A stretch of DNA of 55,830 bases, taken from assembly GCA_938074535.1 (NCBI GenBank), contig CALJER010000009.1, positions 1 through 55,830 of the forward strand. The letters are read 5' to 3'. The number at the start of each line of letters is the position of its first letter. The first letter of the stretch is position 1. The DNA comes from an uncultured archaeon (GTDB taxonomy: Archaea; Hadarchaeota; Hadarchaeia; Hadarchaeales; WYZ-LMO6). Below are positions 1 to 55,830 of the stretch, piece after piece. The notes beneath the pieces are model-generated. The model saw only the letters and a program-made list of their open reading frames with translations. It did not search any database and was not told where the DNA came from. A program made the translations under genes and the position numbers.

Positions 1-1578
1 CTCCCATCCCACCCTTCCCAGAACCTCCGAGAGCCTCTCGCTGGAGGGCAGCCTCCCCTTCTCCTTCACCTCCTTCATCCAGAGGTCCAGCAGGGGCTTC
101 ACCGTGATGTCGAAGGCGCCCCCTGAGAGCCTGGAGTACTCGAGGGAGGAGAGCAGGAGGGAGAGGGTCTCCTCCGAGAGTCCCACCCAGGAAGTCCCGC
201 TGTGGTTCAGGAGGTAGATCTCCGCCCCCCTCTTCTCGGCGGACATGAGGCCCTCCACCCTCTTGATTTCCCTGTAAGCGGCTTCCACGGCCTTCTTCGC
301 CCTCGCCGTGTTCTCGTCCAACACCTGTATTTCCACGAACGTATCCATGGCCAGACCTTCCCCCACCACCCTGTCTCCCCTGACGTGGACGGTCAAGGGC
401 TGCACGGTCATGGAGCTCAGGAGGAGGGCGGTGAGGGCCGCCATTCCCAGGGTGGCTCCGGCCAGCTTCCTGCTTTCCCCTCCCAGCCTGGGAAGGAGGA
501 GGAGGGAGGAGGAGAGCAAGAGCTGGGAGAGGAGGAAGCCCCAGGCCATCCCCACCACCCCGAACCCCCTTCCCAGTACCACGATCCCTGCGAGTCCCAC
601 GGCCAGTGAGGAGGAATAGGAGAGGAGGACGGAGGAGGTTTCCTGCCTGGAGTAGAGGCGGGAGAGTTCGATCTGGGCGAGCACGGCGAGGGGGAGGGAG
701 AGGCTCATCACGCGCAGAACCTTTGCTCCCTCCCCGAAGCCAGGGAAGAAGGAGGGAAGGAACAGGGAGAGGAGGAGGGCGGAGAGGAGGAGGGGGAAGG
801 AGAGGAGGAGGGCCTTCTTTTCCGTTCTACCCACCCTCGTTCCCGCAGCCCTCTCCGGAAGGAGGTAGAAGAAGAGGATCTGGGGAAAGGAGGCGAAGAG
901 GAGGAAGAACCTGTTCCCGAACTGGTACATGCCCAGGTCCTCCCTCCCGAAGAGGGGTCCTATGACCACCTTGTCGAGGAGGTTGAAGGAAGCCGCTCCC
1001 AGGTCCACCGTCCACAGGCCCACCAGGAAGGCGGTGGGGGGAAAGGAGGGCTTTCCCCTCTTCACCCTGAGGAGGGGGAGGGAGAAGGGGAGGTAGGAGA
1101 GGGAGAGCCCCAGCAGGAGCCACCTCACCTCCCCCAGCCTGAGGTAGAGGAGGAAGGGGAGGAGGAGGGTGAGGGTCCTGGCCCCCGTCCAGAGCAGGAG
1201 GTACCCGAGGTAGGAGCGCCTGGAAAGCTCGAAGTGGAAGCTCAGGGAGAAGAGGGAGAAGGAGAGGAGGAGGAGGCCCGTCCACGGGTCCAGGAGGAGG
1301 GAGAGGAGGCCCCCCATGACGAGGGCGGGCAGGAGACCCAGAAGGAGGCAGCCCTCCAGCACCCCTTCCCCCTTCTTGGGATAGAGGACCAGGGAGGCCT
1401 TCCCCGCCCCCAGCAGGGAGATCCCCGAAAGGAGCATGGCCAGCGATACCTTCCAAGCCACCTCCCCATAGGCGAGGGGATGGAGGAGGAGGGCCAGCAG
1501 GATCCAGAAGAAGAAGCCGGAAAGAACGGCGAAGAGCTGTGCCGCTGCCACGTGGAGTACGCCACCTTTGGCCCCCAT
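1..1578 (-). CDS. Polysaccharide flippase fused to ApbE-type FMN transferase domain (3' end off window)
   Basis: The reverse strand reads without a stop from ATG at 1578 to the window edge (526 residues seen). Residues 1 to about 385 are a chain of hydrophobic helices typical of MOP/Wzx-type lipid-linked polysaccharide flippases. After a last helix ending near residue 390 the frame continues into an ApbE-like domain: AMDTFVEIQV near 411 (family MGT motif), RVEGLMS, EIYLLN, and GAFDITVKPLLDLW near 487-500. ApbE enzymes attach FMN to Thr of membrane or extracytoplasmic redox proteins. I translated the junction codon by codon and saw no stop or frame change. The C-terminal Mg-binding part lies outside the window. 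A TATA box at 1603-1609 sits 25-31 bases before the start, suggesting a leaderless transcript. The alternative is two separate genes read in one frame by chance. Confidence 0.75.
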   Translation of the reverse strand, partial: MGAKGGVLHVAAAQLFAVLSGFFFWILLALLLHPLAYGEVAWKVSLAMLLSGISLLGAGKASLVLYPKKGEGVLEGCLLLGLLPALVMGGLLSLLLDPWTGLLLLSFSLFSLSFHFELSRRSYLGYLLLWTGARTLTLLLPFLLYLRLGEVRWLLLGLSLSYLPFSLPLLRVKRGKPSFPPTAFLVGLWTVDLGAASFNLLDKVVIGPLFGREDLGMYQFGNRFFLLFASFPQILFFYLLPERAAGTRVGRTEKKALLLSFPLLLSALLLSLFLPSFFPGFGEGAKVLRVMSLSLPLAVLAQIELSRLYSRQETSSVLLSYSSSLAVGLAGIVVLGRGFGVVGMAWGFLLSQLLLSSSLLLLPRLGGESRKLAGATLGMAALTALLLSSMTVQPLTVHVRGDRVVGEGLAMDTFVEIQVLDENTARAKKAVEAAYREIKRVEGLMSAEKRGAEIYLLNHSGTSWVGLSEETLSLLLSSLEYSRLSGGAFDITVKPLLDLWMKEVKEKGRLPSSERLSEVLGRVGWE

Positions 1579-1602
1579 TCCCAGTCCCTCCCTTCAGGAG
1601 GC

Positions 1603-1609
1603 TATATAT
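1603..1609 (-). promoter_or_regulatory. TATA box of the flippase-ApbE gene
   Basis: TATATAT lies 25-31 bases ahead of the ATG at 1578 on the minus strand. This is normal TATA-to-start spacing for a leaderless archaeal mRNA. Confidence 0.6.
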
Positions 1610-1788
1610 GGCTCTGGATGGCATCTTCGGGAAGGCTGCTTCCGTCTTCTGGTGTGTGGGGTGAAGGCGGTGCGGAGCTCGGGTGGAGTACCCCACCGGG
1701 GGCGCTTCTACCTCTGCCGAGACCGGTGGCGGTCGGGCTGAACTGGTGGGGACCCTCCCCCGGCCTTCCGCGCTGTGCCGGCGGTGGG

Positions 1789-1796
1789 GATAAAAG
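1789..1796 (+). promoter_or_regulatory. TATA box of the MarC-family gene
   Basis: GATAAAAG ends 18 bases before the tandem ATG codons at 1814/1817. The spacing supports initiation there rather than at the in-frame GTG-type codon near 1775, which lies upstream of the TATA box. Confidence 0.55.
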
Positions 1797-1813
1797 GACT
1801 CCGGGGTAGGTGG

Positions 1814-2392
1814 ATGATGCTCGAGGAAGCTGGAAAGATTTTCTTGGCCCTCTTCGTGATCATGGACCCGTTCGCCAGCATCCCGATCTTCCTCCTGGTC
1901 ACCAAGGGGCTGGAGGGGAAGAAGGTGGACCGGGCGGCCGGCTACGCGGTGGGCGTGGCTGCCCTAGTCCTCTTTTTCTTCCTCTTCCTGGGGGAGCCCC
2001 TCTTCCGCCTCCTGGGAATTGAGTTCTCCTCCCTGAGGATCGGGGGAGGATTGGTGCTCGGGGTGCTGGGGATGGAGCTGGTGCTGGGCAGGAGCCTCCT
2101 GAGGAAGGAAAAGAAGGGCTCTCCCGCCCTCTCCCTGATAGGTACCCCCATGCTCACGGGTCCCGGGGTCATCGTCTCCACCATGATCTTCGTGAAGAGC
2201 TACGGGTACCTTCCCGTGGTTCTGGCCTCCTTCCCCCTCCTGGCTTCGAGCTGGGTGGTGCTCAGGCTCTCCTCCTTCTTCAGCAGGGTGCTGGGGAGGG
2301 AGGGGGTGGAGATCCTTTCGAGGGTGATGGGTCTCCTCCTGGTGACGATAGCCGTGGACCTGGTCATGGGGGGAATAGAGGCGGCCCTCTGA
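1814..2392 (+). CDS. MarC-family integral membrane protein
   Basis: This 192-residue hydrophobic protein has about six membrane helices and typical MarC-family motifs: FVIMDPFASIPIFL near the N terminus, IGTPMLTGPGVIVS in the middle (family PL..GPG), and a final helix LLVTIAVDLVMGG. MarC/UPF0056 proteins sit in the inner membrane; their role is unsettled, and the older link to multiple antibiotic resistance has been questioned. I start it at the first of two tandem ATGs because a TATA box sits just upstream. It is divergent from the flippase-ApbE gene and followed by about 155 bases with no recognisable gene. Confidence 0.85.
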   Translation: MMLEEAGKIFLALFVIMDPFASIPIFLLVTKGLEGKKVDRAAGYAVGVAALVLFFFLFLGEPLFRLLGIEFSSLRIGGGLVLGVLGMELVLGRSLLRKEKKGSPALSLIGTPMLTGPGVIVSTMIFVKSYGYLPVVLASFPLLASSWVVLRLSSFFSRVLGREGVEILSRVMGLLLVTIAVDLVMGGIEAAL

Positions 2393-2548
2393 GCGCAGCC
2401 TTCTGGCGGAGAGGTTTTTGAGCCGCGGCCGGTCCTCCTTTCCCGTTCGGCATGGTCCCCATGCCCGCGGGTCTCTGGACGCCCTTCACTGGGTGCAGGT
2501 GCCTCCGCCGCAGCCGGGGGAAAGGGGACCAAGGCGGGGGGAGAAAGT

Positions 2549-3211
2549 TCAGGGGCGGCCAAGCTTGGAGAGGTCCATCACCTCCCCTCCCTTCCTCCTC
2601 AGGAGTTCAGCGGGCAGATCCCACACCGCCCTCGCTCTCTCCACGATTACCCTGTCGCTGGAGGCCGAGACCTCGCAGGAGCTCACCTCCCTGTCCACCC
2701 CCTTCACCGCCCTGCACTTCGCCCTCACCCCGTACTTCTCCAGGATTTTGCCAGTCTCCCTGGCGAGTTCCCCGCTCCCGCTCGCCGGGCTATCGAAGAA
2801 AACCCTCACCTCCCCCGGCCCCGCCTCCCGGAGGAGAAGGGCCACCTCCTCCAGGGCCCCCCAGGTGTGCTCCCCCACCCTGTACTTCCCGAAGACCGTC
2901 CTCAGATCCCTGAGGAGACCGTCGTCGCACCTTATCACGGTATGCCCGAGCAGGAGGCTCTCGCACGTGATGATCACGTTGTACCCGTCCACCCCCAGGG
3001 TCCTTCCCCTGACCTCCCTCCAGGAGACCAGCTTCCCCCTGTTCCTCTCCGCCTCTTCCCTGGAGAAGACGCAGCGGGTGAGGAGGTGCCGCTCCCGGGA
3101 GGGAAGGCAGTAGTGGTCTGAGACCACCCTCACCGCCGTCTCCCTCGGATATCCCCTGTCCAGGAGGTACCGGAGGTCCCTGACGGCATCCTCCGTTTTC
3201 TCACTCCACAT
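2549..3211 (-). CDS. DUF434 domain protein downstream of leuS
   Basis: A 220-residue soluble protein matching the archaeal DUF434 family: an N-terminal helical part, then LGVDGYNVIITCESLLLG, a CDDGLLRDLR motif, and FFDSPASGSGELARE. The aspartates in the DGYN, DDG and FDSP motifs recall PIN/NYN-type nucleases, but that relation is my inference. The start overlaps the last 11 bases of leuS, so it is translated with the synthetases alaS and leuS as one operon. Function unknown; the context suggests a role in RNA or translation. Confidence 0.8.
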   Translation of the reverse strand: MWSEKTEDAVRDLRYLLDRGYPRETAVRVVSDHYCLPSRERHLLTRCVFSREEAERNRGKLVSWREVRGRTLGVDGYNVIITCESLLLGHTVIRCDDGLLRDLRTVFGKYRVGEHTWGALEEVALLLREAGPGEVRVFFDSPASGSGELARETGKILEKYGVRAKCRAVKGVDREVSSCEVSASSDRVIVERARAVWDLPAELLRRKGGEVMDLSKLGRP

Positions 3212-6059
3212 AGATGGCGGGCCTGAGGGGGAGGGCCCCCTTGCCCCTCCCCTTCGGGTCGTAGATCCCTGAATCGTCCTCCCGGAAGACCCTCACCTCT
3301 GCCCCCAGCTGCTTCTCCAGGTAGGAGGAATTTTCTCTCAGGATCGAGTACTCGTCCACTCCTTCGGAGAGGAGGACCAGCCTCTCTTCGGACAGGTCCC
3401 TGGCCCCCTCCAGCACCTTCGCCAGGAAAGGCGCCAGCTCGGTTTTGGGCTTTCCCAGCGTCCCCTCCAGGTGCCTGAGGAGCTCACCCCTGTCCTTCCT
3501 GCCCAGCGAGAGCAGCTTCAGGATCTCCCTGTGGGCCTCCCTCTTCCAGGCGGAGGGGGTGTAGAGGCAGACGAGCCTGGGCTTCACCTTCACCACCTTC
3601 GCGATTTTTCCCACATCCTCCAGCACGGAGGAGAGGAACTCCTCCGTGAGCTCGGCCTGGGGATCCTTCAGCCCCTCCTCCACCTCGGGCCAGGGGGCCA
3701 GGGAGACGAAGCCCTCCCCACCCATCCTGCTCCAGAGCTCCTCGCACAGGTGCGGGATGAAGGGGGCGAGCAGACGGACCCAGACATGGAGCACCTTCTT
3801 CACCACCTCCCCCCTCACCTCCTCCCCCCTCCAGGAAAGGTACTTCCTCACGTCCTGCTGGAGGAAGAAGAAGGAGTGCTGCAGGGCCCTCCTCGTCTCG
3901 AACCTCTCCATGGCCTGCGTGGCCTCTTCCACCCTCCTCTGGAGCCTGCTCAGGAGCCATCTCTCCGGAAGGCCGGGGGGGAGCCCCGAGGGGGGAAGGG
4001 AGAGGAGCTCCTCGCACAGGGAGTAGAACCTCTCCAGCGCCCTCACCATTCCCTCCGCCTCGACCTTCCTCCAGTTGAAGTCCTGCCAGGGCTCGGAGGA
4101 GGACATGAGGTAAAGTCTCACGGCATCGGCCCCGTACTCCTGCAAGGCTTTGTTCACCTCCACCAGGTTCCCCTTTGAGGAGGACATCTTCTGGCCCTCC
4201 AGAACCGCTATCCCGAAGCAGACGATTCCCCTGGGGAGGCGGTGGGGGAAGAGGAGCGCGTGGTGGAAGACGAAGAAGGTGAGGTGGTTGGGGATGAGTT
4301 CGCTGGCCGACATGCGGTAGTCCAGGGGGTACCAGTACTCGAACTCCTCCCTCAGGCGCCGCAGCGTGGGAAGGGGGATCCCCGAGGAGCGGGAGAGGGC
4401 TTCCGGATCTCCCCTGCCGTAGAAGACGAAGTCGAAGACCTCGTCCCCTATCTTCTCGGGATCCAGCTGCTTGAGGAGGTGTGAGAGGGGATAGTAGGCC
4501 ATGTAGACGGTGGAGTCGCTCAGCGATTCTATGATCCAGCTGGGGTCCCAGGGGGCCTTCGTGCCCATCCCCACCTTCCTGGTGCAGGGCCATTCACGGA
4601 GCCAGCTGATGGTGTGCTCGTACTGGGCCCTGGTCTCCGGCGGGATGAGCTCCATCCTCCCCAGGACTTCCCTGGTTTTTTCCTTCCAGCCCTCGTCCGC
4701 GTAGTTCAGGAACCACTGGTCCTCCACCACCTTTATCACCACGGGCGACCCGCACCTGCACCTCACGGGCTTGAGGGAGAACTCGTACATGAGGGCCGCC
4801 TCGCCCCTGGAGAGGAGGTCCTGCTTCACCAGGTTCTTGGCCTCGGAAACGGCCCTGCCGCCGTAGAAGGGTATCCACTCCCTCATCCTCCCCTTCGCGA
4901 ACTCCGCCCTGTAGACCCTGGAGGTGGCCTCCTCCAGTCTGGGGTCGAGCTGCCCTTTTATCCCCAGCCTCTGTACCTCGTCGGCCGCGGGGAACTCCCC
5001 GTATCCCTCCACCTCGATCAGGGAGAGCGGCCGGAGCCTCTCCTCCTCCACTCCGAGTCGCCTCAGCTCTTCAGGTCTCTTCTTGAGCTCCTCCAGCGCC
5101 ACGAGGTCGTAGGGGGCGTGGGAGGGGACGGAGCCCACCACCCCGGTGGCGTTGTCTGGATCCACGAAGTCGGCGGGAAGGATGGGCACCTTCTTCTTCG
5201 TGAGGGGGACCTCCACCTCCGAGCCGAACCTCACCTGGAAGGGTCTGGCCTCCCCCACCCTGTAGCCCTGCTCCGCCAGCTTGGGCACGGCCTGCTCGCT
5301 CACCACCCATCTCTCCCCGTCCACCTCCACCTCCACATAGTTGGCCTTGGGGTTGAGCCAGAGGTTGGTGACACCGAAGACGGTCTCGGGCCTGAGCGTG
5401 GCGGCGGGCAGGACCTTCCCGCCCGCCCGGTACTTCAGAAGGGTGAACTCCAGCACCTCTGCCTCCTCCCCCTCCAGCAGGTCGTGGTCCGTGACGGGGT
5501 TGCCGTCCCTCGGGCACCACCTCACCGGATGCTTCCCCCTCACGATGAGCCCGGCCTCCATGAGTTTGTGGTACTGCCAGGTCACGAACTTGCTGTAGGG
5601 CGGATCCACGGTGGTGAAATCCCTCCTCCAGTCTATGGAGAGGCCCAGCCACTTCATCCCCTTCTTGTAGCTGAGGTCGCTGATTTCGGCGAAGTAGGTC
5701 CCGAAGTACTTGGGGTCCTCCATCTTGGGCAGGAGGTCCTTGGGGACGCCGTACCGTCCGAGGAGGAGCTCCACGTAAGCCTGCTCCCTCCTGGCCACCC
5801 TCCTGGAGGCTCCCACGATGGGAGTTCCCGTGAAGTGGAAGGCCATGGGGAAGAGGACGTTGTAGCCCCTCATGCGCTTGTACCTGGCTATCACGTCCGG
5901 GATGGTGTAGGTGCGGGCGTGGCCTATGTGCATGGGGCCGGAAACGTACGGATAGGCCACGGTGAGGTAGAACTTGGGTCTCCCGTCGGGCTCCGCCTGA
6001 AAGATCCCCGCCCTCTCCCACTTCTCCTGCCACTTCCTCTCCAGCTCCTTGAAGTCCAT
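3201..6059 (-). CDS. leuS: Leucyl-tRNA synthetase, archaeal type
   Basis: A class I aminoacyl-tRNA synthetase of 952 residues, the usual length for archaeal/eukaryotic LeuRS. The HIGH signature appears as PMHIGHART near residue 41, the KMSKS signature as GQKMSSSKGN near residue 623, and the CP1 editing insertion lies between them. It charges tRNA-Leu in the cytoplasm. The ATG at 6059 follows the alaS stop by one base, so it is the second gene of alaS-leuS-DUF434. Confidence 0.97.
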   Translation of the reverse strand: MDFKELERKWQEKWERAGIFQAEPDGRPKFYLTVAYPYVSGPMHIGHARTYTIPDVIARYKRMRGYNVLFPMAFHFTGTPIVGASRRVARREQAYVELLLGRYGVPKDLLPKMEDPKYFGTYFAEISDLSYKKGMKWLGLSIDWRRDFTTVDPPYSKFVTWQYHKLMEAGLIVRGKHPVRWCPRDGNPVTDHDLLEGEEAEVLEFTLLKYRAGGKVLPAATLRPETVFGVTNLWLNPKANYVEVEVDGERWVVSEQAVPKLAEQGYRVGEARPFQVRFGSEVEVPLTKKKVPILPADFVDPDNATGVVGSVPSHAPYDLVALEELKKRPEELRRLGVEEERLRPLSLIEVEGYGEFPAADEVQRLGIKGQLDPRLEEATSRVYRAEFAKGRMREWIPFYGGRAVSEAKNLVKQDLLSRGEAALMYEFSLKPVRCRCGSPVVIKVVEDQWFLNYADEGWKEKTREVLGRMELIPPETRAQYEHTISWLREWPCTRKVGMGTKAPWDPSWIIESLSDSTVYMAYYPLSHLLKQLDPEKIGDEVFDFVFYGRGDPEALSRSSGIPLPTLRRLREEFEYWYPLDYRMSASELIPNHLTFFVFHHALLFPHRLPRGIVCFGIAVLEGQKMSSSKGNLVEVNKALQEYGADAVRLYLMSSSEPWQDFNWRKVEAEGMVRALERFYSLCEELLSLPPSGLPPGLPERWLLSRLQRRVEEATQAMERFETRRALQHSFFFLQQDVRKYLSWRGEEVRGEVVKKVLHVWVRLLAPFIPHLCEELWSRMGGEGFVSLAPWPEVEEGLKDPQAELTEEFLSSVLEDVGKIAKVVKVKPRLVCLYTPSAWKREAHREILKLLSLGRKDRGELLRHLEGTLGKPKTELAPFLAKVLEGARDLSEERLVLLSEGVDEYSILRENSSYLEKQLGAEVRVFREDDSGIYDPKGRGKGALPLRPAIYVE

Positions 6060-6060
6060 C

Positions 6061-8793
6061 TCATCCCTCCAGGCACTTCCTGAGGCTCTCGAACGCCCTT
6101 TCCATGGCCTCTCTTAACCCCTCGGTCCTCGGTCCCCCGCCCTGTCCGAAGTTCTTTCTGCCCCCCCCTCCCCCTCCCAGGGCCTTTGCTGCCAGGGAGG
6201 CCACCGCGCCGCAGTCCACCCCCCTCCCCACCGCCTTCTCCCCTGCCGCCAGCACCAGGCTGGCCACCCTGCCAGCGCTTCCCAGGATGACCACCGTGTT
6301 GGGGTCCCTGCTCATTTCCTCGGCCAGCTTTATCATCTCCTCCGTCCCCGCCCCCTCCATCTCTTCCCTTATCACCAGGAACTCCCCCACCCTCGTTCCC
6401 CTCTCCCTCATGGCCGGAGAGGCCAGGCTCGCCAGCTTCTTCCTCAGGGCTTCCACCTCCTTCTGCAGGAGCTTCCTCTCCTCCACCAGCTTCACCACCG
6501 CCTGCTCCAGGCCTTCCTCCTGCACCCCCAGGAGGGAGCCCAGCCTCTCCCTCTCCTCCTCCCTCTTCCTGATTTCCTCCAGCGCAGCCTTCCCCGCCAC
6601 GAACTCCAGCCTCTCCACCCCGTCCTGGATGCGCTCCGTGCGGAGGATCTTCAGCATCCCTATCTCCCCCGTGCTCCCGCAGTGGGTGCCGGCGCAGGCC
6701 TGGGTGTTCCATCCCGCCACCTCCACCACCCTCAGCTTCTTTCCTGGAACCACCCCCCCCTGGTAGAGCGCGAAGCCGTACTTCCTCTCCGCCTCGTTCC
6801 TGTCCATGAAGCTGGTGCGGATGGGGAGATTGGCCAGGATGACCTCGTTCGCCCTTCTCTCCATCTCCGCCACTTCGTGGGGCTCCAGCCTTTTGAAGTG
6901 GGTGATGTCCAGCCTGGACCACCCCGGGTACTTCTGGGCACCGTGCTGCCAGACGTGGTCCCCCAGCACCCTCTTGGCGGCCTCCAGGAGCACGTGGGTG
7001 GCGGAGTGGTGGCGCATGAGGGAGCTCCTCCTCTCCCAGTCCAGTTTCCCGGTCACCTCGTCCCCCGGTTTGAAGGGATTGCTGGCCAGACGGTGGAGTA
7101 CTGCTTCCCCCACCTTCTCCACCTCCACCACCTCGGCCCTCTTCCCTTCCCCTTCGAGGATGCCGGCATCACCCTCCTGCCCTCCCCCCTCAGGATAGAA
7201 GGCGGTGCGGTCCAGCACCACCTCGTTTCCCCTGCTCAGCACCACCCTTGCCCTGAACTCCTTCAGGTAGGGGTTTTCGTAGAAAAGGAGTCTGGTGCGC
7301 GGCAGCCTCTCCTCCTTCCTCCCCTCCTCCGCTTCCGCCTTCACACCCGAGGCGTGCCTCTCCGCCACCTTGATGTAGAAGTCCTCCGGGACCTCCACCT
7401 CCACTCCCATCTCCTTCCCCACCTCCCTCACGAGCTCCGGTGGCAGGCCGTGGCTGTCGTAGAACTCGAAGAGCTTCTCCTGGGGGAGGGAGGAGGCCTG
7501 CGATTTGAGGGAGAGGAGGGTCCTTTCCACCAGCCTCCTCCCCCTGGCCATGGCCTCGGCGTACCTCCGCTCCTCCAGCTCCACCACCTTCAGGATGTAT
7601 TCCCTCCTCCTCTCCAGCTCGGGGTGGGAGAGGAAGTCCAGCTCCATGCTCATGAGCTCGGAGAGGGAGAGCTTGAGCCCCGCTTCCCTGAGGAGTCGGA
7701 GGGTTCTCCTCAGCACCAGCCTGGCGAGGTAGCCCTCCCTGGTGTTGCTGGGCGTGATCCCATCACCCAGCATGAAGGCCAGGCACCGCAGGTGGTCGGC
7801 TATCGCGTACAGGGCTTCCAGGGGAACCATCCAGCGGTCCAGCTGCTCCCTGCTCCATCCGGAGCGCTCCGCCACCCTCTCCCTGAGCAGCGCCAGGTCC
7901 CTTCCGCTCTCCACGTCGATAAGGCCCGCTGTCCTGGAGTGGAGCTCCAGGAGCTCCTCGGGGGGCCTCTCCAGGCCGGCCTCCTTCTCCAGGCTGCGCA
8001 GGAGGGGTCCGAAGACCGCCTCGTACACGGAGGTGCTCCCCTGGGAGATCCAGGAAATCCTCTCCAGCCCGTATCCCGTGTCCACGATCTGGAGGGGAAG
8101 CTTCCTGTACTCCTTTCCCACCACCTCGTACCTCATGAAAACCAGGGTGGCCAGCTCCAGCCCCCTGGCGTTCACCTCGAAGTCCTCTCCCGCGTTTCCT
8201 CCTCCCTCCCAGAAGTCCTCCACGTAGTTGAGCTCCTCCCCCCTTATCCCCAGCTCCTTCGTAAAGAACTCGTGGCAGAGCTCCACCGTCCTGTCCTTCC
8301 AGTAGATCCTCTCCCTCCTGGAGTTGAAGGCGTGGTGCCCGCCCATGTGGAAAAGGGTGAGGTGCCTCCCCGACCTGCCCACGTTGTCTATGTCGTTCAG
8401 GCGGATGCTGGGCTGGCTGACCACCAGCGGGTTGGCCGGCGGGGGCACCTGCCCGCTGGTGACCCAGGGCTGGAAGTTGGCTATGGAGGCGATGGTGAGG
8501 AAGATGTCGTCCCTCCACCTGGCCACCACCGGGTACCTCCCGATTACCTCGTGCCCTCTCCTCTCGAAGAAGCTGAGGAAGGATCTTTCCACCTCCTTCA
8601 AGCTGAGCCTTTTTCGGGTGGGGGGTCTGCCTATGAAGGAGTACTCGTCGCACGGCGTGTCGCCGCAGGTCCTCCTGTCGGGGTGGAGGGTCCAGAACCA
8701 CCTCCCGCACCCTTCGCACCTCCTCCTTTCGAAGCCCTCCTCCCTGAAGAGCCTCACCCGGTGGAGGCTCCCTCCCTTCCCAGAATCGAGCAT
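6061..8793 (-). CDS. alaS: Alanyl-tRNA synthetase, archaeal type
   Basis: A 910-residue class II synthetase with the archaeal N-terminal Cys-rich zinc segment (CEGCGRWFW, then TCGDTPCDEY). The catalytic core carries FQPWVTSGQVPPPANPLV. The editing domain has HHSATHVLLEA near residue 596 and CAGTHC near 702. The C-terminal DHHA1 region ends in a glycine-rich GGGGGGRKNFGQGG. It charges tRNA-Ala and clears Ser/Gly mischarges. A TTTTAA element at 8818-8823 lies 25-30 bases before the ATG, so this is the first gene of the synthetase operon. Confidence 0.97.
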   Translation of the reverse strand: MLDSGKGGSLHRVRLFREEGFERRRCEGCGRWFWTLHPDRRTCGDTPCDEYSFIGRPPTRKRLSLKEVERSFLSFFERRGHEVIGRYPVVARWRDDIFLTIASIANFQPWVTSGQVPPPANPLVVSQPSIRLNDIDNVGRSGRHLTLFHMGGHHAFNSRRERIYWKDRTVELCHEFFTKELGIRGEELNYVEDFWEGGGNAGEDFEVNARGLELATLVFMRYEVVGKEYRKLPLQIVDTGYGLERISWISQGSTSVYEAVFGPLLRSLEKEAGLERPPEELLELHSRTAGLIDVESGRDLALLRERVAERSGWSREQLDRWMVPLEALYAIADHLRCLAFMLGDGITPSNTREGYLARLVLRRTLRLLREAGLKLSLSELMSMELDFLSHPELERRREYILKVVELEERRYAEAMARGRRLVERTLLSLKSQASSLPQEKLFEFYDSHGLPPELVREVGKEMGVEVEVPEDFYIKVAERHASGVKAEAEEGRKEERLPRTRLLFYENPYLKEFRARVVLSRGNEVVLDRTAFYPEGGGQEGDAGILEGEGKRAEVVEVEKVGEAVLHRLASNPFKPGDEVTGKLDWERRSSLMRHHSATHVLLEAAKRVLGDHVWQHGAQKYPGWSRLDITHFKRLEPHEVAEMERRANEVILANLPIRTSFMDRNEAERKYGFALYQGGVVPGKKLRVVEVAGWNTQACAGTHCGSTGEIGMLKILRTERIQDGVERLEFVAGKAALEEIRKREEERERLGSLLGVQEEGLEQAVVKLVEERKLLQKEVEALRKKLASLASPAMRERGTRVGEFLVIREEMEGAGTEEMIKLAEEMSRDPNTVVILGSAGRVASLVLAAGEKAVGRGVDCGAVASLAAKALGGGGGGRKNFGQGGGPRTEGLREAMERAFESLRKCLEG

Positions 8794-8817
8794 CCCAGAA
8801 TTCTCCCCCTCTCGGGG

Positions 8818-8823
8818 TTAAAA
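8818..8823 (-). promoter_or_regulatory. Probable TATA box of the alaS operon
   Basis: TTTTAA on the minus strand is centred about 27 bases upstream of the alaS ATG and lies in the 30-base gap behind the dys stop codon. Confidence 0.45.
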
Positions 8824-9750
8824 CTACCCTCCCTTCAGAGCGCCCAGGATGAGGGGGAGGCAGAGGGTGGCGTCCCCCTCCACCGTGACGTGTTTGGCCT
8901 TCCTGCCGATCTTGCCCCAGGAGATGGCCTCGTGGGTCCTGGCACCGGAGAGGCTCCCGTCGTACTCGTGGGCGGTGGTGAGATAGACGGCGTAGCTCAA
9001 TCCCCCCCCGAACTGGGCCCACCAGATCAGGTGGTGCTTGCTTATCCCACCTCCCACGATGAGGGCCCCCGTTCTCTTGGAGGACCATATCCTCTCGCTG
9101 AGGAGGCTCTCGTCCTTCAGGGGGTCGACTCTGAGGTCGTGGTCCCGGCAGAAGGACCAGAGCTGGTAACCGACGGCTCCGTCCGTCACCCCGGGCACGA
9201 TGACGGGGATCTTCCTCCTGTAGCACCAGTACAGGAAGGAATCTCCTTTGCGGATCCATTTGCCCAGCTCCCAGCAGAGCTCGTAGGTGGAGAGCTCCCT
9301 CCTCCCCGACCGGTAGAGCTCCTCCAGGAACTCCTGCATCTTCTCCTCTATGAGGAGGCCGTAGGAGGAATCCGGGACGAAGACGTTCCCCAGTCTGCTT
9401 ATTCCCCTCTTCCTCAGCTCCGCGTCGTCCACGTGGAAGCTCCCGTGGTAGTACTCCCCGTAGCTCCTAGCCAGATCGTGGTCCAGGGTTCCGCAGGTGG
9501 TTATGACCAAGTCGAAGAAACCTTCCTTCACGAAGTCCCTCACCACGCCCCTGGTGCCGGTGGCCATGAGGCAGGCGGGAAAGGAAAGCATCTTCAGGCA
9601 CTCCCGGTCCGAGAGCATCTCCCTGAGGATCTCCACCCCCCTGGCCAGGAGCTGGGCGTTGAAGCCCCCGCAGGACTCCATCTGCTTCACCAGGTCCCCT
9701 ATCCTGGTGCGGGAGGAGACCCTGAGGTCCTTAACGGCTCGCCCTTTCAT
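8824..9750 (-). CDS. dys: Deoxyhypusine synthase
   Basis: A 308-residue protein matching deoxyhypusine synthase along its length: TTCGTLDHDLAR (NAD-binding region), VPGVTDGAVGYQLW, and the active-site lysine in EAISWGKI near residues 278-285. The enzyme transfers a butylamine group from spermidine to one lysine of aIF5A, whose gene is also in this window (28560-28946, with the target lysine present). It lies between the ribosomal stalk genes and alaS on the same strand. Confidence 0.96.
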   Translation of the reverse strand: MKGRAVKDLRVSSRTRIGDLVKQMESCGGFNAQLLARGVEILREMLSDRECLKMLSFPACLMATGTRGVVRDFVKEGFFDLVITTCGTLDHDLARSYGEYYHGSFHVDDAELRKRGISRLGNVFVPDSSYGLLIEEKMQEFLEELYRSGRRELSTYELCWELGKWIRKGDSFLYWCYRRKIPVIVPGVTDGAVGYQLWSFCRDHDLRVDPLKDESLLSERIWSSKRTGALIVGGGISKHHLIWWAQFGGGLSYAVYLTTAHEYDGSLSGARTHEAISWGKIGRKAKHVTVEGDATLCLPLILGALKGG

Positions 9751-9770
9751 GAGTTTCAGGGAAAAGAGGT

Positions 9771-10076
9771 TCAGCCGAAGAGGGAGGCCAGCCCGGCCAT
9801 GGCTTCCTCTTCCGTCTTTTCCTCCTCCTTCTTCTCCTCCTTCTTTTCCTCGGCCTTCGGAGGAGCGGGAGCCGCCTGTGCGGCGGGTGCCGCGGCCGCA
9901 GCGGAGGCCCCTTTGAGGACCTCCTCTATGTTCACCCCCTCCAGAGCGGAGAGGAGGGTCTTTACCCTGGCTTCGTTCACCTCAACGCCCGCCGCCTTCA
10001 GCACGTTCGTCAGGCTCTCCTCATCGGGCTTCTTGCCCGCGGCGTGCAGCAGCATCACGGCGTGCACATACTCCAA
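9771..10076 (-). CDS. rpl12: Ribosomal protein L12 (P1), stalk protein
   Basis: A 101-residue acidic stalk protein: an N-terminal dimerisation domain starting [16 protein letters not shown], an Ala/Pro hinge, a Lys/Glu-rich stretch and the conserved tail MAGLASLFG that recruits translation factors. The start is TTG at 10076. A perfect AGGAGGT lies seven bases upstream, and this start yields the family-typical N terminus. An ATG seven bases upstream is out of frame. Last gene of the L11-L1-P0-L12 set. Confidence 0.95.
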
Positions 10077-10083
10077 TTTCCAT

Positions 10084-10090
10084 ACCTCCT
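10084..10090 (-). promoter_or_regulatory. Shine-Dalgarno site deciding the TTG start of L12
   Basis: AGGAGGT on the minus strand is separated by seven bases (ATGGAAA) from the TTG at 10076. It supports TTG over the out-of-frame ATG at 10083. It contrasts with the many apparently leaderless genes here. Confidence 0.75.
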
Positions 10091-10120
10091 GAGAGAACTC
10101 ATCCCCTTACTCTTACCCCT

Positions 10121-10993
10121 TTATGAACCTTTCCCCTCCTCCAGCCTGGAGGAGAGATGAAGGGCCTGGAGGTGCGCTCTGGCCAGCAGTTCCGGCAGGG
10201 TCTCCCTGGTGGGGAAGGCGGGGGAGAGGGCGCGGGCCAGGGCGAGGGCGCCCAGGTGGGATTTGAGCAGCAGCGTGGGCAGCGTGAGCGGGGTGGGGTA
10301 CTCGAGGCCCAGGGCCAGGGCGAGGGCCTCCTGGTGCGCCCTGAGGAGCTCTCCCCTCACCACCTCCTCGTCCAGCTCCAGCAGGTCGCCCGAATAGATC
10401 AGGCCGCCGTCGTAGGCGGCCCGCAGCTTGAGGAGGAGATCCACGGGCTCCACTCCTATCTTGAGGAGGAGGTCGGCGGTCTCCTTCGTGATCACCTCCC
10501 CCTTCCTGACCACCGTGAAGTCCTCAGCCACCACCACCTTCCCCGCCTGGACCCTGGCCTTCACCCCCGCCCTCTGCAGCTCGCTGACCACGGGCCCTGG
10601 GGCAAAGTCTGTCTCCCCGGCCCTGATGACCACCTCCATCGAGGAGACCCTGCCCGGCTTGGCGGGGGCCTTCTCCTTCTCCTCTTTCAGGAGGCGGTTG
10701 AGCTTCACGGGCGGGAGATCGGCAAAGAGGAGGGCGCTCTGGCCCCTCAAGTGCTCCAGCAGCCCCTCCAGCCCCTTCCTCTCCTTGGAGGCCTCGGAGA
10801 GGGCCAGCCTGATGAGGGTGTTTTTGGCCACCACTATCTCCCCCTTCCCCCTCAGCTTCTCCCTGACCCTCTGGAAGAGGTGAGAGGGGAAGCCCTCGAA
10901 ATCCAGAACCCCCACCACCCTCGAGGAGAGGAGCTTCTCCTTCAGCTTCTGCAGCACCTCCGTCTTCCAGCTGGGATAGGAGGTCCTCTTCAT
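10121..10993 (-). CDS. rplP0: Ribosomal protein L10/P0, stalk base
   Basis: A 290-residue P0 homologue: N-terminal rRNA-binding domain (VVGVLDFEGFPSHLFQRVR, VAKNTLIRLAL), an archaeal insertion domain (FAPGPVVSELQRAGVKA, VAEDFTVVRKGEVIT) and C-terminal spine helices that bind L12 dimers. Archaeal P0 proteins usually run about 330-350 residues and end in an acidic tail finishing with an L-x-x-LFG-like motif. Here the protein stops at SSRLEEGKGS and that tail is absent. The ATG overlaps the L1 stop (ATGA). Confidence 0.93.
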   Translation of the reverse strand: MKRTSYPSWKTEVLQKLKEKLLSSRVVGVLDFEGFPSHLFQRVREKLRGKGEIVVAKNTLIRLALSEASKERKGLEGLLEHLRGQSALLFADLPPVKLNRLLKEEKEKAPAKPGRVSSMEVVIRAGETDFAPGPVVSELQRAGVKARVQAGKVVVAEDFTVVRKGEVITKETADLLLKIGVEPVDLLLKLRAAYDGGLIYSGDLLELDEEVVRGELLRAHQEALALALGLEYPTPLTLPTLLLKSHLGALALARALSPAFPTRETLPELLARAHLQALHLSSRLEEGKGS

Positions 10994-11643
10994 CCTCTCG
11001 CCCCCAGCTTCACGGGCTTGCCCATGGTGGTTTTCACGTAAACGGCTTTGATCCGTCCCTTTCCCTTCTGCAGGGCCGTCTCCAGGGCCTCAAGCACGCT
11101 GAGGGCGTTCTCCGCCACCTCCTCCTCAGGCATCTCCTCACCCCCTATCCTGGCCCTGATGGCCGGCTGGTCCCTGGTCCTGAGGAAGAGGAGCTTGCGG
11201 TACCTCTCCAGGGCCTGCTGGAGGTTCACGTTGGGAGGAAGGGGCTTTGGGATTTTGTCCCTGGGACCCAGGATGCGGCCGAGCAACCTGCCGGCGAGGG
11301 GCATGAGATCCGGCTGCGCCAGGAAGACGTCGTACTCCCTGGCGAGCCTCTTGGCCTTCTTGGGGTTCTTCCCCAGCTCCTCCAGCTCCGCCCTGGAGAG
11401 CACCAGGTCGGCCCCGGCTTCCTTCGCTCTGAGGGCCATTTCTCCCTCTGCGAAGAGAACCACCCTCCTCTTCCTGCCGTTGCCGTGGGGGAGAAGGGCC
11501 TCGAAGGAGATTCTCTCCTCCGTCTTTTTCAGGTCCAGGTTCTCCAGCGTCACCTGGAGCTCCAGTCCCTGTTTGAACTTCCTTCCCTTTCCAGCCTCCT
11601 TCGCCTGTCTCACGGCCTCCTTCAGGGCTTCCTTCGAGATCAT
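10990..11643 (-). CDS. rpl1: Ribosomal protein L1
   Basis: A 217-residue L1 protein with the typical two-domain pattern; motifs include [18 protein letters not shown] and a C-terminal [13 protein letters not shown]. It binds 23S rRNA at the L1 stalk; in methanogens L1 also represses its own operon, which I cannot test here. The start overlaps the L11 stop (ATGA), indicating coupled translation. Confidence 0.96.
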
Positions 11644-12104
11644 CCGAGTTCCTCCCCGTACTTCCCTTCCTCTATCTCCCTCTGGACCTCCCTGGGGTCC
11701 TTGCCCTCCACCGTCACCCCCATGCTCTTGCAGGTGCCCAGCACCTCCTTCACCTTGCTCTTCAGGTTCTTACCACCCTTTTCCCTAGCGATCTTGACTA
11801 CCTGGGAGAGGGAGAGGTTGCCCACCGCTTCCTTTCCCGCCGTTTTGGCTCCCTTCTCAATCCCGAGCTCCTTCTTCACCAGCACCGACACGGGCGGTGA
11901 GCCCACCTCCACCTGGAACTCCTTGGTTTTCCGGTCCACCGTGAGGATGACGGGGACCTTCATCCCGCTGAACTTGGAGGTGGCCTGGTTTATCCTCTGA
12001 ACCACCTGCCCCACGTTCACCCCCAGGGGGCCCAAGGCCGGTCCCAAGGGTGGACCGGGGCTGGCCTTTCCCCCTTCCACCAGAAGCTTTATCCGGGTTT
12101 TCAT
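11640..12104 (-). CDS. rpl11: Ribosomal protein L11
   Basis: A 154-residue L11 protein with [20 protein letters not shown] near the N terminus and a C-terminal rRNA-binding domain ([17 protein letters not shown]). L11 binds the GTPase-associated region of 23S rRNA. I start at ATG 12104, which gives the family N terminus [12 protein letters not shown]; a codon at 12161 in the same frame would add 19 residues unlike the family. A CTTTTTAG stretch about 25-30 bases upstream could be a weak promoter. Confidence 0.94.
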
Positions 12105-12157
12105 CGAAACACCACCTTCTACCTCGCTAAAAAGGCTTCCTTTCAGGCCCTGCGGGC

Positions 12158-12640
12158 TCACTTCTCCTCTGCGCCCTTTCTCTGTATCACCTTCACGGAC
12201 TCCGACTTGACGGTCACGGGTATGGGCACGGTGGCTTCGAAGAACTCAACCGTTACCTCTTCCTTCTCCTTGTCCACCTGCACGATCCTGGCCCTCTCTC
12301 CCTTGAAGGGTCCTGAGGAGATCTCCACGAGATCCCCCACCTCCATCCTCGTCACGGAGGGCTGGGGAGAGAGGTACTGCTCAAGCTCCTCCATGGAGAG
12401 CTCACCCGAGACCATGCCCCTGGCGTGCTTCACGCCCGCCCTGGCCTTCTCCACCGAGCTCCTCCCGTAGGCCTCCACGAAGAGGTACCCCGAGAGGTTG
12501 GCAGGAGCCATCACGGCCAGGATGGGAAGGTCGTGCTTTTTGGCGTGGGTGATGAGCACATCTGCCGTGTTCTTCTCCTGCCCCACCGTAACCCTTATGG
12601 CATAGATGGAAGGTCGCTGGGCCTCTTCCCTCTCCTCCAA
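12158..12640 (-). CDS. nusG: Transcription elongation factor NusG/Spt5
   Basis: A 160-residue Spt5 homologue: an NGN domain ([31 protein letters not shown]) that binds the RNA polymerase clamp, then a KOW domain ([20 protein letters not shown]). The start is TTG at 12640, one base after the secE stop. It sits in the conserved archaeal order ftsZ-secE-nusG-L11. Confidence 0.95.
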
Positions 12641-12643
12641 GCT

Positions 12644-12811
12644 TCAGCCACCCCCCAGGATGAGACGGCCCATCGACATGATGAGGAACCCCACCACGCC
12701 GATGAGCAGCACCCCCAGTCCCGTGACCTTGGAGGCCTCCAAGAACTCTTCCTGTCCCGGTTTCCTGGCCACTAGAAGAACGCGCTTGATCTCGCTCAGC
12801 CTGAAGCTCAT
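12644..12811 (-). CDS. secE: SecE/Sec61-gamma translocase subunit
   Basis: A 55-residue protein with one C-terminal membrane helix (GLGVLLIGVVGFLIMSMG) preceded by an amphipathic segment (RVLLVARKPGQEEFLEASKV), as in archaeal SecE. It clamps SecY in the plasma membrane. The ATG overlaps the ftsZ stop codon (ATGA), which fixes the start. Confidence 0.92.
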   Translation of the reverse strand: MSFRLSEIKRVLLVARKPGQEEFLEASKVTGLGVLLIGVVGFLIMSMGRLILGGG

Positions 12812-13917
12812 ATGCTTCTCAGCCCCAAGTCTATCTGCTCGGGTTTGAGCCTGGGAGCGGGAGGCCTGGCCTGGGAGTGCGGCGAGTATACGCCCGTGAC
12901 CACCAGCAGGACCCTGAGGTTGTTCTTCATCTCCTCGTAGATCTGGGCCCCGCATATCACGTGTGCTTCGGGGTCGAGCACCTCCGAGACCTTACCAAAG
13001 ACCTTCCCCGCTTCGCTGAGGGTGAGGCTGGGGCCGCCCACCACGTTGATCAGGGCGCGCTTGCCCCCTGCGATGTCCGCCTCCAGCAGGGGGCTGTGGA
13101 TGGCCTCCTCCACCGCCTCCTCTGCCCTGTTCTCCGCGTCGGATTCCCCTATCCCTATCAGGGCGGTCCCGCTGTCCTTCAGGACGGTCTCCAGGTCCGC
13201 GAAGTCCAGGTTGATGAGTCCAGGCTTCGTTATGGTCTCCGTTATACCCTTCACGGCGTTCATGATGATCTGGTCGGCCACCTTGAAGGCTGCTCCCAGG
13301 GGCAGCCCGGGGGCCAGCTCCAGGAGCTTGTCGTTGGGGATCACGATCACCGCATCCACGTTCTGCTTGAGCCTCTCCAGCCCGGCTCTGGCGTTGAGCA
13401 TCCTCCTGTTGCCTTCCACCCTGAAGGGAAGGGTCACCACGGCCACGGTGAGGGCACCGAGCTTCTTGGCGATTTCGGCCACCACCGGTGCCGCCCCCGT
13501 ACCCGTCCCGCCCCCCAGCCCGCAGGTGATGAAAACCATGTCTGCTTCGTACAGGTGGTCCTTTATCAGGTCCTCATCCTCCCGGGCCGCCTGCTCCCCC
13601 TTGGAGGGATCGGCCCCCGCACCCAGGCCCCCGGTGGTCTGTTTGCCTATCAGGAGCTTCCGATCGGCCAGCGTGTAGAGGAGGTCCTGTGCGTCCGTGT
13701 TGATGGCAATGGTTTCGGCCCCGTAGATCCCCACCTCCATCATCCTGGAAAGCGTGTTTCCACCGCTCCCCCCGCACCCCACCACCAGGGTCCTCACTGC
13801 GGCCTTCTCCTGAATCTCCTTCAGCTCCTGGTCGGTGTATCCCTTGCTCCCGGGTTTGGCTATCTTGCCCAGCTCAGAAAGTCCAGGCTTCACGGGATTT
13901 GCAGATGGGGCACCCAT
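12808..13917 (-). CDS. ftsZ: Cell division GTPase FtsZ
   Basis: A 369-residue tubulin-like GTPase. Nucleotide motifs seen: [15 protein letters not shown] near 46, INTDAQDL near 72, and the tubulin signature [10 protein letters not shown] at 135-144. It polymerises at midcell as the division ring. It starts at ATG 13917 because a TTTAAAA element lies about 30 bases upstream and the long upstream reading frame runs into dtdA coding sequence. It is first in ftsZ-secE-nusG-L11-L1-P0-L12. Its membrane anchor SepF is encoded at 21325. Confidence 0.96.
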
Positions 13918-13944
13918 TGCATCAGTGAAGAGAGGTTTTTTCGG

Positions 13945-13951
13945 TTTTAAA
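13945..13951 (-). promoter_or_regulatory. TATA box of the ftsZ-ribosomal operon
   Basis: TTTAAAA on the minus strand lies 28-34 bases upstream of the ftsZ ATG and overlaps the last bases of dtdA. Confidence 0.6.
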
Positions 13952-14753
13952 CCTTTTGAGAAAGAGACTGTCTCACCGTGAGTTTGGTTATCCCCAGCTT
14001 CCTGGAGGCCTCCCCCACCACCTTCTTCTGTTCGGAGTTCAGCCCCTCCTCGTCCGAGAGGATAAGCCCCACCTTCCCCTGGGTTTTGAGCACGGCTTCC
14101 CGGAGGAGGTCCTGCGTGAGGGGAGCATACTTGGGCAGGAGGTGTCCCACCCAGCACTTGGTCTTGAGGACCGCTTCCGTGTGCCTGGGGGCGTAGTGGG
14201 GCCCCCCCACTCCCACGGCCCTGAGGCACTCTCCTGGCGGTGAGAGAACGGCCTTCGCCACCGCCTCCCCAGCCTCCTCCCTGGTCCACTCCTTCTTTTC
14301 GCTCCCTATCTCCACGAAGGTCACGGGGACGCTCAGGCCCGTGGGGCCGTGGTGCGTGGCCTCCAGGCACACCCGGTGGGGCAGGTCCATCTCCTCCTTC
14401 ACGAGCTGGAGGGAGCGGAGGATGGAGCCCACCGTTTCGGGCTTTGCCACCCCCAGCCTCCCCTCTGCGGGTTCACCGGGGACGTGCACGGAGAGGGTGG
14501 GGATGCCGGAGGTGCTGGCGTGCCTGGATAGGACCAGCACCTCGCTGGCCGGGAGGGGTAGGGATTTCATCCTCAGGGGATCCTCCTCCGAGGGCAGAAG
14601 CACGTAGTCGCCGTGCCTGTAGGCCTTTCCAAGCTTCTGGAAAGGGTAGAGCCTGAGGAGGTGGCGGCAGATGTTCTCCGCCGCCGGGTCCCCTAGCGAG
14701 GCCAGAAGCAGCCTGGTGCCCTTTTCCTGGTCCCCCCTTCCCCCAGAAGTCAT
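13947..14753 (-). CDS. dtdA: D-aminoacyl-tRNA deacylase, archaeal DtdA type
   Basis: A 268-residue protein matching archaeal/plant DtdA (GEK1 family): VLSRHASTSGIPTLSVHVPG, LEATHHGPTGLSVPVTFVEIG, and VGVGGPHYAPRHTEAVL. It is a zinc-dependent enzyme that releases D-amino acids from tRNA. Its ATG overlaps the stop of the acetyl-CoA synthetase gene, so the two are co-transcribed although functionally unrelated. Confidence 0.94.
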   Translation of the reverse strand: MTSGGRGDQEKGTRLLLASLGDPAAENICRHLLRLYPFQKLGKAYRHGDYVLLPSEEDPLRMKSLPLPASEVLVLSRHASTSGIPTLSVHVPGEPAEGRLGVAKPETVGSILRSLQLVKEEMDLPHRVCLEATHHGPTGLSVPVTFVEIGSEKKEWTREEAGEAVAKAVLSPPGECLRAVGVGGPHYAPRHTEAVLKTKCWVGHLLPKYAPLTQDLLREAVLKTQGKVGLILSDEEGLNSEQKKVVGEASRKLGITKLTVRQSLSQKV

Positions 14754-16645
14754 TTTTCCCGCTTCAGGAGACTCCTGAACTCATCCACCACGGCAGGATC
14801 CTCTATGGTGGAGTAGTCACCCAGAGGCTGGTCGAACAGAAGGGCCCTGATGAGCCTTCTCATGATCTTTCCGCTCCTGGTCTTGGGCAGCCTGTCCACG
14901 AAGAAGAAGCCTCCGAACACTACGAGGGGACCCATCAGGTTCCTCACCTTCTCCCTTATCTCCTCCTTGAGCTTCTCGGAGGGCGAGAAGCCCCCCTTCA
15001 GCACCACGAAGGCGCAGGCCACCTCCTTCTTCACGGGATCCGGCATTCCCACCACGGCAGCCTCCGCCACCGCGGGGTGGGAGAGGAGAGCGCTCTCCAC
15101 CTCAATGGCACCTATCCGGTGGCCTGAGATCTTTATCACCTCGTCCGTTCTGGCGATGAACCAGAGGTATCCGTCCTCGTCCTTCTTGGCCGCGTCGCCC
15201 GTGTAGTAGTAGGGAGGGATCCGGTTCCAGTACTCCTCCACGTACCTCCCCTCCTCCCTCCACAGGGTCTGGATGAGGCCTGGGAAGGGTTTTTTGACTA
15301 CGAAGATTCCTTCCACTCCCGGCGGAACGGGTTTTCCCTTCTCGTCCACCACCTCACCTTCCACGCCGGGCAGAGGAATGGCAGCCGATCCTGGCTTGAT
15401 GGGGAGGAGGGAGATGCCGTACGGGTTCCCCACGATGGGTCCCCCCGTCTCCGTTTGCCACATGTGGTCCACCACCGGCGCCCTGTCCTTCAGCACCTTC
15501 TTCTGCAGCCACTCCCAGGCGGGGGGGTTGAGGGGCTCCCCTGCGGAGGCCACGAACTTGATGGAGCTGAGATCGTACCTGGAGGGTGGTTCGTCCCCGT
15601 ACTTCATGAGGGTCCGAATGAGGGTGGGTGAAACCCACATCTTCGTGACCTTATGCTTCTCCACCAGCTTCCAGAGGATGTCGGGGGAGGGGTAATCGGG
15701 CGTGCCTTCGTACATCAGGGTGGTGGCCCCCACCAGCAGGGGCCCGAAAAGCACGTAGCTTGACCCCACGATCCAGCCTATGTCTGAGAGGCAGAACCAC
15801 ACATCCTTCTCCTCCAGGCCGTAGACCCACTTCCCCATGGCGTATACGTAAACTTGGTATCCTCCGTGCGTGTGCAGGGCCCCCTTGGGCTTGGCAGTAG
15901 TCCCGGAGGTGTATAAGATGAGGGCGGGCTCGTTTGCTTCCATCGGGACGAGCTCCGCGTCCTCCTTCCTCCCCAGCTTCAGGGCCTCGTCCCAGTAGAG
16001 GTCCCTTCCCTCCTTCATCTCCGTGCCTTTTTCCCCCCTCCTCAGGACCAGCACTCTCTCCACCCTGTTGGGGGACTCCAGCGCCCTGTCCACGATCTCT
16101 TTTAGGTGGATGGGGGTTCCCCTCCGGTAGGCGAGGTCGGAGGTGAGCACCACCTTCGCGTCGGCGTCGGCTATCCGCTCGGCAAGGGCGTGGTAGCCGA
16201 ACCCAGCGAAGACGGGGGAGTAAATGGCCCCTATTCTAAGGCAGGAGAGAATCCCTATAGCCGCCTCCGGGACCATGGGCATGTAGAGGGTCACCCGGTC
16301 TCCCTTCCTCACCCCCAAAGCCCTCAGGACGGAGGAGAACCTCTTCACTTCCTCAAGGAGCTGCTGGTAGGTCAGGATGCGGCTTTCACCCGTCTCCGCC
16401 GACTCCCAAATCAGGGCGGGTTTGTTCCCCTTGCCCCTCTCCACCTGGCGATCGAGGCAGTTGTAGGAAATGTTGGTGGTGCCTCCCACGAACCACTTGA
16501 AGAAGGGGTACTTTCCCTTCTCGAAGACCTTTTGGTACCTCTCGAACCAGTGGAGTTCCTCCGCTACTTTGCCCCACAGCTTCTCCGGGCTCTTTCTCCC
16601 CAGCTCTATCATCTTCTGGAGTTCTGGTGGCAGGGTGAGGGTCAT
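14750..16645 (-). CDS. acs: AMP-forming acyl-CoA synthetase, acetyl-CoA synthetase type
   Basis: A 631-residue adenylate-forming enzyme, the full length of Acs. It carries the ATP motif LILYTSGTTAKPKGALHTHG, YYTGDAAKKDEDGYLWFIAR, ISGHRIGAIEVE and the C-terminal catalytic lysine in PKTRSGKIMRR. It activates acetate, propionate or a similar short acid to the acyl-CoA with ATP; specificity cannot be read from sequence alone. First gene of a pair with dtdA. Confidence 0.92.
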   Translation of the reverse strand: MTLTLPPELQKMIELGRKSPEKLWGKVAEELHWFERYQKVFEKGKYPFFKWFVGGTTNISYNCLDRQVERGKGNKPALIWESAETGESRILTYQQLLEEVKRFSSVLRALGVRKGDRVTLYMPMVPEAAIGILSCLRIGAIYSPVFAGFGYHALAERIADADAKVVLTSDLAYRRGTPIHLKEIVDRALESPNRVERVLVLRRGEKGTEMKEGRDLYWDEALKLGRKEDAELVPMEANEPALILYTSGTTAKPKGALHTHGGYQVYVYAMGKWVYGLEEKDVWFCLSDIGWIVGSSYVLFGPLLVGATTLMYEGTPDYPSPDILWKLVEKHKVTKMWVSPTLIRTLMKYGDEPPSRYDLSSIKFVASAGEPLNPPAWEWLQKKVLKDRAPVVDHMWQTETGGPIVGNPYGISLLPIKPGSAAIPLPGVEGEVVDEKGKPVPPGVEGIFVVKKPFPGLIQTLWREEGRYVEEYWNRIPPYYYTGDAAKKDEDGYLWFIARTDEVIKISGHRIGAIEVESALLSHPAVAEAAVVGMPDPVKKEVACAFVVLKGGFSPSEKLKEEIREKVRNLMGPLVVFGGFFFVDRLPKTRSGKIMRRLIRALLFDQPLGDYSTIEDPAVVDEFRSLLKREK

Positions 16646-16684
16646 CCTCCCCTTCTTTCTCCCCCTCCTTAAAAAGATGCAGGC

Positions 16685-17749
16685 CTAACCCTTCCCGGCC
16701 TTTATTATTCTGTAGCCAGAGGCTTTCCTCAGCCTGTCCGTCACGGCCACCCCCAGTCCCCTGAGGGGCACCCCTTCGGCCAGGATCACCTCCACCCCTT
16801 TAGCCTCCAGCTCCCGGAGGGCCCCGAAGAGCCTCCTGGCAGCCTCCCTGGGCTCCTCCCTTCTTCCCAGCGAGGCCGATACCTCAGCCCTGCAGCGGGA
16901 GAGGGTTTCCTCCGTGGCCAGAATCCCCACTTTCTTCCCCCCCCTCCTTAGCTCCTCCGCCAGCTCAGAGAGCTTCTCCTTCACCGCCTCTGGCTCTCCC
17001 TCCACCACCCACATTTCCGCGCTTGGGGCGTAGTGCCTGTGCTTCATACCCGGGGACTTGGCCCTTTCCACCTCCACCTCCCTCTCGGCCAGGACGGAAG
17101 GGTGGAAGACCACCTCCCCCAGCACCTCCTCCAGGGCCTCCCTGGGAGTTCCTCCGGGGCGGAGGATCTGGGGAGGCCTGACCGTGAGGTCGAGCACCGT
17201 GGACTCCACTCCCACTGCCGTGGGGCCTGCGTCTAGGATCAGGTCTATCCTGCCGTCCAGATCCTGCAGCACGTGTTCGGCTGTGGTGGGGCTGGGTCTC
17301 CCGGCGAGGTTGGCGCTGGGTGCGGCCACCGGGGTCCCGCCCCCGCGGATGAGGGCCAGGGCTACCGCGTGCTTGGGCATGCGCAGGGCTATGGTGTCTA
17401 GGCCGCAGGTGGTGACGGAGGGGACGGAAGGGGAGCGCTTCAAGACCAGCGTGAGGGGCCCTGGCCAGAACCTTTCCACCAGCCTTTCCGCCTCCGGGGG
17501 TACCTCCACCGCCAGCCGGTCGATCTCCCCGGGCTCTCCTATGTGCACGATGGGGGGATTGTCCAGAGGCCTCTTCTTGGCCTCGAAGAGGGAGAGGACG
17601 GCCTTCGGGTTGAGGGCGTCTGCCCCCAGCCCGTAGACGGTTTCGGTGGGAAAGGCGACGAGGCCGCCCTCCTTCAGCCTCCTCGCCGCCGCCACAATCT
17701 TTTCGGGATCCGGGTTTCGTGGATCCACCCTCAGGACGAGCGTCTTCAT
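16685..17749 (-). CDS. sua5: Threonylcarbamoyl-AMP synthase Sua5
   Basis: A 354-residue protein with an N-terminal YrdC domain (FPTETVYGLGADALNP, SANLAGRPSPTTAEHV) and the extra C-terminal Sua5 domain, giving the full two-domain length. It makes threonylcarbamoyl-AMP from threonine, bicarbonate and ATP for the t6A37 modification of ANN-decoding tRNAs. It appears to stand alone, upstream of acs on the same strand. Confidence 0.94.
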   Translation of the reverse strand: MKTLVLRVDPRNPDPEKIVAAARRLKEGGLVAFPTETVYGLGADALNPKAVLSLFEAKKRPLDNPPIVHIGEPGEIDRLAVEVPPEAERLVERFWPGPLTLVLKRSPSVPSVTTCGLDTIALRMPKHAVALALIRGGGTPVAAPSANLAGRPSPTTAEHVLQDLDGRIDLILDAGPTAVGVESTVLDLTVRPPQILRPGGTPREALEEVLGEVVFHPSVLAEREVEVERAKSPGMKHRHYAPSAEMWVVEGEPEAVKEKLSELAEELRRGGKKVGILATEETLSRCRAEVSASLGRREEPREAARRLFGALRELEAKGVEVILAEGVPLRGLGVAVTDRLRKASGYRIIKAGKG

Positions 17750-17923
17750 CCCTCTCCCTTCTTCCGGTGAAGTAAAAGAAGTCAGCTGGAGCGATGTCCA
17801 GAGTCAGGTGATTCAACTTAGGCCTTCATGACCGCGATGCGAGCCTAACCCCATATCTTTAAGCCAGCGCTCCATCCGTGGGAGGATGACGCGTTCCCAT
17901 TTCTGAGAGGAACTAAATTTAAG

Positions 17924-17996
17924 TGGGCCCGCTGGGATTCGAACCCAGGATCTTCGCCTCGTCAAGGCGACGTCATAGCCGCTAGACCACGGGCCC
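17924..17996 (-). tRNA. tRNA-Val (GAC anticodon)
   Basis: A 73-base cloverleaf on the minus strand: acceptor GGGCCCG pairs with CGGGCCC, discriminator A, anticodon stem TCGCC/GGCGA around loop TTGACGA, T arm CTGGGTTCGAATCCCAG. No intron. CCA is not encoded. Outside the anticodon arm it is identical to the second tRNA-Val at 52929-53001. Confidence 0.96.
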
Positions 17997-18019
17997 ATCT
18001 TTTCTCTCTTCCCAGGCTT

Positions 18020-18667
18020 TTAACCCATCCTCCTGCCTCTCTTCAGTGGCAGGGCCATCACCACCCCTGCCAAGAAACCTCCCACATGGGCCCAGTACGC
18101 TACCCCGGAAGGGGCCCCCACCACCAAGAGGAAGGAAGCGCTGAGGATCTGGAGCACAAACCAGAAACCTAGGAAGAAGAGAGCGGGGATCATGACCACC
18201 CTGATGAAGTAGAAGTACATGACGGCGGTGAGCACCCTGGCTCGGGGGTAGAGGACGAGGTAGGCGCCCAGCACTCCTGAGATGGCACCGGAGGCTCCTA
18301 TGGTGGGGACGGAGGAGGAGGGGTCGGAGAGAAGGTGGGCGAGAGAGGCGGCCAGCCCGCAGAGGAGGTAGAAGGCCAGGAACCTCTTCCTCCCCAGTGC
18401 GTCCTCCACGTTGTCTCCGAAGATCCAGAGGTAGAGCATGTTTCCCCCTATGTGGAGGAAGCCCCCATGCAGGAACATGGAGGTAAGGAGGGTGTGCAGC
18501 TCCCTGCCTTCGAATACCGAGGAGGGCTTCATCCCGTACCGGTTTACGATCTCCTCGAAGGACCCCGAGAGGTAGGACCAGAGGAAGACCGCTGAGTTGA
18601 GGGCGATGAGGAGCAGGGTGAGGATCGGTCTGCGGCGGGTAGGGTTCTCGTCCTTGAGCGGAAACAT
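18020..18667 (-). CDS. Rhomboid-family intramembrane serine protease
   Basis: About six membrane helices in 215 residues. The catalytic serine sits in IGASGAISGVLGAYL and the catalytic histidine in WAHVGGFLAGVV, so the dyad is intact; the HGGFLHIGGNMLYLWIFG loop is also typical. It cleaves transmembrane substrates within the membrane. I prefer ATG 18667 (MFPLKDENPTRRRP, the usual rhomboid N terminus) over TTG at 18676. It is divergent from the glycosylase-like gene at 18745. Confidence 0.93.
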   Translation of the reverse strand: MFPLKDENPTRRRPILTLLLIALNSAVFLWSYLSGSFEEIVNRYGMKPSSVFEGRELHTLLTSMFLHGGFLHIGGNMLYLWIFGDNVEDALGRKRFLAFYLLCGLAASLAHLLSDPSSSVPTIGASGAISGVLGAYLVLYPRARVLTAVMYFYFIRVVMIPALFFLGFWFVLQILSASFLLVVGAPSGVAYWAHVGGFLAGVVMALPLKRGRRMG

Positions 18668-18744
18668 CCTGTTCAAGATGATTTGGGGGCGATATCTATT
18701 TTGGAGGATACCGTGAGAATTCGGCGGAAAGAAACGTGGTCAGA

Positions 18745-19188
18745 ATGAGGCTGTGGTCACTTCACCCCAGATATCTCGATGCTAAGGGCCTCGTTTCCCT
18801 CTGGAGGGAAGGTCTGCTGGCGAAGATGGTCTTAGAGGGCCGTCTCAAGGGCTATGCCAGGCACCCACAGCTCATCAGGTTCAGAAGGCACGAGAGGCCA
18901 GTGGTTTTGATGAACGCGTACCTCTATCAGATCTACCTTGAAGCGAGAAGAAGGGGCTACAATTTTGATCCCTCCAAGATAGAGCCCCTGATCTTGGAGG
19001 GAGAGATAGCGGTCACTAGGGGACAGCTGGAGTTTGAGTTCAGGCATTTGCTGGAAAAGCTCAGAAAAAGGGATAGGAAAAAGTTCGGAGAGCTAAAGGA
19101 TTTGCCCTCGGGCAGCATAGAGCCAAACCCCGTGTTCAGACCTACTGAGGGCGGAGTGGAGGAGTGGGAAAGAACGAAGAGAGCATGA
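18745..19188 (+). CDS. Pyrimidine-dimer DNA glycosylase family protein (Pyr_excise)
   Basis: A 147-residue protein starting MRLWSLHPRYLDAKGLVSLW, the hallmark start of the Pyr_excise family related to T4 endonuclease V, followed by KGYARHPQLIRF. The family is named for excision of UV pyrimidine dimers, but many cellular members are untested. ATG 18745 is preferred over GTG 18736. GC looks lower than in the neighbouring housekeeping genes, which could mean later acquisition. Confidence 0.8.
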   Translation: MRLWSLHPRYLDAKGLVSLWREGLLAKMVLEGRLKGYARHPQLIRFRRHERPVVLMNAYLYQIYLEARRRGYNFDPSKIEPLILEGEIAVTRGQLEFEFRHLLEKLRKRDRKKFGELKDLPSGSIEPNPVFRPTEGGVEEWERTKRA

Positions 19189-19264
19189 TTTTCCCGGCTT
19201 CTCTTTCCGTGCGGATCTTCAAAGGAGGGCTCCACCCCCCTGGCCAAAGACCAGGGAAAAGAGG

Positions 19265-19339
19265 TGGACCGGGCGGGATTTGAACCCGCGACCTCCCGCA
19301 TGCCAAGCGGGCGATCATACCAGGCTGATCTACCGGCCC
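19265..19339 (-). tRNA. tRNA-Ala (GGC anticodon)
   Basis: A 75-base cloverleaf on the minus strand: acceptor GGGCCGG with CCGGTCC (one G-U pair), discriminator A, anticodon stem CCCGC/GCGGG around loop TTGGCAT, T arm GCGGGTTCAAATCCCGC. No intron. Confidence 0.95.
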
Positions 19340-19384
19340 ACCCTACTGCCTCGGGAGGAAGAGATATAGAGGTTTTCGGCCGGT

Positions 19385-19570
19385 CTACCTCAGCCTCAGC
19401 CTTTGCACCGTCTTGGTCTTCCAGCTGTACCTGTACATCCTTCTGGTCCTGCCGAACCCGCAGGCCGCACACACCCCCTTCTGGAGGTGGAACGACCTCC
19501 TGCCGCACCTGCGGCACCTGATGTGGACAGGCTTGTGCCTTTTTCCCATCGAGGGGGTGCCCTTGGTCAT
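19385..19570 (-). CDS. rpl37e: Ribosomal protein L37e
   Basis: A 61-residue basic protein starting [19 protein letters not shown] with a zinc ribbon formed by CRRCG and CAACG and the tail [14 protein letters not shown]. It is an archaeal/eukaryotic large-subunit protein. It follows the LSm gene by five bases, the common archaeal LSm-L37e pair. Confidence 0.95.
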
Positions 19571-19575
19571 CTTCC

Positions 19576-20383
<808 letters not shown>

Positions 20384-20401
20384 GGCAGGTTTAATTTTTC
20401 A

Positions 20402-21256
20402 GTGCTTCAAGCAGACGTGTTCTGGGTATATGGCATAGGTGCGATGGCCGCCACGGCGGCCGGCAAGCAGCTGGCGGAACTTGGTAAAGCCAAGGGAGAT
20501 TTCGCGAAGGCCACTCCCTTTGGAAGCCAATATTTTGCCCTCCTGCTCCTCTATCTCTCCCTCATCTTCGTGCCCGAAGCCCTCTGGCTGACCTGGAACT
20601 TTCCGCACTGGGAAACCATGCACCTGGCGGGGAGCCTTGAGGACATCCCAGCCTGGGGAATCGTCCTTTCGGCGGTGGGGGACATAGCGGTGGCGGTTCT
20701 TGGGTACTGGGTGGCCTACAGGCTCCTCAGCAGGGGTAGGTTCTACGCCGCGCACCTGCAGTGGGTCCTGGGCTACTTCCTCTTCTTCTTCGTGCTGATG
20801 TGTGGCTGGGACGGAAAGGGCTGGCAGAGGTTCATGTACGATCCCACGGTAAGGGGAGGGGTTCTCTGGACCCCGGGGACCTACATGAGCCCGGTGGACT
20901 TCGCCACGAGCAGGGTGGCTCTGACCCTCTACGCCATGGCCCTGCCCACCATCCTCCCGCTGGTGATTTGGGGCTACCTCTGGCTCAGGGAAGGGTTCTC
21001 GCTTCATGGTCTCTCCCAAGAGAAGGCCTCTGCCAAGGCTGCCGCGGGCGTGGGCTCCTACCTCGCGGGGGTGGGGATAGCCCTGGTTTCCGCGGGGGTC
21101 GTCACTGCCCTCATCCACCTCTTCTCCCCCCACCTGTGGCTCCCCCTGAGCTATGCCCTGGGTTTTCTGGTCTTCCTCCTTCCAAGCTACCTGCTCGCGC
21201 TGAAAAAGGGAAGGCCCCTCCACCGTGTCTTCCAGAAGTACTTCCTGACGGACTGA
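20402..21256 (+). CDS. Uncharacterised seven-helix membrane protein
   Basis: I do not recognise a named family. The 284-residue protein shows seven hydrophobic segments at roughly residues 5-24, 42-66, 83-107, 117-142, 170-195, 210-238 and 245-268. Polar conspicuous features include WNFPHWETMH in the first large loop, GDIAVAVLGYW in helix 3 and CGWDGKGWQRFMYDP after helix 4. There is no signal peptide and no lysine placed like the retinal lysine of rhodopsins. The start is GTG with a TATA box 20-27 bases upstream. It has its own promoter and lies upstream of sepF on the same strand. Confidence 0.8.
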   Translation: MLQADVFWVYGIGAMAATAAGKQLAELGKAKGDFAKATPFGSQYFALLLLYLSLIFVPEALWLTWNFPHWETMHLAGSLEDIPAWGIVLSAVGDIAVAVLGYWVAYRLLSRGRFYAAHLQWVLGYFLFFFVLMCGWDGKGWQRFMYDPTVRGGVLWTPGTYMSPVDFATSRVALTLYAMALPTILPLVIWGYLWLREGFSLHGLSQEKASAKAAAGVGSYLAGVGIALVSAGVVTALIHLFSPHLWLPLSYALGFLVFLLPSYLLALKKGRPLHRVFQKYFLTD

Positions 21257-21289
21257 GGTTCACCCAGCTCACGGATGATACTTAAATCC

Positions 21290-21298
21290 TTAAATAAA
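21290..21298 (+). promoter_or_regulatory. TATA box of sepF
   Basis: TTAAATAAA lies 27-35 bases before the ATG at 21325. Confidence 0.5.
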
Positions 21299-21324
21299 GG
21301 GAAGTAAAGGAAGGTTGGGTGTCC

Positions 21325-21696
21325 ATGAAGGCCTTCAAGAGGATCTTCCAGAAGACCCCGGGGGAGGCGGGAGGGGTACAGATTGTAGAGACCGAGACAA
21401 CCAAGGAGGCTAAGCTCGGAATAGAACCCATCCACATAAAGAGCATGAATCTGGAGTCTTCCGAGGACCTGAAGAAAGTGGGGGATGAGCTGCGAGCGGG
21501 CAACATCATGATCCTCAACATCACCTCCTTCATGAGCAGGGATGTGGAGGGCCTGAAGCAGGCCATAGCCCAGCTCAAGGGAATGTGCTACGCCATAGGC
21601 GGTGACATAGGCAGATTGGGGGACTCCTGGATAGTGGCCACCCCCAAGTACGTGACCATCCAGTTCAGGGAGCAAGGAACCGGCTCGGTCACCTGA
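21325..21696 (+). CDS. sepF: Cell division protein SepF (FtsZ membrane anchor)
   Basis: A 123-residue protein: a short amphipathic N terminus (MKAFKRIFQK) suited to membrane binding, a linker, then the SepF core with IHIKSMNLESSEDLKKVGDE, GNIMILNITSF and LKGMCYAIGGDIGRLGDSWI. Archaeal SepF tethers FtsZ to the membrane; ftsZ is at 12808-13917. A GTG six bases upstream is an alternative start. The 3' end overlaps the convergent aCPSF1 gene by eight bases. Confidence 0.93.
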   Translation: MKAFKRIFQKTPGEAGGVQIVETETTKEAKLGIEPIHIKSMNLESSEDLKKVGDELRAGNIMILNITSFMSRDVEGLKQAIAQLKGMCYAIGGDIGRLGDSWIVATPKYVTIQFREQGTGSVT

Positions 21697-23590
21697 GCCT
21701 TATCGCCTCCAAGTTGGGAGGGGCCCTCGTTTCCACCCTGAAGAGCTTGTGCAGGGTGCTGGCCAGGTTCAGGCACCTGCTTTCCTCCCCGTGGCAGCAT
21801 ATCACCCGGGAGGGTCTGGAGGAGAGCCTCCTGACGTAGTTGAGGAGCTGGTTCCTGTCCGAATGGCCGCTGAAACCGTCTATGGTCTCTATCCTCATCT
21901 TCACCTCCACTACCTCTGCCCTTCCGTCCTTCCCCCTCAGGGGCACCTCCCTCCACCCCTTCTGAATCCTGCGCCCAAGCGAGCCCTCGCTCTGATATCC
22001 CACGAACACCAGCGTGTTCCTTGGATCCGGGGCAAGCTGTTTGAAGTACTCCAGAACGGGGCCCCCCGTCATCATGCCAGCCGTGGCCAGGATCACGCAC
22101 GGCCCACCATCCACGATGGCCTGCCTGTCGCCCGGTTTTTTGACCTGCACGAAGATTTCGGAAAGGAAGGGGTTGTCTTCCTGGAAGATCAGCTTCCTCA
22201 GGGCGGGGGAGAGGTACTCAGGGTAGAGGGCGTGGATGGCCGTGGCCTCCCAGATCATCCCGTCCAGGTAGACCTCCCCGTCGAACTCCCCCCTGCGGTA
22301 GGCCTCCTCCAGCAGCATCATGATCTCTTGGGACCTGCCCACGGCGAACACCGGCACCAGCACCTTCCCCCCTCCCTCCATGGTCTCCCTCACCAGCTGC
22401 AGGAACTTCTGCTCGGCCTCCGCCCTGGGAAGCTGGACGCTGTCGGGCCCCCCGTAGGTGCTCTCTAGGATGAGGGTCTCCACCCTTGGGAAGGAACAGA
22501 CGGCGGGGAGGAAGAGCTTGGTCCTGTCGAACTTGATGTCCCCCGTGTAGACCACGTTGTGAAGTCCCTCACCGAAGTGGAGGTGAACCACCGAGGAACC
22601 CAGGATGTGGCCTGCGTTGTACAGGGCGATTTTGAGGTCGGGGGAAATGTCGGTGATCTCCCCCCACTCCAGCGTGATGCAGTGCTGCACGAAGGTGCGC
22701 ACCTCCTTCTGGGTGAAGGGGGAGGCCTTGTCCTCCCTCTCCCCCACCTCCAGGTAGTCGTTCAGCAGGAGCACGGCCAGATCCCTGGTGGGGGGCGTGC
22801 AGTACACCGGCCCGTCGTAGCCGTAGCGGTAGAGGTAGGGCAGGAAGCCCACATGGTCCAGATGGGCGTGGGAGATCACCACCGCGTCGAGTTCGGCCAG
22901 CCTGCACTCCGGTGCCTCTAGATGGGGATAGGCCCTGTCCTCCGAGGCCACGTTCACCCCACAGTCGAGCATCACCTTGCTTTCCGGAGTCTGGAGGAGG
23001 AGGGAGGACCGTCCCACCTCCCTGGCCCCCCCGAGCAGGGAGATCCTCAGCCAGTCCCCCCTGCCCCTGGGCTGCCTGTGGATTCTCCTTCCTATTCCCT
23101 GCAGGATTTCCAGCTTTTTCCCGCTGTTCTGCAGGAGGGAGAAACGGATGCCCTGGACGAGGTCGGACTGGATGGGCGGGGTCCGGACTACCCTGGGGGC
23201 CCACCCTATCTCCTTCATCACCATCCTCAGCGTGGAGCCGTCCCTTCCTATCGCCATCCCCGGTTTCTGTGCCTCCACCACCACCTCCCCCGTGGTCCTG
23301 TCGAAGAGGATGGTCGTTATCCCGGCTTCGGGCGGGATGAGCTCCCTTATCTTCTTCTCCGCCTCGGCTTCCTCCATCAGGAGCTGCGAATCAGGCCTCA
23401 GGATGATGCGCTTGTGGAGCTTTTTGGCCAGGTCCCTGATGGCGTCTCCACCTTCCGTGAGAAGGTTGAGGTTCTTACAGTACATGACGATTTTGGGCCC
23501 CTCGAATTCCACACGTGAAACCGACTCCCCCAGCACGGGGTCCTGTTTGACGAGCTCCTTCGCCTGCTGCAGCAGGTCTTCTGTCGCCAT
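21689..23590 (-). CDS. Archaeal CPSF ribonuclease aCPSF1 (KH, metallo-beta-lactamase, beta-CASP)
   Basis: About 633 residues with tandem N-terminal KH-type domains (AIRDLAKKLHKRIILRP, KPGMAIGRDGSTLRMVMKEI), a metallo-beta-lactamase domain (VVISHAHLDHVGFLPYL, NAGHILGSS, YTGDIKFD) and a beta-CASP domain (LVPVFAVGRSQEIM, SGHSDRNQLL). Metal-binding motifs are complete. The family performs U-rich 3'-end cleavage and transcription termination in archaea. ATG 23590 is chosen; GTG 23599 is possible. It lies just downstream of the proteasome gene, a conserved archaeal neighbour. Confidence 0.96.
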   Translation of the reverse strand: MATEDLLQQAKELVKQDPVLGESVSRVEFEGPKIVMYCKNLNLLTEGGDAIRDLAKKLHKRIILRPDSQLLMEEAEAEKKIRELIPPEAGITTILFDRTTGEVVVEAQKPGMAIGRDGSTLRMVMKEIGWAPRVVRTPPIQSDLVQGIRFSLLQNSGKKLEILQGIGRRIHRQPRGRGDWLRISLLGGAREVGRSSLLLQTPESKVMLDCGVNVASEDRAYPHLEAPECRLAELDAVVISHAHLDHVGFLPYLYRYGYDGPVYCTPPTRDLAVLLLNDYLEVGEREDKASPFTQKEVRTFVQHCITLEWGEITDISPDLKIALYNAGHILGSSVVHLHFGEGLHNVVYTGDIKFDRTKLFLPAVCSFPRVETLILESTYGGPDSVQLPRAEAEQKFLQLVRETMEGGGKVLVPVFAVGRSQEIMMLLEEAYRRGEFDGEVYLDGMIWEATAIHALYPEYLSPALRKLIFQEDNPFLSEIFVQVKKPGDRQAIVDGGPCVILATAGMMTGGPVLEYFKQLAPDPRNTLVFVGYQSEGSLGRRIQKGWREVPLRGKDGRAEVVEVKMRIETIDGFSGHSDRNQLLNYVRRLSSRPSRVICCHGEESRCLNLASTLHKLFRVETRAPPNLEAIRLR

Positions 23591-23609
23591 GATCTTCACG
23601 CCGGAAGGA

Positions 23610-24230
23610 TCAGGAAAGCTTCAGGATCTCCTCTGGGGAGAGGGCCTGGATGCCGCTCTCCCTTATCACCAGCACCTCCACCTCGTTGCCGGTGGCGATG
23701 TCCCTCTTCATCGCGGTCCTGATGGCTTTCACGGCCACGGGCAGGACTTCCTTGACCCTGGCCCCCTCCTTCACCTCGCTCTCCAGGACCCCGTAGGCCA
23801 CAGGGGATCCCGATCCCGTGGCCACCATCCTCTCCTCCGTGAGGGTACCTTCCGTGCCTACGAAGTAGAGCTTCGGCCCACCCTCGTCCACTCCTCCCAC
23901 CAGCAGGTGGGCCAGGTAGGGTAGCAACAACTGCGAGTGGAGGAGGTTGGAGGCCATCTTGGCCACGGCGCTCACCGGAATGAGCCTGCCCTCCCTCACC
24001 GTGTAGAGGGAGGCCTCAGCCCTCAGCATCCTGACAAGGGCCTGCACGTCCCCCACTCCTCCGGCCACGGTGGCGGCCACCCTGTCGGTTATCTCGTAGA
24101 GCTTCTTGGCTCTCTTGCTGGCGATGAGGTGTCCGGCCGTGGCCCTGGTGTCCGCGGCCAGCACCACGCCGTCCTTGCAGACCACTCCCACGGTGGTGGT
24201 ACCGGTGAAGTTCTTCGGGTCTCTCTCCAC
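23610..24230 (-). CDS. psmB: Proteasome beta subunit
   Basis: A 206-residue beta-type subunit. A short propeptide ends at Gly10, and the mature protein would begin with Thr11 of TTTVGVVCKDGVVLAADTR, the N-terminal nucleophile; the Asp of ADTR and a lysine in SKRAKKLYEI complete the active site. GSGSPVAYGVLES is typical. It assembles with the alpha subunit (not in this window) into the 20S core. The start is GTG. Confidence 0.96.
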   Translation of the reverse strand: MERDPKNFTGTTTVGVVCKDGVVLAADTRATAGHLIASKRAKKLYEITDRVAATVAGGVGDVQALVRMLRAEASLYTVREGRLIPVSAVAKMASNLLHSQLLLPYLAHLLVGGVDEGGPKLYFVGTEGTLTEERMVATGSGSPVAYGVLESEVKEGARVKEVLPVAVKAIRTAMKRDIATGNEVEVLVIRESGIQALSPEEILKLS

Positions 24231-24275
24231 CAGCTCAACTCCCAGAAAACGACCATTTTTTTCTCTGTGATTTCA

Positions 24276-24284
24276 TATTTAAAT
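24276..24284 (+). promoter_or_regulatory. TATA box between psmB and the M28 peptidase gene
   Basis: TATTTAAAT lies 26-34 bases before the ATG at 24310. The near-symmetric AT-rich stretch may also serve the divergent psmB gene, though that start is 46 bases away. Confidence 0.5.
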
Positions 24285-24309
24285 TTTGTCTTTTCGATGG
24301 AAGTCGTGC

Positions 24310-25464
24310 ATGATCGGTTTTGAGGTGAAGAACGTTTTTGAGCACGTGGACAGGCTGGCGTACGAGATAGGGCCCAGGAGGGCGGGGAGCAAGGGAGACA
24401 GGAGGGCGGTGGAGTACCTCTCCTCCAGGCTCAGGGAGTACGGCCTAAAGGTCCGCGTGCAGGAGGTTGGCTTCGTGGACAGGACCCACCTCCTGGTCTT
24501 TCGGCTCTCGGCGGGCCTCCTCTTCCTCTCCCTCGCCTTTTTCCTTCCACCCCTTCCCTCCCTTCTCCTCTGGGCCCTCTTCCTCCTCCTTTCCGGGATG
24601 TCGGACAGGATCCTCCCCCAAAAGAAGACCTGCAATCTCTTGGCGGAGGTGGAGGGCGAGGGGGAGAGAAGGGTGCTGCTGGCGCACAGGGACTCCGCCC
24701 CCTGCGTCTCACGTCCGGGCCTGCTGGAGATTTCCCTCCTCCTCCTTCCCCTCTCCTTCCTTCTTCCCTCCCTCCTTCTCCTCCTCAGGCTCCTCTTCCC
24801 CTCCCTCTGGCCCTGGGGAGGTTTCCTCTCCCTCTTCCTCTTCGCCCTCTTCCCCTCCCTCCGCCTTCTCTCCCTCTCCTCCAGGGTCTCACCCGGGGCC
24901 AACGACAACGCCTCGGGGGTCTCCCTTCTCCTGGAGGTGGCCAGGATCAGCTCCCAGCTCAGCCCCAGACCGCCCCTGCTCCTGGTGTTCACGGGAGCGG
25001 AGGAGGAAGGCCTCCGGGGAGCAAGGGTCCTCGCCTCCGGGGGGATGCTCAGGAGGGAGGATCGCATCCTGAACGTGGATACGGTGGGCGTGGGAAGAGC
25101 ATATCTGGTGGTGGGGGGTGGTCTCCTCCGCAGGACAAAGACCCCGCGGGACCTCAACGAGGAGGTGGGGAGGTGCCTGAGGGAGGAGGGCCTCAAGCCG
25201 GGGGAGTGGTGGACTGTTTTCTCCGTCCACGACCACCTTCCCCTGGTTCGCAAGGGATTTTCGGCCACCACCCTCACCGCAGACACGGGGCTCCGCAGGG
25301 CCTCCTCCCTCTCGAAGCTCCTCAGGCTCAACGGGGCGGGCAGGAGGGGGTGGAAGTACCTGCACACGGAGGAGGACCTTCCTCCCAGGTTGGAGCTCCA
25401 CACGCTGGAGAGGGTGGGTAAGGCCCTGCTGAGGTTCGTGGGCGCTGAGGGGACAGCCGGGTGA
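24310..25464 (+). CDS. Membrane M28-family metallopeptidase
   Basis: 384 residues. An N-terminal peptidase part (IGPRRAGSKGDRRAVEYL) is interrupted by two hydrophobic blocks (about residues 65-100 and 140-195), then continues with metal ligands in SPGANDNASGVSLLLEVAR, the catalytic glutamates in FTGAEEEGLRGA, LNVDTVGVG and HTEEDLPPRLE. The first zinc-ligand motif reads LLAHRDSAP, where relatives usually have a GAHYDS-like form. Probably a membrane-anchored aminopeptidase-like enzyme; substrate unknown. It is four bases upstream of the PiT-like gene. Confidence 0.85.
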   Translation: MIGFEVKNVFEHVDRLAYEIGPRRAGSKGDRRAVEYLSSRLREYGLKVRVQEVGFVDRTHLLVFRLSAGLLFLSLAFFLPPLPSLLLWALFLLLSGMSDRILPQKKTCNLLAEVEGEGERRVLLAHRDSAPCVSRPGLLEISLLLLPLSFLLPSLLLLLRLLFPSLWPWGGFLSLFLFALFPSLRLLSLSSRVSPGANDNASGVSLLLEVARISSQLSPRPPLLLVFTGAEEEGLRGARVLASGGMLRREDRILNVDTVGVGRAYLVVGGGLLRRTKTPRDLNEEVGRCLREEGLKPGEWWTVFSVHDHLPLVRKGFSATTLTADTGLRRASSLSKLLRLNGAGRRGWKYLHTEEDLPPRLELHTLERVGKALLRFVGAEGTAG

Positions 25465-25468
25465 GGGG

Positions 25469-26464
25469 ATGGAGCTCTCTCTCTTTCTTCCCATAGCGGC
25501 CTCCCTCCTCCTGGCCGCCGGCATGGGTGCGAGCGACACCGCCGACGCCATGGGGACGGCGGTGGGGGCCAGGATTCTCTCCTACCGGAGGGCCGTCCTG
25601 CTTTTCGCCCTCTTCCTCTTCCTGGGGGCCGTGCTTGAGGGGGGGAAGCTGGTGGAGCCCGTGGGCAGGGAGGTGGTCTCCGGACCCCTCTTTTCGGACC
25701 ATCCCCTTCCCCTTTCCTTGGTTCTGCTCCTCTCCGGCGCGGCGGTGGTGGTCAGCGCCTGGTTCGGCGTTCCCCTCTCCACCCATCAGGTGATCCTGGG
25801 GGGAATGATCGGAGGTGGGATGTCGGGAAGCCTGATGGTGGGCCCCGGGGGGGTCGGACTGCAGGGGGGAAAGGTGCTGCAGGTGGTGCTGGCCTGGTGC
25901 TTTACCCCCTTCCTCTCCCTCCTCCTCTCCTTTTTCCTCTGCCGCGCCCTCAGGCACCTCTTCCTCTCGGTGAAGAACCCTGCAGGTCTGAACCTCCTCT
26001 TTTCCCTGGGCGTGGTTTCCAGCGGATGCTACATGGCGTACGTGATGGGAGCCAACGGCCTGGGCACCGTGATCGGGAGCTTCTTCGCCACCAGAAGGGG
26101 TGAGCTCACCCCTTCCTTTCTCCGCACCATGGCCCTTGGAGGTGCCGCGCTCGTGGTGGCGGGCGCCTTCGCCCTGGGAGAAAGGGTGGTGAGGACCGTG
26201 GGGAGCGGTTTGGCCCCCCTCTCGCCCACCAGCGCCATAGCCTCCCAGCTCAGCGCGGGCCTGAGCGTGCACCTCCTCACCCAGTACGGCCTTCCGGTTT
26301 CCATGAGCCATGCCATCGTGGCCAGCGTGGTGGGGGCGGGCCTGGCCATGGATGTCTCCACGGTGAGGACGAGGAGGGTGAGGGATCTGGTCCTGGTTTG
26401 GGTGCTCTGTCCCCTCCTCACCTTCGCGCTGGGTGGGCTCTTCTACGCCCTCTACTTCCGGTGA
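25469..26464 (+). CDS. PiT-family (inorganic phosphate) permease, atypical motifs
   Basis: A 331-residue polytopic protein with the PiT duplicated architecture: GASDTADAMGTAVGARIL near the N terminus and VPLSTHQVILGGMIGGGM, mirrored by MGANGLGTVIGSF and LPVSMSHAIVASVVGAGL. Classical members have GANDVANA-like motifs in both halves. Here the first is GASDTADA and the second GANGLG, which lacks the aspartate. It probably transports phosphate or another oxyanion, but the lost residue makes the substrate uncertain. The convergent DUF47 gene is the usual PiT partner. Confidence 0.83.
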   Translation: MELSLFLPIAASLLLAAGMGASDTADAMGTAVGARILSYRRAVLLFALFLFLGAVLEGGKLVEPVGREVVSGPLFSDHPLPLSLVLLLSGAAVVVSAWFGVPLSTHQVILGGMIGGGMSGSLMVGPGGVGLQGGKVLQVVLAWCFTPFLSLLLSFFLCRALRHLFLSVKNPAGLNLLFSLGVVSSGCYMAYVMGANGLGTVIGSFFATRRGELTPSFLRTMALGGAALVVAGAFALGERVVRTVGSGLAPLSPTSAIASQLSAGLSVHLLTQYGLPVSMSHAIVASVVGAGLAMDVSTVRTRRVRDLVLVWVLCPLLTFALGGLFYALYFR

Positions 26465-26465
26465 C

Positions 26466-27143
26466 TCAAACCCTGAAACCGTAGATGAGGATGAGCAGGA
26501 GGTGGCTGGCCTCCTCCGCCTGGTCCGAGATGTCCCCTATCCCGTGGATGATCTGGTCGAGCTGCATGACGGTCAGGGGATCGAGGTCCTTCTCCCTTTC
26601 GTAGAGGTATACGATCAGCCCCTGCTCTATCAGATCAGACTCGTGCTCCCTCCTCCCCACTTCCTTCGCCTGAGCCTCCGCCAGGTCCATGTTGGAGAGG
26701 AGGGTCTTCACGGAGGAGGAGAGGGCCTCCGTGCAGCACTTGGCCAGCTCCCCCATCTTCACCATTCCCTCCCTCAGCCTCTCCATCCTCTTTCCCGCCC
26801 TTTTCATCACCTTCCAGGTTCTTTCCCTGCTCAGGATGGTCCTGCTCACCTCCTCCGTCACGTCCGATACGTTGTCCAGCTGGGAGCCCAACCTGGCCAG
26901 GTCACCGCGGTAGGCGGGTAGAAAGGCCCCACCGGCCAGAGCGCGGTTGAACTTTCCCAGCCTGTCGTCAGCCTGACTTTCCAAGAGGGTGACCTCCCTC
27001 CCCAGGCAACAGGCCCTTTCCCACTCGAAGGAGGAGAAGGCCTGGATCATCTCCTCGAACTTCCTCACCACCGCCAGCACGGCCTCGGAGTGAAGCCCAA
27101 GCAGCCTGAGCGTCTCCCTCTCCCTTCCCTTCCACATCCTCAT
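26466..27143 (-). CDS. DUF47/PhoU-like regulator of PiT permease
   Basis: A 225-residue all-helical protein of the PhoU-like DUF47 family: FEEMIQAFSSFEWERA, VTLLESQADDRLGKFNRAL, REHESDLIEQGLIVYLY and HGIGDISDQAEEASHLL. Family members are usually encoded beside PiT permeases and are thought to regulate them; here the PiT-like gene converges with a one-base gap. It starts at ATG 27143, overlapping the nob1 stop, and is the third gene of NAD kinase-nob1-DUF47. Confidence 0.85.
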   Translation of the reverse strand: MRMWKGRERETLRLLGLHSEAVLAVVRKFEEMIQAFSSFEWERACCLGREVTLLESQADDRLGKFNRALAGGAFLPAYRGDLARLGSQLDNVSDVTEEVSRTILSRERTWKVMKRAGKRMERLREGMVKMGELAKCCTEALSSSVKTLLSNMDLAEAQAKEVGRREHESDLIEQGLIVYLYEREKDLDPLTVMQLDQIIHGIGDISDQAEEASHLLLILIYGFRV

Positions 27144-27643
27144 ACCCCCGTCTTCCTTCCCACCCTCCTGAGCTCGGAACCGCAGGCGGAGCAGCGCACG
27201 GCTTTCACGGAGTACCTCCTCCCGCAGGCGGGACAGACCTTCGACCACCTCAGCACCTCTTTTATACCAGGCATCAGCAGCCCCCGGTAGGGTATTCCCA
27301 TGAGGCCCGCCAGGTTCTGGATGCCGTAGTCGTCCGTGACCACCTCCACCTCCCTCCCCCCCTTCTTCAGCGAGAGGGCCAGGGCGAGAAGCCCCAGGTC
27401 CGTGTCGGAGAGCCTGTTGCCAGTTTTCTCCGCCAGTCTCTTCACCTCTACCTTCTCCCCGGCTGGTGGTTCCAGGATCGTGACCTTCCTGCCCAGCAGG
27501 CCGGCCTCCAGCCTGGAGCGGGAGAGTCCCCCCCTCAGCTCGTCCAGGACCGAGGTTACGGTTACCTGCTCGGTCTCTTCCTTCCCCGGAGAGAAACCCC
27601 CTATCAGGGCAGAGGTGTCTAGAACATACACCTTGCTCACCAT
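27140..27643 (-). CDS. nob1: Endonuclease Nob1 (PIN domain plus zinc ribbon)
   Basis: A 167-residue protein: PIN domain with acidic residues in YVLDTSALIGG, SVLDELRGG, LSDTDLGLLALAL and VVTDDYGIQNLAG, then a zinc ribbon (VCPACGRRY, RCSACGSEL). It is the archaeal homologue of the nuclease that matures the 3' end of small-subunit rRNA. The ATG overlaps the end of the NAD kinase gene. Confidence 0.94.
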   Translation of the reverse strand: MVSKVYVLDTSALIGGFSPGKEETEQVTVTSVLDELRGGLSRSRLEAGLLGRKVTILEPPAGEKVEVKRLAEKTGNRLSDTDLGLLALALSLKKGGREVEVVTDDYGIQNLAGLMGIPYRGLLMPGIKEVLRWSKVCPACGRRYSVKAVRCSACGSELRRVGRKTGV

Positions 27644-28437
27644 ATCTTCTCCCTCAACCTCCTGTAAAAGTTGCCCCTCCACCTCAGGAAGGAGACGGGC
27701 CGCTCCGATTTGAAGAGGGAGATCCTTTCTCCGGGCTCCACCCTCTCCAGGAACTGCCCGTCGATCACGACGGAAGCCTGGTTGTCTGCTCTCGTCACCT
27801 CCACCTCTACCTTCCTGGAGCTCGGGATTACCATGGGAGGGATGGGGGGGGAGGTACACAGCGGGGTGAGCACCAGCGCCTCCATCCCGGGCTCCACCAC
27901 GGGACCTCCCGCTGAGAGGGAGTGCCCGGTGCTCCCGGTGGGGGTGGCCACCACCACTCCGTCCCCCCTGGCCTCGTAGAGAGCTTCGCCCTCCACCAGG
28001 ACCCTGAAAGAAACGGACTTTCCCGGCAGGAGCCAGGTGACGCAGGCGTCGTTGATGGCGTCGGGGAGCCTCTTCTTTCCCACCTCCGTGGCCAGCGCCA
28101 TCCTCCTCTCCACCTCCAGCTCCCCCCTCAGCATCTTCTTCACGGCTTCCTCGGCCTCAGAGGGAGGGACCTCCGCGAGGAAGCCCCTCCTGCCCAGGTG
28201 GATGCCCAGGAGGGGGAGGTGCGGGGCGAGCAGGTGAGCGCCGAGGAGGGTGCCGTCCCCACCCACGGTGAGGAGGGCCTCCACCTCCATTTCCCCCACC
28301 TCCTTTCCCTTCCTACCCAGCCTCTTGGCCAGCTTCTTTTCCAGCACCATGGATCCCTCCGGTGCGGTCTTCAGGAGCTTGCGGACGAACTCGAGAGCGG
28401 GAGGAAAATCGAGACGGGCCACCACCCCCACCCTCAT
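27637..28437 (-). CDS. NAD kinase
   Basis: A 266-residue protein starting MRVGVVARLDF, with LLTVGGDGTLLGAHL (the GGDGT motif of NAD/diacylglycerol kinases), INDACVTW (NE/D motif) and GDGVVVATPTGSTGHSLSAG. It phosphorylates NAD to NADP. A GGTTAAAAG stretch about 35 bases upstream of the ATG may be the promoter of NAD kinase-nob1-DUF47. Confidence 0.94.
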   Translation of the reverse strand: MRVGVVARLDFPPALEFVRKLLKTAPEGSMVLEKKLAKRLGRKGKEVGEMEVEALLTVGGDGTLLGAHLLAPHLPLLGIHLGRRGFLAEVPPSEAEEAVKKMLRGELEVERRMALATEVGKKRLPDAINDACVTWLLPGKSVSFRVLVEGEALYEARGDGVVVATPTGSTGHSLSAGGPVVEPGMEALVLTPLCTSPPIPPMVIPSSRKVEVEVTRADNQASVVIDGQFLERVEPGERISLFKSERPVSFLRWRGNFYRRLREKIW

Positions 28438-28525
28438 CCGTGTCACCACCCTTACTCGGTTGAGGCTTCTTTTAACCCCACCGAAGGGGGTCACGGTTTT
28501 CTGGAGATGGAGGAATCAAAAACCT

Positions 28526-28533
28526 CTTTAAAG
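28526..28533 (+). promoter_or_regulatory. TATA box of the aIF5A gene
   Basis: CTTTAAAG lies 27-34 bases before the ATG at 28560. Confidence 0.55.
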
Positions 28534-28559
28534 GAGCTGGCTTAGAGTAGTAGAACTCC

Positions 28560-28946
28560 ATGAAAGAGGTAGTGGAAGTGGGAAAGCTCAGGGAGGGCAG
28601 GTTCATCATCATAGACGGGGAGCCCTGCAGGATCGTGGGCTACAGCACCTCCGCCCCCGGAAAGCACGGGCACGCGAAGGCGAAGATAGACGCCATAAGC
28701 TTCTTCGACGGTCAGAAGAGAACGGTGATAAAGCCCACCAGCGCCAAGGTGGAGGTCCCCATCGTGAAGAGGGGGAACGCCCAGGTGCTGGCGGTGGTGA
28801 AGAACAGCGCCCAGCTCATGGACCTAACCACCTACGAGACCTTCGAACTCCCCATCCCGATGGAGCTCAGGGGGGACATCAAGGAAGGCGCAGAGGTCGA
28901 GTACATAGAGGCCCTGGGAAGGCGCAAGATAGAGAGGGTAAAGTAG
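28560..28946 (+). CDS. eif5A: Translation factor aIF5A
   Basis: A 128-residue eIF5A homologue. The hypusination loop STSAPGKHGHAKAK is intact with the target lysine at residue 35, followed by the C-terminal OB fold. It relieves ribosome stalling. The modifying enzyme deoxyhypusine synthase is encoded at 8824-9750. SepRS follows after 35 bases on the same strand. Confidence 0.96.
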   Translation: MKEVVEVGKLREGRFIIIDGEPCRIVGYSTSAPGKHGHAKAKIDAISFFDGQKRTVIKPTSAKVEVPIVKRGNAQVLAVVKNSAQLMDLTTYETFELPIPMELRGDIKEGAEVEYIEALGRRKIERVK

Positions 28947-28981
28947 TATTTTAGTGTTGTAACCCCATCCGGTCTGAGAGC

Positions 28982-30556
28982 TTGAAGTTTGAGGTGGAGA
29001 GGATAAAGGCCCAGGCCGAGGAGGATTTCGAGAGGGCCTGGAGGGAGAGCAGGAGGCTCCTGAGGGAGGAGAAGGGTTCCCACCGCCACGCCAGGAAGAC
29101 CAGGACCCACCCCCTCATGGACCTGCTGGTGGAGGTGAGGAAGGTGCTGCTGGAGGAGGGGTTCGCGGAGGTGGTCCTGCCCATGATCGTGGAGTCGTCG
29201 GAGGTGGTGAAGCAGTACGGGCCGGAGGCGCCGGTGATCCTGGACAGGGTCTTCTTCCTGGCGGGTCTGGAAAGGCCGGACATAGGCATGAGCAGGAAGG
29301 AGAGGGAGGCCGTGCGGAGGCTGGTTCCCGGCTTCAACAGGTTCGAGGAGCTCCAGTCCCTCCTGAGGAGGTACAAGAAGGGGGAGGTGAGCGCCGACGA
29401 CCTGCTGGAAGCGATGGTGGAGGAGCTGGGGGTTTCAGAGGAGGAGGCCTCCAGCATCGTGCAGGGAATCTTCCCCAAGTTCAGGGAGATGAAGCCCGTC
29501 CCCTCCACCCTCTCCCTCCGCTCCCACACCACCTCCCTCTGGTTCCCGGCCCTGGCTGAGTTCCTGAAGAGGGAGCCGCTGCCCGTCCAGCTCTTCTCCA
29601 TAGGGCCTAAGTTCAGGAGGGAGCAGAGGCTGGACAGGACCCACCTCTACGAGTCCTGGACCGCTTCCCTGGTGGAGATGGACGAGGACCTCTCCCTGGA
29701 GGACGGGAAGGAGGTCACCAGGAGGATCTTCAAAAGGCTGGGGTTCGGGGAGGTGGAGCTCAGGATGAAGGGAGCCACCTCCAAGTACTACGCTCCAGGG
29801 ATGGAGTTCGAGGTCTTCCTCACCTCCAGGGGTGAGGAGGTGGAGGTGGCGGACGGGGGAATGTACAGCCCCGTGGCCCTCAGCCGCTACGGCATCCCCT
29901 ACCCCGTTTTCAACCTAGGGATAGGGCTGGAGAGGCTCCTGATGATCAGGATGGGGGAGGGGGACGTGAGGAGGCTGGTCTATCCCTACCTCTACGCCGA
30001 GCCCTCCTTTTCCGATCGGGAGCTGGCGGGGATGGTGAGGGTGGGGGAGCAGCCCCTGACGGAGGAGGGAAGGAGGATAGCGGAAGCCATCCTGAAGGGG
30101 GCCAGGGAGCACGCCGATGCTCCCAGTCCCTGTGAGTTCGAGGTCTACAGGGGGGAGGTGGGGGGGAGGAGGGTGGTGGTGAAGCTGGTGGAGCCGGAGG
30201 AGGGGACGAAGCTCATAGGACCCGCAGGCTTCAACACCCTCTACATCTTCGACGGCAACCTGGTGGGGGTTCCCCCAGAGGGATGGAAGGACGACGAGTT
30301 CCTCCGGAAGGTGAGGAGGGAGGGAGTGGACACGGGCATCACCTACATGGGTGCGCTGGCCTCGCTGGCAGCCCGCAGGATAGAGGAGGCAGCGGAGGAG
30401 GGAAAACCGGTGAAGGTGAGGGTGAGGAACGTGAAGTCGCCCTCCGACATCAATGTAGTGGTGGAGGAGGTGGCGCAGCGCTACCTGACCTCCAGAAGGA
30501 AGAGGGTGGACGTGAGGGGTCCGATGTTCACCACCGTTACGGCTGAGTTCGCTTAG
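28982..30556 (+). CDS. sepS: O-phosphoseryl-tRNA(Cys) synthetase SepRS
   Basis: A 524-residue class II synthetase that matches methanogen SepRS throughout: KQYGPEAPVILDRVFFLAGL near residue 77, TLSLRSHTTSLWF, the motif-2 segment FRREQRLDRTHLYES, MYSPVALSRYGIPYPVFNLG (motif 3 follows as GIGLERLLMI), and a C-terminal DVRGPMF. It charges tRNA-Cys with O-phosphoserine, which SepCysS converts to Cys-tRNA. The start is TTG. A tRNA-Cys gene lies at 49177-49248; SepCysS and CysRS are not in the window. Confidence 0.94.
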   Translation: MKFEVERIKAQAEEDFERAWRESRRLLREEKGSHRHARKTRTHPLMDLLVEVRKVLLEEGFAEVVLPMIVESSEVVKQYGPEAPVILDRVFFLAGLERPDIGMSRKEREAVRRLVPGFNRFEELQSLLRRYKKGEVSADDLLEAMVEELGVSEEEASSIVQGIFPKFREMKPVPSTLSLRSHTTSLWFPALAEFLKREPLPVQLFSIGPKFRREQRLDRTHLYESWTASLVEMDEDLSLEDGKEVTRRIFKRLGFGEVELRMKGATSKYYAPGMEFEVFLTSRGEEVEVADGGMYSPVALSRYGIPYPVFNLGIGLERLLMIRMGEGDVRRLVYPYLYAEPSFSDRELAGMVRVGEQPLTEEGRRIAEAILKGAREHADAPSPCEFEVYRGEVGGRRVVVKLVEPEEGTKLIGPAGFNTLYIFDGNLVGVPPEGWKDDEFLRKVRREGVDTGITYMGALASLAARRIEEAAEEGKPVKVRVRNVKSPSDINVVVEEVAQRYLTSRRKRVDVRGPMFTTVTAEFA

Positions 30557-30644
30557 TCCCTTATCCCATTTTTCTGGAAACGTGCCCTCTCGGAAGGCCG
30601 GCATGCCGCTTTCGGGTTGGGTGGAGTGCGGTAGTGTTGAAAGA

Positions 30645-30652
30645 ATTATAAG
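30645..30652 (+). promoter_or_regulatory. TATA box of the saccharopine dehydrogenase-like gene
   Basis: ATTATAAG lies 21-28 bases before the GTG at 30673, supporting a leaderless GTG start. Confidence 0.6.
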
Positions 30653-30672
30653 TCCTTGATACTACTTCTATC

Positions 30673-31857
30673 GTGCCAAAAATACTTGTCCTTGGAGGAG
30701 CAGGTCACATCGGTTCAGCAATAGTCTCCGAACTGCGTAGTCTGGACCCATCCTCGGAAATAACCATCGCTGACAAAAACGTTGAGAAAGCTGAAGAGAT
30801 AGCGGAGACAGTCGGCGGCAGCGTAAAAGTTTTGCAGGTTGATGCCGCATCCGAAGCTTTGGTGGATGCCATAAGGGGTTTTGACGTGGCCGTTAGCGCA
30901 CTGGGCCCCTTTTACAAGTTTGGTGTTCCAGTCCTGAAGGCCGCTTTGAGGGCCGGCGTTAACTTCGTCGACATAAATGATGATTACGACGCCACGGAAG
31001 AAGCCTTAAAACTCCATGGAGAGGCGCAGGAGAGGAGGGTTACGGCCCTCATCGGAATGGGAGCAACACCGGGAATAACAAACCTTCTGGCCCGTCATGG
31101 GGCGCAAAAGCTGGATGAGGTTTCCGACATTGGAACCTACTGGGTTTGGACAGCCATAGATCCCACCATGGGGCCGGCCATCATAGACCACTATTTCCAC
31201 GCCATAACGGGCATGATTCCAACCTATAAAAACGGGGAGTGGATCAGGGTTAGAGCCCTTTCAGAGCCGGAACACTACGAGTTTCCAGAGCCTGTGGGTA
31301 CGTGGGAAGTTGCTCATGCGGGCCATCCCGAGCCCGTCACAATACCGAGGTACATCAAAGTCAAAAATGTCTGCAATAAGGGAGGGATCTGGCCCTCAGA
31401 CCTAAACGAGATAGCAAAGGTTTTCTCGACTCTTGAGCTGACGAGCCTGAAGGAAATAAAGATAGGCGGACATGTTTTTAAGGCCAGAGAGGTTGCTTTG
31501 GGCATAACCCTGGCGCTGTTCGAGATAACGCCCCCCGAAGCGATGGAGAAGTCAATTGGGCCCCTTTACGAGCGCTTAGGTGACTACGCTCTGAGAGGTC
31601 TCGGCCTGGCAGTGGTTGTTAGAGGTGTTAAGGAAGGAGGGGAACGCGTCCTCAAATATGGCATAGCATGCAAAGACGCAGCGAAAGCCACAGCCCTGCC
31701 AGCGGCGCTGGCTGCCCTGGAGCTTGCAGGGACAGAAGGGGTTAGGGCGGGAGTCTATCCACCGGAGGCCAACGTACTCAGCGTTGAGAAGCTCGTCAGC
31801 GATATCAGAAAAGAGATCGAAATAGAATTGATCGAAACAGAAATCAAAACCCTCTAG
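30673..31857 (+). CDS. Saccharopine dehydrogenase-like oxidoreductase
   Basis: 394 residues. The N-terminal Rossmann fold shows ILVLGGAGHIGSAIVSELR, FDVAVSALGPFYKFGVPVL, and GVNFVDINDDYDATEEA, as in the saccharopine dehydrogenase/homospermidine synthase superfamily of NAD(P)-linked enzymes. A C-terminal domain carries the dimer/substrate region. The true substrate cannot be read from sequence. Base and codon use differ clearly from the neighbours (more A/T in third positions, AAA and ATA common), with a sharp return to high GC after 31860, suggesting recent transfer. Confidence 0.85.
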   Translation: MPKILVLGGAGHIGSAIVSELRSLDPSSEITIADKNVEKAEEIAETVGGSVKVLQVDAASEALVDAIRGFDVAVSALGPFYKFGVPVLKAALRAGVNFVDINDDYDATEEALKLHGEAQERRVTALIGMGATPGITNLLARHGAQKLDEVSDIGTYWVWTAIDPTMGPAIIDHYFHAITGMIPTYKNGEWIRVRALSEPEHYEFPEPVGTWEVAHAGHPEPVTIPRYIKVKNVCNKGGIWPSDLNEIAKVFSTLELTSLKEIKIGGHVFKAREVALGITLALFEITPPEAMEKSIGPLYERLGDYALRGLGLAVVVRGVKEGGERVLKYGIACKDAAKATALPAALAALELAGTEGVRAGVYPPEANVLSVEKLVSDIRKEIEIELIETEIKTL

Positions 31858-31905
31858 TGACGTCGAAGGATAATTGAGGGAAGGTGGGGCTTTTTGGGAG
31901 AGGAA

Positions 31906-31913
31906 TGTATAAG
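31906..31913 (+). promoter_or_regulatory. Strong TATA-like element with no clear downstream gene
   Basis: TGTATAAG stands in the 202-base gap between the saccharopine dehydrogenase-like gene and the convergent isomerase gene. A transcript from about 31938 would contain only a short reading frame from ATG 31979 that runs antisense into the isomerase gene. It may drive a small RNA, or be fortuitous. Confidence 0.3.
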
Positions 31914-32059
31914 CGCCCCTCCGCCGGAAACAACGCAAGCTTTTAGCTCGGGAGAAAAGGGCGAGAGGGACCGCGGGATGGCTAAGAGTTGGAAGGTGTT
32001 TGCCTGCATCCCTACGGGAGGAAGGCGGTCTCAGAGGGTCAGGTCCTGGCTCCGCTGGG

Positions 32060-32878
32060 TCACCGGAAGTACCTGCGGAGGCTCTCCATTCCCCTCCTGG
32101 CCGCCTCCACTGGACGTTCTGGATCCCAGAGCTCGGCTATGACCATCCCCCTGTAGCCCGCTTCATGCAGAGAGGAGGAGAGGGAGGAAAAATCGATTTC
32201 CCCTTCACCTGGCACCAGGTGGTCGTCGTCCCCTCCCCTGTTGTCGTGAACGTGAACGTGCAGAAGGCTCTTCCCCATGGCCCTGATGTGGGAGCGCACG
32301 TCGAGTTTCCTCCCCTCAGCCCTCTCCCTCAGGTTCGCGTGCCCCACATCGTAGGTTATCCACGCCCCCGCCTCCTCCACCACCTCCCTCAGCTCCCCCG
32401 GTGTCGAGAAGGGGCTGGAGATGGTCATCCCGTTCTCCACGGTCAGCTTCACCCCCACCTCCCTCGCCCGGGAGGTCAGGGAGCGCAGGAGGGAGAGGCA
32501 CTTCTTCTTGCTCAGCTCGAAGAACTCGCTGGTGGGCACCCTGCTGGATCCCGTGTGCACCACCACCACCTCTCCGCCCAGGAGCCTGCAGGCCTCCATT
32601 CCCCTCTCGGCAAGCCTGCGGTTGAGCTCGAACACTTCCGGCAGGTGGCTTACTGGGTTCAGGTCCACGAAGCTGGTGTGGACGGAGGGCTCCAATCCCC
32701 TTTCCTCCAGCTCCCTCCCGAGGTCCCTCAGCCTTTCCCGGTCCTCCTCCCACCTCAGGGAGAAGTGGGGGACCTCGTAGATCACCTCCAGGCACTCGTA
32801 CCCCAGCTCCTGGACCAGGGGCAGGGCCTCCTCCAGTTTCCCCTTCACGAAGAGCAGGCTGGAGAGCCCGAGCTTCAT
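32060..32878 (-). CDS. Sugar phosphate isomerase/epimerase (AP-endonuclease-2 TIM barrel)
   Basis: A 272-residue xylose-isomerase-like TIM barrel. Metal ligands are visible in order: SVHTSF, VVVVHTGSS, LTVENGM, ITYDVGHAN and HVHDNRGGDDDHLVPGEGEI. The family includes sugar and inositol isomerases/epimerases and endonuclease IV. The EGEIDF and HDN motifs favour an isomerase over DNA repair. It lies downstream of two MFS transporter genes on the same strand; a shared substrate is possible but only inferred. Confidence 0.85.
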   Translation of the reverse strand: MKLGLSSLLFVKGKLEEALPLVQELGYECLEVIYEVPHFSLRWEEDRERLRDLGRELEERGLEPSVHTSFVDLNPVSHLPEVFELNRRLAERGMEACRLLGGEVVVVHTGSSRVPTSEFFELSKKKCLSLLRSLTSRAREVGVKLTVENGMTISSPFSTPGELREVVEEAGAWITYDVGHANLRERAEGRKLDVRSHIRAMGKSLLHVHVHDNRGGDDDHLVPGEGEIDFSSLSSSLHEAGYRGMVIAELWDPERPVEAARRGMESLRRYFR

Positions 32879-32941
32879 CTGGAAGGCATCATCTCCCGGT
32901 GTTTAAATAGTATCTCGGGCAGAGGTGCGTCTGTTTGCTGG

Positions 32942-34108
32942 TCAGAAGCGCCTGGGAACCTCTCTGGGCCATCCCCTGAAGAGGAGGAAGGAGAGGGGAG
33001 CCCCGCAGAGGAAGAGGAGGAAGGAGGCCCACATCACTGAAGGGGGGGAGAGGGAGTAGAGGTAGCCGCCCGCTGCGGTTCCCAGGGAGGAGCCGAGGTA
33101 GAAGGAGAGGTCCACGAAAGCCTCCGCCCTCCCCCTCAGGGCCTGAGGTGTGAGGAGGGCCACCGAGCCCCTTTCCACCCCGTAGGTGAGGGAGCCGCAC
33201 AGGTTGATGATGATAAGGGAGAGGAAAATCCCCGAAACGGAGCGGGTGAGGACGAGGAGGGGGGAGAGGCTCTCCAGCAAGAGCAGGTGGCTGTAGAGGA
33301 AGGAGAGAGGCGCCTGGCCGAGCCTCCGGCTGAGGGGGAGGGCCAGAGGGTAGGCAAGAGAGGAAAGGGCCAGGGCCAGTCCGAACTCCGCAAAGCTCAT
33401 CAGCTCCAAGTCTCTCACCGCGTACAGCACCAGGAAGAAGTTGAACATGGCGAGGGCGCTGATGAGGAGGAGGATCCTGAGCAGGATCAGGCCCTTAAGC
33501 AGCCTGTGGAGGGAGAGGAAGTCCCTCAGGGGGTTCCATACCGTTTTTCTCCTTACCTGCAGGGTTTCGGTGAGCGACCAGGACCTAACCACCGCCGCGG
33601 CCAGGATCACGGTACCACCGGCCAGGAAGGCCGTCCTGAGCCCGGGTAAGCCCCAAGTGTCCCTCATCATCCCCCCCAGCACGGGAGAAAGGGAGTAGGG
33701 CAGGTGCTCAGCCACCACGGCCAGCGTGAACATCCCCAGCAGGCCCTTCCTGGCGGAGTCCATGATCATGGCGTTGAAGGAGGGGAAGTAGAAGTAGGCG
33801 GCTCCCTCCAGCAGGGCGGCCACCACGAGGTCGAAGGTACCGCGGGCCAGGGAGTAGAGGAGGAGGGAAAGACCGAGGAGGGCGGTGCCCCACACGATGG
33901 GCCTCTTCCTTCCCAGCCTGTCCGCCGCCAGCCCCCCCGCCAAGAAGGAAAAGACGCAGACGAGGCTCCGCAGGGAGCTGATCATGCCAGCGGTCAGCGG
34001 ATTCCCGGTGAGGGAATAAGCGTACTCGGAGAAGTAGGGGTAGGCCAGGCCCACCGAGAAGCTGACGACGGCGGCGGAGAGGAGGAGAACCCTGACGTTG
34101 TTCCTCAT
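32942..34108 (-). CDS. MFS transporter, second of a pair
   Basis: A 388-residue polytopic protein with about 12 helices and an MFS loop-2-3 motif (LAGGLAADRLGRKRPIVWG). Its ATG overlaps the stop of the upstream MFS gene (ATGA), so they are translated together. The substrate is unknown. The pairing could mean a heteromeric unit or simple tandem duplication with divergence. Confidence 0.88.
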   Translation of the reverse strand: MRNNVRVLLLSAAVVSFSVGLAYPYFSEYAYSLTGNPLTAGMISSLRSLVCVFSFLAGGLAADRLGRKRPIVWGTALLGLSLLLYSLARGTFDLVVAALLEGAAYFYFPSFNAMIMDSARKGLLGMFTLAVVAEHLPYSLSPVLGGMMRDTWGLPGLRTAFLAGGTVILAAAVVRSWSLTETLQVRRKTVWNPLRDFLSLHRLLKGLILLRILLLISALAMFNFFLVLYAVRDLELMSFAEFGLALALSSLAYPLALPLSRRLGQAPLSFLYSHLLLLESLSPLLVLTRSVSGIFLSLIIINLCGSLTYGVERGSVALLTPQALRGRAEAFVDLSFYLGSSLGTAAGGYLYSLSPPSVMWASFLLFLCGAPLSFLLFRGWPREVPRRF

Positions 34109-35238
34109 CCTCTCACCAGGCGGAGGAGGAAGGGTAGGGAGAGGAGCTCGGCCGCGACGGAGAAGGCGGCGAGCAGGAGGGGGGAGGGGTAGAGCAGGCC
34201 CATCAGGGCATTGCCCGCGAAGCCCGAGAGCCCGTAGAGGGAGGAGAAGAGCCCGTAGGCGGTACCCCTCTTCGCGGAGGGAACCACCTCACCCACGGCG
34301 GCCCTCATCACCGTCTCCTGCGTGCCCATGGCCGCCCCCCAGAACACCACGCCTACGAGGCCCGCCGCCCTCCCCCCCAGCAGGAAGGCCAGGGGGGCGA
34401 CGGGGAGGGAGAGGAGGGGAACGAGGAGGAGAGAGGAGAGGCCCTTCCGGTCGTAGGTCCTTCCCGCCCAGAGGGCCAGGAGGGCGTCCGTGCCCATGGC
34501 AAGGGCGAAGAGGAGGGGGATTTCGGTGTCGGAGAAGGAGGAGGTGAGGCGGTAGGCCAGAAGGGGGAAGGTCAGGAAACCGCAGGTGGAGAGGACCACG
34601 AAGAGGAGGTAGAGCCTGAAGCTGCCAGGGATCCCTCCCCTTCCCCCCCTCTCCAGCCTCGAGGGATGGGGATAGAGCCTCCAGCTCAGGAGGAGGAAGA
34701 CCAGCAGGAGGAGGGCAGGGAAGAAGAGAGGGGTGAAGGCCCCCCTGTACCCCCTGAGGGAGAGCAGGAGGGCGAGGAAGAGGGGGCCGATCACCGCTCC
34801 CACCTGGTCCAGGGCCTCGTGGAGGGCGAAGCCCCATCCCCTCCCCACCCGGGAGGCCGCATGGGAGAGGATGGCGTCCCTAGGAGGAGTCCTCACGGCC
34901 TTTCCCGTCCTCTCCACCAGCAGGAGGAGGACGGCCAGCTCCCAGGAGCCTGCCAGACCTAGGAGGGGAAGAAGGAGGAGGGGGAGGTAGCCCGCCACCG
35001 TTAGTGGCCAGTATCCCCAGCGGTCCGAGAGGTAGCCGGAGAGGGGGCGGAGGCCGTACCCCAGGAACTCACCCAGGCCGGAGGCAGCCCCAACCACGGC
35101 GGCGCTCGCCCCCAGGGAGGCCAAGAAGGGACCGGCCACGCCCCTGACCCCCTCGTACACCACGTCCCCCAGCAGGCTCACCAGACCCAGCAGGAGGATG
35201 AGCCTCAGGGCCCTCTTCTTGGTTTCCGGCACCTTCAC
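34105..35238 (-). CDS. MFS transporter, first of a pair
   Basis: A 377-residue polytopic protein with about 12 helices and MFS features: GLRPLSGYLSDRWGYWPLTV (loop 2-3 motif), LVERTGKAVRTPPRDAIL, and a central loop WRLYPHPSRLERGG. The VRTPPRDAILSHA stretch is typical of a widespread efflux-like MFS subfamily. It is followed by the overlapping second MFS gene. GC falls sharply just upstream of its start. Confidence 0.88.
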   Translation of the reverse strand: MKVPETKKRALRLILLLGLVSLLGDVVYEGVRGVAGPFLASLGASAAVVGAASGLGEFLGYGLRPLSGYLSDRWGYWPLTVAGYLPLLLLPLLGLAGSWELAVLLLLVERTGKAVRTPPRDAILSHAASRVGRGWGFALHEALDQVGAVIGPLFLALLLSLRGYRGAFTPLFFPALLLLVFLLLSWRLYPHPSRLERGGRGGIPGSFRLYLLFVVLSTCGFLTFPLLAYRLTSSFSDTEIPLLFALAMGTDALLALWAGRTYDRKGLSSLLLVPLLSLPVAPLAFLLGGRAAGLVGVVFWGAAMGTQETVMRAAVGEVVPSAKRGTAYGLFSSLYGLSGFAGNALMGLLYPSPLLLAAFSVAAELLSLPFLLRLVRG

Positions 35239-35626
35239 CCTCTTTTTTGGGAATATAGGAGCTTTTTCTTTGAGGTTCGGTTTCAGTGCGGGATTTCCAA
35301 GTTGGTTGTAGAGGAGAAAGTGAGCTAGAATCCATTCCCCGGCTGCTCCTTCATCTGGAAAGGAAAAACAATGAGTTGTTTCATGCTGATATCCCTCAGT
35401 CCCCCGGGCGAAGTCATGTTCTTACCAAATGGAGGGGCGTTACAAAAGTGCAGCGCTTCTTCCCGCACAGAAATCAAGTTTTTGCGGCCAGAAACCCTGT
35501 ACTGGTAGCGATGTTTGGAAAAAGGAAAATTTCACCGGTATATCTCCAGCGCCCGCAATCGGATTCGAATAGCGAGGAGAACCGCATGCAGTTGGCGGTG
35601 TTACCAATTTCGAACAATTGAGTTCG
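35239..35626 (+). other. AT-richer gap with no supported gene
   Basis: 388 bases between the MFS start and the stop of the putative nuclease gene. GC is visibly lower than in the flanks. A 111-codon open frame on the plus strand (35286-35621) has no family resemblance and odd composition, so I do not call it. No RNA gene or repeat was recognised. It probably belongs to the same acquired island as the nuclease. Confidence 0.5.
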
Positions 35627-36298
35627 TCACTTGCTGGGCGCGGAAAGGTTATCTCTTGGTCCAATGACGCTGTAAGTATCTACCAGATGTAACAATTCCA
35701 GCACGAAATCTTTCCTCCGGTAATCTTTTGAACTCGGATCCTTCAAATATCTGATTAAATCGTTTAGAATGTGGGGTATTTCTATTACAAACACGCCTTT
35801 TTCTCTTAAGGTCTCGATGACCTCCCCTTTCCTTATTTTCCTACTCCCCATGGTGTGCTCTTCATGCAGGTGTGGACAGACGAGCACTCTTCCGAAATCC
35901 TCCGAGCCAAATATCTCTTTTCCCTTCTCGTAGACCTCCTCTTTTAAAAAAGTGTTTTTCAACTCCCGCCTCGGAATTGTTTTTGGAACAAATTTTTTCC
36001 CTTTCATCAATTCAATATCACTAGAAAGCCTTCCAAGAAGATCGTATGAAGCTCCGGGGTATTCAAACCATCCTTTACATTCAACCAGCAGATTCTTCGG
36101 TAGTTCGCCAGGTTCGAAGGGAATCGAAACTTTGTCCAATTTGGGGTGCGTACAAATCAAATCTATATCCATAGGGGTCGTTGCTTTGACGCTTTCCCTG
36201 CTAGGCCTAACTGGAATCGAAGTATCGGTGTGGTACCCCAGTTTTTTTGAAAACCAACATCGGGTGATTTCAACGACCGCATTTAAGGGTACCGGCAT
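35627..36298 (-). CDS. Putative PD-(D/E)XK nuclease in AT-rich island
   Basis: A 223-residue soluble protein starting MPVPLNAVVEITRCWFSKK. Residues 43-76 read like a PD-(D/E)XK core: DIDLICTH supplies the acidic residue, then after a spacer LLVECKGW supplies E-x-K. The preceding helix (FSKKLGYHT) fits the Glu-helix region of restriction-type nucleases. The C-terminal half is unassigned (VLVCPHLHEEHTMGSRK). Lower GC than its neighbours marks it as acquired. A TATA-like stretch at 36321-36328 gives it its own promoter. The same frame stays open upstream through the LUD gene, but that part is antiparallel noise from another frame. Function inferred only from the motif. Confidence 0.6.
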   Translation of the reverse strand: MPVPLNAVVEITRCWFSKKLGYHTDTSIPVRPSRESVKATTPMDIDLICTHPKLDKVSIPFEPGELPKNLLVECKGWFEYPGASYDLLGRLSSDIELMKGKKFVPKTIPRRELKNTFLKEEVYEKGKEIFGSEDFGRVLVCPHLHEEHTMGSRKIRKGEVIETLREKGVFVIEIPHILNDLIRYLKDPSSKDYRRKDFVLELLHLVDTYSVIGPRDNLSAPSK

Positions 36299-36320
36299 AC
36301 TGCTTTTACTTCGGGGGCAC

Positions 36321-36328
36321 TTTTTTAA
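36321..36328 (-). promoter_or_regulatory. TATA-like box of the putative nuclease gene
   Basis: TTAAAAAA on the minus strand lies 23-30 bases before the ATG at 36298. Confidence 0.5.
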
Positions 36329-36384
36329 GCCTTCGGGAATGTGGTTTTGCCCTTCAGGTTGCTCAAAACAGGTACCGCGAAAAG

Positions 36385-37641
36385 CTACGGTTGGGGCCTC
36401 CTCTCCCCGAACGGATTCCCCGTCTTCCGTATGTTCTCCGCCACCGAAATGTGGGGAGGTAGCACGAGCCCCCTCTCGCATGCCTCCGCCCTCAGCCTCT
36501 CGATGATGCTGGGAAAGTCTATGGAGCCGGGGCAGATCTCCCTGCAGGCCCCGCAGCCCGTGCAGGCGAAGAGTCCCGCCCTTACCGCCTCCTCCGGGCC
36601 CAGCACGAACCAGGTCCTCACCACCCCTACGGGCCCCGCCCCCACCCTGGAGGAGAAGGCCTGGGCCGCCTCCAGCAGGACGGGACAGACCGAGAGGCAG
36701 GCCCCGCAGTTGCAGCAGTAGAGCACCTCCTCCAGCCCCATCCTCACGGCCTCCCTCCTCCATCCGTCCAGCAGGACCACGTGCACCTCCTTCGCCCCGT
36801 GCATCCCGAACTGCTCTATCCCCATCACGTCCGCCGTCCTTGAGGGTCCCCTGATGAAGGAGTGGTAGGCCCCCGTCACCGTGAGGAAGGCCTCGCAGGT
36901 CTTCATCACCGTGGCCGCATCCTCCAGCGTAGGCACGATCTTCTCTATTCCCGCCACCGCCAGGTGCTTCTCAGGCAGTCTGGTGATGAGGCTGATGTTC
37001 CCCTCGTTCTCCACCAGCCCCACCGCCCCCTCCTCCGCCGCGATGGCGTTGGCCCCTGTGAGGCCGACCTTCGCCTCCAGGATCCTCTCCCTGAGCCTGA
37101 GCCTGGAGGCCTTGATGATCTCCTCCACGTCGGGCGGCAGTTCCCTCCCCACCTCCCTGGAGAGGGCCCTGGCCACTTCCTCCAGCGTGAGGTGAACGGC
37201 CGGGCCAACCGGGTGCAGCGGTTCTTCCCCGGCCAGCTGGATGATCCTGTCGCCCAGGTCGGTCTCCACCACCTCCACCCCCCTCTCCTCCAGCCTCTCC
37301 ACCAGGTCCAGCTCCTTCAGGGTGTTGGACTTCGACTTCACCACCACCCTCTCATCACCCATCTGCTTCAGCAGGTAGTCCACCGCTTCGCCCCCCCTTC
37401 GGGCTTCGAATACCTCGCACCCCACCGCCCTCAGTGAGTCCTTCGCCAGCCCCACCAGCTCCTCCAGCCTCCCCACCGCGCCCTCCTTGATCCTCCTGTA
37501 CCTCTCCATCATCTTCCTGAGCCTTCCACCGTCTGCCCTCAGCCTGGAGAGGACCACCGAGGCAATCACCTTCAGCGTTTCCGCCCTTCCCCCCTCCATC
37601 CCCCTCCTGAGCCTTTCCCCGGTCTCCTCGTACAGGCCCAT
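36385..37641 (-). CDS. LUD-domain/ferredoxin protein, LutB-like
   Basis: 418 residues: an N-terminal LUD domain (VVVKSKSNTLKELDLVERL, TGANAIAAEEGAVGLVENEG, FLTVTGAYHSFIRGPSRTAD) followed by two 4Fe-4S motifs, CCNCGACLSVCP and CTGCGACREICP. This is the LutB/YkgF-type architecture for lactate-type oxidation complexes. It ends NPFGERRPQP exactly where GC drops, so the original C terminus may have been lost to the adjacent island. The ATG is one base after the stop of the CCG gene; it is the last gene of the seven-gene redox operon. Confidence 0.88.
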   Translation of the reverse strand: MGLYEETGERLRRGMEGGRAETLKVIASVVLSRLRADGGRLRKMMERYRRIKEGAVGRLEELVGLAKDSLRAVGCEVFEARRGGEAVDYLLKQMGDERVVVKSKSNTLKELDLVERLEERGVEVVETDLGDRIIQLAGEEPLHPVGPAVHLTLEEVARALSREVGRELPPDVEEIIKASRLRLRERILEAKVGLTGANAIAAEEGAVGLVENEGNISLITRLPEKHLAVAGIEKIVPTLEDAATVMKTCEAFLTVTGAYHSFIRGPSRTADVMGIEQFGMHGAKEVHVVLLDGWRREAVRMGLEEVLYCCNCGACLSVCPVLLEAAQAFSSRVGAGPVGVVRTWFVLGPEEAVRAGLFACTGCGACREICPGSIDFPSIIERLRAEACERGLVLPPHISVAENIRKTGNPFGERRPQP

Positions 37642-37642
37642 C

Positions 37643-38338
37643 TCATCCCTCCATCAGCTCCCTCACCAGCATGGAGAGGTCCTTCACCTCCATCCTCCCC
37701 TCTGCGGCCTCCCTCAGGTGGTGGTAGCAGAAGGGGCAGGAAGTGACCAGGAGCTGGGCACCTGCTTCCAGAGCGTCCCCCACCCTGCTGCGCGACACTG
37801 CCGAAGAGAGCTCCCGGAAGGCCGACCTCACCCCTCCCCCCGCCCCGCAGCATCGGGAGAACTCGCGGGAGAGGGACATCTCCAAGAGCTCCAGCCCGGG
37901 CACGCTTTTCAGGATCTCCCTGGGCTCCTCATAAAGCCCCCATTCCCTCCCCAGGTGGCAGGAGTCGTGGTAGGTGGCTTTCACCTCCCTTCTCCCCAGC
38001 CTCAGTCTCCCCTCCACAAGCAGGCCGCGGAGGAGCTGGGTGAGGTGCAGCACCTCCACCCCTGGCAGGGAGTACTCCCTGCGGAAGGTCGAGTAGCAGC
38101 CTGGGCAGGCCGTCAGGAGCCTCCTCACCCCCAGCCTGGAGAACTCCTCCTCGTTCCTCCTCCTCACCTCCTCCGCCTCCTCCACCTGCCCCGTCCTGAA
38201 GAGCACGGAGCCGCAGCAGGTCTCTCGATCGAAGAGGCGGAAGGGCAGGCTCACCTTCCTGAGGATCTCCACCGTGGCCTCCGCTATTCCCCTCTCCCTG
38301 AAGGTGCTCATGCACCCCCTGAAGAACCAGAGCTCCAC
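37643..38338 (-). CDS. Two-CCG-domain Fe-S protein (LutA/HdrB-like)
   Basis: 231 residues with two CCG domains: FRGCMSTFRE, ETCCGSVLFRTGQ, LTACPGC in the first, and HDSCHLGREWGLYEEP, RCCGAGGGV, VTSCPFC in the second. Such domains hold the non-cubane or cubane clusters of HdrB, GlpC and LutA. It is a full-length stand-alone version of the C-terminal half of the next upstream gene, so the two look like paralogues. The GTG start directly abuts the upstream stop. Confidence 0.9.
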   Translation of the reverse strand: MELWFFRGCMSTFRERGIAEATVEILRKVSLPFRLFDRETCCGSVLFRTGQVEEAEEVRRRNEEEFSRLGVRRLLTACPGCYSTFRREYSLPGVEVLHLTQLLRGLLVEGRLRLGRREVKATYHDSCHLGREWGLYEEPREILKSVPGLELLEMSLSREFSRCCGAGGGVRSAFRELSSAVSRSRVGDALEAGAQLLVTSCPFCYHHLREAAEGRMEVKDLSMLVRELMEG

Positions 38339-39478
38339 CTATCCCCACCTCTCCAGCAGGAACTCGACCAGGTCCACCACCCTGAGCCCTAGTCCGAAGG
38401 CCTCGGCCGTTTCCCTAAGCTGCCTCAGGCAGAAGGGGCAGGCGGTTACCAGCACCTGGGCCCCCGTCTCCCTTGCCTCCTCCAGCCTCCTTTTGGCCAC
38501 CTGCTTGGAAGCGTCGGGATAGCCGGCTCTGAAGCCCCCTCCAGACCCGCAGCACCAGGAGTTCTCCCTGTTTCTGGGCATCTCCACGAGTTCCACCCCA
38601 GGGAGGGAGGAGAGCAGTCTCCTGGGCTCCTCGTACACCCCCATGTGCCTCCCCAGGTGGCATGGATCGTGGTAGGTCACCCTCACCTCTCCCCCCCTCT
38701 CCGCCCTCAGTCTCCCCCTCTCCCTGTCTAGGAGCTGCACGAGATGCAGGACCCCCACTTCTGGCTCCACTCCGAGCTCAGGGTAGTCGCTCTTCCAAGC
38801 CCTGTAGCAGCCCGGGCAGTTCACCACCACCTCCCTCGCCCCCCTCCTTCCCACCTCCTCCAGATTGTGCCTGGCCATTCCCTCCACCGTCGCACCGTCC
38901 GCTTCCCCCTGTCCCGTCCTGAGAAGGAAAGAACCGCAGCACCACTCGTCCCCAAGTAGGGTGAACTCCAGCCCCATCCTCCCCAGCAGCTCCACCACCT
39001 TTCCCGCCAGCTCCTTCTCCCTGTAGGAGGAGGTACAGCCCGCGAAGTAGACCAGGGGGGCCTTCCCGGGGAGGTGCAGCCCGGGAGGGAGCCAGGAGAG
39101 CCTGCTGGCGTGGGGCTCCAGGTAGGGGTTGTGCTCCCTGGCTACGTGGCCGCCCCTCTCCCCGTACTTGGGGGGGAGGAAACCCCTCTCCCTCAGCCTT
39201 TCCCTGGCGGCCTCGATCACCCTCGAAGGTCCCGCCCCCACCGGGCAGACCGCGTCGCAGTTCCCGCAGAGGACGCAGGAGAACATCCTCTCCGCCACCG
39301 TGTTGGATGGGGGAAGATCGCCCCGGAGCAGGTGGGCGCACAGGGCCATCCTCCCCCTGGGCGCCCTGGACTCCACCCCCCAGAGTTCCAGGGAGGGGCA
39401 CTGGGTGCGGCAGAGGCCGCAGGCGGTGCTGGAGCTCATGCAGGCGTTGATTTTGGTGCGGAGCTCCTCCAGCCTCAT
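38339..39478 (-). CDS. GlcF/HdrD-like Fe-S oxidoreductase
   Basis: 379 residues. N-terminal ferredoxin motifs CGLCRTQCP and CVLCGNCDAVCPVG, then two CCG domains (YFAGCTSSYREKE, WCCGSFLLRTGQ, VNCPGC; HDPCHLGRHMGVYEEP, WCCGSGGGF, VTACPFC). This is the architecture of GlcF and HdrD, which take electrons from a flavin dehydrogenase. Its ATG overlaps the stop of the GlcD-type gene, its likely partner. Confidence 0.92.
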   Translation of the reverse strand: MRLEELRTKINACMSSSTACGLCRTQCPSLELWGVESRAPRGRMALCAHLLRGDLPPSNTVAERMFSCVLCGNCDAVCPVGAGPSRVIEAARERLRERGFLPPKYGERGGHVAREHNPYLEPHASRLSWLPPGLHLPGKAPLVYFAGCTSSYREKELAGKVVELLGRMGLEFTLLGDEWCCGSFLLRTGQGEADGATVEGMARHNLEEVGRRGAREVVVNCPGCYRAWKSDYPELGVEPEVGVLHLVQLLDRERGRLRAERGGEVRVTYHDPCHLGRHMGVYEEPRRLLSSLPGVELVEMPRNRENSWCCGSGGGFRAGYPDASKQVAKRRLEEARETGAQVLVTACPFCLRQLRETAEAFGLGLRVVDLVEFLLERWG

Positions 39479-40950
39479 TTCTCCTCCCACCACCTCTCCA
39501 TCAGGGCCACCCTGGGGATGCCATCCAGGGCCATCTTCCCTGGGTTCAGGATCCCCTGCGGATCCAGCAGCCTCTTCAGGGAGCGCATGAGTTCCAGCGC
39601 GTACCCGTGCTCCTCCTCCAGGTAGGGGGCCTTCCACAGCCCCACCCCGTGCTCCGCGGTGAGCGTCCCTCCCAGGGATAAGGCAAGCCTTATGGCCTCC
39701 TCCTGGAACCTCCTGGCCCTCTCCACCTGCTCTGGAGACTCCGGTACGAAAGTGGAGCCTATGTGAACATTACCGTCACCCACGTGACCAAAACATACCC
39801 CCATGATACCCCTTTCCTCCATGAGAGCCTTTACCCTCCTCACATACTCCAGCATCTTGGAAAGGGGCAGCCCCACATCCACGGAGGCCTGGAAGACCAG
39901 CCTCGGGGTTTCCGGGCTGGGAAGGAGCTTGGTGAGGGAGGCGCTGATTTTCTCCCTGGCTTCCCACAGCCTCCTCCCCAGGGCCTCGTCCTCCACCCCC
40001 ACCGTTTCCGCTCCCTTCCCTCTGCACGCCCTCACCATCTCCTCCATCTCCCCCTCCACCGCTTCCCGGTACCTCCCGTCGGAGCGCAGCAGGAGCGCCC
40101 CCTTTCCCTCCGGGAGGGAAAAGCCGCTCATGTTCAGGGCGAGGAGGCAGAGCTCGTCCAGCAGCTCCAGGGAGGCCGGGGTGATGCCCCTGCCCAGGAT
40201 CTCCATGGCGGCCTCGAAGGCGCCCTCCAAGGAAGGGAAGACGGCCATGGTGGTTCTGCGGATGGGCGGGTAGGGCTCCACCCTCAGGGTGATCTCCGTG
40301 ATCACGCCCAGCGTCCCCTCCGACCCCACGAAGAGGTCCTTCAGGGAGTAGCCCGAGGCGGACTTCGCGACCTTCCTCCCCAGCCTCACCACTTCTCCCC
40401 CCGCCAGCACCACCTCCAGGGAGAGCACGTAGTTCCTGGTGGCCCCGTACTTCACGGCCCCCGAGCCGCTGGCGTTGGTGGAGACCATCCCCCCTACGGT
40501 GCAGGCCATGGCGCTTCCCGGTTCCGGGGGGAAAAAGTACCCCCTCCGCTCCAGCTCCCGGTTCAGCTCCGCGTAGGTGGCCCCAGGTCCCGCCACCACC
40601 ATGCGGTCCTCCACCCTCGGTTCTATCCTGTTCATCTTCTTCAGGTCCAGCACGATTCCCCCCTCCACAGGGATGAGCTGTCCCGCCAGGCTGGTCCCTG
40701 CCCCCCTGGGGATGACGGGTATGCGGTGGAGGGAGGCGAACCTGAGGATCCGGGAGACCTGTGAGGTTTCGAGGGGAGTGACCACGGCGTCGGGGAGGAA
40801 CTTGAACTTGGGAAGGTAGTGCTGGAGGCCCCTCAGGAAGTGGTCGGCGGAGTAGGGGAGGAGGTCCGCCTCCTCCGTGAGCACATTCTCCCTTCCCACC
40901 ATCCCCGCCAGTTCCCTTTCCAGTTCCCTCCTTTCTGGCCGGGAGCTCAT
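39475..40950 (-). CDS. GlcD-type FAD-linked 2-hydroxyacid dehydrogenase
   Basis: 491 residues of the FAD-binding-4/FAD-oxidase-C family: FAD-binding IPVIPRGAGTSLAGQLIP, GSAMACTVGGMVSTNASGSG, SLKDLFVGSEGTLGVITEI, and the active-site segment CFGHVGDGNVHIG plus AEHGVGLWKAPYL. Relatives oxidise D-lactate, glycolate or other D-2-hydroxy acids to the 2-oxo acid. The ATG overlaps the iorB stop, placing it between IorAB and the Fe-S genes. The substrate is inferred, not seen. Confidence 0.92.
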   Translation of the reverse strand: MSSRPERRELERELAGMVGRENVLTEEADLLPYSADHFLRGLQHYLPKFKFLPDAVVTPLETSQVSRILRFASLHRIPVIPRGAGTSLAGQLIPVEGGIVLDLKKMNRIEPRVEDRMVVAGPGATYAELNRELERRGYFFPPEPGSAMACTVGGMVSTNASGSGAVKYGATRNYVLSLEVVLAGGEVVRLGRKVAKSASGYSLKDLFVGSEGTLGVITEITLRVEPYPPIRRTTMAVFPSLEGAFEAAMEILGRGITPASLELLDELCLLALNMSGFSLPEGKGALLLRSDGRYREAVEGEMEEMVRACRGKGAETVGVEDEALGRRLWEAREKISASLTKLLPSPETPRLVFQASVDVGLPLSKMLEYVRRVKALMEERGIMGVCFGHVGDGNVHIGSTFVPESPEQVERARRFQEEAIRLALSLGGTLTAEHGVGLWKAPYLEEEHGYALELMRSLKRLLDPQGILNPGKMALDGIPRVALMERWWEEK

Positions 40951-41543
40951 CTCCTCCCCCCGGCCATCCCCAGCTCCAGCGCCCTCAGGTTGGGACTGTT
41001 CTCCCCGAAGAGCTCCACCACGACCTTTCTGAAGCTCTCGGGACGGAGGGGGAGCCAGCCAGAGGCCGCCAGACATCCCACCATCACCACGTTCTGCATT
41101 CTGGCGTCCCCGGCCTCCTTGGCCAGCTCGGTGGCCTCCACCACCACCACCTCCTTCGAGAGCTCCCTTATGGCCTCCAGGACCTTTTCCACCTCGGGAT
41201 ATTTTGTTTGCCCGGAGAGGACCTCCAGGGGATAGACCGGTCTGGGGTTCACCATCACCCTTATGCCTGGGTTGCCGTAGGTCCCGAGGGCCCTGAGGGT
41301 CTCCACGGGCTCGAAACCCAGCAGCACGTCCCCCCTCCCCTCGGGCATGAGGGGACTGTAGGCCCTCCTCCTGGAGAGCCTGAGGTGGCTCATCACCGAA
41401 CCTCCCCTCTGCGTGGCGCCGTAGGTCTCGCCCACGGATACCTGGAAGCCTTCCTCGGTGGCAGCCGAGCCTATGAGCAGGGAAGCCAGCAGGTTCCCTT
41501 GTCCCCCCACGCCCACCACCAGCACGTTCAGGGGATCCTTCAT
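40947..41543 (-). CDS. iorB: Indolepyruvate:ferredoxin oxidoreductase beta subunit
   Basis: A 198-residue pyruvate-ferredoxin-oxidoreductase gamma-type domain: VLVVGVGGQGNLLASLLI, VSVGETYGATQRGGSVMSHL, YSPLMPEGRGDVLLGFEPVE, as in IorB. It pairs with IorA to convert aryl-pyruvates to aryl-acetyl-CoA with reduction of ferredoxin. Its ATG overlaps the iorA stop. Confidence 0.93.
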   Translation of the reverse strand: MKDPLNVLVVGVGGQGNLLASLLIGSAATEEGFQVSVGETYGATQRGGSVMSHLRLSRRRAYSPLMPEGRGDVLLGFEPVETLRALGTYGNPGIRVMVNPRPVYPLEVLSGQTKYPEVEKVLEAIRELSKEVVVVEATELAKEAGDARMQNVVMVGCLAASGWLPLRPESFRKVVVELFGENSPNLRALELGMAGGRR

Positions 41544-43462
41544 CCTCCCTCCTCCACCACAATGGCCCCTGCCGGGCAGAGCTTGGCGCAGAGCCCGCAG
41601 CCCGTGCAGAGGACCTCGTCTATCTTGGCCTTGTTCTTGGGGTAGTCCCAGATGTTGGCGGGGCACCCCAGCACCCTGGAGCAGAAGGCCATGCAGCCGC
41701 ACTCCTCCCCTATGCACTTTTCCTGGTTCACGTGCACCCTGGGCCTCCTCTTCCTCTTCTCGCCCTCGGTGAGCGGGCAGGGGTGCCTGAGCACCAGGAC
41801 CCTGGGCCCCTTCCCCTTCAGCATCTCCTGGAGGGTCCTGGTGGCCTCGTCCACCTCGAAAGGATCGCAGACCCTCACCTCCACCCCTATCCCCCTGCAG
41901 AGGTCCTCCACCCTTATGGGGGCGGAGGGTTCGCCCGAGGCCGTCACCCCCGAGCCGGGATGCGGCTGGTGACCCGTCATTCCCGTGGTGGAGTTGTCCA
42001 GCACCACGTGCAGGAGGTTGGAGGAGTTCCACTTCGCGTTGAGGAGAGCGGGGATGCAGGCGTGATAGAAGGTGGAGTCCCCGGAGACGGAGACGACAGG
42101 GCGATCGAACCCGAACCTCTCCAGCTTCCCGAAGCCACAGGCCGTCCCTATCCCTGCTCCCATGCAGTGGAGGGTCTGCTCCACCGAGAAGCCCGTGGGG
42201 AGGAGGCCCATGCTGTAGCACCCTATATCCCCCGTTACCACGGCTTCCCTTCCGTCCCACTTCAGGGCCCTCTTCATTACCCAGAAGGAGGCGCGGTGGG
42301 GGCAGCCGGGACAGAAGGCCATGGAGCGCCCGGGCACGTACCCGCTCACCAGCTCCTCCCCCCTGCTCGCGTACTCTGGCGGCCTGGGGGAGTAGCTCAC
42401 CCCTCTCAGCCCGGAAAGGGCCCTGAGGACCAGCTCCGTGTTCAGCTCCCCCACGGCGGGGATATGGCCGCTCTTCTTCCCGTAGAAGTTGAGGGGTCCC
42501 AATCCTCTGGAGGCGAACTCCGCGGCCAGCGCCTTCACGTTCTGTTCCAAGAAGGGGTCTATCTCCTCCACGAAAAGGACCCCCCCGGCGTGGCTTAGGT
42601 GTTTAAAGAGCAGCTCTTCTGGCAGGGGCCAGGTGGTACCCAGCTTCAGGATTCCCACCGAGTCCTGGAGGCCCAGGAGCTCCACCGCCTCAGCGGAGTA
42701 AGTGTAGGAGGGCCCGGAGGTGAGGAGGAGGAGGTCGGGGTTCTCCGGTCCCTCGTACCGGTTGAAGGGGGAGGTCTCGAACTTCTCCGCGGCCGTCCTC
42801 ATCTTCTGATGCAGCATATCGTGGAACATGCAGGTGAAGGTGGAGCTTCCAGACGTCCAGGGGGGAGGAGCGGCGAACTCGGGCTTTCTCCTTTCCCTGT
42901 GGAGGGGGCCCAGCTCCACCACCCCCCTAGAGTGGGAGAGTCGGGTCACGCTCCTGACCATGCAGAGGAGGCCCAGCTCCTCCGAGAGCTCAAAAGCCCA
43001 CTTGGTCATCTCCTTGGCCTCCTGCGGGGTAGAGGGCTCCAGGAGGGGGACGTCCGCGAGCCTGGCGTAGTTTCTGGTGTCCAGCTCCGTGGTGGTGGAG
43101 TGGGCCGCTGGGTCGTCACCTGTGACCAGCACGAGGCCTCCCCTCGTCCCCGACAGGTTCACGGTCATCAGGAAGTCGGAGCACACGTCCACTCCCAGGT
43201 TCTTCATGGCGGTGAGGGCGCGAAGGCCCGTGGCAGCCGCGGCTCCAGCCACCTCCAGGGCCACCATCTCGTTGGTGGACCACTCCACGTAAAGGTCGAA
43301 CTCCTTCGAGGCCTCCAGCAGGGCCTCCACCACCTCGGAGGCCGGGTTCCCCGGGTAGCCCGAGCACACCTGCACCCCGGCCTCCAGGGCCCCCCTGGCT
43401 ATGCCCTCGTTGCCGCTCAGCAGCAGCCTCTTCCCGGGTCTGTCCAGTCCTATCCTGCTCAT
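41540..43462 (-). CDS. iorA: Indolepyruvate:ferredoxin oxidoreductase alpha subunit
   Basis: A 640-residue IorA: N-terminal domain (EAGVQVCSGYPGNPASEVVE), thiamine-diphosphate domain (FCPGCPHRASFWVMKRAL, SGDSTFYHACIPALLNAKWN, TTGMTGHQPHPGSG), and a C-terminal two-cluster ferredoxin domain (CIGEECGCMAFC, CTGCGLCAKLCPAG). It decarboxylates indolepyruvate or phenylpyruvate and forms the CoA ester. The ATG is one base after the stop of the FrhB-like gene. Confidence 0.95.
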   Translation of the reverse strand: MSRIGLDRPGKRLLLSGNEGIARGALEAGVQVCSGYPGNPASEVVEALLEASKEFDLYVEWSTNEMVALEVAGAAAATGLRALTAMKNLGVDVCSDFLMTVNLSGTRGGLVLVTGDDPAAHSTTTELDTRNYARLADVPLLEPSTPQEAKEMTKWAFELSEELGLLCMVRSVTRLSHSRGVVELGPLHRERRKPEFAAPPPWTSGSSTFTCMFHDMLHQKMRTAAEKFETSPFNRYEGPENPDLLLLTSGPSYTYSAEAVELLGLQDSVGILKLGTTWPLPEELLFKHLSHAGGVLFVEEIDPFLEQNVKALAAEFASRGLGPLNFYGKKSGHIPAVGELNTELVLRALSGLRGVSYSPRPPEYASRGEELVSGYVPGRSMAFCPGCPHRASFWVMKRALKWDGREAVVTGDIGCYSMGLLPTGFSVEQTLHCMGAGIGTACGFGKLERFGFDRPVVSVSGDSTFYHACIPALLNAKWNSSNLLHVVLDNSTTGMTGHQPHPGSGVTASGEPSAPIRVEDLCRGIGVEVRVCDPFEVDEATRTLQEMLKGKGPRVLVLRHPCPLTEGEKRKRRPRVHVNQEKCIGEECGCMAFCSRVLGCPANIWDYPKNKAKIDEVLCTGCGLCAKLCPAGAIVVEEGG

Positions 43463-43463
43463 C

Positions 43464-44516
43464 CTACACCTCCTTCAGGTAGCGGGCCCCCAGTCTCTCC
43501 CTCTCCTCCTCGCTCCTCTTCTTCTTCATGAGGCTGGCTTCCCTGAGGTGCTCCAGCCTCTCCCTCTCCAGGGGCGCCGTCTCCACCTCCCCCCTCCTGC
43601 TCGCCTCCTCGAAGAGCTCCCTCCCCCTCTCGCTCCTGAGGATCACGGTGTTCCATCCCTCCTCCCCCTCCACCATCCCCACCGAGAGGTCGGCCAGCTC
43701 CGCCGTCATGTCGAAGCAGACCCTGCAGGAGGGCGGGATGAAGCTCCTCACCTCGTCCAGGGGGAGCTCCACCCTCCCGTCCTCCGTCTCGGCCACGAAA
43801 AGGTTGGCGGGCGGTGGAGGGATGTCGAACCTCCTCACCCTCCTCCCCCCCAGCTTCGTCCTGAGGAACTCCCCGGCCCTGTGGGAGAGGGCCCAGGTGC
43901 AGAAAAGCCCCACCACCAGCTCCACCCTCGACACCTCCCACTCCTCCTCGTAGGCCTGGATCTTCCTGAGGGCCAGCACCTGGCAGGGCGTGCCCACGAA
44001 GGCCATTCTTCCCCCCTCTTCCTTCCTCAGCAGCCTCACCACCTCCCCCACCGAGGGGGAAAGCAGGTACCTGGATCTGGCGCACCGGAGCACCTCCTCC
44101 TCAGTTCTAGCTGCCGTGGGCTCGGGGTAGACCCCATCGGAGGATCCCGTGAGGACCACGGAGTCCACCTTCCCCTCCCTCAGGGCGTGCAGGAGGAGGG
44201 AGGAGACGGTCCCCCCGTACTGCGCCCTTCCCCTCACCTCTTCCCTCGCCGCCCTGGCTTTGAGCACGGAGGAGTGGAACCCCAGCACCGGATCCGTCCT
44301 GAGGGCCCCGAAGGTCCTCCTCTCCAGGTGGGGGAGGTTCACCTCCGTCCTGGGGCAGAAGAGGTAGCACCTGCCCTCCTCCCTGCCGCACGGTTCCAGG
44401 AGAACGGCCCTTCCCTCCACCGCGTTGAGGTAGGGACAGATGGAAGTGCAGGCCCCGCAGCCCGTGCAGAGGCTGGAGGAGAGAACCTTGGACTGGAGTT
44501 CCAGGGGCCCGCCCAT
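43464..44516 (-). CDS. F420-type FrhB-like Fe-S oxidoreductase
   Basis: 350 residues. N-terminal cluster motif LCTGCGACTSICPYLNA and further cysteines (EPCGREEGRCYLFCP), then the FrhB domain: QYGGTVSSLLLHALREGKVD, AFVGTPCQVLALRKIQ, VGLFCTWALS, and a C-terminal VCFDMTAELADLSVGM. The family hands electrons between Fe-S or ferredoxin and a flavin/F420 site. It is the first gene of the operon, with a TATA-like ATTTAA 24-29 bases upstream. A link to coenzyme F420 is by family; the actual partner is unknown. Confidence 0.88.
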   Translation of the reverse strand: MGGPLELQSKVLSSSLCTGCGACTSICPYLNAVEGRAVLLEPCGREEGRCYLFCPRTEVNLPHLERRTFGALRTDPVLGFHSSVLKARAAREEVRGRAQYGGTVSSLLLHALREGKVDSVVLTGSSDGVYPEPTAARTEEEVLRCARSRYLLSPSVGEVVRLLRKEEGGRMAFVGTPCQVLALRKIQAYEEEWEVSRVELVVGLFCTWALSHRAGEFLRTKLGGRRVRRFDIPPPPANLFVAETEDGRVELPLDEVRSFIPPSCRVCFDMTAELADLSVGMVEGEEGWNTVILRSERGRELFEEASRRGEVETAPLERERLEHLREASLMKKKRSEEERERLGARYLKEV

Positions 44517-44539
44517 CCCCTTTTTTTTGAATCCTCCAG

Positions 44540-44545
44540 ATTTAA
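44540..44545 (-). promoter_or_regulatory. Probable TATA box of the redox operon
   Basis: TTAAAT on the minus strand lies 24-29 bases before the ATG at 44516. It is the only good promoter candidate for the seven-gene block. Confidence 0.5.
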
Positions 44546-44894
44546 CCCCACTGCCTTGCTCCCATTTCAACAGGGCTGAACCAAAGGGACAGGACGGAAC
44601 TCCTAGAGCGGGGGGTACTGGTGTCCTGCCGATTCCTGCAGTCAAGTCCCGGATTCAAACCACCTGCGCGGCTCACAACCGAGTCCCACCGCTCAGAATT
44701 CCTCTCCTAGCGGTTTTCCTGGCTCCCCCTGTTTTCCTCTTTTTCTCCTCATAATGCCGGCGGGGCTCATGGCTCCGAGTGGGCGAAACCTCGCCTTTCA
44801 AGGCCTTATCTAGGGTTCCCGCTATTCCCTTTTCGGGGGGGAGAGAAGAGGAAAGGATCTGCCCCCTCCGCCCGGCCTACCTCAGAAAGGAGGG
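44546..44894 (-). other. Non-coding spacer upstream of the redox operon
   Basis: About 350 bases between two same-strand genes. No credible reading frame, tRNA or known RNA was recognised. On the minus strand it contains a short perfect hairpin (GGCGA-loop-TCGCC, 44781-44796) and several other GC-rich inverted segments, so it may hold a leader, a small RNA or regulatory sites. Confidence 0.4.
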
Positions 44895-45950
44895 CTAACC
44901 TGAGGGAATGTGTTCGGGGGGCCTGACCAGTCTGAACTTCATCGCCCCGTCCTCGCACCCCACCACGCACACACCGCACCCGAAGCACTTCTCGGGTATC
45001 ACCCTGGCTTTGTACTTCCTGCTCCCCTCCGGCCTCACCAGCTCCACGGCCTCAAAGGGGCATCTCTCCAGACAGGTCTGGCATCCGGTGCACTTCTCCT
45101 GGTCCACATAGGCCTCGAACCTGCTCTTGGCGGTGAGCTTCTCTGGAGGGACCCCTCCGTACCTGTAGAAGTTGAAGAACTCGCAGCAGTCCGGACAGCA
45201 GTTACAGATGGTGTTGATGGTGAGCTTGGAGTGGTTGGGCCCCATGTGTACCAGTCCGTCCCTTTCAGCCTTCTCAAGCACCTCCAGGGCCTCTTTCTTC
45301 GTCAGGGACCTCCCAGAGCCCCTCTTCACCACATACTCCGCCCCCCTGTGGAACTGGGTGCAGTGCCAGACCTCCCTCTCCCTGGTGTGCTTGCAGGGCT
45401 CCCCCACCCCCTCCTGCACCAGCCTGCAGGAGCAGGGCACCACCCCCAGCTGGGTCTGGGAGTTAACAATTTGCACGATGTCCTCGCACGGGAGAACCCC
45501 TTCCAGGCCCTTCAGGGCACCGCTGGCGGGGATGACCCTCCAGATGGGCTCCGTGAAGAGGGTTCCCAGGAGCTCCCCCACTCCCTTGTAGAACTCCTTT
45601 CTTCCGAAGTCGTGCCAGAGCTGGAAGTACTTCTTGTCCTTCTCCAGATCGAGGTGCTGGGTGGCGAGGGTAGCGTCGTGGAGCTGCACCAGATCCCTGG
45701 CGAACCTGAAGAAGTCCCTCTTGTCGAAGTCTTTGGGGAAGACCACCCCCTTCCTCCACAGCTCCTCCAGGATCCCCCTCACCTTCTCCTCAGGCATGCC
45801 GAGGTTGTTCGCCACTTCCTGAACGCTCCCCGGGAGGGCAGCGGCCACCCTAGCCTGTTCAGAAGTCATCAGGTACTCTAGGATTTGCCTGAGGAAGGGA
45901 GACTCGGGAAAACCAAGGCCCTCCATCAAAAGGCGAAAGGGATCCTCCAT
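44895..45950 (-). CDS. Helix-turn-helix/ferredoxin protein with extra cysteine motifs
   Basis: 351 residues. The N-terminal quarter resembles a winged helix (SVQEVANNLGMPEEKVRGILEELWRKGVVFP). The middle has unusual cysteine groups: VVPCSCRLVQEGVGEPC, WHCTQF and TICNCCPDCCEF. The C terminus has two 4Fe-4S motifs, CTGCQTCLERCP and CFGCGVCVVGCEDG. It could be a redox-sensing regulator or an electron carrier. Its location immediately upstream of the redox operon on the same strand fits either role. A TATA element lies at 45973-45978. Confidence 0.8.
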   Translation of the reverse strand: MEDPFRLLMEGLGFPESPFLRQILEYLMTSEQARVAAALPGSVQEVANNLGMPEEKVRGILEELWRKGVVFPKDFDKRDFFRFARDLVQLHDATLATQHLDLEKDKKYFQLWHDFGRKEFYKGVGELLGTLFTEPIWRVIPASGALKGLEGVLPCEDIVQIVNSQTQLGVVPCSCRLVQEGVGEPCKHTREREVWHCTQFHRGAEYVVKRGSGRSLTKKEALEVLEKAERDGLVHMGPNHSKLTINTICNCCPDCCEFFNFYRYGGVPPEKLTAKSRFEAYVDQEKCTGCQTCLERCPFEAVELVRPEGSRKYKARVIPEKCFGCGVCVVGCEDGAMKFRLVRPPEHIPSG

Positions 45951-45972
45951 CTCTGGTACTTTTCCTTCCGGG

Positions 45973-45978
45973 TTAAAA
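45973..45978 (-). promoter_or_regulatory. TATA box of the HTH/ferredoxin gene
   Basis: TTTTAA on the minus strand lies 23-28 bases before the ATG at 45950, in the gap behind the hydrolase stop codon. Confidence 0.5.
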
Positions 45979-45980
45979 GG

Positions 45981-46799
45981 TTAAGGGGAGAGGAGGAACT
46001 CCAGCACGGTTTCCGTTACCTTTTCTATATCTTCCTGCAGCTCGTGGGCGGAGTTCTCGAAGTAGACCAGCTTGGCGTTGGGTATGCGCATCGCCATGAC
46101 CTCCGCGTTCTCCGGAGGGATGTATCTGTCCTTCTTTCCCGCTAGGATGAGGGTGGGTGCCCTTATCTGGGGGAGGCGGTCGCAGGCATCGAAGTTCAGG
46201 ATGGCTTCAACCTGCCTCACGATTCCCTCAGGGGGAGTGGGGGCGACGAGGATGAGGTCTATGGCCACCTCTACCAGACCCGGGTTCTCCTTCATGAATT
46301 CCTCACTGAAGATGAAGGGGATGAGCCTACCGGCCGCCTCCCGGTCCCAGCCCTTCTGGGAGAGGAGGCCAAGAATCTCCGTGACCATCTGGGCGGCTTC
46401 CCCCGGGATGGGCACCGCCTTGGGCCCTCCGCAGAAGGTGGAGGCCAGCACCAGCTTCTCCACCCTGTGGGGATGGTTGATGGCCAGTTCCTGGGCGATC
46501 ATCCCCCCCATGGAGATGCCCAGCACATGCGCCTTCTTTATCCCCAGGGCCTCCATGAGGCCTGCCGTGTCGTCGGCCATCATCTTTATGGAGTACTCCT
46601 CCTTGTCCGAGACATCCGTCCTGCCGGCCCCCCTGTTGTCGAAGGTGATGACCCTGAAGCGCTCGGACAGCCTGGGCAGGAAGTATACGGGGTCCCAGCA
46701 GTCGGCGTTCCCCATGAAGCCCATGATGAGCACAAGGGGGAAGCCTTCCCCCCGGGTGTCGTAGTACATCTCTATGTCGCCGACCCTTACCTTTGGCAC
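45981..46799 (-). CDS. Alpha/beta hydrolase
   Basis: A 272-residue alpha/beta-hydrolase fold: oxyanion region LVLIMGFMGNADCW, FDNRGAGRTD, nucleophile Ser in HVLGISMGGMIAQELA, Asp in LAGKKDRYIPPENA, and His in ENSAHELQ, so the triad is complete. Related to esterases, C-C hydrolases and lactonases; the substrate is not readable. The start is GTG 46799 with a TATA box 22-29 bases upstream. Confidence 0.9.
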   Translation of the reverse strand: MPKVRVGDIEMYYDTRGEGFPLVLIMGFMGNADCWDPVYFLPRLSERFRVITFDNRGAGRTDVSDKEEYSIKMMADDTAGLMEALGIKKAHVLGISMGGMIAQELAINHPHRVEKLVLASTFCGGPKAVPIPGEAAQMVTEILGLLSQKGWDREAAGRLIPFIFSEEFMKENPGLVEVAIDLILVAPTPPEGIVRQVEAILNFDACDRLPQIRAPTLILAGKKDRYIPPENAEVMAMRIPNAKLVYFENSAHELQEDIEKVTETVLEFLLSP

Positions 46800-46820
46800 G
46801 TTTCTTTTCCTCGACCAGGG

Positions 46821-46828
46821 ATAAAAAG
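46821..46828 (-). promoter_or_regulatory. TATA box of the alpha/beta hydrolase gene
   Basis: CTTTTTAT on the minus strand lies 22-29 bases before the GTG at 46799. Confidence 0.55.
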
Positions 46829-46834
46829 CATGCC

Positions 46835-47755
46835 TTACAGCTCCAGCACCCTGGCCGCGTTCTTTCCCAGGATGGCCTCGATTTCCTCGGAGGTGAACCT
46901 TATCCCCGCGGCCTCCACCTGCGGAGGAGGGTTCCTGAGCTTGTCCACCCACTGGGTCTCGCTGAGGAGGGGCTTGGGGGTCATGGGCCAGTCGCTCCCG
47001 AAGAGCACCCTGTCGCTACCCACCATGTCGCAGATGGTTCTGAGGGCCTTGTAGAAATAGGTGGAGGATTCGCAGTAGTTGCCCCACGCCGCCGTGTCTA
47101 GGTACACGTTGGGCTTCATCATGGCCACGGACATGGCCTCCTCCCACCACCCGAACCCCAAGTGGGCCATGATGATCTTCAGATCTGGGAAGTCGGCTGC
47201 CACATCGTCCACATACACTGGACGGGCGAACCTGCTCAGGAGAGGCGGGGGTTCGGTGCCGGTGTGGATGAGGACGGGGACCCCGTACTCCTCGCACTTC
47301 CGGTAGAGGGGGTAGCACGCGGGGTCGTTGGGAAAGAAGCCTGAGGTGGGGTGGAGCTTGAGCCCCCCCATTCCCCACTCCCCCAGTCCCCTCTCCAGGA
47401 CTTCCGCGGCGTTCTTTCTTCTGGGGTCCACCCCCACGAAGGCGATGAAGCGGTCGGAGTAGTTCTTGGCGATCTCGGCGAAGAGGCGGTTTAGTTCTTC
47501 GATGGGGATTTTAGGCTCGCCCAGCCTCAACCCCCAGTCCAGGGGGAGGATGATCGCCTTTTCTATTCCGGCACCGTCCATCTCCGCCAGCAATTCTTCT
47601 GGAGGGGCGTGCCAGAAGCTGGGCATGACGGTTTCCAAAACCTCCTCCTCGCTCATGCTGGGTATCATGTGGTGGATTAGGGAGGCAAGCCCTTTCCAGA
47701 AGGGCTCGGGCAGCCAGTCCTTCTCCCACAGATGGGTGTGTGCGTCGATGAGCAG
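46835..47755 (-). CDS. Amidohydrolase_2/ACMSD-like metal hydrolase, unusual start
   Basis: A TIM-barrel amidohydrolase with LIDAHTHLW at the N terminus (HxH metal ligands), IIMAHLGFGWWEEAM and the catalytic Asp in LFGSDWPMTPKP, as in aminocarboxymuconate-semialdehyde decarboxylase relatives. The coding frame must include the HxH motif, yet between the in-frame TAG at 47782 and that motif there is no ATG, GTG or TTG. The only candidate is CTG at 47755, giving 306 residues. ATG at 47668 would remove the metal ligands. A one-base gain near 47756 would instead join the frame to an ATG at 47766. I give the CTG start tentatively. Confidence 0.75.
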   Translation of the reverse strand: MLIDAHTHLWEKDWLPEPFWKGLASLIHHMIPSMSEEEVLETVMPSFWHAPPEELLAEMDGAGIEKAIILPLDWGLRLGEPKIPIEELNRLFAEIAKNYSDRFIAFVGVDPRRKNAAEVLERGLGEWGMGGLKLHPTSGFFPNDPACYPLYRKCEEYGVPVLIHTGTEPPPLLSRFARPVYVDDVAADFPDLKIIMAHLGFGWWEEAMSVAMMKPNVYLDTAAWGNYCESSTYFYKALRTICDMVGSDRVLFGSDWPMTPKPLLSETQWVDKLRNPPPQVEAAGIRFTSEEIEAILGKNAARVLEL

Positions 47756-47808
47756 GGTCTCCCCATCACTCTCTTTCTGCTAACCTTTAATCCTGCCGGG
47801 CACCGGGC

Positions 47809-49046
47809 TCAGAGGAGGTAGAGGAAGGTGGAGTAGATGAGGAGGTTGAGGAAGGTGAGGGGAACCCCCACCCTGACGAACTCCCAGAAGCCGAGGGTCT
47901 CCCCCCGCTTCTCGGCGTTCTGGATGATGGTGACGTTGCTGGCCGCCCCCAGGATGGAGAAGTTCCCGGCGACGGTACTTCCTGCCGCCAGGGCCGCGAG
48001 TTCCCTGCAGGAGGCCCCCGCATGCTCCAGCATGGGAAGATAGAGGGCAACCAGAGGGACGTTAGAGAGGAGCTGGCTGAGGAGCACGCTCACCATGAAG
48101 ATGCCGGGGAGGGAAAGGAGGTTAAAGCCCCCCTCCTCGATCCTCCGCTGGAAGAAGCCCGTGTTCCAGACACTTCTCATCAGCACGAACATGGAGGCGA
48201 AAAAGATCAAGGTGTGCCAGTCCACCCTGCGGAGCACCTTCTTCCTTTTCGGGCCCAGCAGGAGGACGAAGAGGGCTGGGACCATGGCGACGTACGTGAG
48301 CCTGAAACCGAAAGAGGGGAAAAAGGAGACTAGGATCACCTTTCCGGCTATCATCGCTCCCAAGAGAAGGAGGGAAAGCTTGGATGTTCTGGCCAGCTCC
48401 GGGTCCTTTATCGGGTTTTTCGGATGGATGAGGGGGGAAGAGTGGAACTCCCTCCGGTAGAAGAGCTTCAGAAGGAGGTAGGCCAAAAGCAGGTTCAAGA
48501 GGGTGGGGAGGAGAAGGTACCTAGAGAAGGTGAGGAAAGGATCGGGCATCTCACCCTTCACGGCTATCAGGAGGTTCTGTGGGTTCCCTATGGGGCTTGT
48601 GACGCTACCTATGGTGACGGCGAAGGCCAAGGCAAGGAGCATGAGCTTGGGGGAAATCCTATGCTGGCGGGCCAGCAAAAGCATTATCGGCGTTCCGATG
48701 ATGGCGATGGTGTCGTTCATGAGGAAGGCCGAGAGGAAGCCCATGCCGAAGAGGACTAGTAGGAGAAGGGAGTCCACGATGTCGCCCTCGCGAACATTCT
48801 GGAGGAGAGCCGGGAGAGGTACCCGCTCTCCTCCAGTGCCCCTCCCACCACAAACATCCCAAAGAGGAAGAGCATCACGTCGGGGTCGATGGAGCGGAGG
48901 GCATCCCCAGGGGAGATTTGCCCTGTGAGCAGGACGGCCAGGGCCCCAAGGGACATGATTTCCCATATCTGGAATCTGAAGTTCCCCACCTGCCTCACCG
49001 CCACGAGCAGGAAGACGGCCGCCAGCACTGCCAGAGGGATAACCAT
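47809..49046 (-). CDS. ArsB/NhaD-type ion transporter, frameshifted
   Basis: Two frames together make one SLC13/ArsB/NhaD-like transporter of about 412 residues. The first frame (49046 to about 48786) gives the N terminus, ending normally at FVVGGALEESGYLSRL. The second (about 48785 to 47809) continues with MGFLSAFLMNDTIAIIGTP, VTSPIGNPQNLL, and later VPLVALYLPML and GAASNVTIIQNAE. The switch is at about 48784-48790 and equals one missing base. It could be an assembly error or a disabled gene. The substrate (sodium, arsenite or dicarboxylate) is not settled. Confidence 0.8.
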
Positions 49047-49176
49047 ACTCCTCGCCTTCCTTTTGGAGAGTGAGTGTGTAGTCGATGCGAGGTTAAGGAC
49101 TTTCGGTGGGGCCTGGTAGGACTAAGTATCGCATTGGAAGGTTGGGGAAAAATTTTACACCTTCAGGTCACACAGG

Positions 49177-49248
49177 AGCCGGGGGCCGGAATCGAACCGG
49201 CGTAAAGCGGGTCTGCAGCCCACCGCCTAACCACTAGGCTACCCCGGC
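49177..49248 (-). tRNA. tRNA-Cys (GCA anticodon)
   Basis: A 72-base cloverleaf on the minus strand: acceptor GCCGGGG with CCCCGGC, discriminator U73, anticodon stem GTGGG/CCCGC around loop CTGCAGA, T arm GCCGGTTCGATTCCGGC. No intron. GCA and U73 are the Cys identity elements also read by SepRS, which is encoded at 28982-30556. Confidence 0.95.
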
Positions 49249-49318
49249 TCAACCCCCTCCCCCTTTCCCGATAAATCCCTTTGGGAGCCTTTTTAGTCCC
49301 CCCTTCCCTCTTTTGGAG

Positions 49319-49600
49319 ATGTACAGGGTAATCCTGGAAGTGAAGGAGGTGAGGGGTTTCTGCGCCGCCGGCTACAAGCCGGGGGACAGACTGGTGATAC
49401 AGGAGCCCTCCGTTCTCTCCGAGAAGAGCGCCAACGTCTGCCTCTACGCCATAGGTGCCTTCCTGCCCTACCTGACCGCCCTCTACCGGGAGACCCCGCA
49501 GGAGGACTGGGTGAACCTAGTTCAGGAACTCCAGTGTCCCGATGTCCACAACACCGTGGTCTTCAGGGTGGTCAGGGAAAAGCTCGGCCGAAGCCTTTAA
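49319..49600 (+). CDS. TIGR04076-family protein
   Basis: A 93-residue protein starting MYRVILEVKEVRGFCAAGYKPGD, with ANVCLYAIGAFLPYLTALYRE and a C-terminal CPDVHNTVVFRV. This matches the small TIGR04076 family of unknown function. Conserved cysteines (FCAAG, VCLYA, QCPD) could bind metal or redox partners. ATG 49319 or TTG 49313 may start it; ATG gives the usual length. Followed after 26 bases by a CBS protein. Confidence 0.82.
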   Translation: MYRVILEVKEVRGFCAAGYKPGDRLVIQEPSVLSEKSANVCLYAIGAFLPYLTALYRETPQEDWVNLVQELQCPDVHNTVVFRVVREKLGRSL

Positions 49601-49626
49601 GCCTGGTCTGGAAGGGGGGGAATGGC

Positions 49627-50091
49627 ATGAAGGGAGACACCCGGAGGGTCCTCAACTCCAAGATCCTCCATGGCCTGAGGGTGAGGGAGGTGATGAACCG
49701 GGAACCACCCACGGTGTCACCCGATACCCCCCTCGAGGATCTCTTCGAGCGCCTGCTCACCCAGGCGGAGGACTTCCTCCTGGTGGTGGATGAGAAGAAA
49801 AGGCTCTTGGGAGTGATCACGGAGAGCGATGTGCTTCAGGCTCTCCACCCCCACGTCCCGGGAACGGTGGTGGGCTCCCTGTGGAAAGAAACCAGGAAGG
49901 CGGCGGCTAGAATCGCCAGGGAGATCATGAGTCCGAACCCCATCACGGCAACCCCCGACATGACCATTTACCAAGCCCTCAACCTGATGCGCGTGCACAA
50001 GGTGCGCCGTTTGCCAGTGGTGAAAGGTCGTAGGCTGGTGGGGCAGCTCTCGGTGAAGAACATCCTCGAAATACACAAGTTCGTGAGGTAG
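49627..50091 (+). CDS. CBS-domain pair protein
   Basis: A 154-residue protein made of two CBS motifs: VREVMNREPPTVSPDTPLED with LLGVITESDVLQAL, and AREIMSPNPITATPDMTIYQ with LVGQLSVKNILE. CBS pairs bind adenine nucleotides and regulate partners. It precedes the CPA2 antiporter gene by eight bases, so it may regulate that transporter; that link is inferred from position only. Confidence 0.9.
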   Translation: MKGDTRRVLNSKILHGLRVREVMNREPPTVSPDTPLEDLFERLLTQAEDFLLVVDEKKRLLGVITESDVLQALHPHVPGTVVGSLWKETRKAAARIAREIMSPNPITATPDMTIYQALNLMRVHKVRRLPVVKGRRLVGQLSVKNILEIHKFVR

Positions 50092-50099
50092 GTGCAGGC

Positions 50100-51347
50100 T
50101 TGGAGGCAGAGTTCTCCCGCATGCTTCTCTACCTATCCCTCTGCCTCCTCGCGGCCAAGCTGGGCGGTCTTCTGGCCCTCAGGCTCAGGCAACCCAGCGT
50201 GTTCGGTGAGTTGTTGGTAGGCATCCTTCTCGGTCCCTCCGTGGCCGGCTGGCTTTCAGCGGAACTCTGGGGGAACTGCTGGTGCCTGGATCCTCAGAGC
50301 CAGGCAGGAATCTTCGTGCACTCCCTTGCGGAGATAGGCATCATCGTCCTCATGTTTCTCGCCGGTCTCTCCGTGGATGTCGAGGAGTTCAAGAAGGCCG
50401 AAAAACCAGCGGCCATCGTGGCAACGCTGGGGGTGGTGGTGGCCTTCCTCTTCGGCTTCTCCCTGGCCTCCCTCTATAGCTGGTCCAGGGAGGAGGCAGC
50501 TTTCGCGGGAGGGGTTCTGGTGGCCACCAGCGTGGGGTTGTCGGTGAGGTCCCTCCTCGATCTCAACCGGCTCGGCACAAGGGTGGGGATGGTTATCTTG
50601 GGGGCCGCGGTCATGGACGACATTTTCGGCATCGTTGTTCTGAGCCTTCTCGTGGGCCTAGTCTATGGAAGTATCTCGGTTTTCGGGCTCTTTGAGTCCG
50701 TGGCCTTCATGGTCGCCTTCTTCATCCTCGTGTTGGTGGGGGGCTTTAAGGCCGGACCCAGGATCCTCACCCGCGTAAGCCACTGGAGGGTGGAGGAAGC
50801 CATCCTCTCGGTGGGAATGGCTCTGGCCCTACTCGCTGCCGCGCTGGCGGAAACGGTGAACGTGGCGGCCATCACCGGGGCCTTCCTGGTCGGGTTGGTG
50901 CTCAGCCGGTCTCCCGTGTCGAGCTCCCTTAAGGAGAAGGTTTCTACGTTGGGCTACGGTTTCCTCATCCCCCTCTTCTTCGTGGACATGGGGGTGAGAA
51001 CCGATCTGGGGGCCCTCGGGGGGTTGAGGCTGCTGGCCCTCCTCTTTCTCTTTGTTTCCGTTTTGAGCAAAATAGTAGGCTGCGGGCTGGGTGCGCTGTT
51101 GGGTGGGTTAGGAGCGAAGGACTCCCTGAGGGTGGGGATTGGGATGGTACCGAGGGCGGAGGTGGCCCTCATCATCGCTGCCACGGGTATGAGGGCAGGG
51201 GTGGTGGGGAAGGACCTCTTCTCCCTCACGGTTCTCACGGTGCTTTTCACTTCCCTCCTCACTCCACCGCTTCTGAGGTGGGCTTTCTCGGAGGAGGAAG
51301 CGCAACACGGCCGCGGGGTCCGGAGCGGATCCGCCGTGGTTCACTAA
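50100..51347 (+). CDS. CPA2-family Na+/H+ antiporter
   Basis: A 415-residue protein with about 12 membrane helices. CPA2 landmarks are the N-terminal RLRQPSVFGELLVGILLGPS, the paired aspartates in GAAVMDDIFGIVVLSLL (ion site), the helix ITGAFLVGLVLSRSP and GMVPRAEVALIIAATGM. NapA/KefB-like exchange of a cation for protons is expected. The start is TTG 50100, eight bases after the CBS gene; an AGGTAGG stretch lies just upstream. No C-terminal TrkA domain. Confidence 0.9.
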   Translation: MEAEFSRMLLYLSLCLLAAKLGGLLALRLRQPSVFGELLVGILLGPSVAGWLSAELWGNCWCLDPQSQAGIFVHSLAEIGIIVLMFLAGLSVDVEEFKKAEKPAAIVATLGVVVAFLFGFSLASLYSWSREEAAFAGGVLVATSVGLSVRSLLDLNRLGTRVGMVILGAAVMDDIFGIVVLSLLVGLVYGSISVFGLFESVAFMVAFFILVLVGGFKAGPRILTRVSHWRVEEAILSVGMALALLAAALAETVNVAAITGAFLVGLVLSRSPVSSSLKEKVSTLGYGFLIPLFFVDMGVRTDLGALGGLRLLALLFLFVSVLSKIVGCGLGALLGGLGAKDSLRVGIGMVPRAEVALIIAATGMRAGVVGKDLFSLTVLTVLFTSLLTPPLLRWAFSEEEAQHGRGVRSGSAVVH

Positions 51348-51505
51348 TTTTGAGCTCGAGCCCCCTCAACTCTGGTTGGCGAGTCATGGTCTTCCCCTAT
51401 CACGGATTTTTCTGAACCATGCAAGCACATGCCGGAACAACCCTAGATTTGTGGACCATCAAAGGTGTTCCACCCCAGTCCGGCTTGAGAGACTGGAAGT
51501 TAGAT

Positions 51506-52753
51506 TTACAGGGCGGGGCCTGTTCTTCCCCACCAGACCTTCAGGTGCCAGATGACCGAGAGCAGGGCGGCGAGCGAGGCTGCTGCCACGACTAGGAGCA
51601 GGAGGGAGCTGGTTGGTGGGGTTGGGGTGGCGAAAGTGAAGTCCCCGGAGATTTCCAGGTTGTTGTCGATATTTACCGACTTTACCCGGAAGTGGTAGGT
51701 TGTGCCGGGGGACAGGCCGTAAAGGGTCACGGAGTGGCTGGTGGTGACTCCTTCGGTGGCTGTGCATCCGTAAGCCGTGGTGATGCCGTATTCCACGATG
51801 CTGGATGAGGGTTCGACCGTCGTCCAGGAGATCACTGCCGAGGTCTGGCCGGGGGAAGAGATAACATTTGAAATCCCGGGGATACCTTGGGAGGTCGCGT
51901 AGGTGTTGGCCTCGAGGGTGTTGCTGGTAGACTTCGCCAAATCGCTGAAGGAGATGTCGCTACCGGTGTTGCCCGTGCACGTGTTGAAGGAGAGGACGTT
52001 GCTTTTGGAGTACCAGAGAGTAATGCCCTCCAAGTTGTTCTTCACGATGTTCCCGGAGAGGACGTTGTAGTCAGAACTCGAAAGACTGATGCCCTCCGAG
52101 CTGTTCTCCACAACATTCCCTGAGACGGTGTTGTAGTCAGAACTCGAAAGACTGATGCCATGCCAGTTCTTCTTCACGGTGTTCCCGGAGATGATGTTGT
52201 GGTCAGAGTTCGAGAGGTGTATACCAGACTGGGAGTTGCTCTCCATGGTGTTCCCGGAGATGATGTTGTGGTCAGAGTTCGAGAGGTGGATGCCGCACCG
52301 GGAGTGGTTCTTCACGGTGTTCCCGGAGATGATGTTGTAGTCCGAGTCCTCTAGGTAGAGGGCGTACAAGTTATTTTCAAGCGTGGAGTTCTCTACTCTC
52401 CCATTTCGCACGTTGTAAAGGTAAATTCCGTAGTACCTCTCTCGCCCCTTTTCCACCGTCACGTTCCTGATGATGAAATACTTGGTGGTGTTTCTGATGT
52501 GGATTCCGTGGGTCGAGGAGGCATCGATCAACCAGTTCTCTATGAGGTAGGGATTTTCGGCCGTCCCGTCTCCCCCGCCGTTGACTCCATTCCCTGGCGT
52601 GAAGCTGCTGTCGCCATCGATGCAGATGGGGGATCTCGGGGCCGGTGAAGCCGAAACAGCGGGTGCGAGGAGCGATAACTCGAACAGAACCGAGCTGGCC
52701 AGGATCAGCAGGGTGAGCACGGTCCCAGCTGCCGGATCCCACTTCTGGTCCAA
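51506..52753 (-). CDS. NosD-like beta-helix surface protein
   Basis: 415 residues. N-terminal signal peptide (TVLTLLILASSVLFELSLLA, cleavage near residue 35); a right-handed parallel beta-helix with NosD/pectate-lyase-like SGNTV repeats (residues about 85-280); an FN3-like domain (SAVISWTTVEPSSSIVEYG, LSPGTTYHFRVKSVN, residues about 292-376); then a C-terminal membrane helix (residues 382-402) with a short basic tail. It is therefore an anchored extracellular protein, perhaps carbohydrate- or surface-layer-associated. The start is TTG. Cytoplasmic partners are not evident. Confidence 0.85.
   Translation of the reverse strand: MDQKWDPAAGTVLTLLILASSVLFELSLLAPAVSASPAPRSPICIDGDSSFTPGNGVNGGGDGTAENPYLIENWLIDASSTHGIHIRNTTKYFIIRNVTVEKGRERYYGIYLYNVRNGRVENSTLENNLYALYLEDSDYNIISGNTVKNHSRCGIHLSNSDHNIISGNTMESNSQSGIHLSNSDHNIISGNTVKKNWHGISLSSSDYNTVSGNVVENSSEGISLSSSDYNVLSGNIVKNNLEGITLWYSKSNVLSFNTCTGNTGSDISFSDLAKSTSNTLEANTYATSQGIPGISNVISSPGQTSAVISWTTVEPSSSIVEYGITTAYGCTATEGVTTSHSVTLYGLSPGTTYHFRVKSVNIDNNLEISGDFTFATPTPPTSSLLLLVVAAASLAALLSVIWHLKVWWGRTGPAL
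52004..52348 (-). repeat. Tandem 66/69-base coding repeats of the beta-helix
   Basis: Five imperfect copies within the NosD-like gene (residues about 136-250), each 22-23 residues long with the pattern SDxNxxSGNxVxxNxxxGIxLS. Several copies are nearly identical in DNA (for example 52256-52280 against 52187-52211), suggesting recent unequal exchange. It is coding, not a CRISPR array. Confidence 0.8.
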
Positions 52754-52928
52754 CCTCTTGCGCCCCCAGGGCTCTTGATTTTTGGTGCTATTAAGCTGTT
52801 TTTGAAGCGGAGCCTGTTTTTGACTCTTTCCTCAGTTTTGCAGGATAATGCGCTGGGCAGGCTAAAGCAGGCTTTTCAGAGGGTTTAATTCAGGGGTAAT
52901 CTACAAAGGTTCCCGGTTTTGAACGTGG

Positions 52929-53001
52929 TGGGCCCGCTGGGATTCGAACCCAGGATCTGCGGTGTGTGAGACCGCCGTCATAGCCGCTAGACCACGGGCC
53001 C
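52929..53001 (-). tRNA. tRNA-Val (CAC anticodon)
   Basis: A 73-base cloverleaf on the minus strand: acceptor GGGCCCG with CGGGCCC, discriminator A, anticodon stem GCGGT/ACCGC around loop CTCACAC, T arm CTGGGTTCGAATCCCAG. The genomic bases that follow read CCA. Identical to the other tRNA-Val (17924-17996) outside the anticodon arm. No intron. Confidence 0.95.
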
Positions 53002-53068
53002 GTAGAACCTCACCACTTGCCGCATAAAGGATTTGCCCTCCTCCAACGGGGCGCCCTTTCTCCACCGC

Positions 53069-53076
53069 CTTAAAAG
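53069..53076 (+). promoter_or_regulatory. TATA box of the CoA-transferase-GNAT gene
   Basis: CTTAAAAG lies 29-36 bases ahead of the GTG at 53105. Confidence 0.5.
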
Positions 53077-53104
53077 CTAAATCCCACCGTCCAAAAGAAA
53101 ACAT

Positions 53105-54967
53105 GTGGAGGAGTGGAGGAGGAAGTACCCTGAGAAGTTCCTCCCGGAGGAGGAAATCTTCAGAAGGATTCGCCGGGGGAGCAGGATCTTCGTGGGCACG
53201 GGGTGTGGGGAGCCCCAGCACCTCCTCACCTCCTTCGTGAAGTGGGTGGAAGCCCACCCCAAGGCCCTCTTGGGGACGGAAATCTTTCAGGTTTGGTCTC
53301 TGGGGGTCTCGGCCTACACCGAACCTAAGTTCAGGGACAATTTCAGGGCCAATTCCTTCTTCGTGGGGCCCAGCACCAGAAGGGCCGTGAACGAGGGTGA
53401 GGCTGACTACACCCCCATCTTCCTCTCGAAAGTACCGGGACTTCTCAGGGAGGGCTTCATCCCAATCGACGTGGCTTTAGTGCAAACCTCCCCACCAGAT
53501 CCGCATGGATACCTCAGCTTGGGCATAAGCGTGGATATCACCAAGGTGGCCGTGGAGAGTGCTGATCTGGTGGTGGCGCAGGTCAACCGGCACATGCCAA
53601 GAACCCACGGTGACGGCTTTTTGCACCTGGAGGAGGTGGACTTTGTGGTCCCCTGGGACGAGCCCCTTTTGGAGTATGAGGAGAGGCTCCCCGATGAGGT
53701 CTCTCAGAGGATAGGTAAGCATGTTTCCAGCCTTGTGGAGGATGGGGACACCCTTCAGGTGGGGTATGGGAGCATCCCCAACGCCGTCCTTTCCAACCTT
53801 GGAGACAGGAGACACTTGGGGATACACTCGGAGCTCTTCACGGATGGGATGGTGGAACTGATGAAGAGCGGTACGATCGACAACTCCAAGAAGAGGGTCG
53901 ACCGGGGAAAGGCCGTGGCCAGTTTTTGCATGGGCAAAAAGGCCACCTACGACTTCTTGAACGACAACCCGGCGGTGGAGTTCAGGACGGTTGACTATAC
54001 CAACGATCCCTTAATCATAGCCAGGCAGCACCACATGGTGGCCATAAACAGCGCCTTGGAGATAGACCTGACGGGGCAGGCCACGGCCGAATCCATAGGC
54101 GGTTTCTTCTACAGCGGGCTGGGCGGACAGGCTGACTTCATGAGGGGTGCGGCCCTGGCCAGACACGGGAAAGCCGTTCTGGTCCTCCAGTCCACGGCTG
54201 AGGGGGGAAGGGTCTCACGTATAGTTCCCCGTCTGAAGGAAGGGGCAGGAGTGACTCTCAACAGGGGGGATGTGCAGTACGTGGTCACGGAGCACGGTGT
54301 GGCCTACCTGCACGGGAAGAGCGTGAGGGAGAGGGCCATGGAGCTCATCCGCCTGGCCCACCCTGACTTCAGGCCCTGGCTCATCGAGGAGGCTAAAAAA
54401 CTGGGCCTCGTTTTCAAGGACCAGGTTTATGTCCGGGGGGAGTATCCGGAGGAGCTAGAGACCATCAAGAGGACGAAAACGGGTCTGGAGATTTTCCTGC
54501 GGCCCGTGAAGCTCAGCGACGAGCCCCTCCTGAAAGAGTTCTTCTATTCCCTCTCCGACGAGAGCCTGTATCGCAGGTTCATGTCCCCCAGAAAGGACAT
54601 GCCTCACGAGCAACTGCAGAAGTTCGTGGTCGTCGACTACATCAGGCAGATGGTCCTCTTGGCCGTCCTGAGGAGGGAGGAGAGGGAGAAGGTGGTAGGG
54701 ATGGCCCAGTATGTGCTGGACGAGGCAACCAACTTCGCGGAGGTGGCTTTTGCCGTGAGGGACCAGTACCAGAACCAGGGGGTGGGGAGGGAACTGCTGA
54801 GACAGCTTACCTACATTGCGAGGAGGCGCGGTATCTTCGGCTTCACGGCCCAAGTGCTGGCCACCAACCGACCCATGTTGCGCCTTTTCGACAGCATGAA
54901 CTTTTCCACCCAGAAGAGGGTGTCCGAAGGGGTGGTGGAGCTCAGGATGAGGTTCAGAAGATCATAA
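53105..54967 (+). CDS. Acetyl-CoA hydrolase/4-hydroxybutyrate CoA-transferase fused to GNAT acetyltransferase
   Basis: 620 residues. Residues 1 to about 440 are a CoA-transferase family I-type enzyme (GTGCGEPQHLLTSFV, PPDPHGYLSLGISVD, VGYGSIPNAVLSNLG, LGIHSELFTDGMVELM, VTEHGVAYLHGKSVRERA). Residues about 455-615 are a GNAT domain (FLRPVKLSDEPLLKEFFYSL, acetyl-CoA loop QYQNQGVGRELLRQL). It exchanges CoA between acids or hydrolyses acyl-CoA; the GNAT part may acetylate a protein lysine. The start is GTG 53105, with a TATA box upstream. Context shows only a tRNA before and mevalonate kinase convergent after. Confidence 0.9.
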   Translation: MEEWRRKYPEKFLPEEEIFRRIRRGSRIFVGTGCGEPQHLLTSFVKWVEAHPKALLGTEIFQVWSLGVSAYTEPKFRDNFRANSFFVGPSTRRAVNEGEADYTPIFLSKVPGLLREGFIPIDVALVQTSPPDPHGYLSLGISVDITKVAVESADLVVAQVNRHMPRTHGDGFLHLEEVDFVVPWDEPLLEYEERLPDEVSQRIGKHVSSLVEDGDTLQVGYGSIPNAVLSNLGDRRHLGIHSELFTDGMVELMKSGTIDNSKKRVDRGKAVASFCMGKKATYDFLNDNPAVEFRTVDYTNDPLIIARQHHMVAINSALEIDLTGQATAESIGGFFYSGLGGQADFMRGAALARHGKAVLVLQSTAEGGRVSRIVPRLKEGAGVTLNRGDVQYVVTEHGVAYLHGKSVRERAMELIRLAHPDFRPWLIEEAKKLGLVFKDQVYVRGEYPEELETIKRTKTGLEIFLRPVKLSDEPLLKEFFYSLSDESLYRRFMSPRKDMPHEQLQKFVVVDYIRQMVLLAVLRREEREKVVGMAQYVLDEATNFAEVAFAVRDQYQNQGVGRELLRQLTYIARRRGIFGFTAQVLATNRPMLRLFDSMNFSTQKRVSEGVVELRMRFRRS

Positions 54968-55033
54968 GTGAAGTTATTTTCTTGGGGTTAGGGCCTTCCC
55001 CCCCAGGAGCACTTCCGAAAGTGGTCGCAAAAA

Positions 55034-55830
55034 CTATCCGCTTTCTACCTTGAGGCCTTCCCCTCCCAGGGTTACGGGCAGAGGTTTTCCTCCGACCCTC
55101 CTGATAGCTCGCGAAACTTCCCCTTCCCTGCCGGGGCAAAGGGCCAGCATACACCCTCCTCCCCCACCCCCGGTGAGCTTAGCTCCCAGAGCCCCCGCCT
55201 CCCTCGCCGCCCTTATGAGCTTCTCCAGAGCCGGGGAGCTCACGCCGAGGGCCGCCAAGCAGGCCTGGTTCGCGTTCATCAGCTCTCCCGTCCTCCTCAA
55301 ATCACCCCTCCTCAGGGAGCTGAGCCCGGCATCCGTGATCGTACCCATGAGCCGGAAAAGGGCCTCCACCTGCCCAGGGTGCTCCTCCTTCAGTCGCTTG
55401 ACCTTTCTCACCATGGGCCCAGTGGCGCTGAAAACTCCCGTGTTTCCCACCACGAAGCTAGGGGCGGGCAGGTTGGAAAATCTCCTCACCTTCTTTCCCT
55501 CCATCCTAAGGAAGCCCCCATAGGTGGCCACCGAAACACCGGCCCGGCTGGCCACGGACTGGATTTCCAGCTCCGTTCTGAAAGCTAGGTCCACCACCTT
55601 ACGGGGATCCGCTTTCCCCCCCAGCAGGTGCAGGGCGGCCGCGACCGTGGCCACGCTGGTGGCGGAGGAGCTGGAAAGCCCAGCCCCCACGGGTAGGTCG
55701 GAGGAGATTTCCACCTCCAGCCCGCATCCTTCCCCCACCTCAGAAAAAACGAGCTCTAGGGCCTTCGCCACGTAAGAGAACCTTTCCCCTTTGAGCCTCA
55801 CCTCCGGCCTTCCCCCCATCACCACTTCCC
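55034..55830 (-). CDS. mvk: Mevalonate kinase (5' end off window)
   Basis: A GHMP kinase with the 3' end at 55034 and the N terminus beyond the right edge. ATP-loop SDLPVGAGLSSSSATSVAT, the catalytic-region GMVSVATYGGF-like segment (VSVATYGGFL) and the C-terminal GHMP motif KLTGGGGGGCMLALCPG identify it as mevalonate kinase. It phosphorylates mevalonate for archaeal isoprenoid lipids. The first part, including the APGKV motif, is not visible. Confidence 0.9.
   Translation of the reverse strand, partial: EVVMGGRPEVRLKGERFSYVAKALELVFSEVGEGCGLEVEISSDLPVGAGLSSSSATSVATVAAALHLLGGKADPRKVVDLAFRTELEIQSVASRAGVSVATYGGFLRMEGKKVRRFSNLPAPSFVVGNTGVFSATGPMVRKVKRLKEEHPGQVEALFRLMGTITDAGLSSLRRGDLRRTGELMNANQACLAALGVSSPALEKLIRAAREAGALGAKLTGGGGGGCMLALCPGREGEVSRAIRRVGGKPLPVTLGGEGLKVESG

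Follow-up and report, generated by a model that had tools for sequence, protein, structure and literature searches.

The window, a stretch of 55,830 nucleotides, begins with a gene in which a transporter of the MOP superfamily and an ApbE-type FMN transferase are encoded as one chain. This fusion is neither an artefact nor an oddity, and its hosts are deep-subsurface archaea (Hadarchaeota, also called Hadesarchaea) and some bacteria. FAD is synthesized in the cytosol, and ApbE acts outside the membrane and needs FAD there; a natural transporter-ApbE fusion beside the rnf genes is a direct and testable hint at a second route of FAD delivery. We give an even chance to the reading that the protein is a one-chain FAD exporter and FMN transferase that matures Rnf. 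Both halves belong to known families; the joined form is apparently undescribed, as far as the open-access literature and our genome searches show, and no published description of a transporter-ApbE fusion or of its link with Rnf was found in that literature.

The fused gene, its missing half and its predicted fold

The frame lies on the minus strand (1578..1), starts with an ATG at 1578 and is stop-free up to the window edge, encoding 526 aa. The window is the entire contig C9 of its genome (G000; 1.2 Mb, 53 contigs, 94% complete), and therefore the gene is cut by the end of the assembly. Pfam ApbE (PF02424) matched aa 411 to 526 (E = 4e-22) over profile positions 1 to 109 of 266, which means that the window holds just the N-terminal part of ApbE; the same part matched PDB 1vrm (E = 1.9e-9), while the transporter half gave a weak match to PF13440 (E = 0.003). 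The earlier note, which had read this frame as a flippase fused in frame to an ApbE domain, was thus confirmed, and no stop or frameshift was found at 390-420. The features are as follows:

1..1578 (-), fused gene, first 526 of about 706 codons; open frame, fusion present in relatives, runs off the contig end at 1
481..1578 (-), transporter half, aa 1-366, with 12 predicted transmembrane helices, MOP superfamily (Wzx/PST type); AlphaFold2 models of relatives, Foldseek match to WzxE
409..480 (-), predicted 13th helix, aa 367-390, the signal-anchor helix of ApbE; models, least conserved part
1..408 (-), N-terminal part of the ApbE FMN-transferase domain, aa 391-526; PF02424 and 1vrm matches

A profile search with the fusion recovered the catalytic remainder, expected beyond the left edge, from the same genome, where it opens contig C7 (2-445, plus strand, 148 aa). 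A second Hadarchaeota genome (G001) encodes the protein intact, with 706 aa, and the C7 piece shares 80% identity with residues 559-705 of that protein; about 34 codons of the gene fall in the gap between the C9 and C7 pieces. After the C7 piece, on the opposite strand, comes a convergent operon of rnfB, rnfA, rnfE, rnfG, rnfD and rnfC. In G001 a single 366-kb contig bears, in this order, the rnf operon, the fused gene, marC, leuS and alaS, so that contigs C9 and C7 probably adjoin. When window positions 1578-3211 were compared with the G001 locus (L020, 11247-14289), the latter was seen to contain a gene for a beta-lactamase-fold hydrolase and a potassium-channel-like gene, both absent from the window genome. 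The link with rnf, the half on C7 and the spread to bacteria had not been part of the earlier note.

AlphaFold2 models of two relatives (pLDDT 75.7 for one; pLDDT 82.3 with pTM 0.76 for the other) predicted 12 helices of MOP type, a 13th helix and then the ApbE fold. With Foldseek, the first half matched WzxE best (TMt 0.70-0.72, probability 1.00), followed by MATE proteins (up to 0.66), and the ApbE half matched 1vrm (TMt 0.83) and FmnB. The mean number of lysines plus arginines was 0.8, 0.8, 2.6, 3.5, 4.0, 1.8 and 3.0 in successive inner loops and 0, 0, 0.5, 0.3, 0.4, 0.8 and 0.6 in the outer ones, a distribution that fits the positive-inside rule for an N-in protein and therefore predicts a C-out arrangement. 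In these models the ApbE domain is extracytoplasmic, the odd 13th helix keeping the topology right for it, and the earlier proposal that the FMN transferase faces the outer side of the membrane is supported by the predicted 12+1 helices and the loop charges. Stand-alone flippases aligned to fusion positions 6-378 and stand-alone ApbEs began near 375-410, so that a whole transporter appears to have been joined to a whole anchored ApbE.

The complete ApbE domain scored 283.8 bits with PF02424 in G001, 309.2 in G005 and 299 in Candidatus Hakubella thermalkaliphila (cut-off, 25.6), and each of the two pieces in the window genome was also above the cut-off. It could be aligned over its full length to 1vrm, FmnB and Escherichia coli ApbE, with the motifs GGIAKGYAxD, GGxxR, TSGDY, HHxxDPxTG and DALST retained. 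For its part, the transporter half exceeded the PF13440 cut-off in G005 (29.4 versus 23) and fell below it in the window copy; the Hakubella and G756 copies were below the cut-off for PF13440/PF01943, G001 gave no match, and no MatE domain (PF01554) was detected in the fused proteins at an E-value of 0.01.

Distribution and ancestry

A single-sequence scan of genome contigs gave nothing; an alignment of the flippase half, used as the query, then yielded six loci. The fusion was found in 6 of the 28 Hadarchaeota genomes (G000, G001, G003, G005, G012 and G023), G002 being too fragmented to tell. The fused ORF is uninterrupted in G001, G003, G005 and G023, contains one in-frame TGA in G012 and is split over two contigs in G000. 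Recoding of TGA in G012 was rejected, given that this is a single stop and that none occurs in the other genomes. Throughout the 28 genomes ApbE rose above the cut-off only as a transporter fusion, and no stand-alone ApbE was found in the fusion-bearing ones. Separate genes were looked for in relatives, which instead carry the fused form, uninterrupted in seven genomes. No further fusions were found among 394 archaeal genomes.

In bacteria, a search with the flippase profile detected the fusion in Hakubella (an uninterrupted 747-codon frame). In this genome the fusion is closely preceded by a TnpB-like transposon gene (L076, 1746-2885), which might have served to transfer the cassette. An uninterrupted 752-codon frame is present in the Dehalococcoidia genome AH-958-E22, with rnf away from it on another contig. 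The copy in G756, also uninterrupted, adjoins an FMN_bind protein gene, that in G864 is fused and cut by a contig end, and those in G884, G396 and G744 are transporter copies cut before ApbE could appear. Upstream of the contig-cut copy in G396 lie several tandem paralogous radical-SAM-like genes of the CxxxCxxC type (L130, 6118-12829). Two bacterial surveys, each of about 345 genomes, gave two well-separated groups of E-values, one below 1e-98 for the fusion-transporter family and the other above 1e-7 for everything else; the genome searches amounted to 1,294 genome-by-query scans in total.

Two copies depart from this form. In G742 the transporter ends in a TAA, and a separate frame encodes the anchor helix and about 60 ApbE residues before being cut short by recO; this locus (L126, 1-2200), in which the fusion has decayed or been split, has an FMN_bind gene nearby. 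G541 encodes a stand-alone transporter, the closest unfused relative, inside a glycosyltransferase cluster; the cluster (L125, 4406-9653) is of a glycosyltransferase and pyruvyl-transferase-like kind and stands beside a geranylgeranyl-reductase-like gene.

The fused ApbE domains grouped together, apart from the 13 archaeal ApbEs that stand alone (100/100). Similarly, the transporter halves formed a single clade with G541 and G742 against other archaeal flippases, G541 lying outside the rest. Because G742 grouped with G005 (95/91), nested inside the fused clade, its split form is probably a later decay of the ApbE half; a tree holding all fused sequences together was not rejected (p-AU 0.075). 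Archaea and bacteria were intermixed within the fusion family, and monophyly of Hadarchaeota was marginally rejected (p-AU 0.042). The simplest reading of these trees would be one old fusion that later moved between the domains, with or apart from rnf.

The Rnf neighbourhood

The fusion stands tail-to-tail with rnfB at seven loci (G000, G001, G003, G005, G012, G023 and Hakubella), that is, in Hadarchaeota and Hakubella wherever the contig shows that side. A full-length rnfC was found in G000-G005, and the rnf genes of G012 and G023 are cut by contig ends. In G023 (L022, 7433-7711) the rnfB that stands between the fusion and rnfA seems shortened, since only residues 10-92 of 265 match, without the ferredoxin domains.

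RnfG of the fusion-linked operons is an FMN_bind protein; in alignments to solved Rnf subunits it has [ST]GATIS, and RnfD keeps [ST]TATPL. At these motifs Rnf is known to carry covalent FMN. Covalent FMN on both RnfG and RnfD has been described (PMC12174285). The ApbE half very probably acts on Rnf.

Other archaea, including those of a Methanosarcina type (family f30, a label read from a multihaem cytochrome and the rnf gene order), have rnf genes next to a separately encoded ApbE and lack a transporter of the fused type in the vicinity. The fused transporter is therefore not obligatory, and FAD must get to ApbE by other means in these organisms. A separate MOP gene beside a stand-alone archaeal ApbE was considered as support for FAD export and set aside: the only case is a MATE gene of G056 at about 1.8 kb from its rnf-linked ApbE (L142, 5998-10368), which gives a weak hint and was not counted because two other, unrelated genes intervene, one of them on the opposite strand.

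A full rnf operon was also found in G004, an 85% complete genome in which neither the fusion nor any ApbE was detected. Its contig C14 (L026, 5394-5640) bears a short N-terminal remnant very like the stand-alone flippase of G541.

Proposed function and comparison with known systems

A MOP transporter joined to ApbE, the selection acting on it and a flavinylated complex next door are most simply read together as an FAD exporter that feeds its own enzyme. The first 12 helices would export FAD made in the cytosol, the 13th would carry the chain to the outside, and the ApbE domain would take the exported FAD, attach the FMN moiety to threonine residues in RnfG and RnfD and free AMP; in some bacteria the recipients would be FMN_bind proteins. 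The weakest step is FAD as the transported substrate, to which context and the gene fusion point and which could as easily prove wrong as right. Taken as a whole, the proposal of a novel mode of cofactor delivery outside the cytoplasm, in which Wzx-type MOP export of FAD leads to immediate flavinylation of Rnf on the outer face by way of one old archaeal-bacterial fusion, is tentative, its chance being slightly below even. If true, it would give archaeal Rnf a candidate FAD exporter, the first known to us, and a glycan-flippase fold a new cargo.

Several observations run counter to an FAD exporter. G004 has a full rnf operon without a detected fusion or ApbE; other archaea do with a stand-alone ApbE beside rnf; fusion genomes have, where seen, a second Wzx-type flippase, so that export capacity is not unique to the fusion; and the transporter half resembles WzxE more than MATE, its closest unfused relative lying among glycosyltransferases. 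The last of these makes the chief rival a transporter half that still flips a lipid-linked glycan, with ApbE as a passenger gaining a membrane position and FAD leaving by another route. An aspartate and a lysine in helix 7, together with many other residues, are indeed common to the fused transporters and the unfused flippases. However, the fused copies were not seen next to any glycan gene, their neighbours, where context was available, being rnf or FMN_bind genes; the second Wzx-type flippase of the fusion genomes, where seen, is separate from the fusion; and a glycan flippase gives no reason for the strict coupling to flavinylation. We regard this rival as unlikely, albeit a serious one. 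The earlier suggestion of a single protein for lipid-linked sugar export and flavinylation accordingly stands, as regards the sugar, for ancestry alone (WzxE as the nearest structure, the unfused G541 copy among glycosyltransferases) and fails for context, where the fused genes adjoin those of flavinylated RnfG and RnfD or of FMN_bind proteins.

Improbable, in our view, is a role of the 12 helices as a mere membrane anchor or a scaffold for docking to Rnf, transport having been lost. Any anchor would put ApbE outside, and the Methanosarcina-type ApbE, also beside rnf, is apparently held by one helix; but one helix is enough elsewhere, and the core polar residues of the transporter are kept. 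ApbE was the best conserved part (mean pairwise identity among the fused proteins, 56%), ahead of the transporter (44%) and of the 13th helix plus linker (28%). Between the window copy and that of G001, dN/dS was 0.154 for the transporter, 0.348 for the anchor helix plus linker and 0.135 for ApbE (a simple Nei-Gojobori count with synonymous sites partly saturated). On this count purifying selection acts on the transporter half as strongly as on ApbE, while the extra helix, the real anchor, drifts free of such constraint; the 12 helices would therefore be kept for more than anchoring. Finally, an assembly chimera, a frameshift or a read-through of two genes, which the contig end in the window copy, the separate halves and truncated ApbE of G742 and the TGA of G012 might bring to mind, was rejected as next to impossible, the fused frame being intact in seven independent genomes, archaeal and bacterial, and G742, nested with G005, having probably split later.

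The reading of the fusion as an FAD exporter joined to its enzyme can be set against five known systems. With known ApbEs (PF02424; Thermotoga maritima TM1553, 1vrm; FmnB; Ftp) the fused domain shares completeness, fold, motifs, the rnf neighbour and an extracytoplasmic location, here predicted. Those ApbEs are lipoproteins or single-anchor proteins, whereas here ApbE follows a 12-helix transporter as its C-terminal domain. A published survey required a signal peptide or a lipidation site (PMC8238504), and surveys of that kind would probably overlook transporter-ApbE fusions. With Wzx/PST flippases such as WzxE, the fused transporter has in common the 12-helix fold, the best structural match and the helix-7 Asp-Lys pair of unfused archaeal flippases, but it is short (about 365 aa), has very weak Pfam scores and is found in a context of flavinylation instead of glycan synthesis.

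The source of FAD for ApbE has been called an open issue, with the MATE proteins Bfe and YeeO, both known to export flavins, named as candidates for supplying periplasmic ApbE (PMC5655446). These belong to the same MOP superfamily; they are separate proteins, however, and the fused transporter half has no MATE Pfam match. No true MATE protein was found in the fusion-bearing Hadarchaeota, where weak PF01554 matches, if present, correspond to the Wzx-type paralogue; several of the fusion-family bacteria do have genuine MATE proteins, with no PF01554 match on a fusion. Dedicated delivery of FAD to ApbE has been proposed only for the ECF-type exporter EetB-FmnA of Firmicutes, EetB often co-localizing with apbE and rnf (PMC9973259). 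EetB (PF07456) is of an unrelated protein family and was absent from all 17 genomes tested, fusion genomes among them, while the control search found it in T. maritima and Lactococcus lactis. Trypanosomatids have ApbE-fumarate reductase fusions (PMC12052999), in which ApbE shares a chain with the protein that it modifies and is not extracytoplasmic, whereas in the protein described here its partner is a transporter.

Follow-up and report, generated by a model that had tools for sequence, protein, structure and literature searches.

The window analysed here, a 55,830-nt stretch of DNA from an uncultured, small-genome archaeon of the Hadarchaeales, carries on its minus strand a block of seven genes between positions 44516 and 36385. 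Read downstream, these encode an FrhB-like F420 reductase subunit with an N-terminal ferredoxin domain (P0001, 350 AA, 43464..44516; Pfam FrhB_FdhB_N/C), an IorA-like 2-oxoacid oxidoreductase (OFOR) alpha subunit with an altered substrate motif (P0002, 640 AA, 41540..43462; TPP_enzyme_C, POR_N, Fer4), the gamma-type subunit IorB (P0003, 198 AA, 40947..41543; POR PF01558, 113 bits), a GlcD-type FAD D-2-hydroxyacid dehydrogenase (P0004, 491 AA, 39475..40950; FAD_binding_4, FAD-oxidase_C), a GlcF/HdrD-like protein (P0005, 379 AA, 38339..39478), a LutA-like CCG protein with a GTG start (P0006, 231 AA, 37643..38338), and a LutB-like protein combining a LUD domain with a dicluster ferredoxin (P0007, 418 AA, 36385..37641). 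The named domains of all seven ORFs score well over the Pfam cut-offs. An ORF check gave junctions of +1 nt between FrhB and IorA, -4 nt at each of IorA/IorB, IorB/GlcD, and GlcD/GlcF, 0 nt between GlcF and the CCG gene, and +1 nt between the CCG and LUD genes, bearing out the seven overlapping or abutting genes named in a preliminary description of this DNA.

That description also placed a single plausible promoter at 44540, and this held up on comparison. A predicted TATA-like element, TTAAAT, lies at 44540..44545 on the minus strand within GGTTAAAT, about 28 nt 5' of the first start codon. The matching region reads GGTTAAAT in the window's genome (G000), GGTTAAAT in G001, and GGTTATAAAT in G002, where the box is a clear TATAAA. 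In all three congeneric genomes the box occupies an equal position about 25-32 nt ahead of the ATG conserved for FrhB. This placing supports a start at that point, and we infer that the element acts as a promoter. None of the gaps within the set is roomy enough to hold a second promoter easily, coding sequence aside, where internal promoters may lie. A sigma-70 scan of the minus strand upstream of FrhB gave no match, as expected for an archaeal host. The seven genes are supported as one transcription unit.

The operon probably extends into two further genes. An MFS transporter gene (MFS_1; 34105..35238, minus strand), a probable operon member, stands close behind the LUD gene in G002 (about 25 nt) and G001 (about 120 nt), while in the window the two are set apart by additional DNA of about 1.1 kb (35239-36384). 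The second MFS gene (MFS_1; 32942..34108, minus strand) overlaps the first by 4 nt, in an order kept in G001 and G002. The limits given for the seven-gene set, which leave these two genes out, are therefore slightly too narrow. The transporters may serve substrate uptake or product export.

Catalytic and electron-transfer subunits

IorA belongs to the OFOR superfamily: the TPP-binding Glu65, G461-D462-S463, and N490 are invariant, PF01558, PF02775, and PF01855 are present in the enzyme, the conserved Arg130 and the cluster Cys residues are retained, and an AlphaFold model finds its matches among OFORs. The preliminary description had suggested an aryl substrate, which the sequence does not support. 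Codon 39 (43346..43348, minus strand) encodes Asn where the YPxTP motif has its substrate-binding Thr, a Thr found in 44/44 other archaeal IorA, so that YPGTP becomes YPGNP; codons 123-127 (43082..43096, minus strand) read TTTEL where the other proteins mostly have S-x-N-E-Q, with S123, N125, and Q127 kept in 43 of the 44. Both changes occur in all three congeners. Against the curated IOR equivalog TIGR03336 (cut-off 650.9) IorA scores 600.2 bits in the window and 611.4 in G001, and IorB reaches 164 bits against the 205.8 of its own model, TIGR03334, whereas the tested IorA of order and phylum relatives pass. The sub-cut-off score was dropped as a telling sign on its own, since the IorA of G079, which groups with that of the window, also falls short (584 bits), yet Asn39 is absent from all 44 other sequences. 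An apparent C591M substitution was likewise discarded because a five-residue insertion displaces the cluster Cys there. IorB has changed almost nowhere at its conserved sites, and the shift is therefore in IorA. In the IorA tree the genus sits on long branches together with three sequences from a distant family, a join that the tree tool marks as possibly false; vertical descent from the order's own IorA is not supported by this grouping.

The Thr of YPxTP binds substrate in OFOR, and mutations in the motif abolish or strongly lower the activity of the Sulfolobus enzyme (PMC5020499), so IorA might carry out another reaction. In the oxalate oxidoreductase MtOOR the same Thr is replaced by Arg (YPIRP) and no CoA is needed (PMC5020499). 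Given the score below the cut-off, the Thr-to-Asn exchange, and the changes at residues 123-127, the substrate of IorAB is probably other than a canonical arylpyruvate. IorA provides a naturally occurring Thr-to-Asn version of the YPxTP motif in an OFOR, and so a second kind of change at the site where oxalate oxidoreductase differs.

The closest solved structures to GlcD are LDHD (8jdc) and LctD (7qh2). Its motifs LWEAR at 328, GHVGDGNVH at 388, and AEHG at 432 presumably act as in LDHD, supplying the carboxylate Arg and the metal His/Glu; the FAD domain, carboxylate Arg, His-x6-His metal site, and EH expected of GlcD/LDHD/LctD enzymes are all present. GlcF carries Fer4_8 and two complete CCG domains and matches PDB 9ojn_A and HdrB chains. 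The LutA-like protein likewise carries two CCG domains, both complete, and matches LdhH in its C-terminal part, whose N-terminal part aligns to the LutB-like protein (LUD_dom, 144 bits; Fer4_8) with 274 bits. P0007 is the sole LUD protein that turned up in the genome, which is 94% complete; no second one (LutC) was detected there, leaving the LutA- and LutB-like members of the LutABC/LldEFG trio. The proposed union of a GlcD/GlcF/CCG/LUD hydroxy-acid oxidation set with a 2-oxoacid oxidoreductase is supported.

The FrhB-like subunit and F420

The suggestion that F420 is possibly involved gained strength from several directions. P0001 carries FrhB_N and FrhB_C domains and the core [4Fe-4S] Cys of the FrhB/FpoF/zeta family, and its seven N-terminal and four core Cys are invariant in an alignment of six homologues. 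Its best PDB match is 8RIU_B, at 223 bits versus 132 for FrhB 3zfs_C. That chain is the zeta subunit of the F420-reducing CODH of Ca. Ethanoperedens, whose F420-reductase function has been shown, FwdI of that archaeon being the other subunit compared (8RIU, 8RJA; PMC11493965). The match to zeta runs over residues 2-335 and takes in both the core Cys and the ferredoxin domain at the N terminus. The difference lies in the host enzyme, which is CODH or Fwd for the Ca. Ethanoperedens subunits and an OFOR for P0001, whose docking is only predicted.

Among the matches listed, orthologues of P0001 occur only in the three genomes having the seven-gene operon. Relatives keep a single FrhB; in 10 genomes cofD is 1-5 kb away from it, and in the window's genus this FrhB is near Fwd and F420-dependent Mtd. 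Pieces of CofD are found on contigs C12 and C8 of the window's genome, with a longer CofD match in G001; FwdA/B is encoded in the window's genome, and the equivalent locus of G001 carries F420-dependent Mtd. Judged by these genes, the host makes and uses F420. In 14/20 genomes of another archaeal order, porC and porA come directly after an FrhB with swapped domains. Similarly, FrhB6-PFOR gene clusters have been described in ANME-1, with F420 reduction by pyruvate oxidation proposed (PMC9012536); these resemble our operon in clustering an FrhB paralogue with a 2-oxoacid oxidoreductase but contain PFOR instead of IorAB, and GlcD/LUD genes are not reported there.

Distribution, related operons, and proposed pathway

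The complete seven-gene order is present in G001 (L063) with 77-93% AA identity, and in G002 (L064, L065, and L127) the gene order agrees with the set given the contig ends. The dN/dS ratios of 0.04-0.14 show that the seven genes are maintained by purifying selection. Outside the genus the whole set was not found among the matches listed for IorA, GlcF, and FrhB over 394 archaeal genomes each and for LUD over 101, matches taken from the strong end of the lists, so that a distant case could be missed. The same gene order in related archaea, sought as a check, thus holds within the genus and, among the matches listed, not beyond it. In the rest of the order IorAB occurs alone or with acyl-CoA synthetase, LUD and CCG genes occur without IorAB in other archaea, and a contig scan with the CCG protein returned bacterial and archaeal LUD/CCG neighbours, none with IorAB. 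Three genomes of one family have GlcD and GlcF fused in a gene that lies 3-10 kb from IorAB; it is on the opposite strand and does not form one operon with IorAB, nor does GlcF in G293, at a distance of 6 kb. The separation of IorAB from the GlcD-LUD genes, named beforehand as counting against the idea, is therefore real outside the genus; it does not refute the function inside it. The union is recent, and because it is confined to one genus among the genomes searched, comparison gives the full set little support; synteny within a single genus is by itself weak evidence.

In its predicted working, the operon is most like the Desulfovibrio vulgaris luo operon (DVU3025-3033), in which OFOR, GlcD/GlcF, and LUD/CCG genes share one transcript (PMC4481167). 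There a 2-oxoacid oxidoreductase accompanies a GlcD/GlcF-type D-lactate dehydrogenase, a LUD/CCG L-lactate dehydrogenase, and a permease. The archaeal operon has an IorAB-type enzyme for the Por-type, an extra F420 reductase, and MFS proteins for the lactate permease, and in its seven plus two MFS genes it lacks LutC, Pta, Ack, and an ADP-forming synthetase. Archaeoglobus fulgidus AF0806-0811 (lctP, lldD, dld, lldEFG; PMC3949148) likewise co-locates archaeal GlcD-type and LUD/CCG lactate genes, but OFOR and FrhB are not reported in that cluster. Desulfococcus multivorans makes IorAB on phenylpyruvate and grows on phenyllactate, and its IorA3B3 cluster sets IorAB beside genes assigned to phenyllactate oxidation (PMC5109826); it differs in that no F420 subunit is mentioned, and the likeness is one of description, not sequence. 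The absence of any account of this exact set therefore stands as far as we searched, whereas its plan is known (PMC4481167, PMC3949148, PMC5109826, PMC9012536). New in the luo-like setting are the FrhB-type subunit and an IorA with an altered substrate motif.

We propose, at roughly an even chance, a luo-like catabolic operon whose OFOR step is wired to F420. A 2-hydroxy acid would enter, possibly through the MFS proteins, and be oxidised by GlcD to a 2-oxo acid on FAD, while GlcF and LutA/LutB, as is familiar from these families, would pass the electrons on through [4Fe-4S] and CCG-type clusters, the final acceptor being encoded outside the operon. The IorAB-type enzyme, with TPP and CoA, would decarboxylate the 2-oxo acid to acyl-CoA and CO2, its substrate being other than the usual arylpyruvate if the YPxNP motif is a guide. 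From the CODH-zeta precedent and the FrhB-OFOR gene pairs, the N-terminal ferredoxin domain of FrhB is predicted to dock on IorAB, so that F420 would be reduced and electrons not left on free ferredoxin. ATP could be gained from acyl-CoA through ADP-forming acyl-CoA synthetases encoded elsewhere; two acyl-CoA synthetase alpha-like genes in the same genome share a contig with another GlcF/GlcD pair. Against the proposal count the missing LutC partner, the reported effect of YPxTP mutations, and the operon's lack of an acyl-CoA synthetase, in which it differs from the IorAB clusters of order relatives.

The transcript might instead join separate modules, an F420-linked FrhB-IorAB serving amino-acid fermentation and GlcD-GlcF-LutAB as an independent lactate/glycolate dehydrogenase. 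The occurrence of the IorAB and LUD+CCG halves apart outside the genus fits this arrangement, as does the genome's separate POR, which could take pyruvate made from lactate; we nevertheless consider it rather unlikely, since IorB and GlcD overlap by 4 nt, a junction no looser than the rest, and the same two functions are paired in the luo operon and in the D. multivorans cluster. An aryl pathway from aryl-lactate through arylpyruvate to arylacetyl-CoA has behind it the IorAB family name, a 600-bit match, and D. multivorans, with its clustered IorAB and growth on phenyllactate, but is improbable against an IorA that falls under the IOR cut-off passed by the order and phylum relatives tested and that departs from 43-44 of 44 other sequences at residues 39 and 123-127. 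Slightly less probable again is an altered IorAB that oxidises another short acid without acyl-CoA formation, such as glyoxylate from glycolate, in the manner of oxalate oxidoreductase. The Arg of MtOOR at the same Thr invites this comparison, OOR 5c4i is among the top OFOR matches of the AlphaFold model in a fold search, and GlcD best matches the glycolate-oxidase model, though below that model's cut-off; yet Asn differs from Arg, several other OFORs match equally well, and none of the residues examined selects glyoxylate or oxalate.

A more ambitious version of the proposal, in which all seven proteins form one electron-confurcating complex and electrons from the 2-oxoacid and the 2-hydroxyacid jointly reduce F420, seems to us very unlikely. 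The potentials are about -500 mV for the 2-oxoacid and -190 mV for the 2-hydroxyacid, with F420, at about -340 mV, near their mean. If this were true, F420 would take all the electrons of hydroxy-acid oxidation, and neither Etf nor quinone would be involved.

Pairs of FrhB and OFOR genes occur both in ANME-1 and in another order, which suggests that F420 wiring of OFORs may recur in archaea. 2-Oxoacid oxidoreductases are normally described as ferredoxin enzymes; if our proposal is true, an F420-reducing branch would be added to them, and the archaeon offers a compact seven-gene set in which the idea of an F420-reducing OFOR can be tested.

Organization and conservation of the operon

As the preliminary description had it, seven genes lie on the minus strand at 44516-36385 and overlap or abut one another, with junctions of +1, -4, -4, -4, 0, and +1 nt from first to last. 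Their Pfam domains were FrhB_FdhB_N/C for the FrhB-like protein (P0001), TPP_enzyme_C with POR_N and Fer4 for IorA (P0002), POR for IorB (P0003), FAD_binding_4 with FAD-oxidase_C for GlcD (P0004), Fer4_8 and two CCG for GlcF (P0005), two CCG for the LutA-like protein (P0006), and LUD with Fer4_8 for the LutB-like protein (P0007); every CCG domain had the full C-CC-CxxC pattern. For each of the seven genes, dN/dS between the window and the congener G001 was 0.04-0.14, and a TATA-like GGTTAAAT or GGTTATAAAT was located 25-32 nt 5' of the conserved first FrhB ATG in the window, G001, and a second congener, G002 (3/3). The operon is real, conserved, and tightly packed.

Two MFS genes, sharing a 4-nt overlap in the window, follow the LUD gene after a gap of ~25 nt in G002 and ~120 nt in G001. 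The window has 1.1 kb of extra sequence at this place (35239-36384), absent there from G001 and G002, with a long ORF (35627-36763) that enters the LUD gene in another frame and had no match in Pfam. We infer that the ancestral unit comprised nine genes. Immediately upstream of the operon, 44895-45950 encodes a conserved 351-aa dicluster ferredoxin protein, only 37 nt from FrhB in G002. Elsewhere in the window, a single ORF (53105-54967) fuses acetyl-CoA hydrolase/transferase domains with a GNAT acetyltransferase domain.

Distribution of the gene set

Among the genomes searched, the gene order recurred in related archaea within the genus only: all seven genes were present in the same order in G001 (77-93% identity), and G002 had gene pieces at contig ends compatible with that order. 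Among the matches listed for 101 archaeal genomes, a P0007-like LUD protein occurred in 15 and a P0002-like IorA in 44, the two together only in the window's genus; G003, from another genus of the same family, had neither. When 394 genomes were probed with GlcF, the nearest approach elsewhere among the matches listed came from three genomes of a single family (L168, L169, and L170), which carry a fused GlcD-GlcF gene on the strand opposite to IorAB at a distance of 3-10 kb. Since the union of IorAB with the GlcD/LUD genes was present only in the genus among the genomes sampled, it is a genus-level innovation in this sample. Of three order loci inspected, two had an ADP-forming acyl-CoA synthetase alpha-like gene beside IorAB. 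At loci L076 and L080 of order relatives, acyl-CoA synthetase alpha-like and amidohydrolase-like genes are followed by IorAB on the same strand.

In 14/20 genomes of the order to which the comparison genome G028 belongs, porC and porA are immediately preceded by an FrhB with its halves swapped (Pfam FrhB_C 1-154, Fer4, FrhB_N 294-367; L184 5438-8553; further loci L187-L214), and a paralogue adjoins F420-dependent Mtd at nine of the loci retrieved. These pairs of FrhB with a 2-oxoacid oxidoreductase (OFOR) are independent of the window's operon. In ANME-1, Chadwick et al. described clusters that pair FrhB6 with PFOR and FrhB7 with CODH, and proposed that pyruvate oxidation reduces F420 there (PMC9012536).

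An altered substrate motif in IorA

P0002, a TPP enzyme, belongs to the OFOR superfamily and retains the catalytic features; its AlphaFold model (pLDDT 82) matched OFORs with modest TM-scores. The aryl substrate initially proposed for it was not supported: P0002 scored 600 bits on the indolepyruvate ferredoxin oxidoreductase (IOR) model, under the cut-off of 650.9, vs 653-802 bits for the order and phylum relatives tested, and T39N, K66M, N92D, S123T, N125T, and Q127L were common to the window, G001, and G002, the usual residues being found in 43-44 of 44 other archaeal IorA. The YPxTP Thr binds the substrate carboxylate, activity is lost in motif mutants, and oxalate oxidoreductase has Arg at this position (PMC5020499). 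Judged by its sequence, P0002 is not a canonical IOR. With IorA under strong purifying selection (dN/dS = 0.04), the substitutions suggest an altered substrate rather than decay. The only other POR-gamma subunit of the window's genome is part of a separate POR-like locus.

F420, electron flow, and known systems

P0001 matched the zeta subunit of F420-reducing CO dehydrogenase (8RIU_B) at 223 bits over almost its full length, vs 144 bits for FwdI (8RJA_E) and 132 bits for FrhB; the genome's other FrhB scored similarly against FrhB and zeta. P0001 and its paralogues have in common seven N-terminal Cys and, in the core, C178, C206, C264, and C267. In the zeta subunit, the N-terminal ferredoxin domain is the anchor and electrons are passed to F420 (PMC11493965). 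F420 is in use in the lineage: CofD (divided over two contigs), FwdA, and FwdB were found in the window's genome and F420-dependent Mtd adjoins an FrhB paralogue in G001. In ten order relatives, the FrhB paralogue is found within 1-5 kb of cofD.

The nearest matches to GlcD were mitochondrial LDHD, LctD, and glycolate oxidase, and the LWEAR, GHVGDGNVH, and AEHG motifs are retained. P0006 and P0007 jointly align to LdhH as two split parts; LutC was looked for across the window's genome and not found. Two NiFe-hydrogenase large-subunit genes are present in the genome. By standard potentials, hydroxy-acid electrons cannot flow downhill to F420, which suggests that the operon's two electron streams would be either separate or confurcated.

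At L155 on contig C49, the same genome encodes GlcF and GlcD a second time as a pair (44% and 28% identical), and this contig also carries two acyl-CoA synthetase alpha-like genes; together these are perhaps another energy-conserving hydroxy-acid route. A third, divergently oriented GlcF and GlcD-type pair (L156 9294-12821, contig C26) has ABC-ATPase-like genes close by.

The plan of the operon is already known. The Desulfovibrio luo operon joins Por with GlcD/GlcF and LUD/CCG lactate dehydrogenases in a single nine-gene transcript (PMC4481167), and the window's operon would work alike, yet is not a strict luo member; Archaeoglobus has the lactate half of the plan (PMC3949148), and D. multivorans has IorAB with phenyllactate genes (PMC5109826). 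What is new, as read from the genes, is the predicted F420 wiring of an OFOR in such a set, together with the changed IorA motif.
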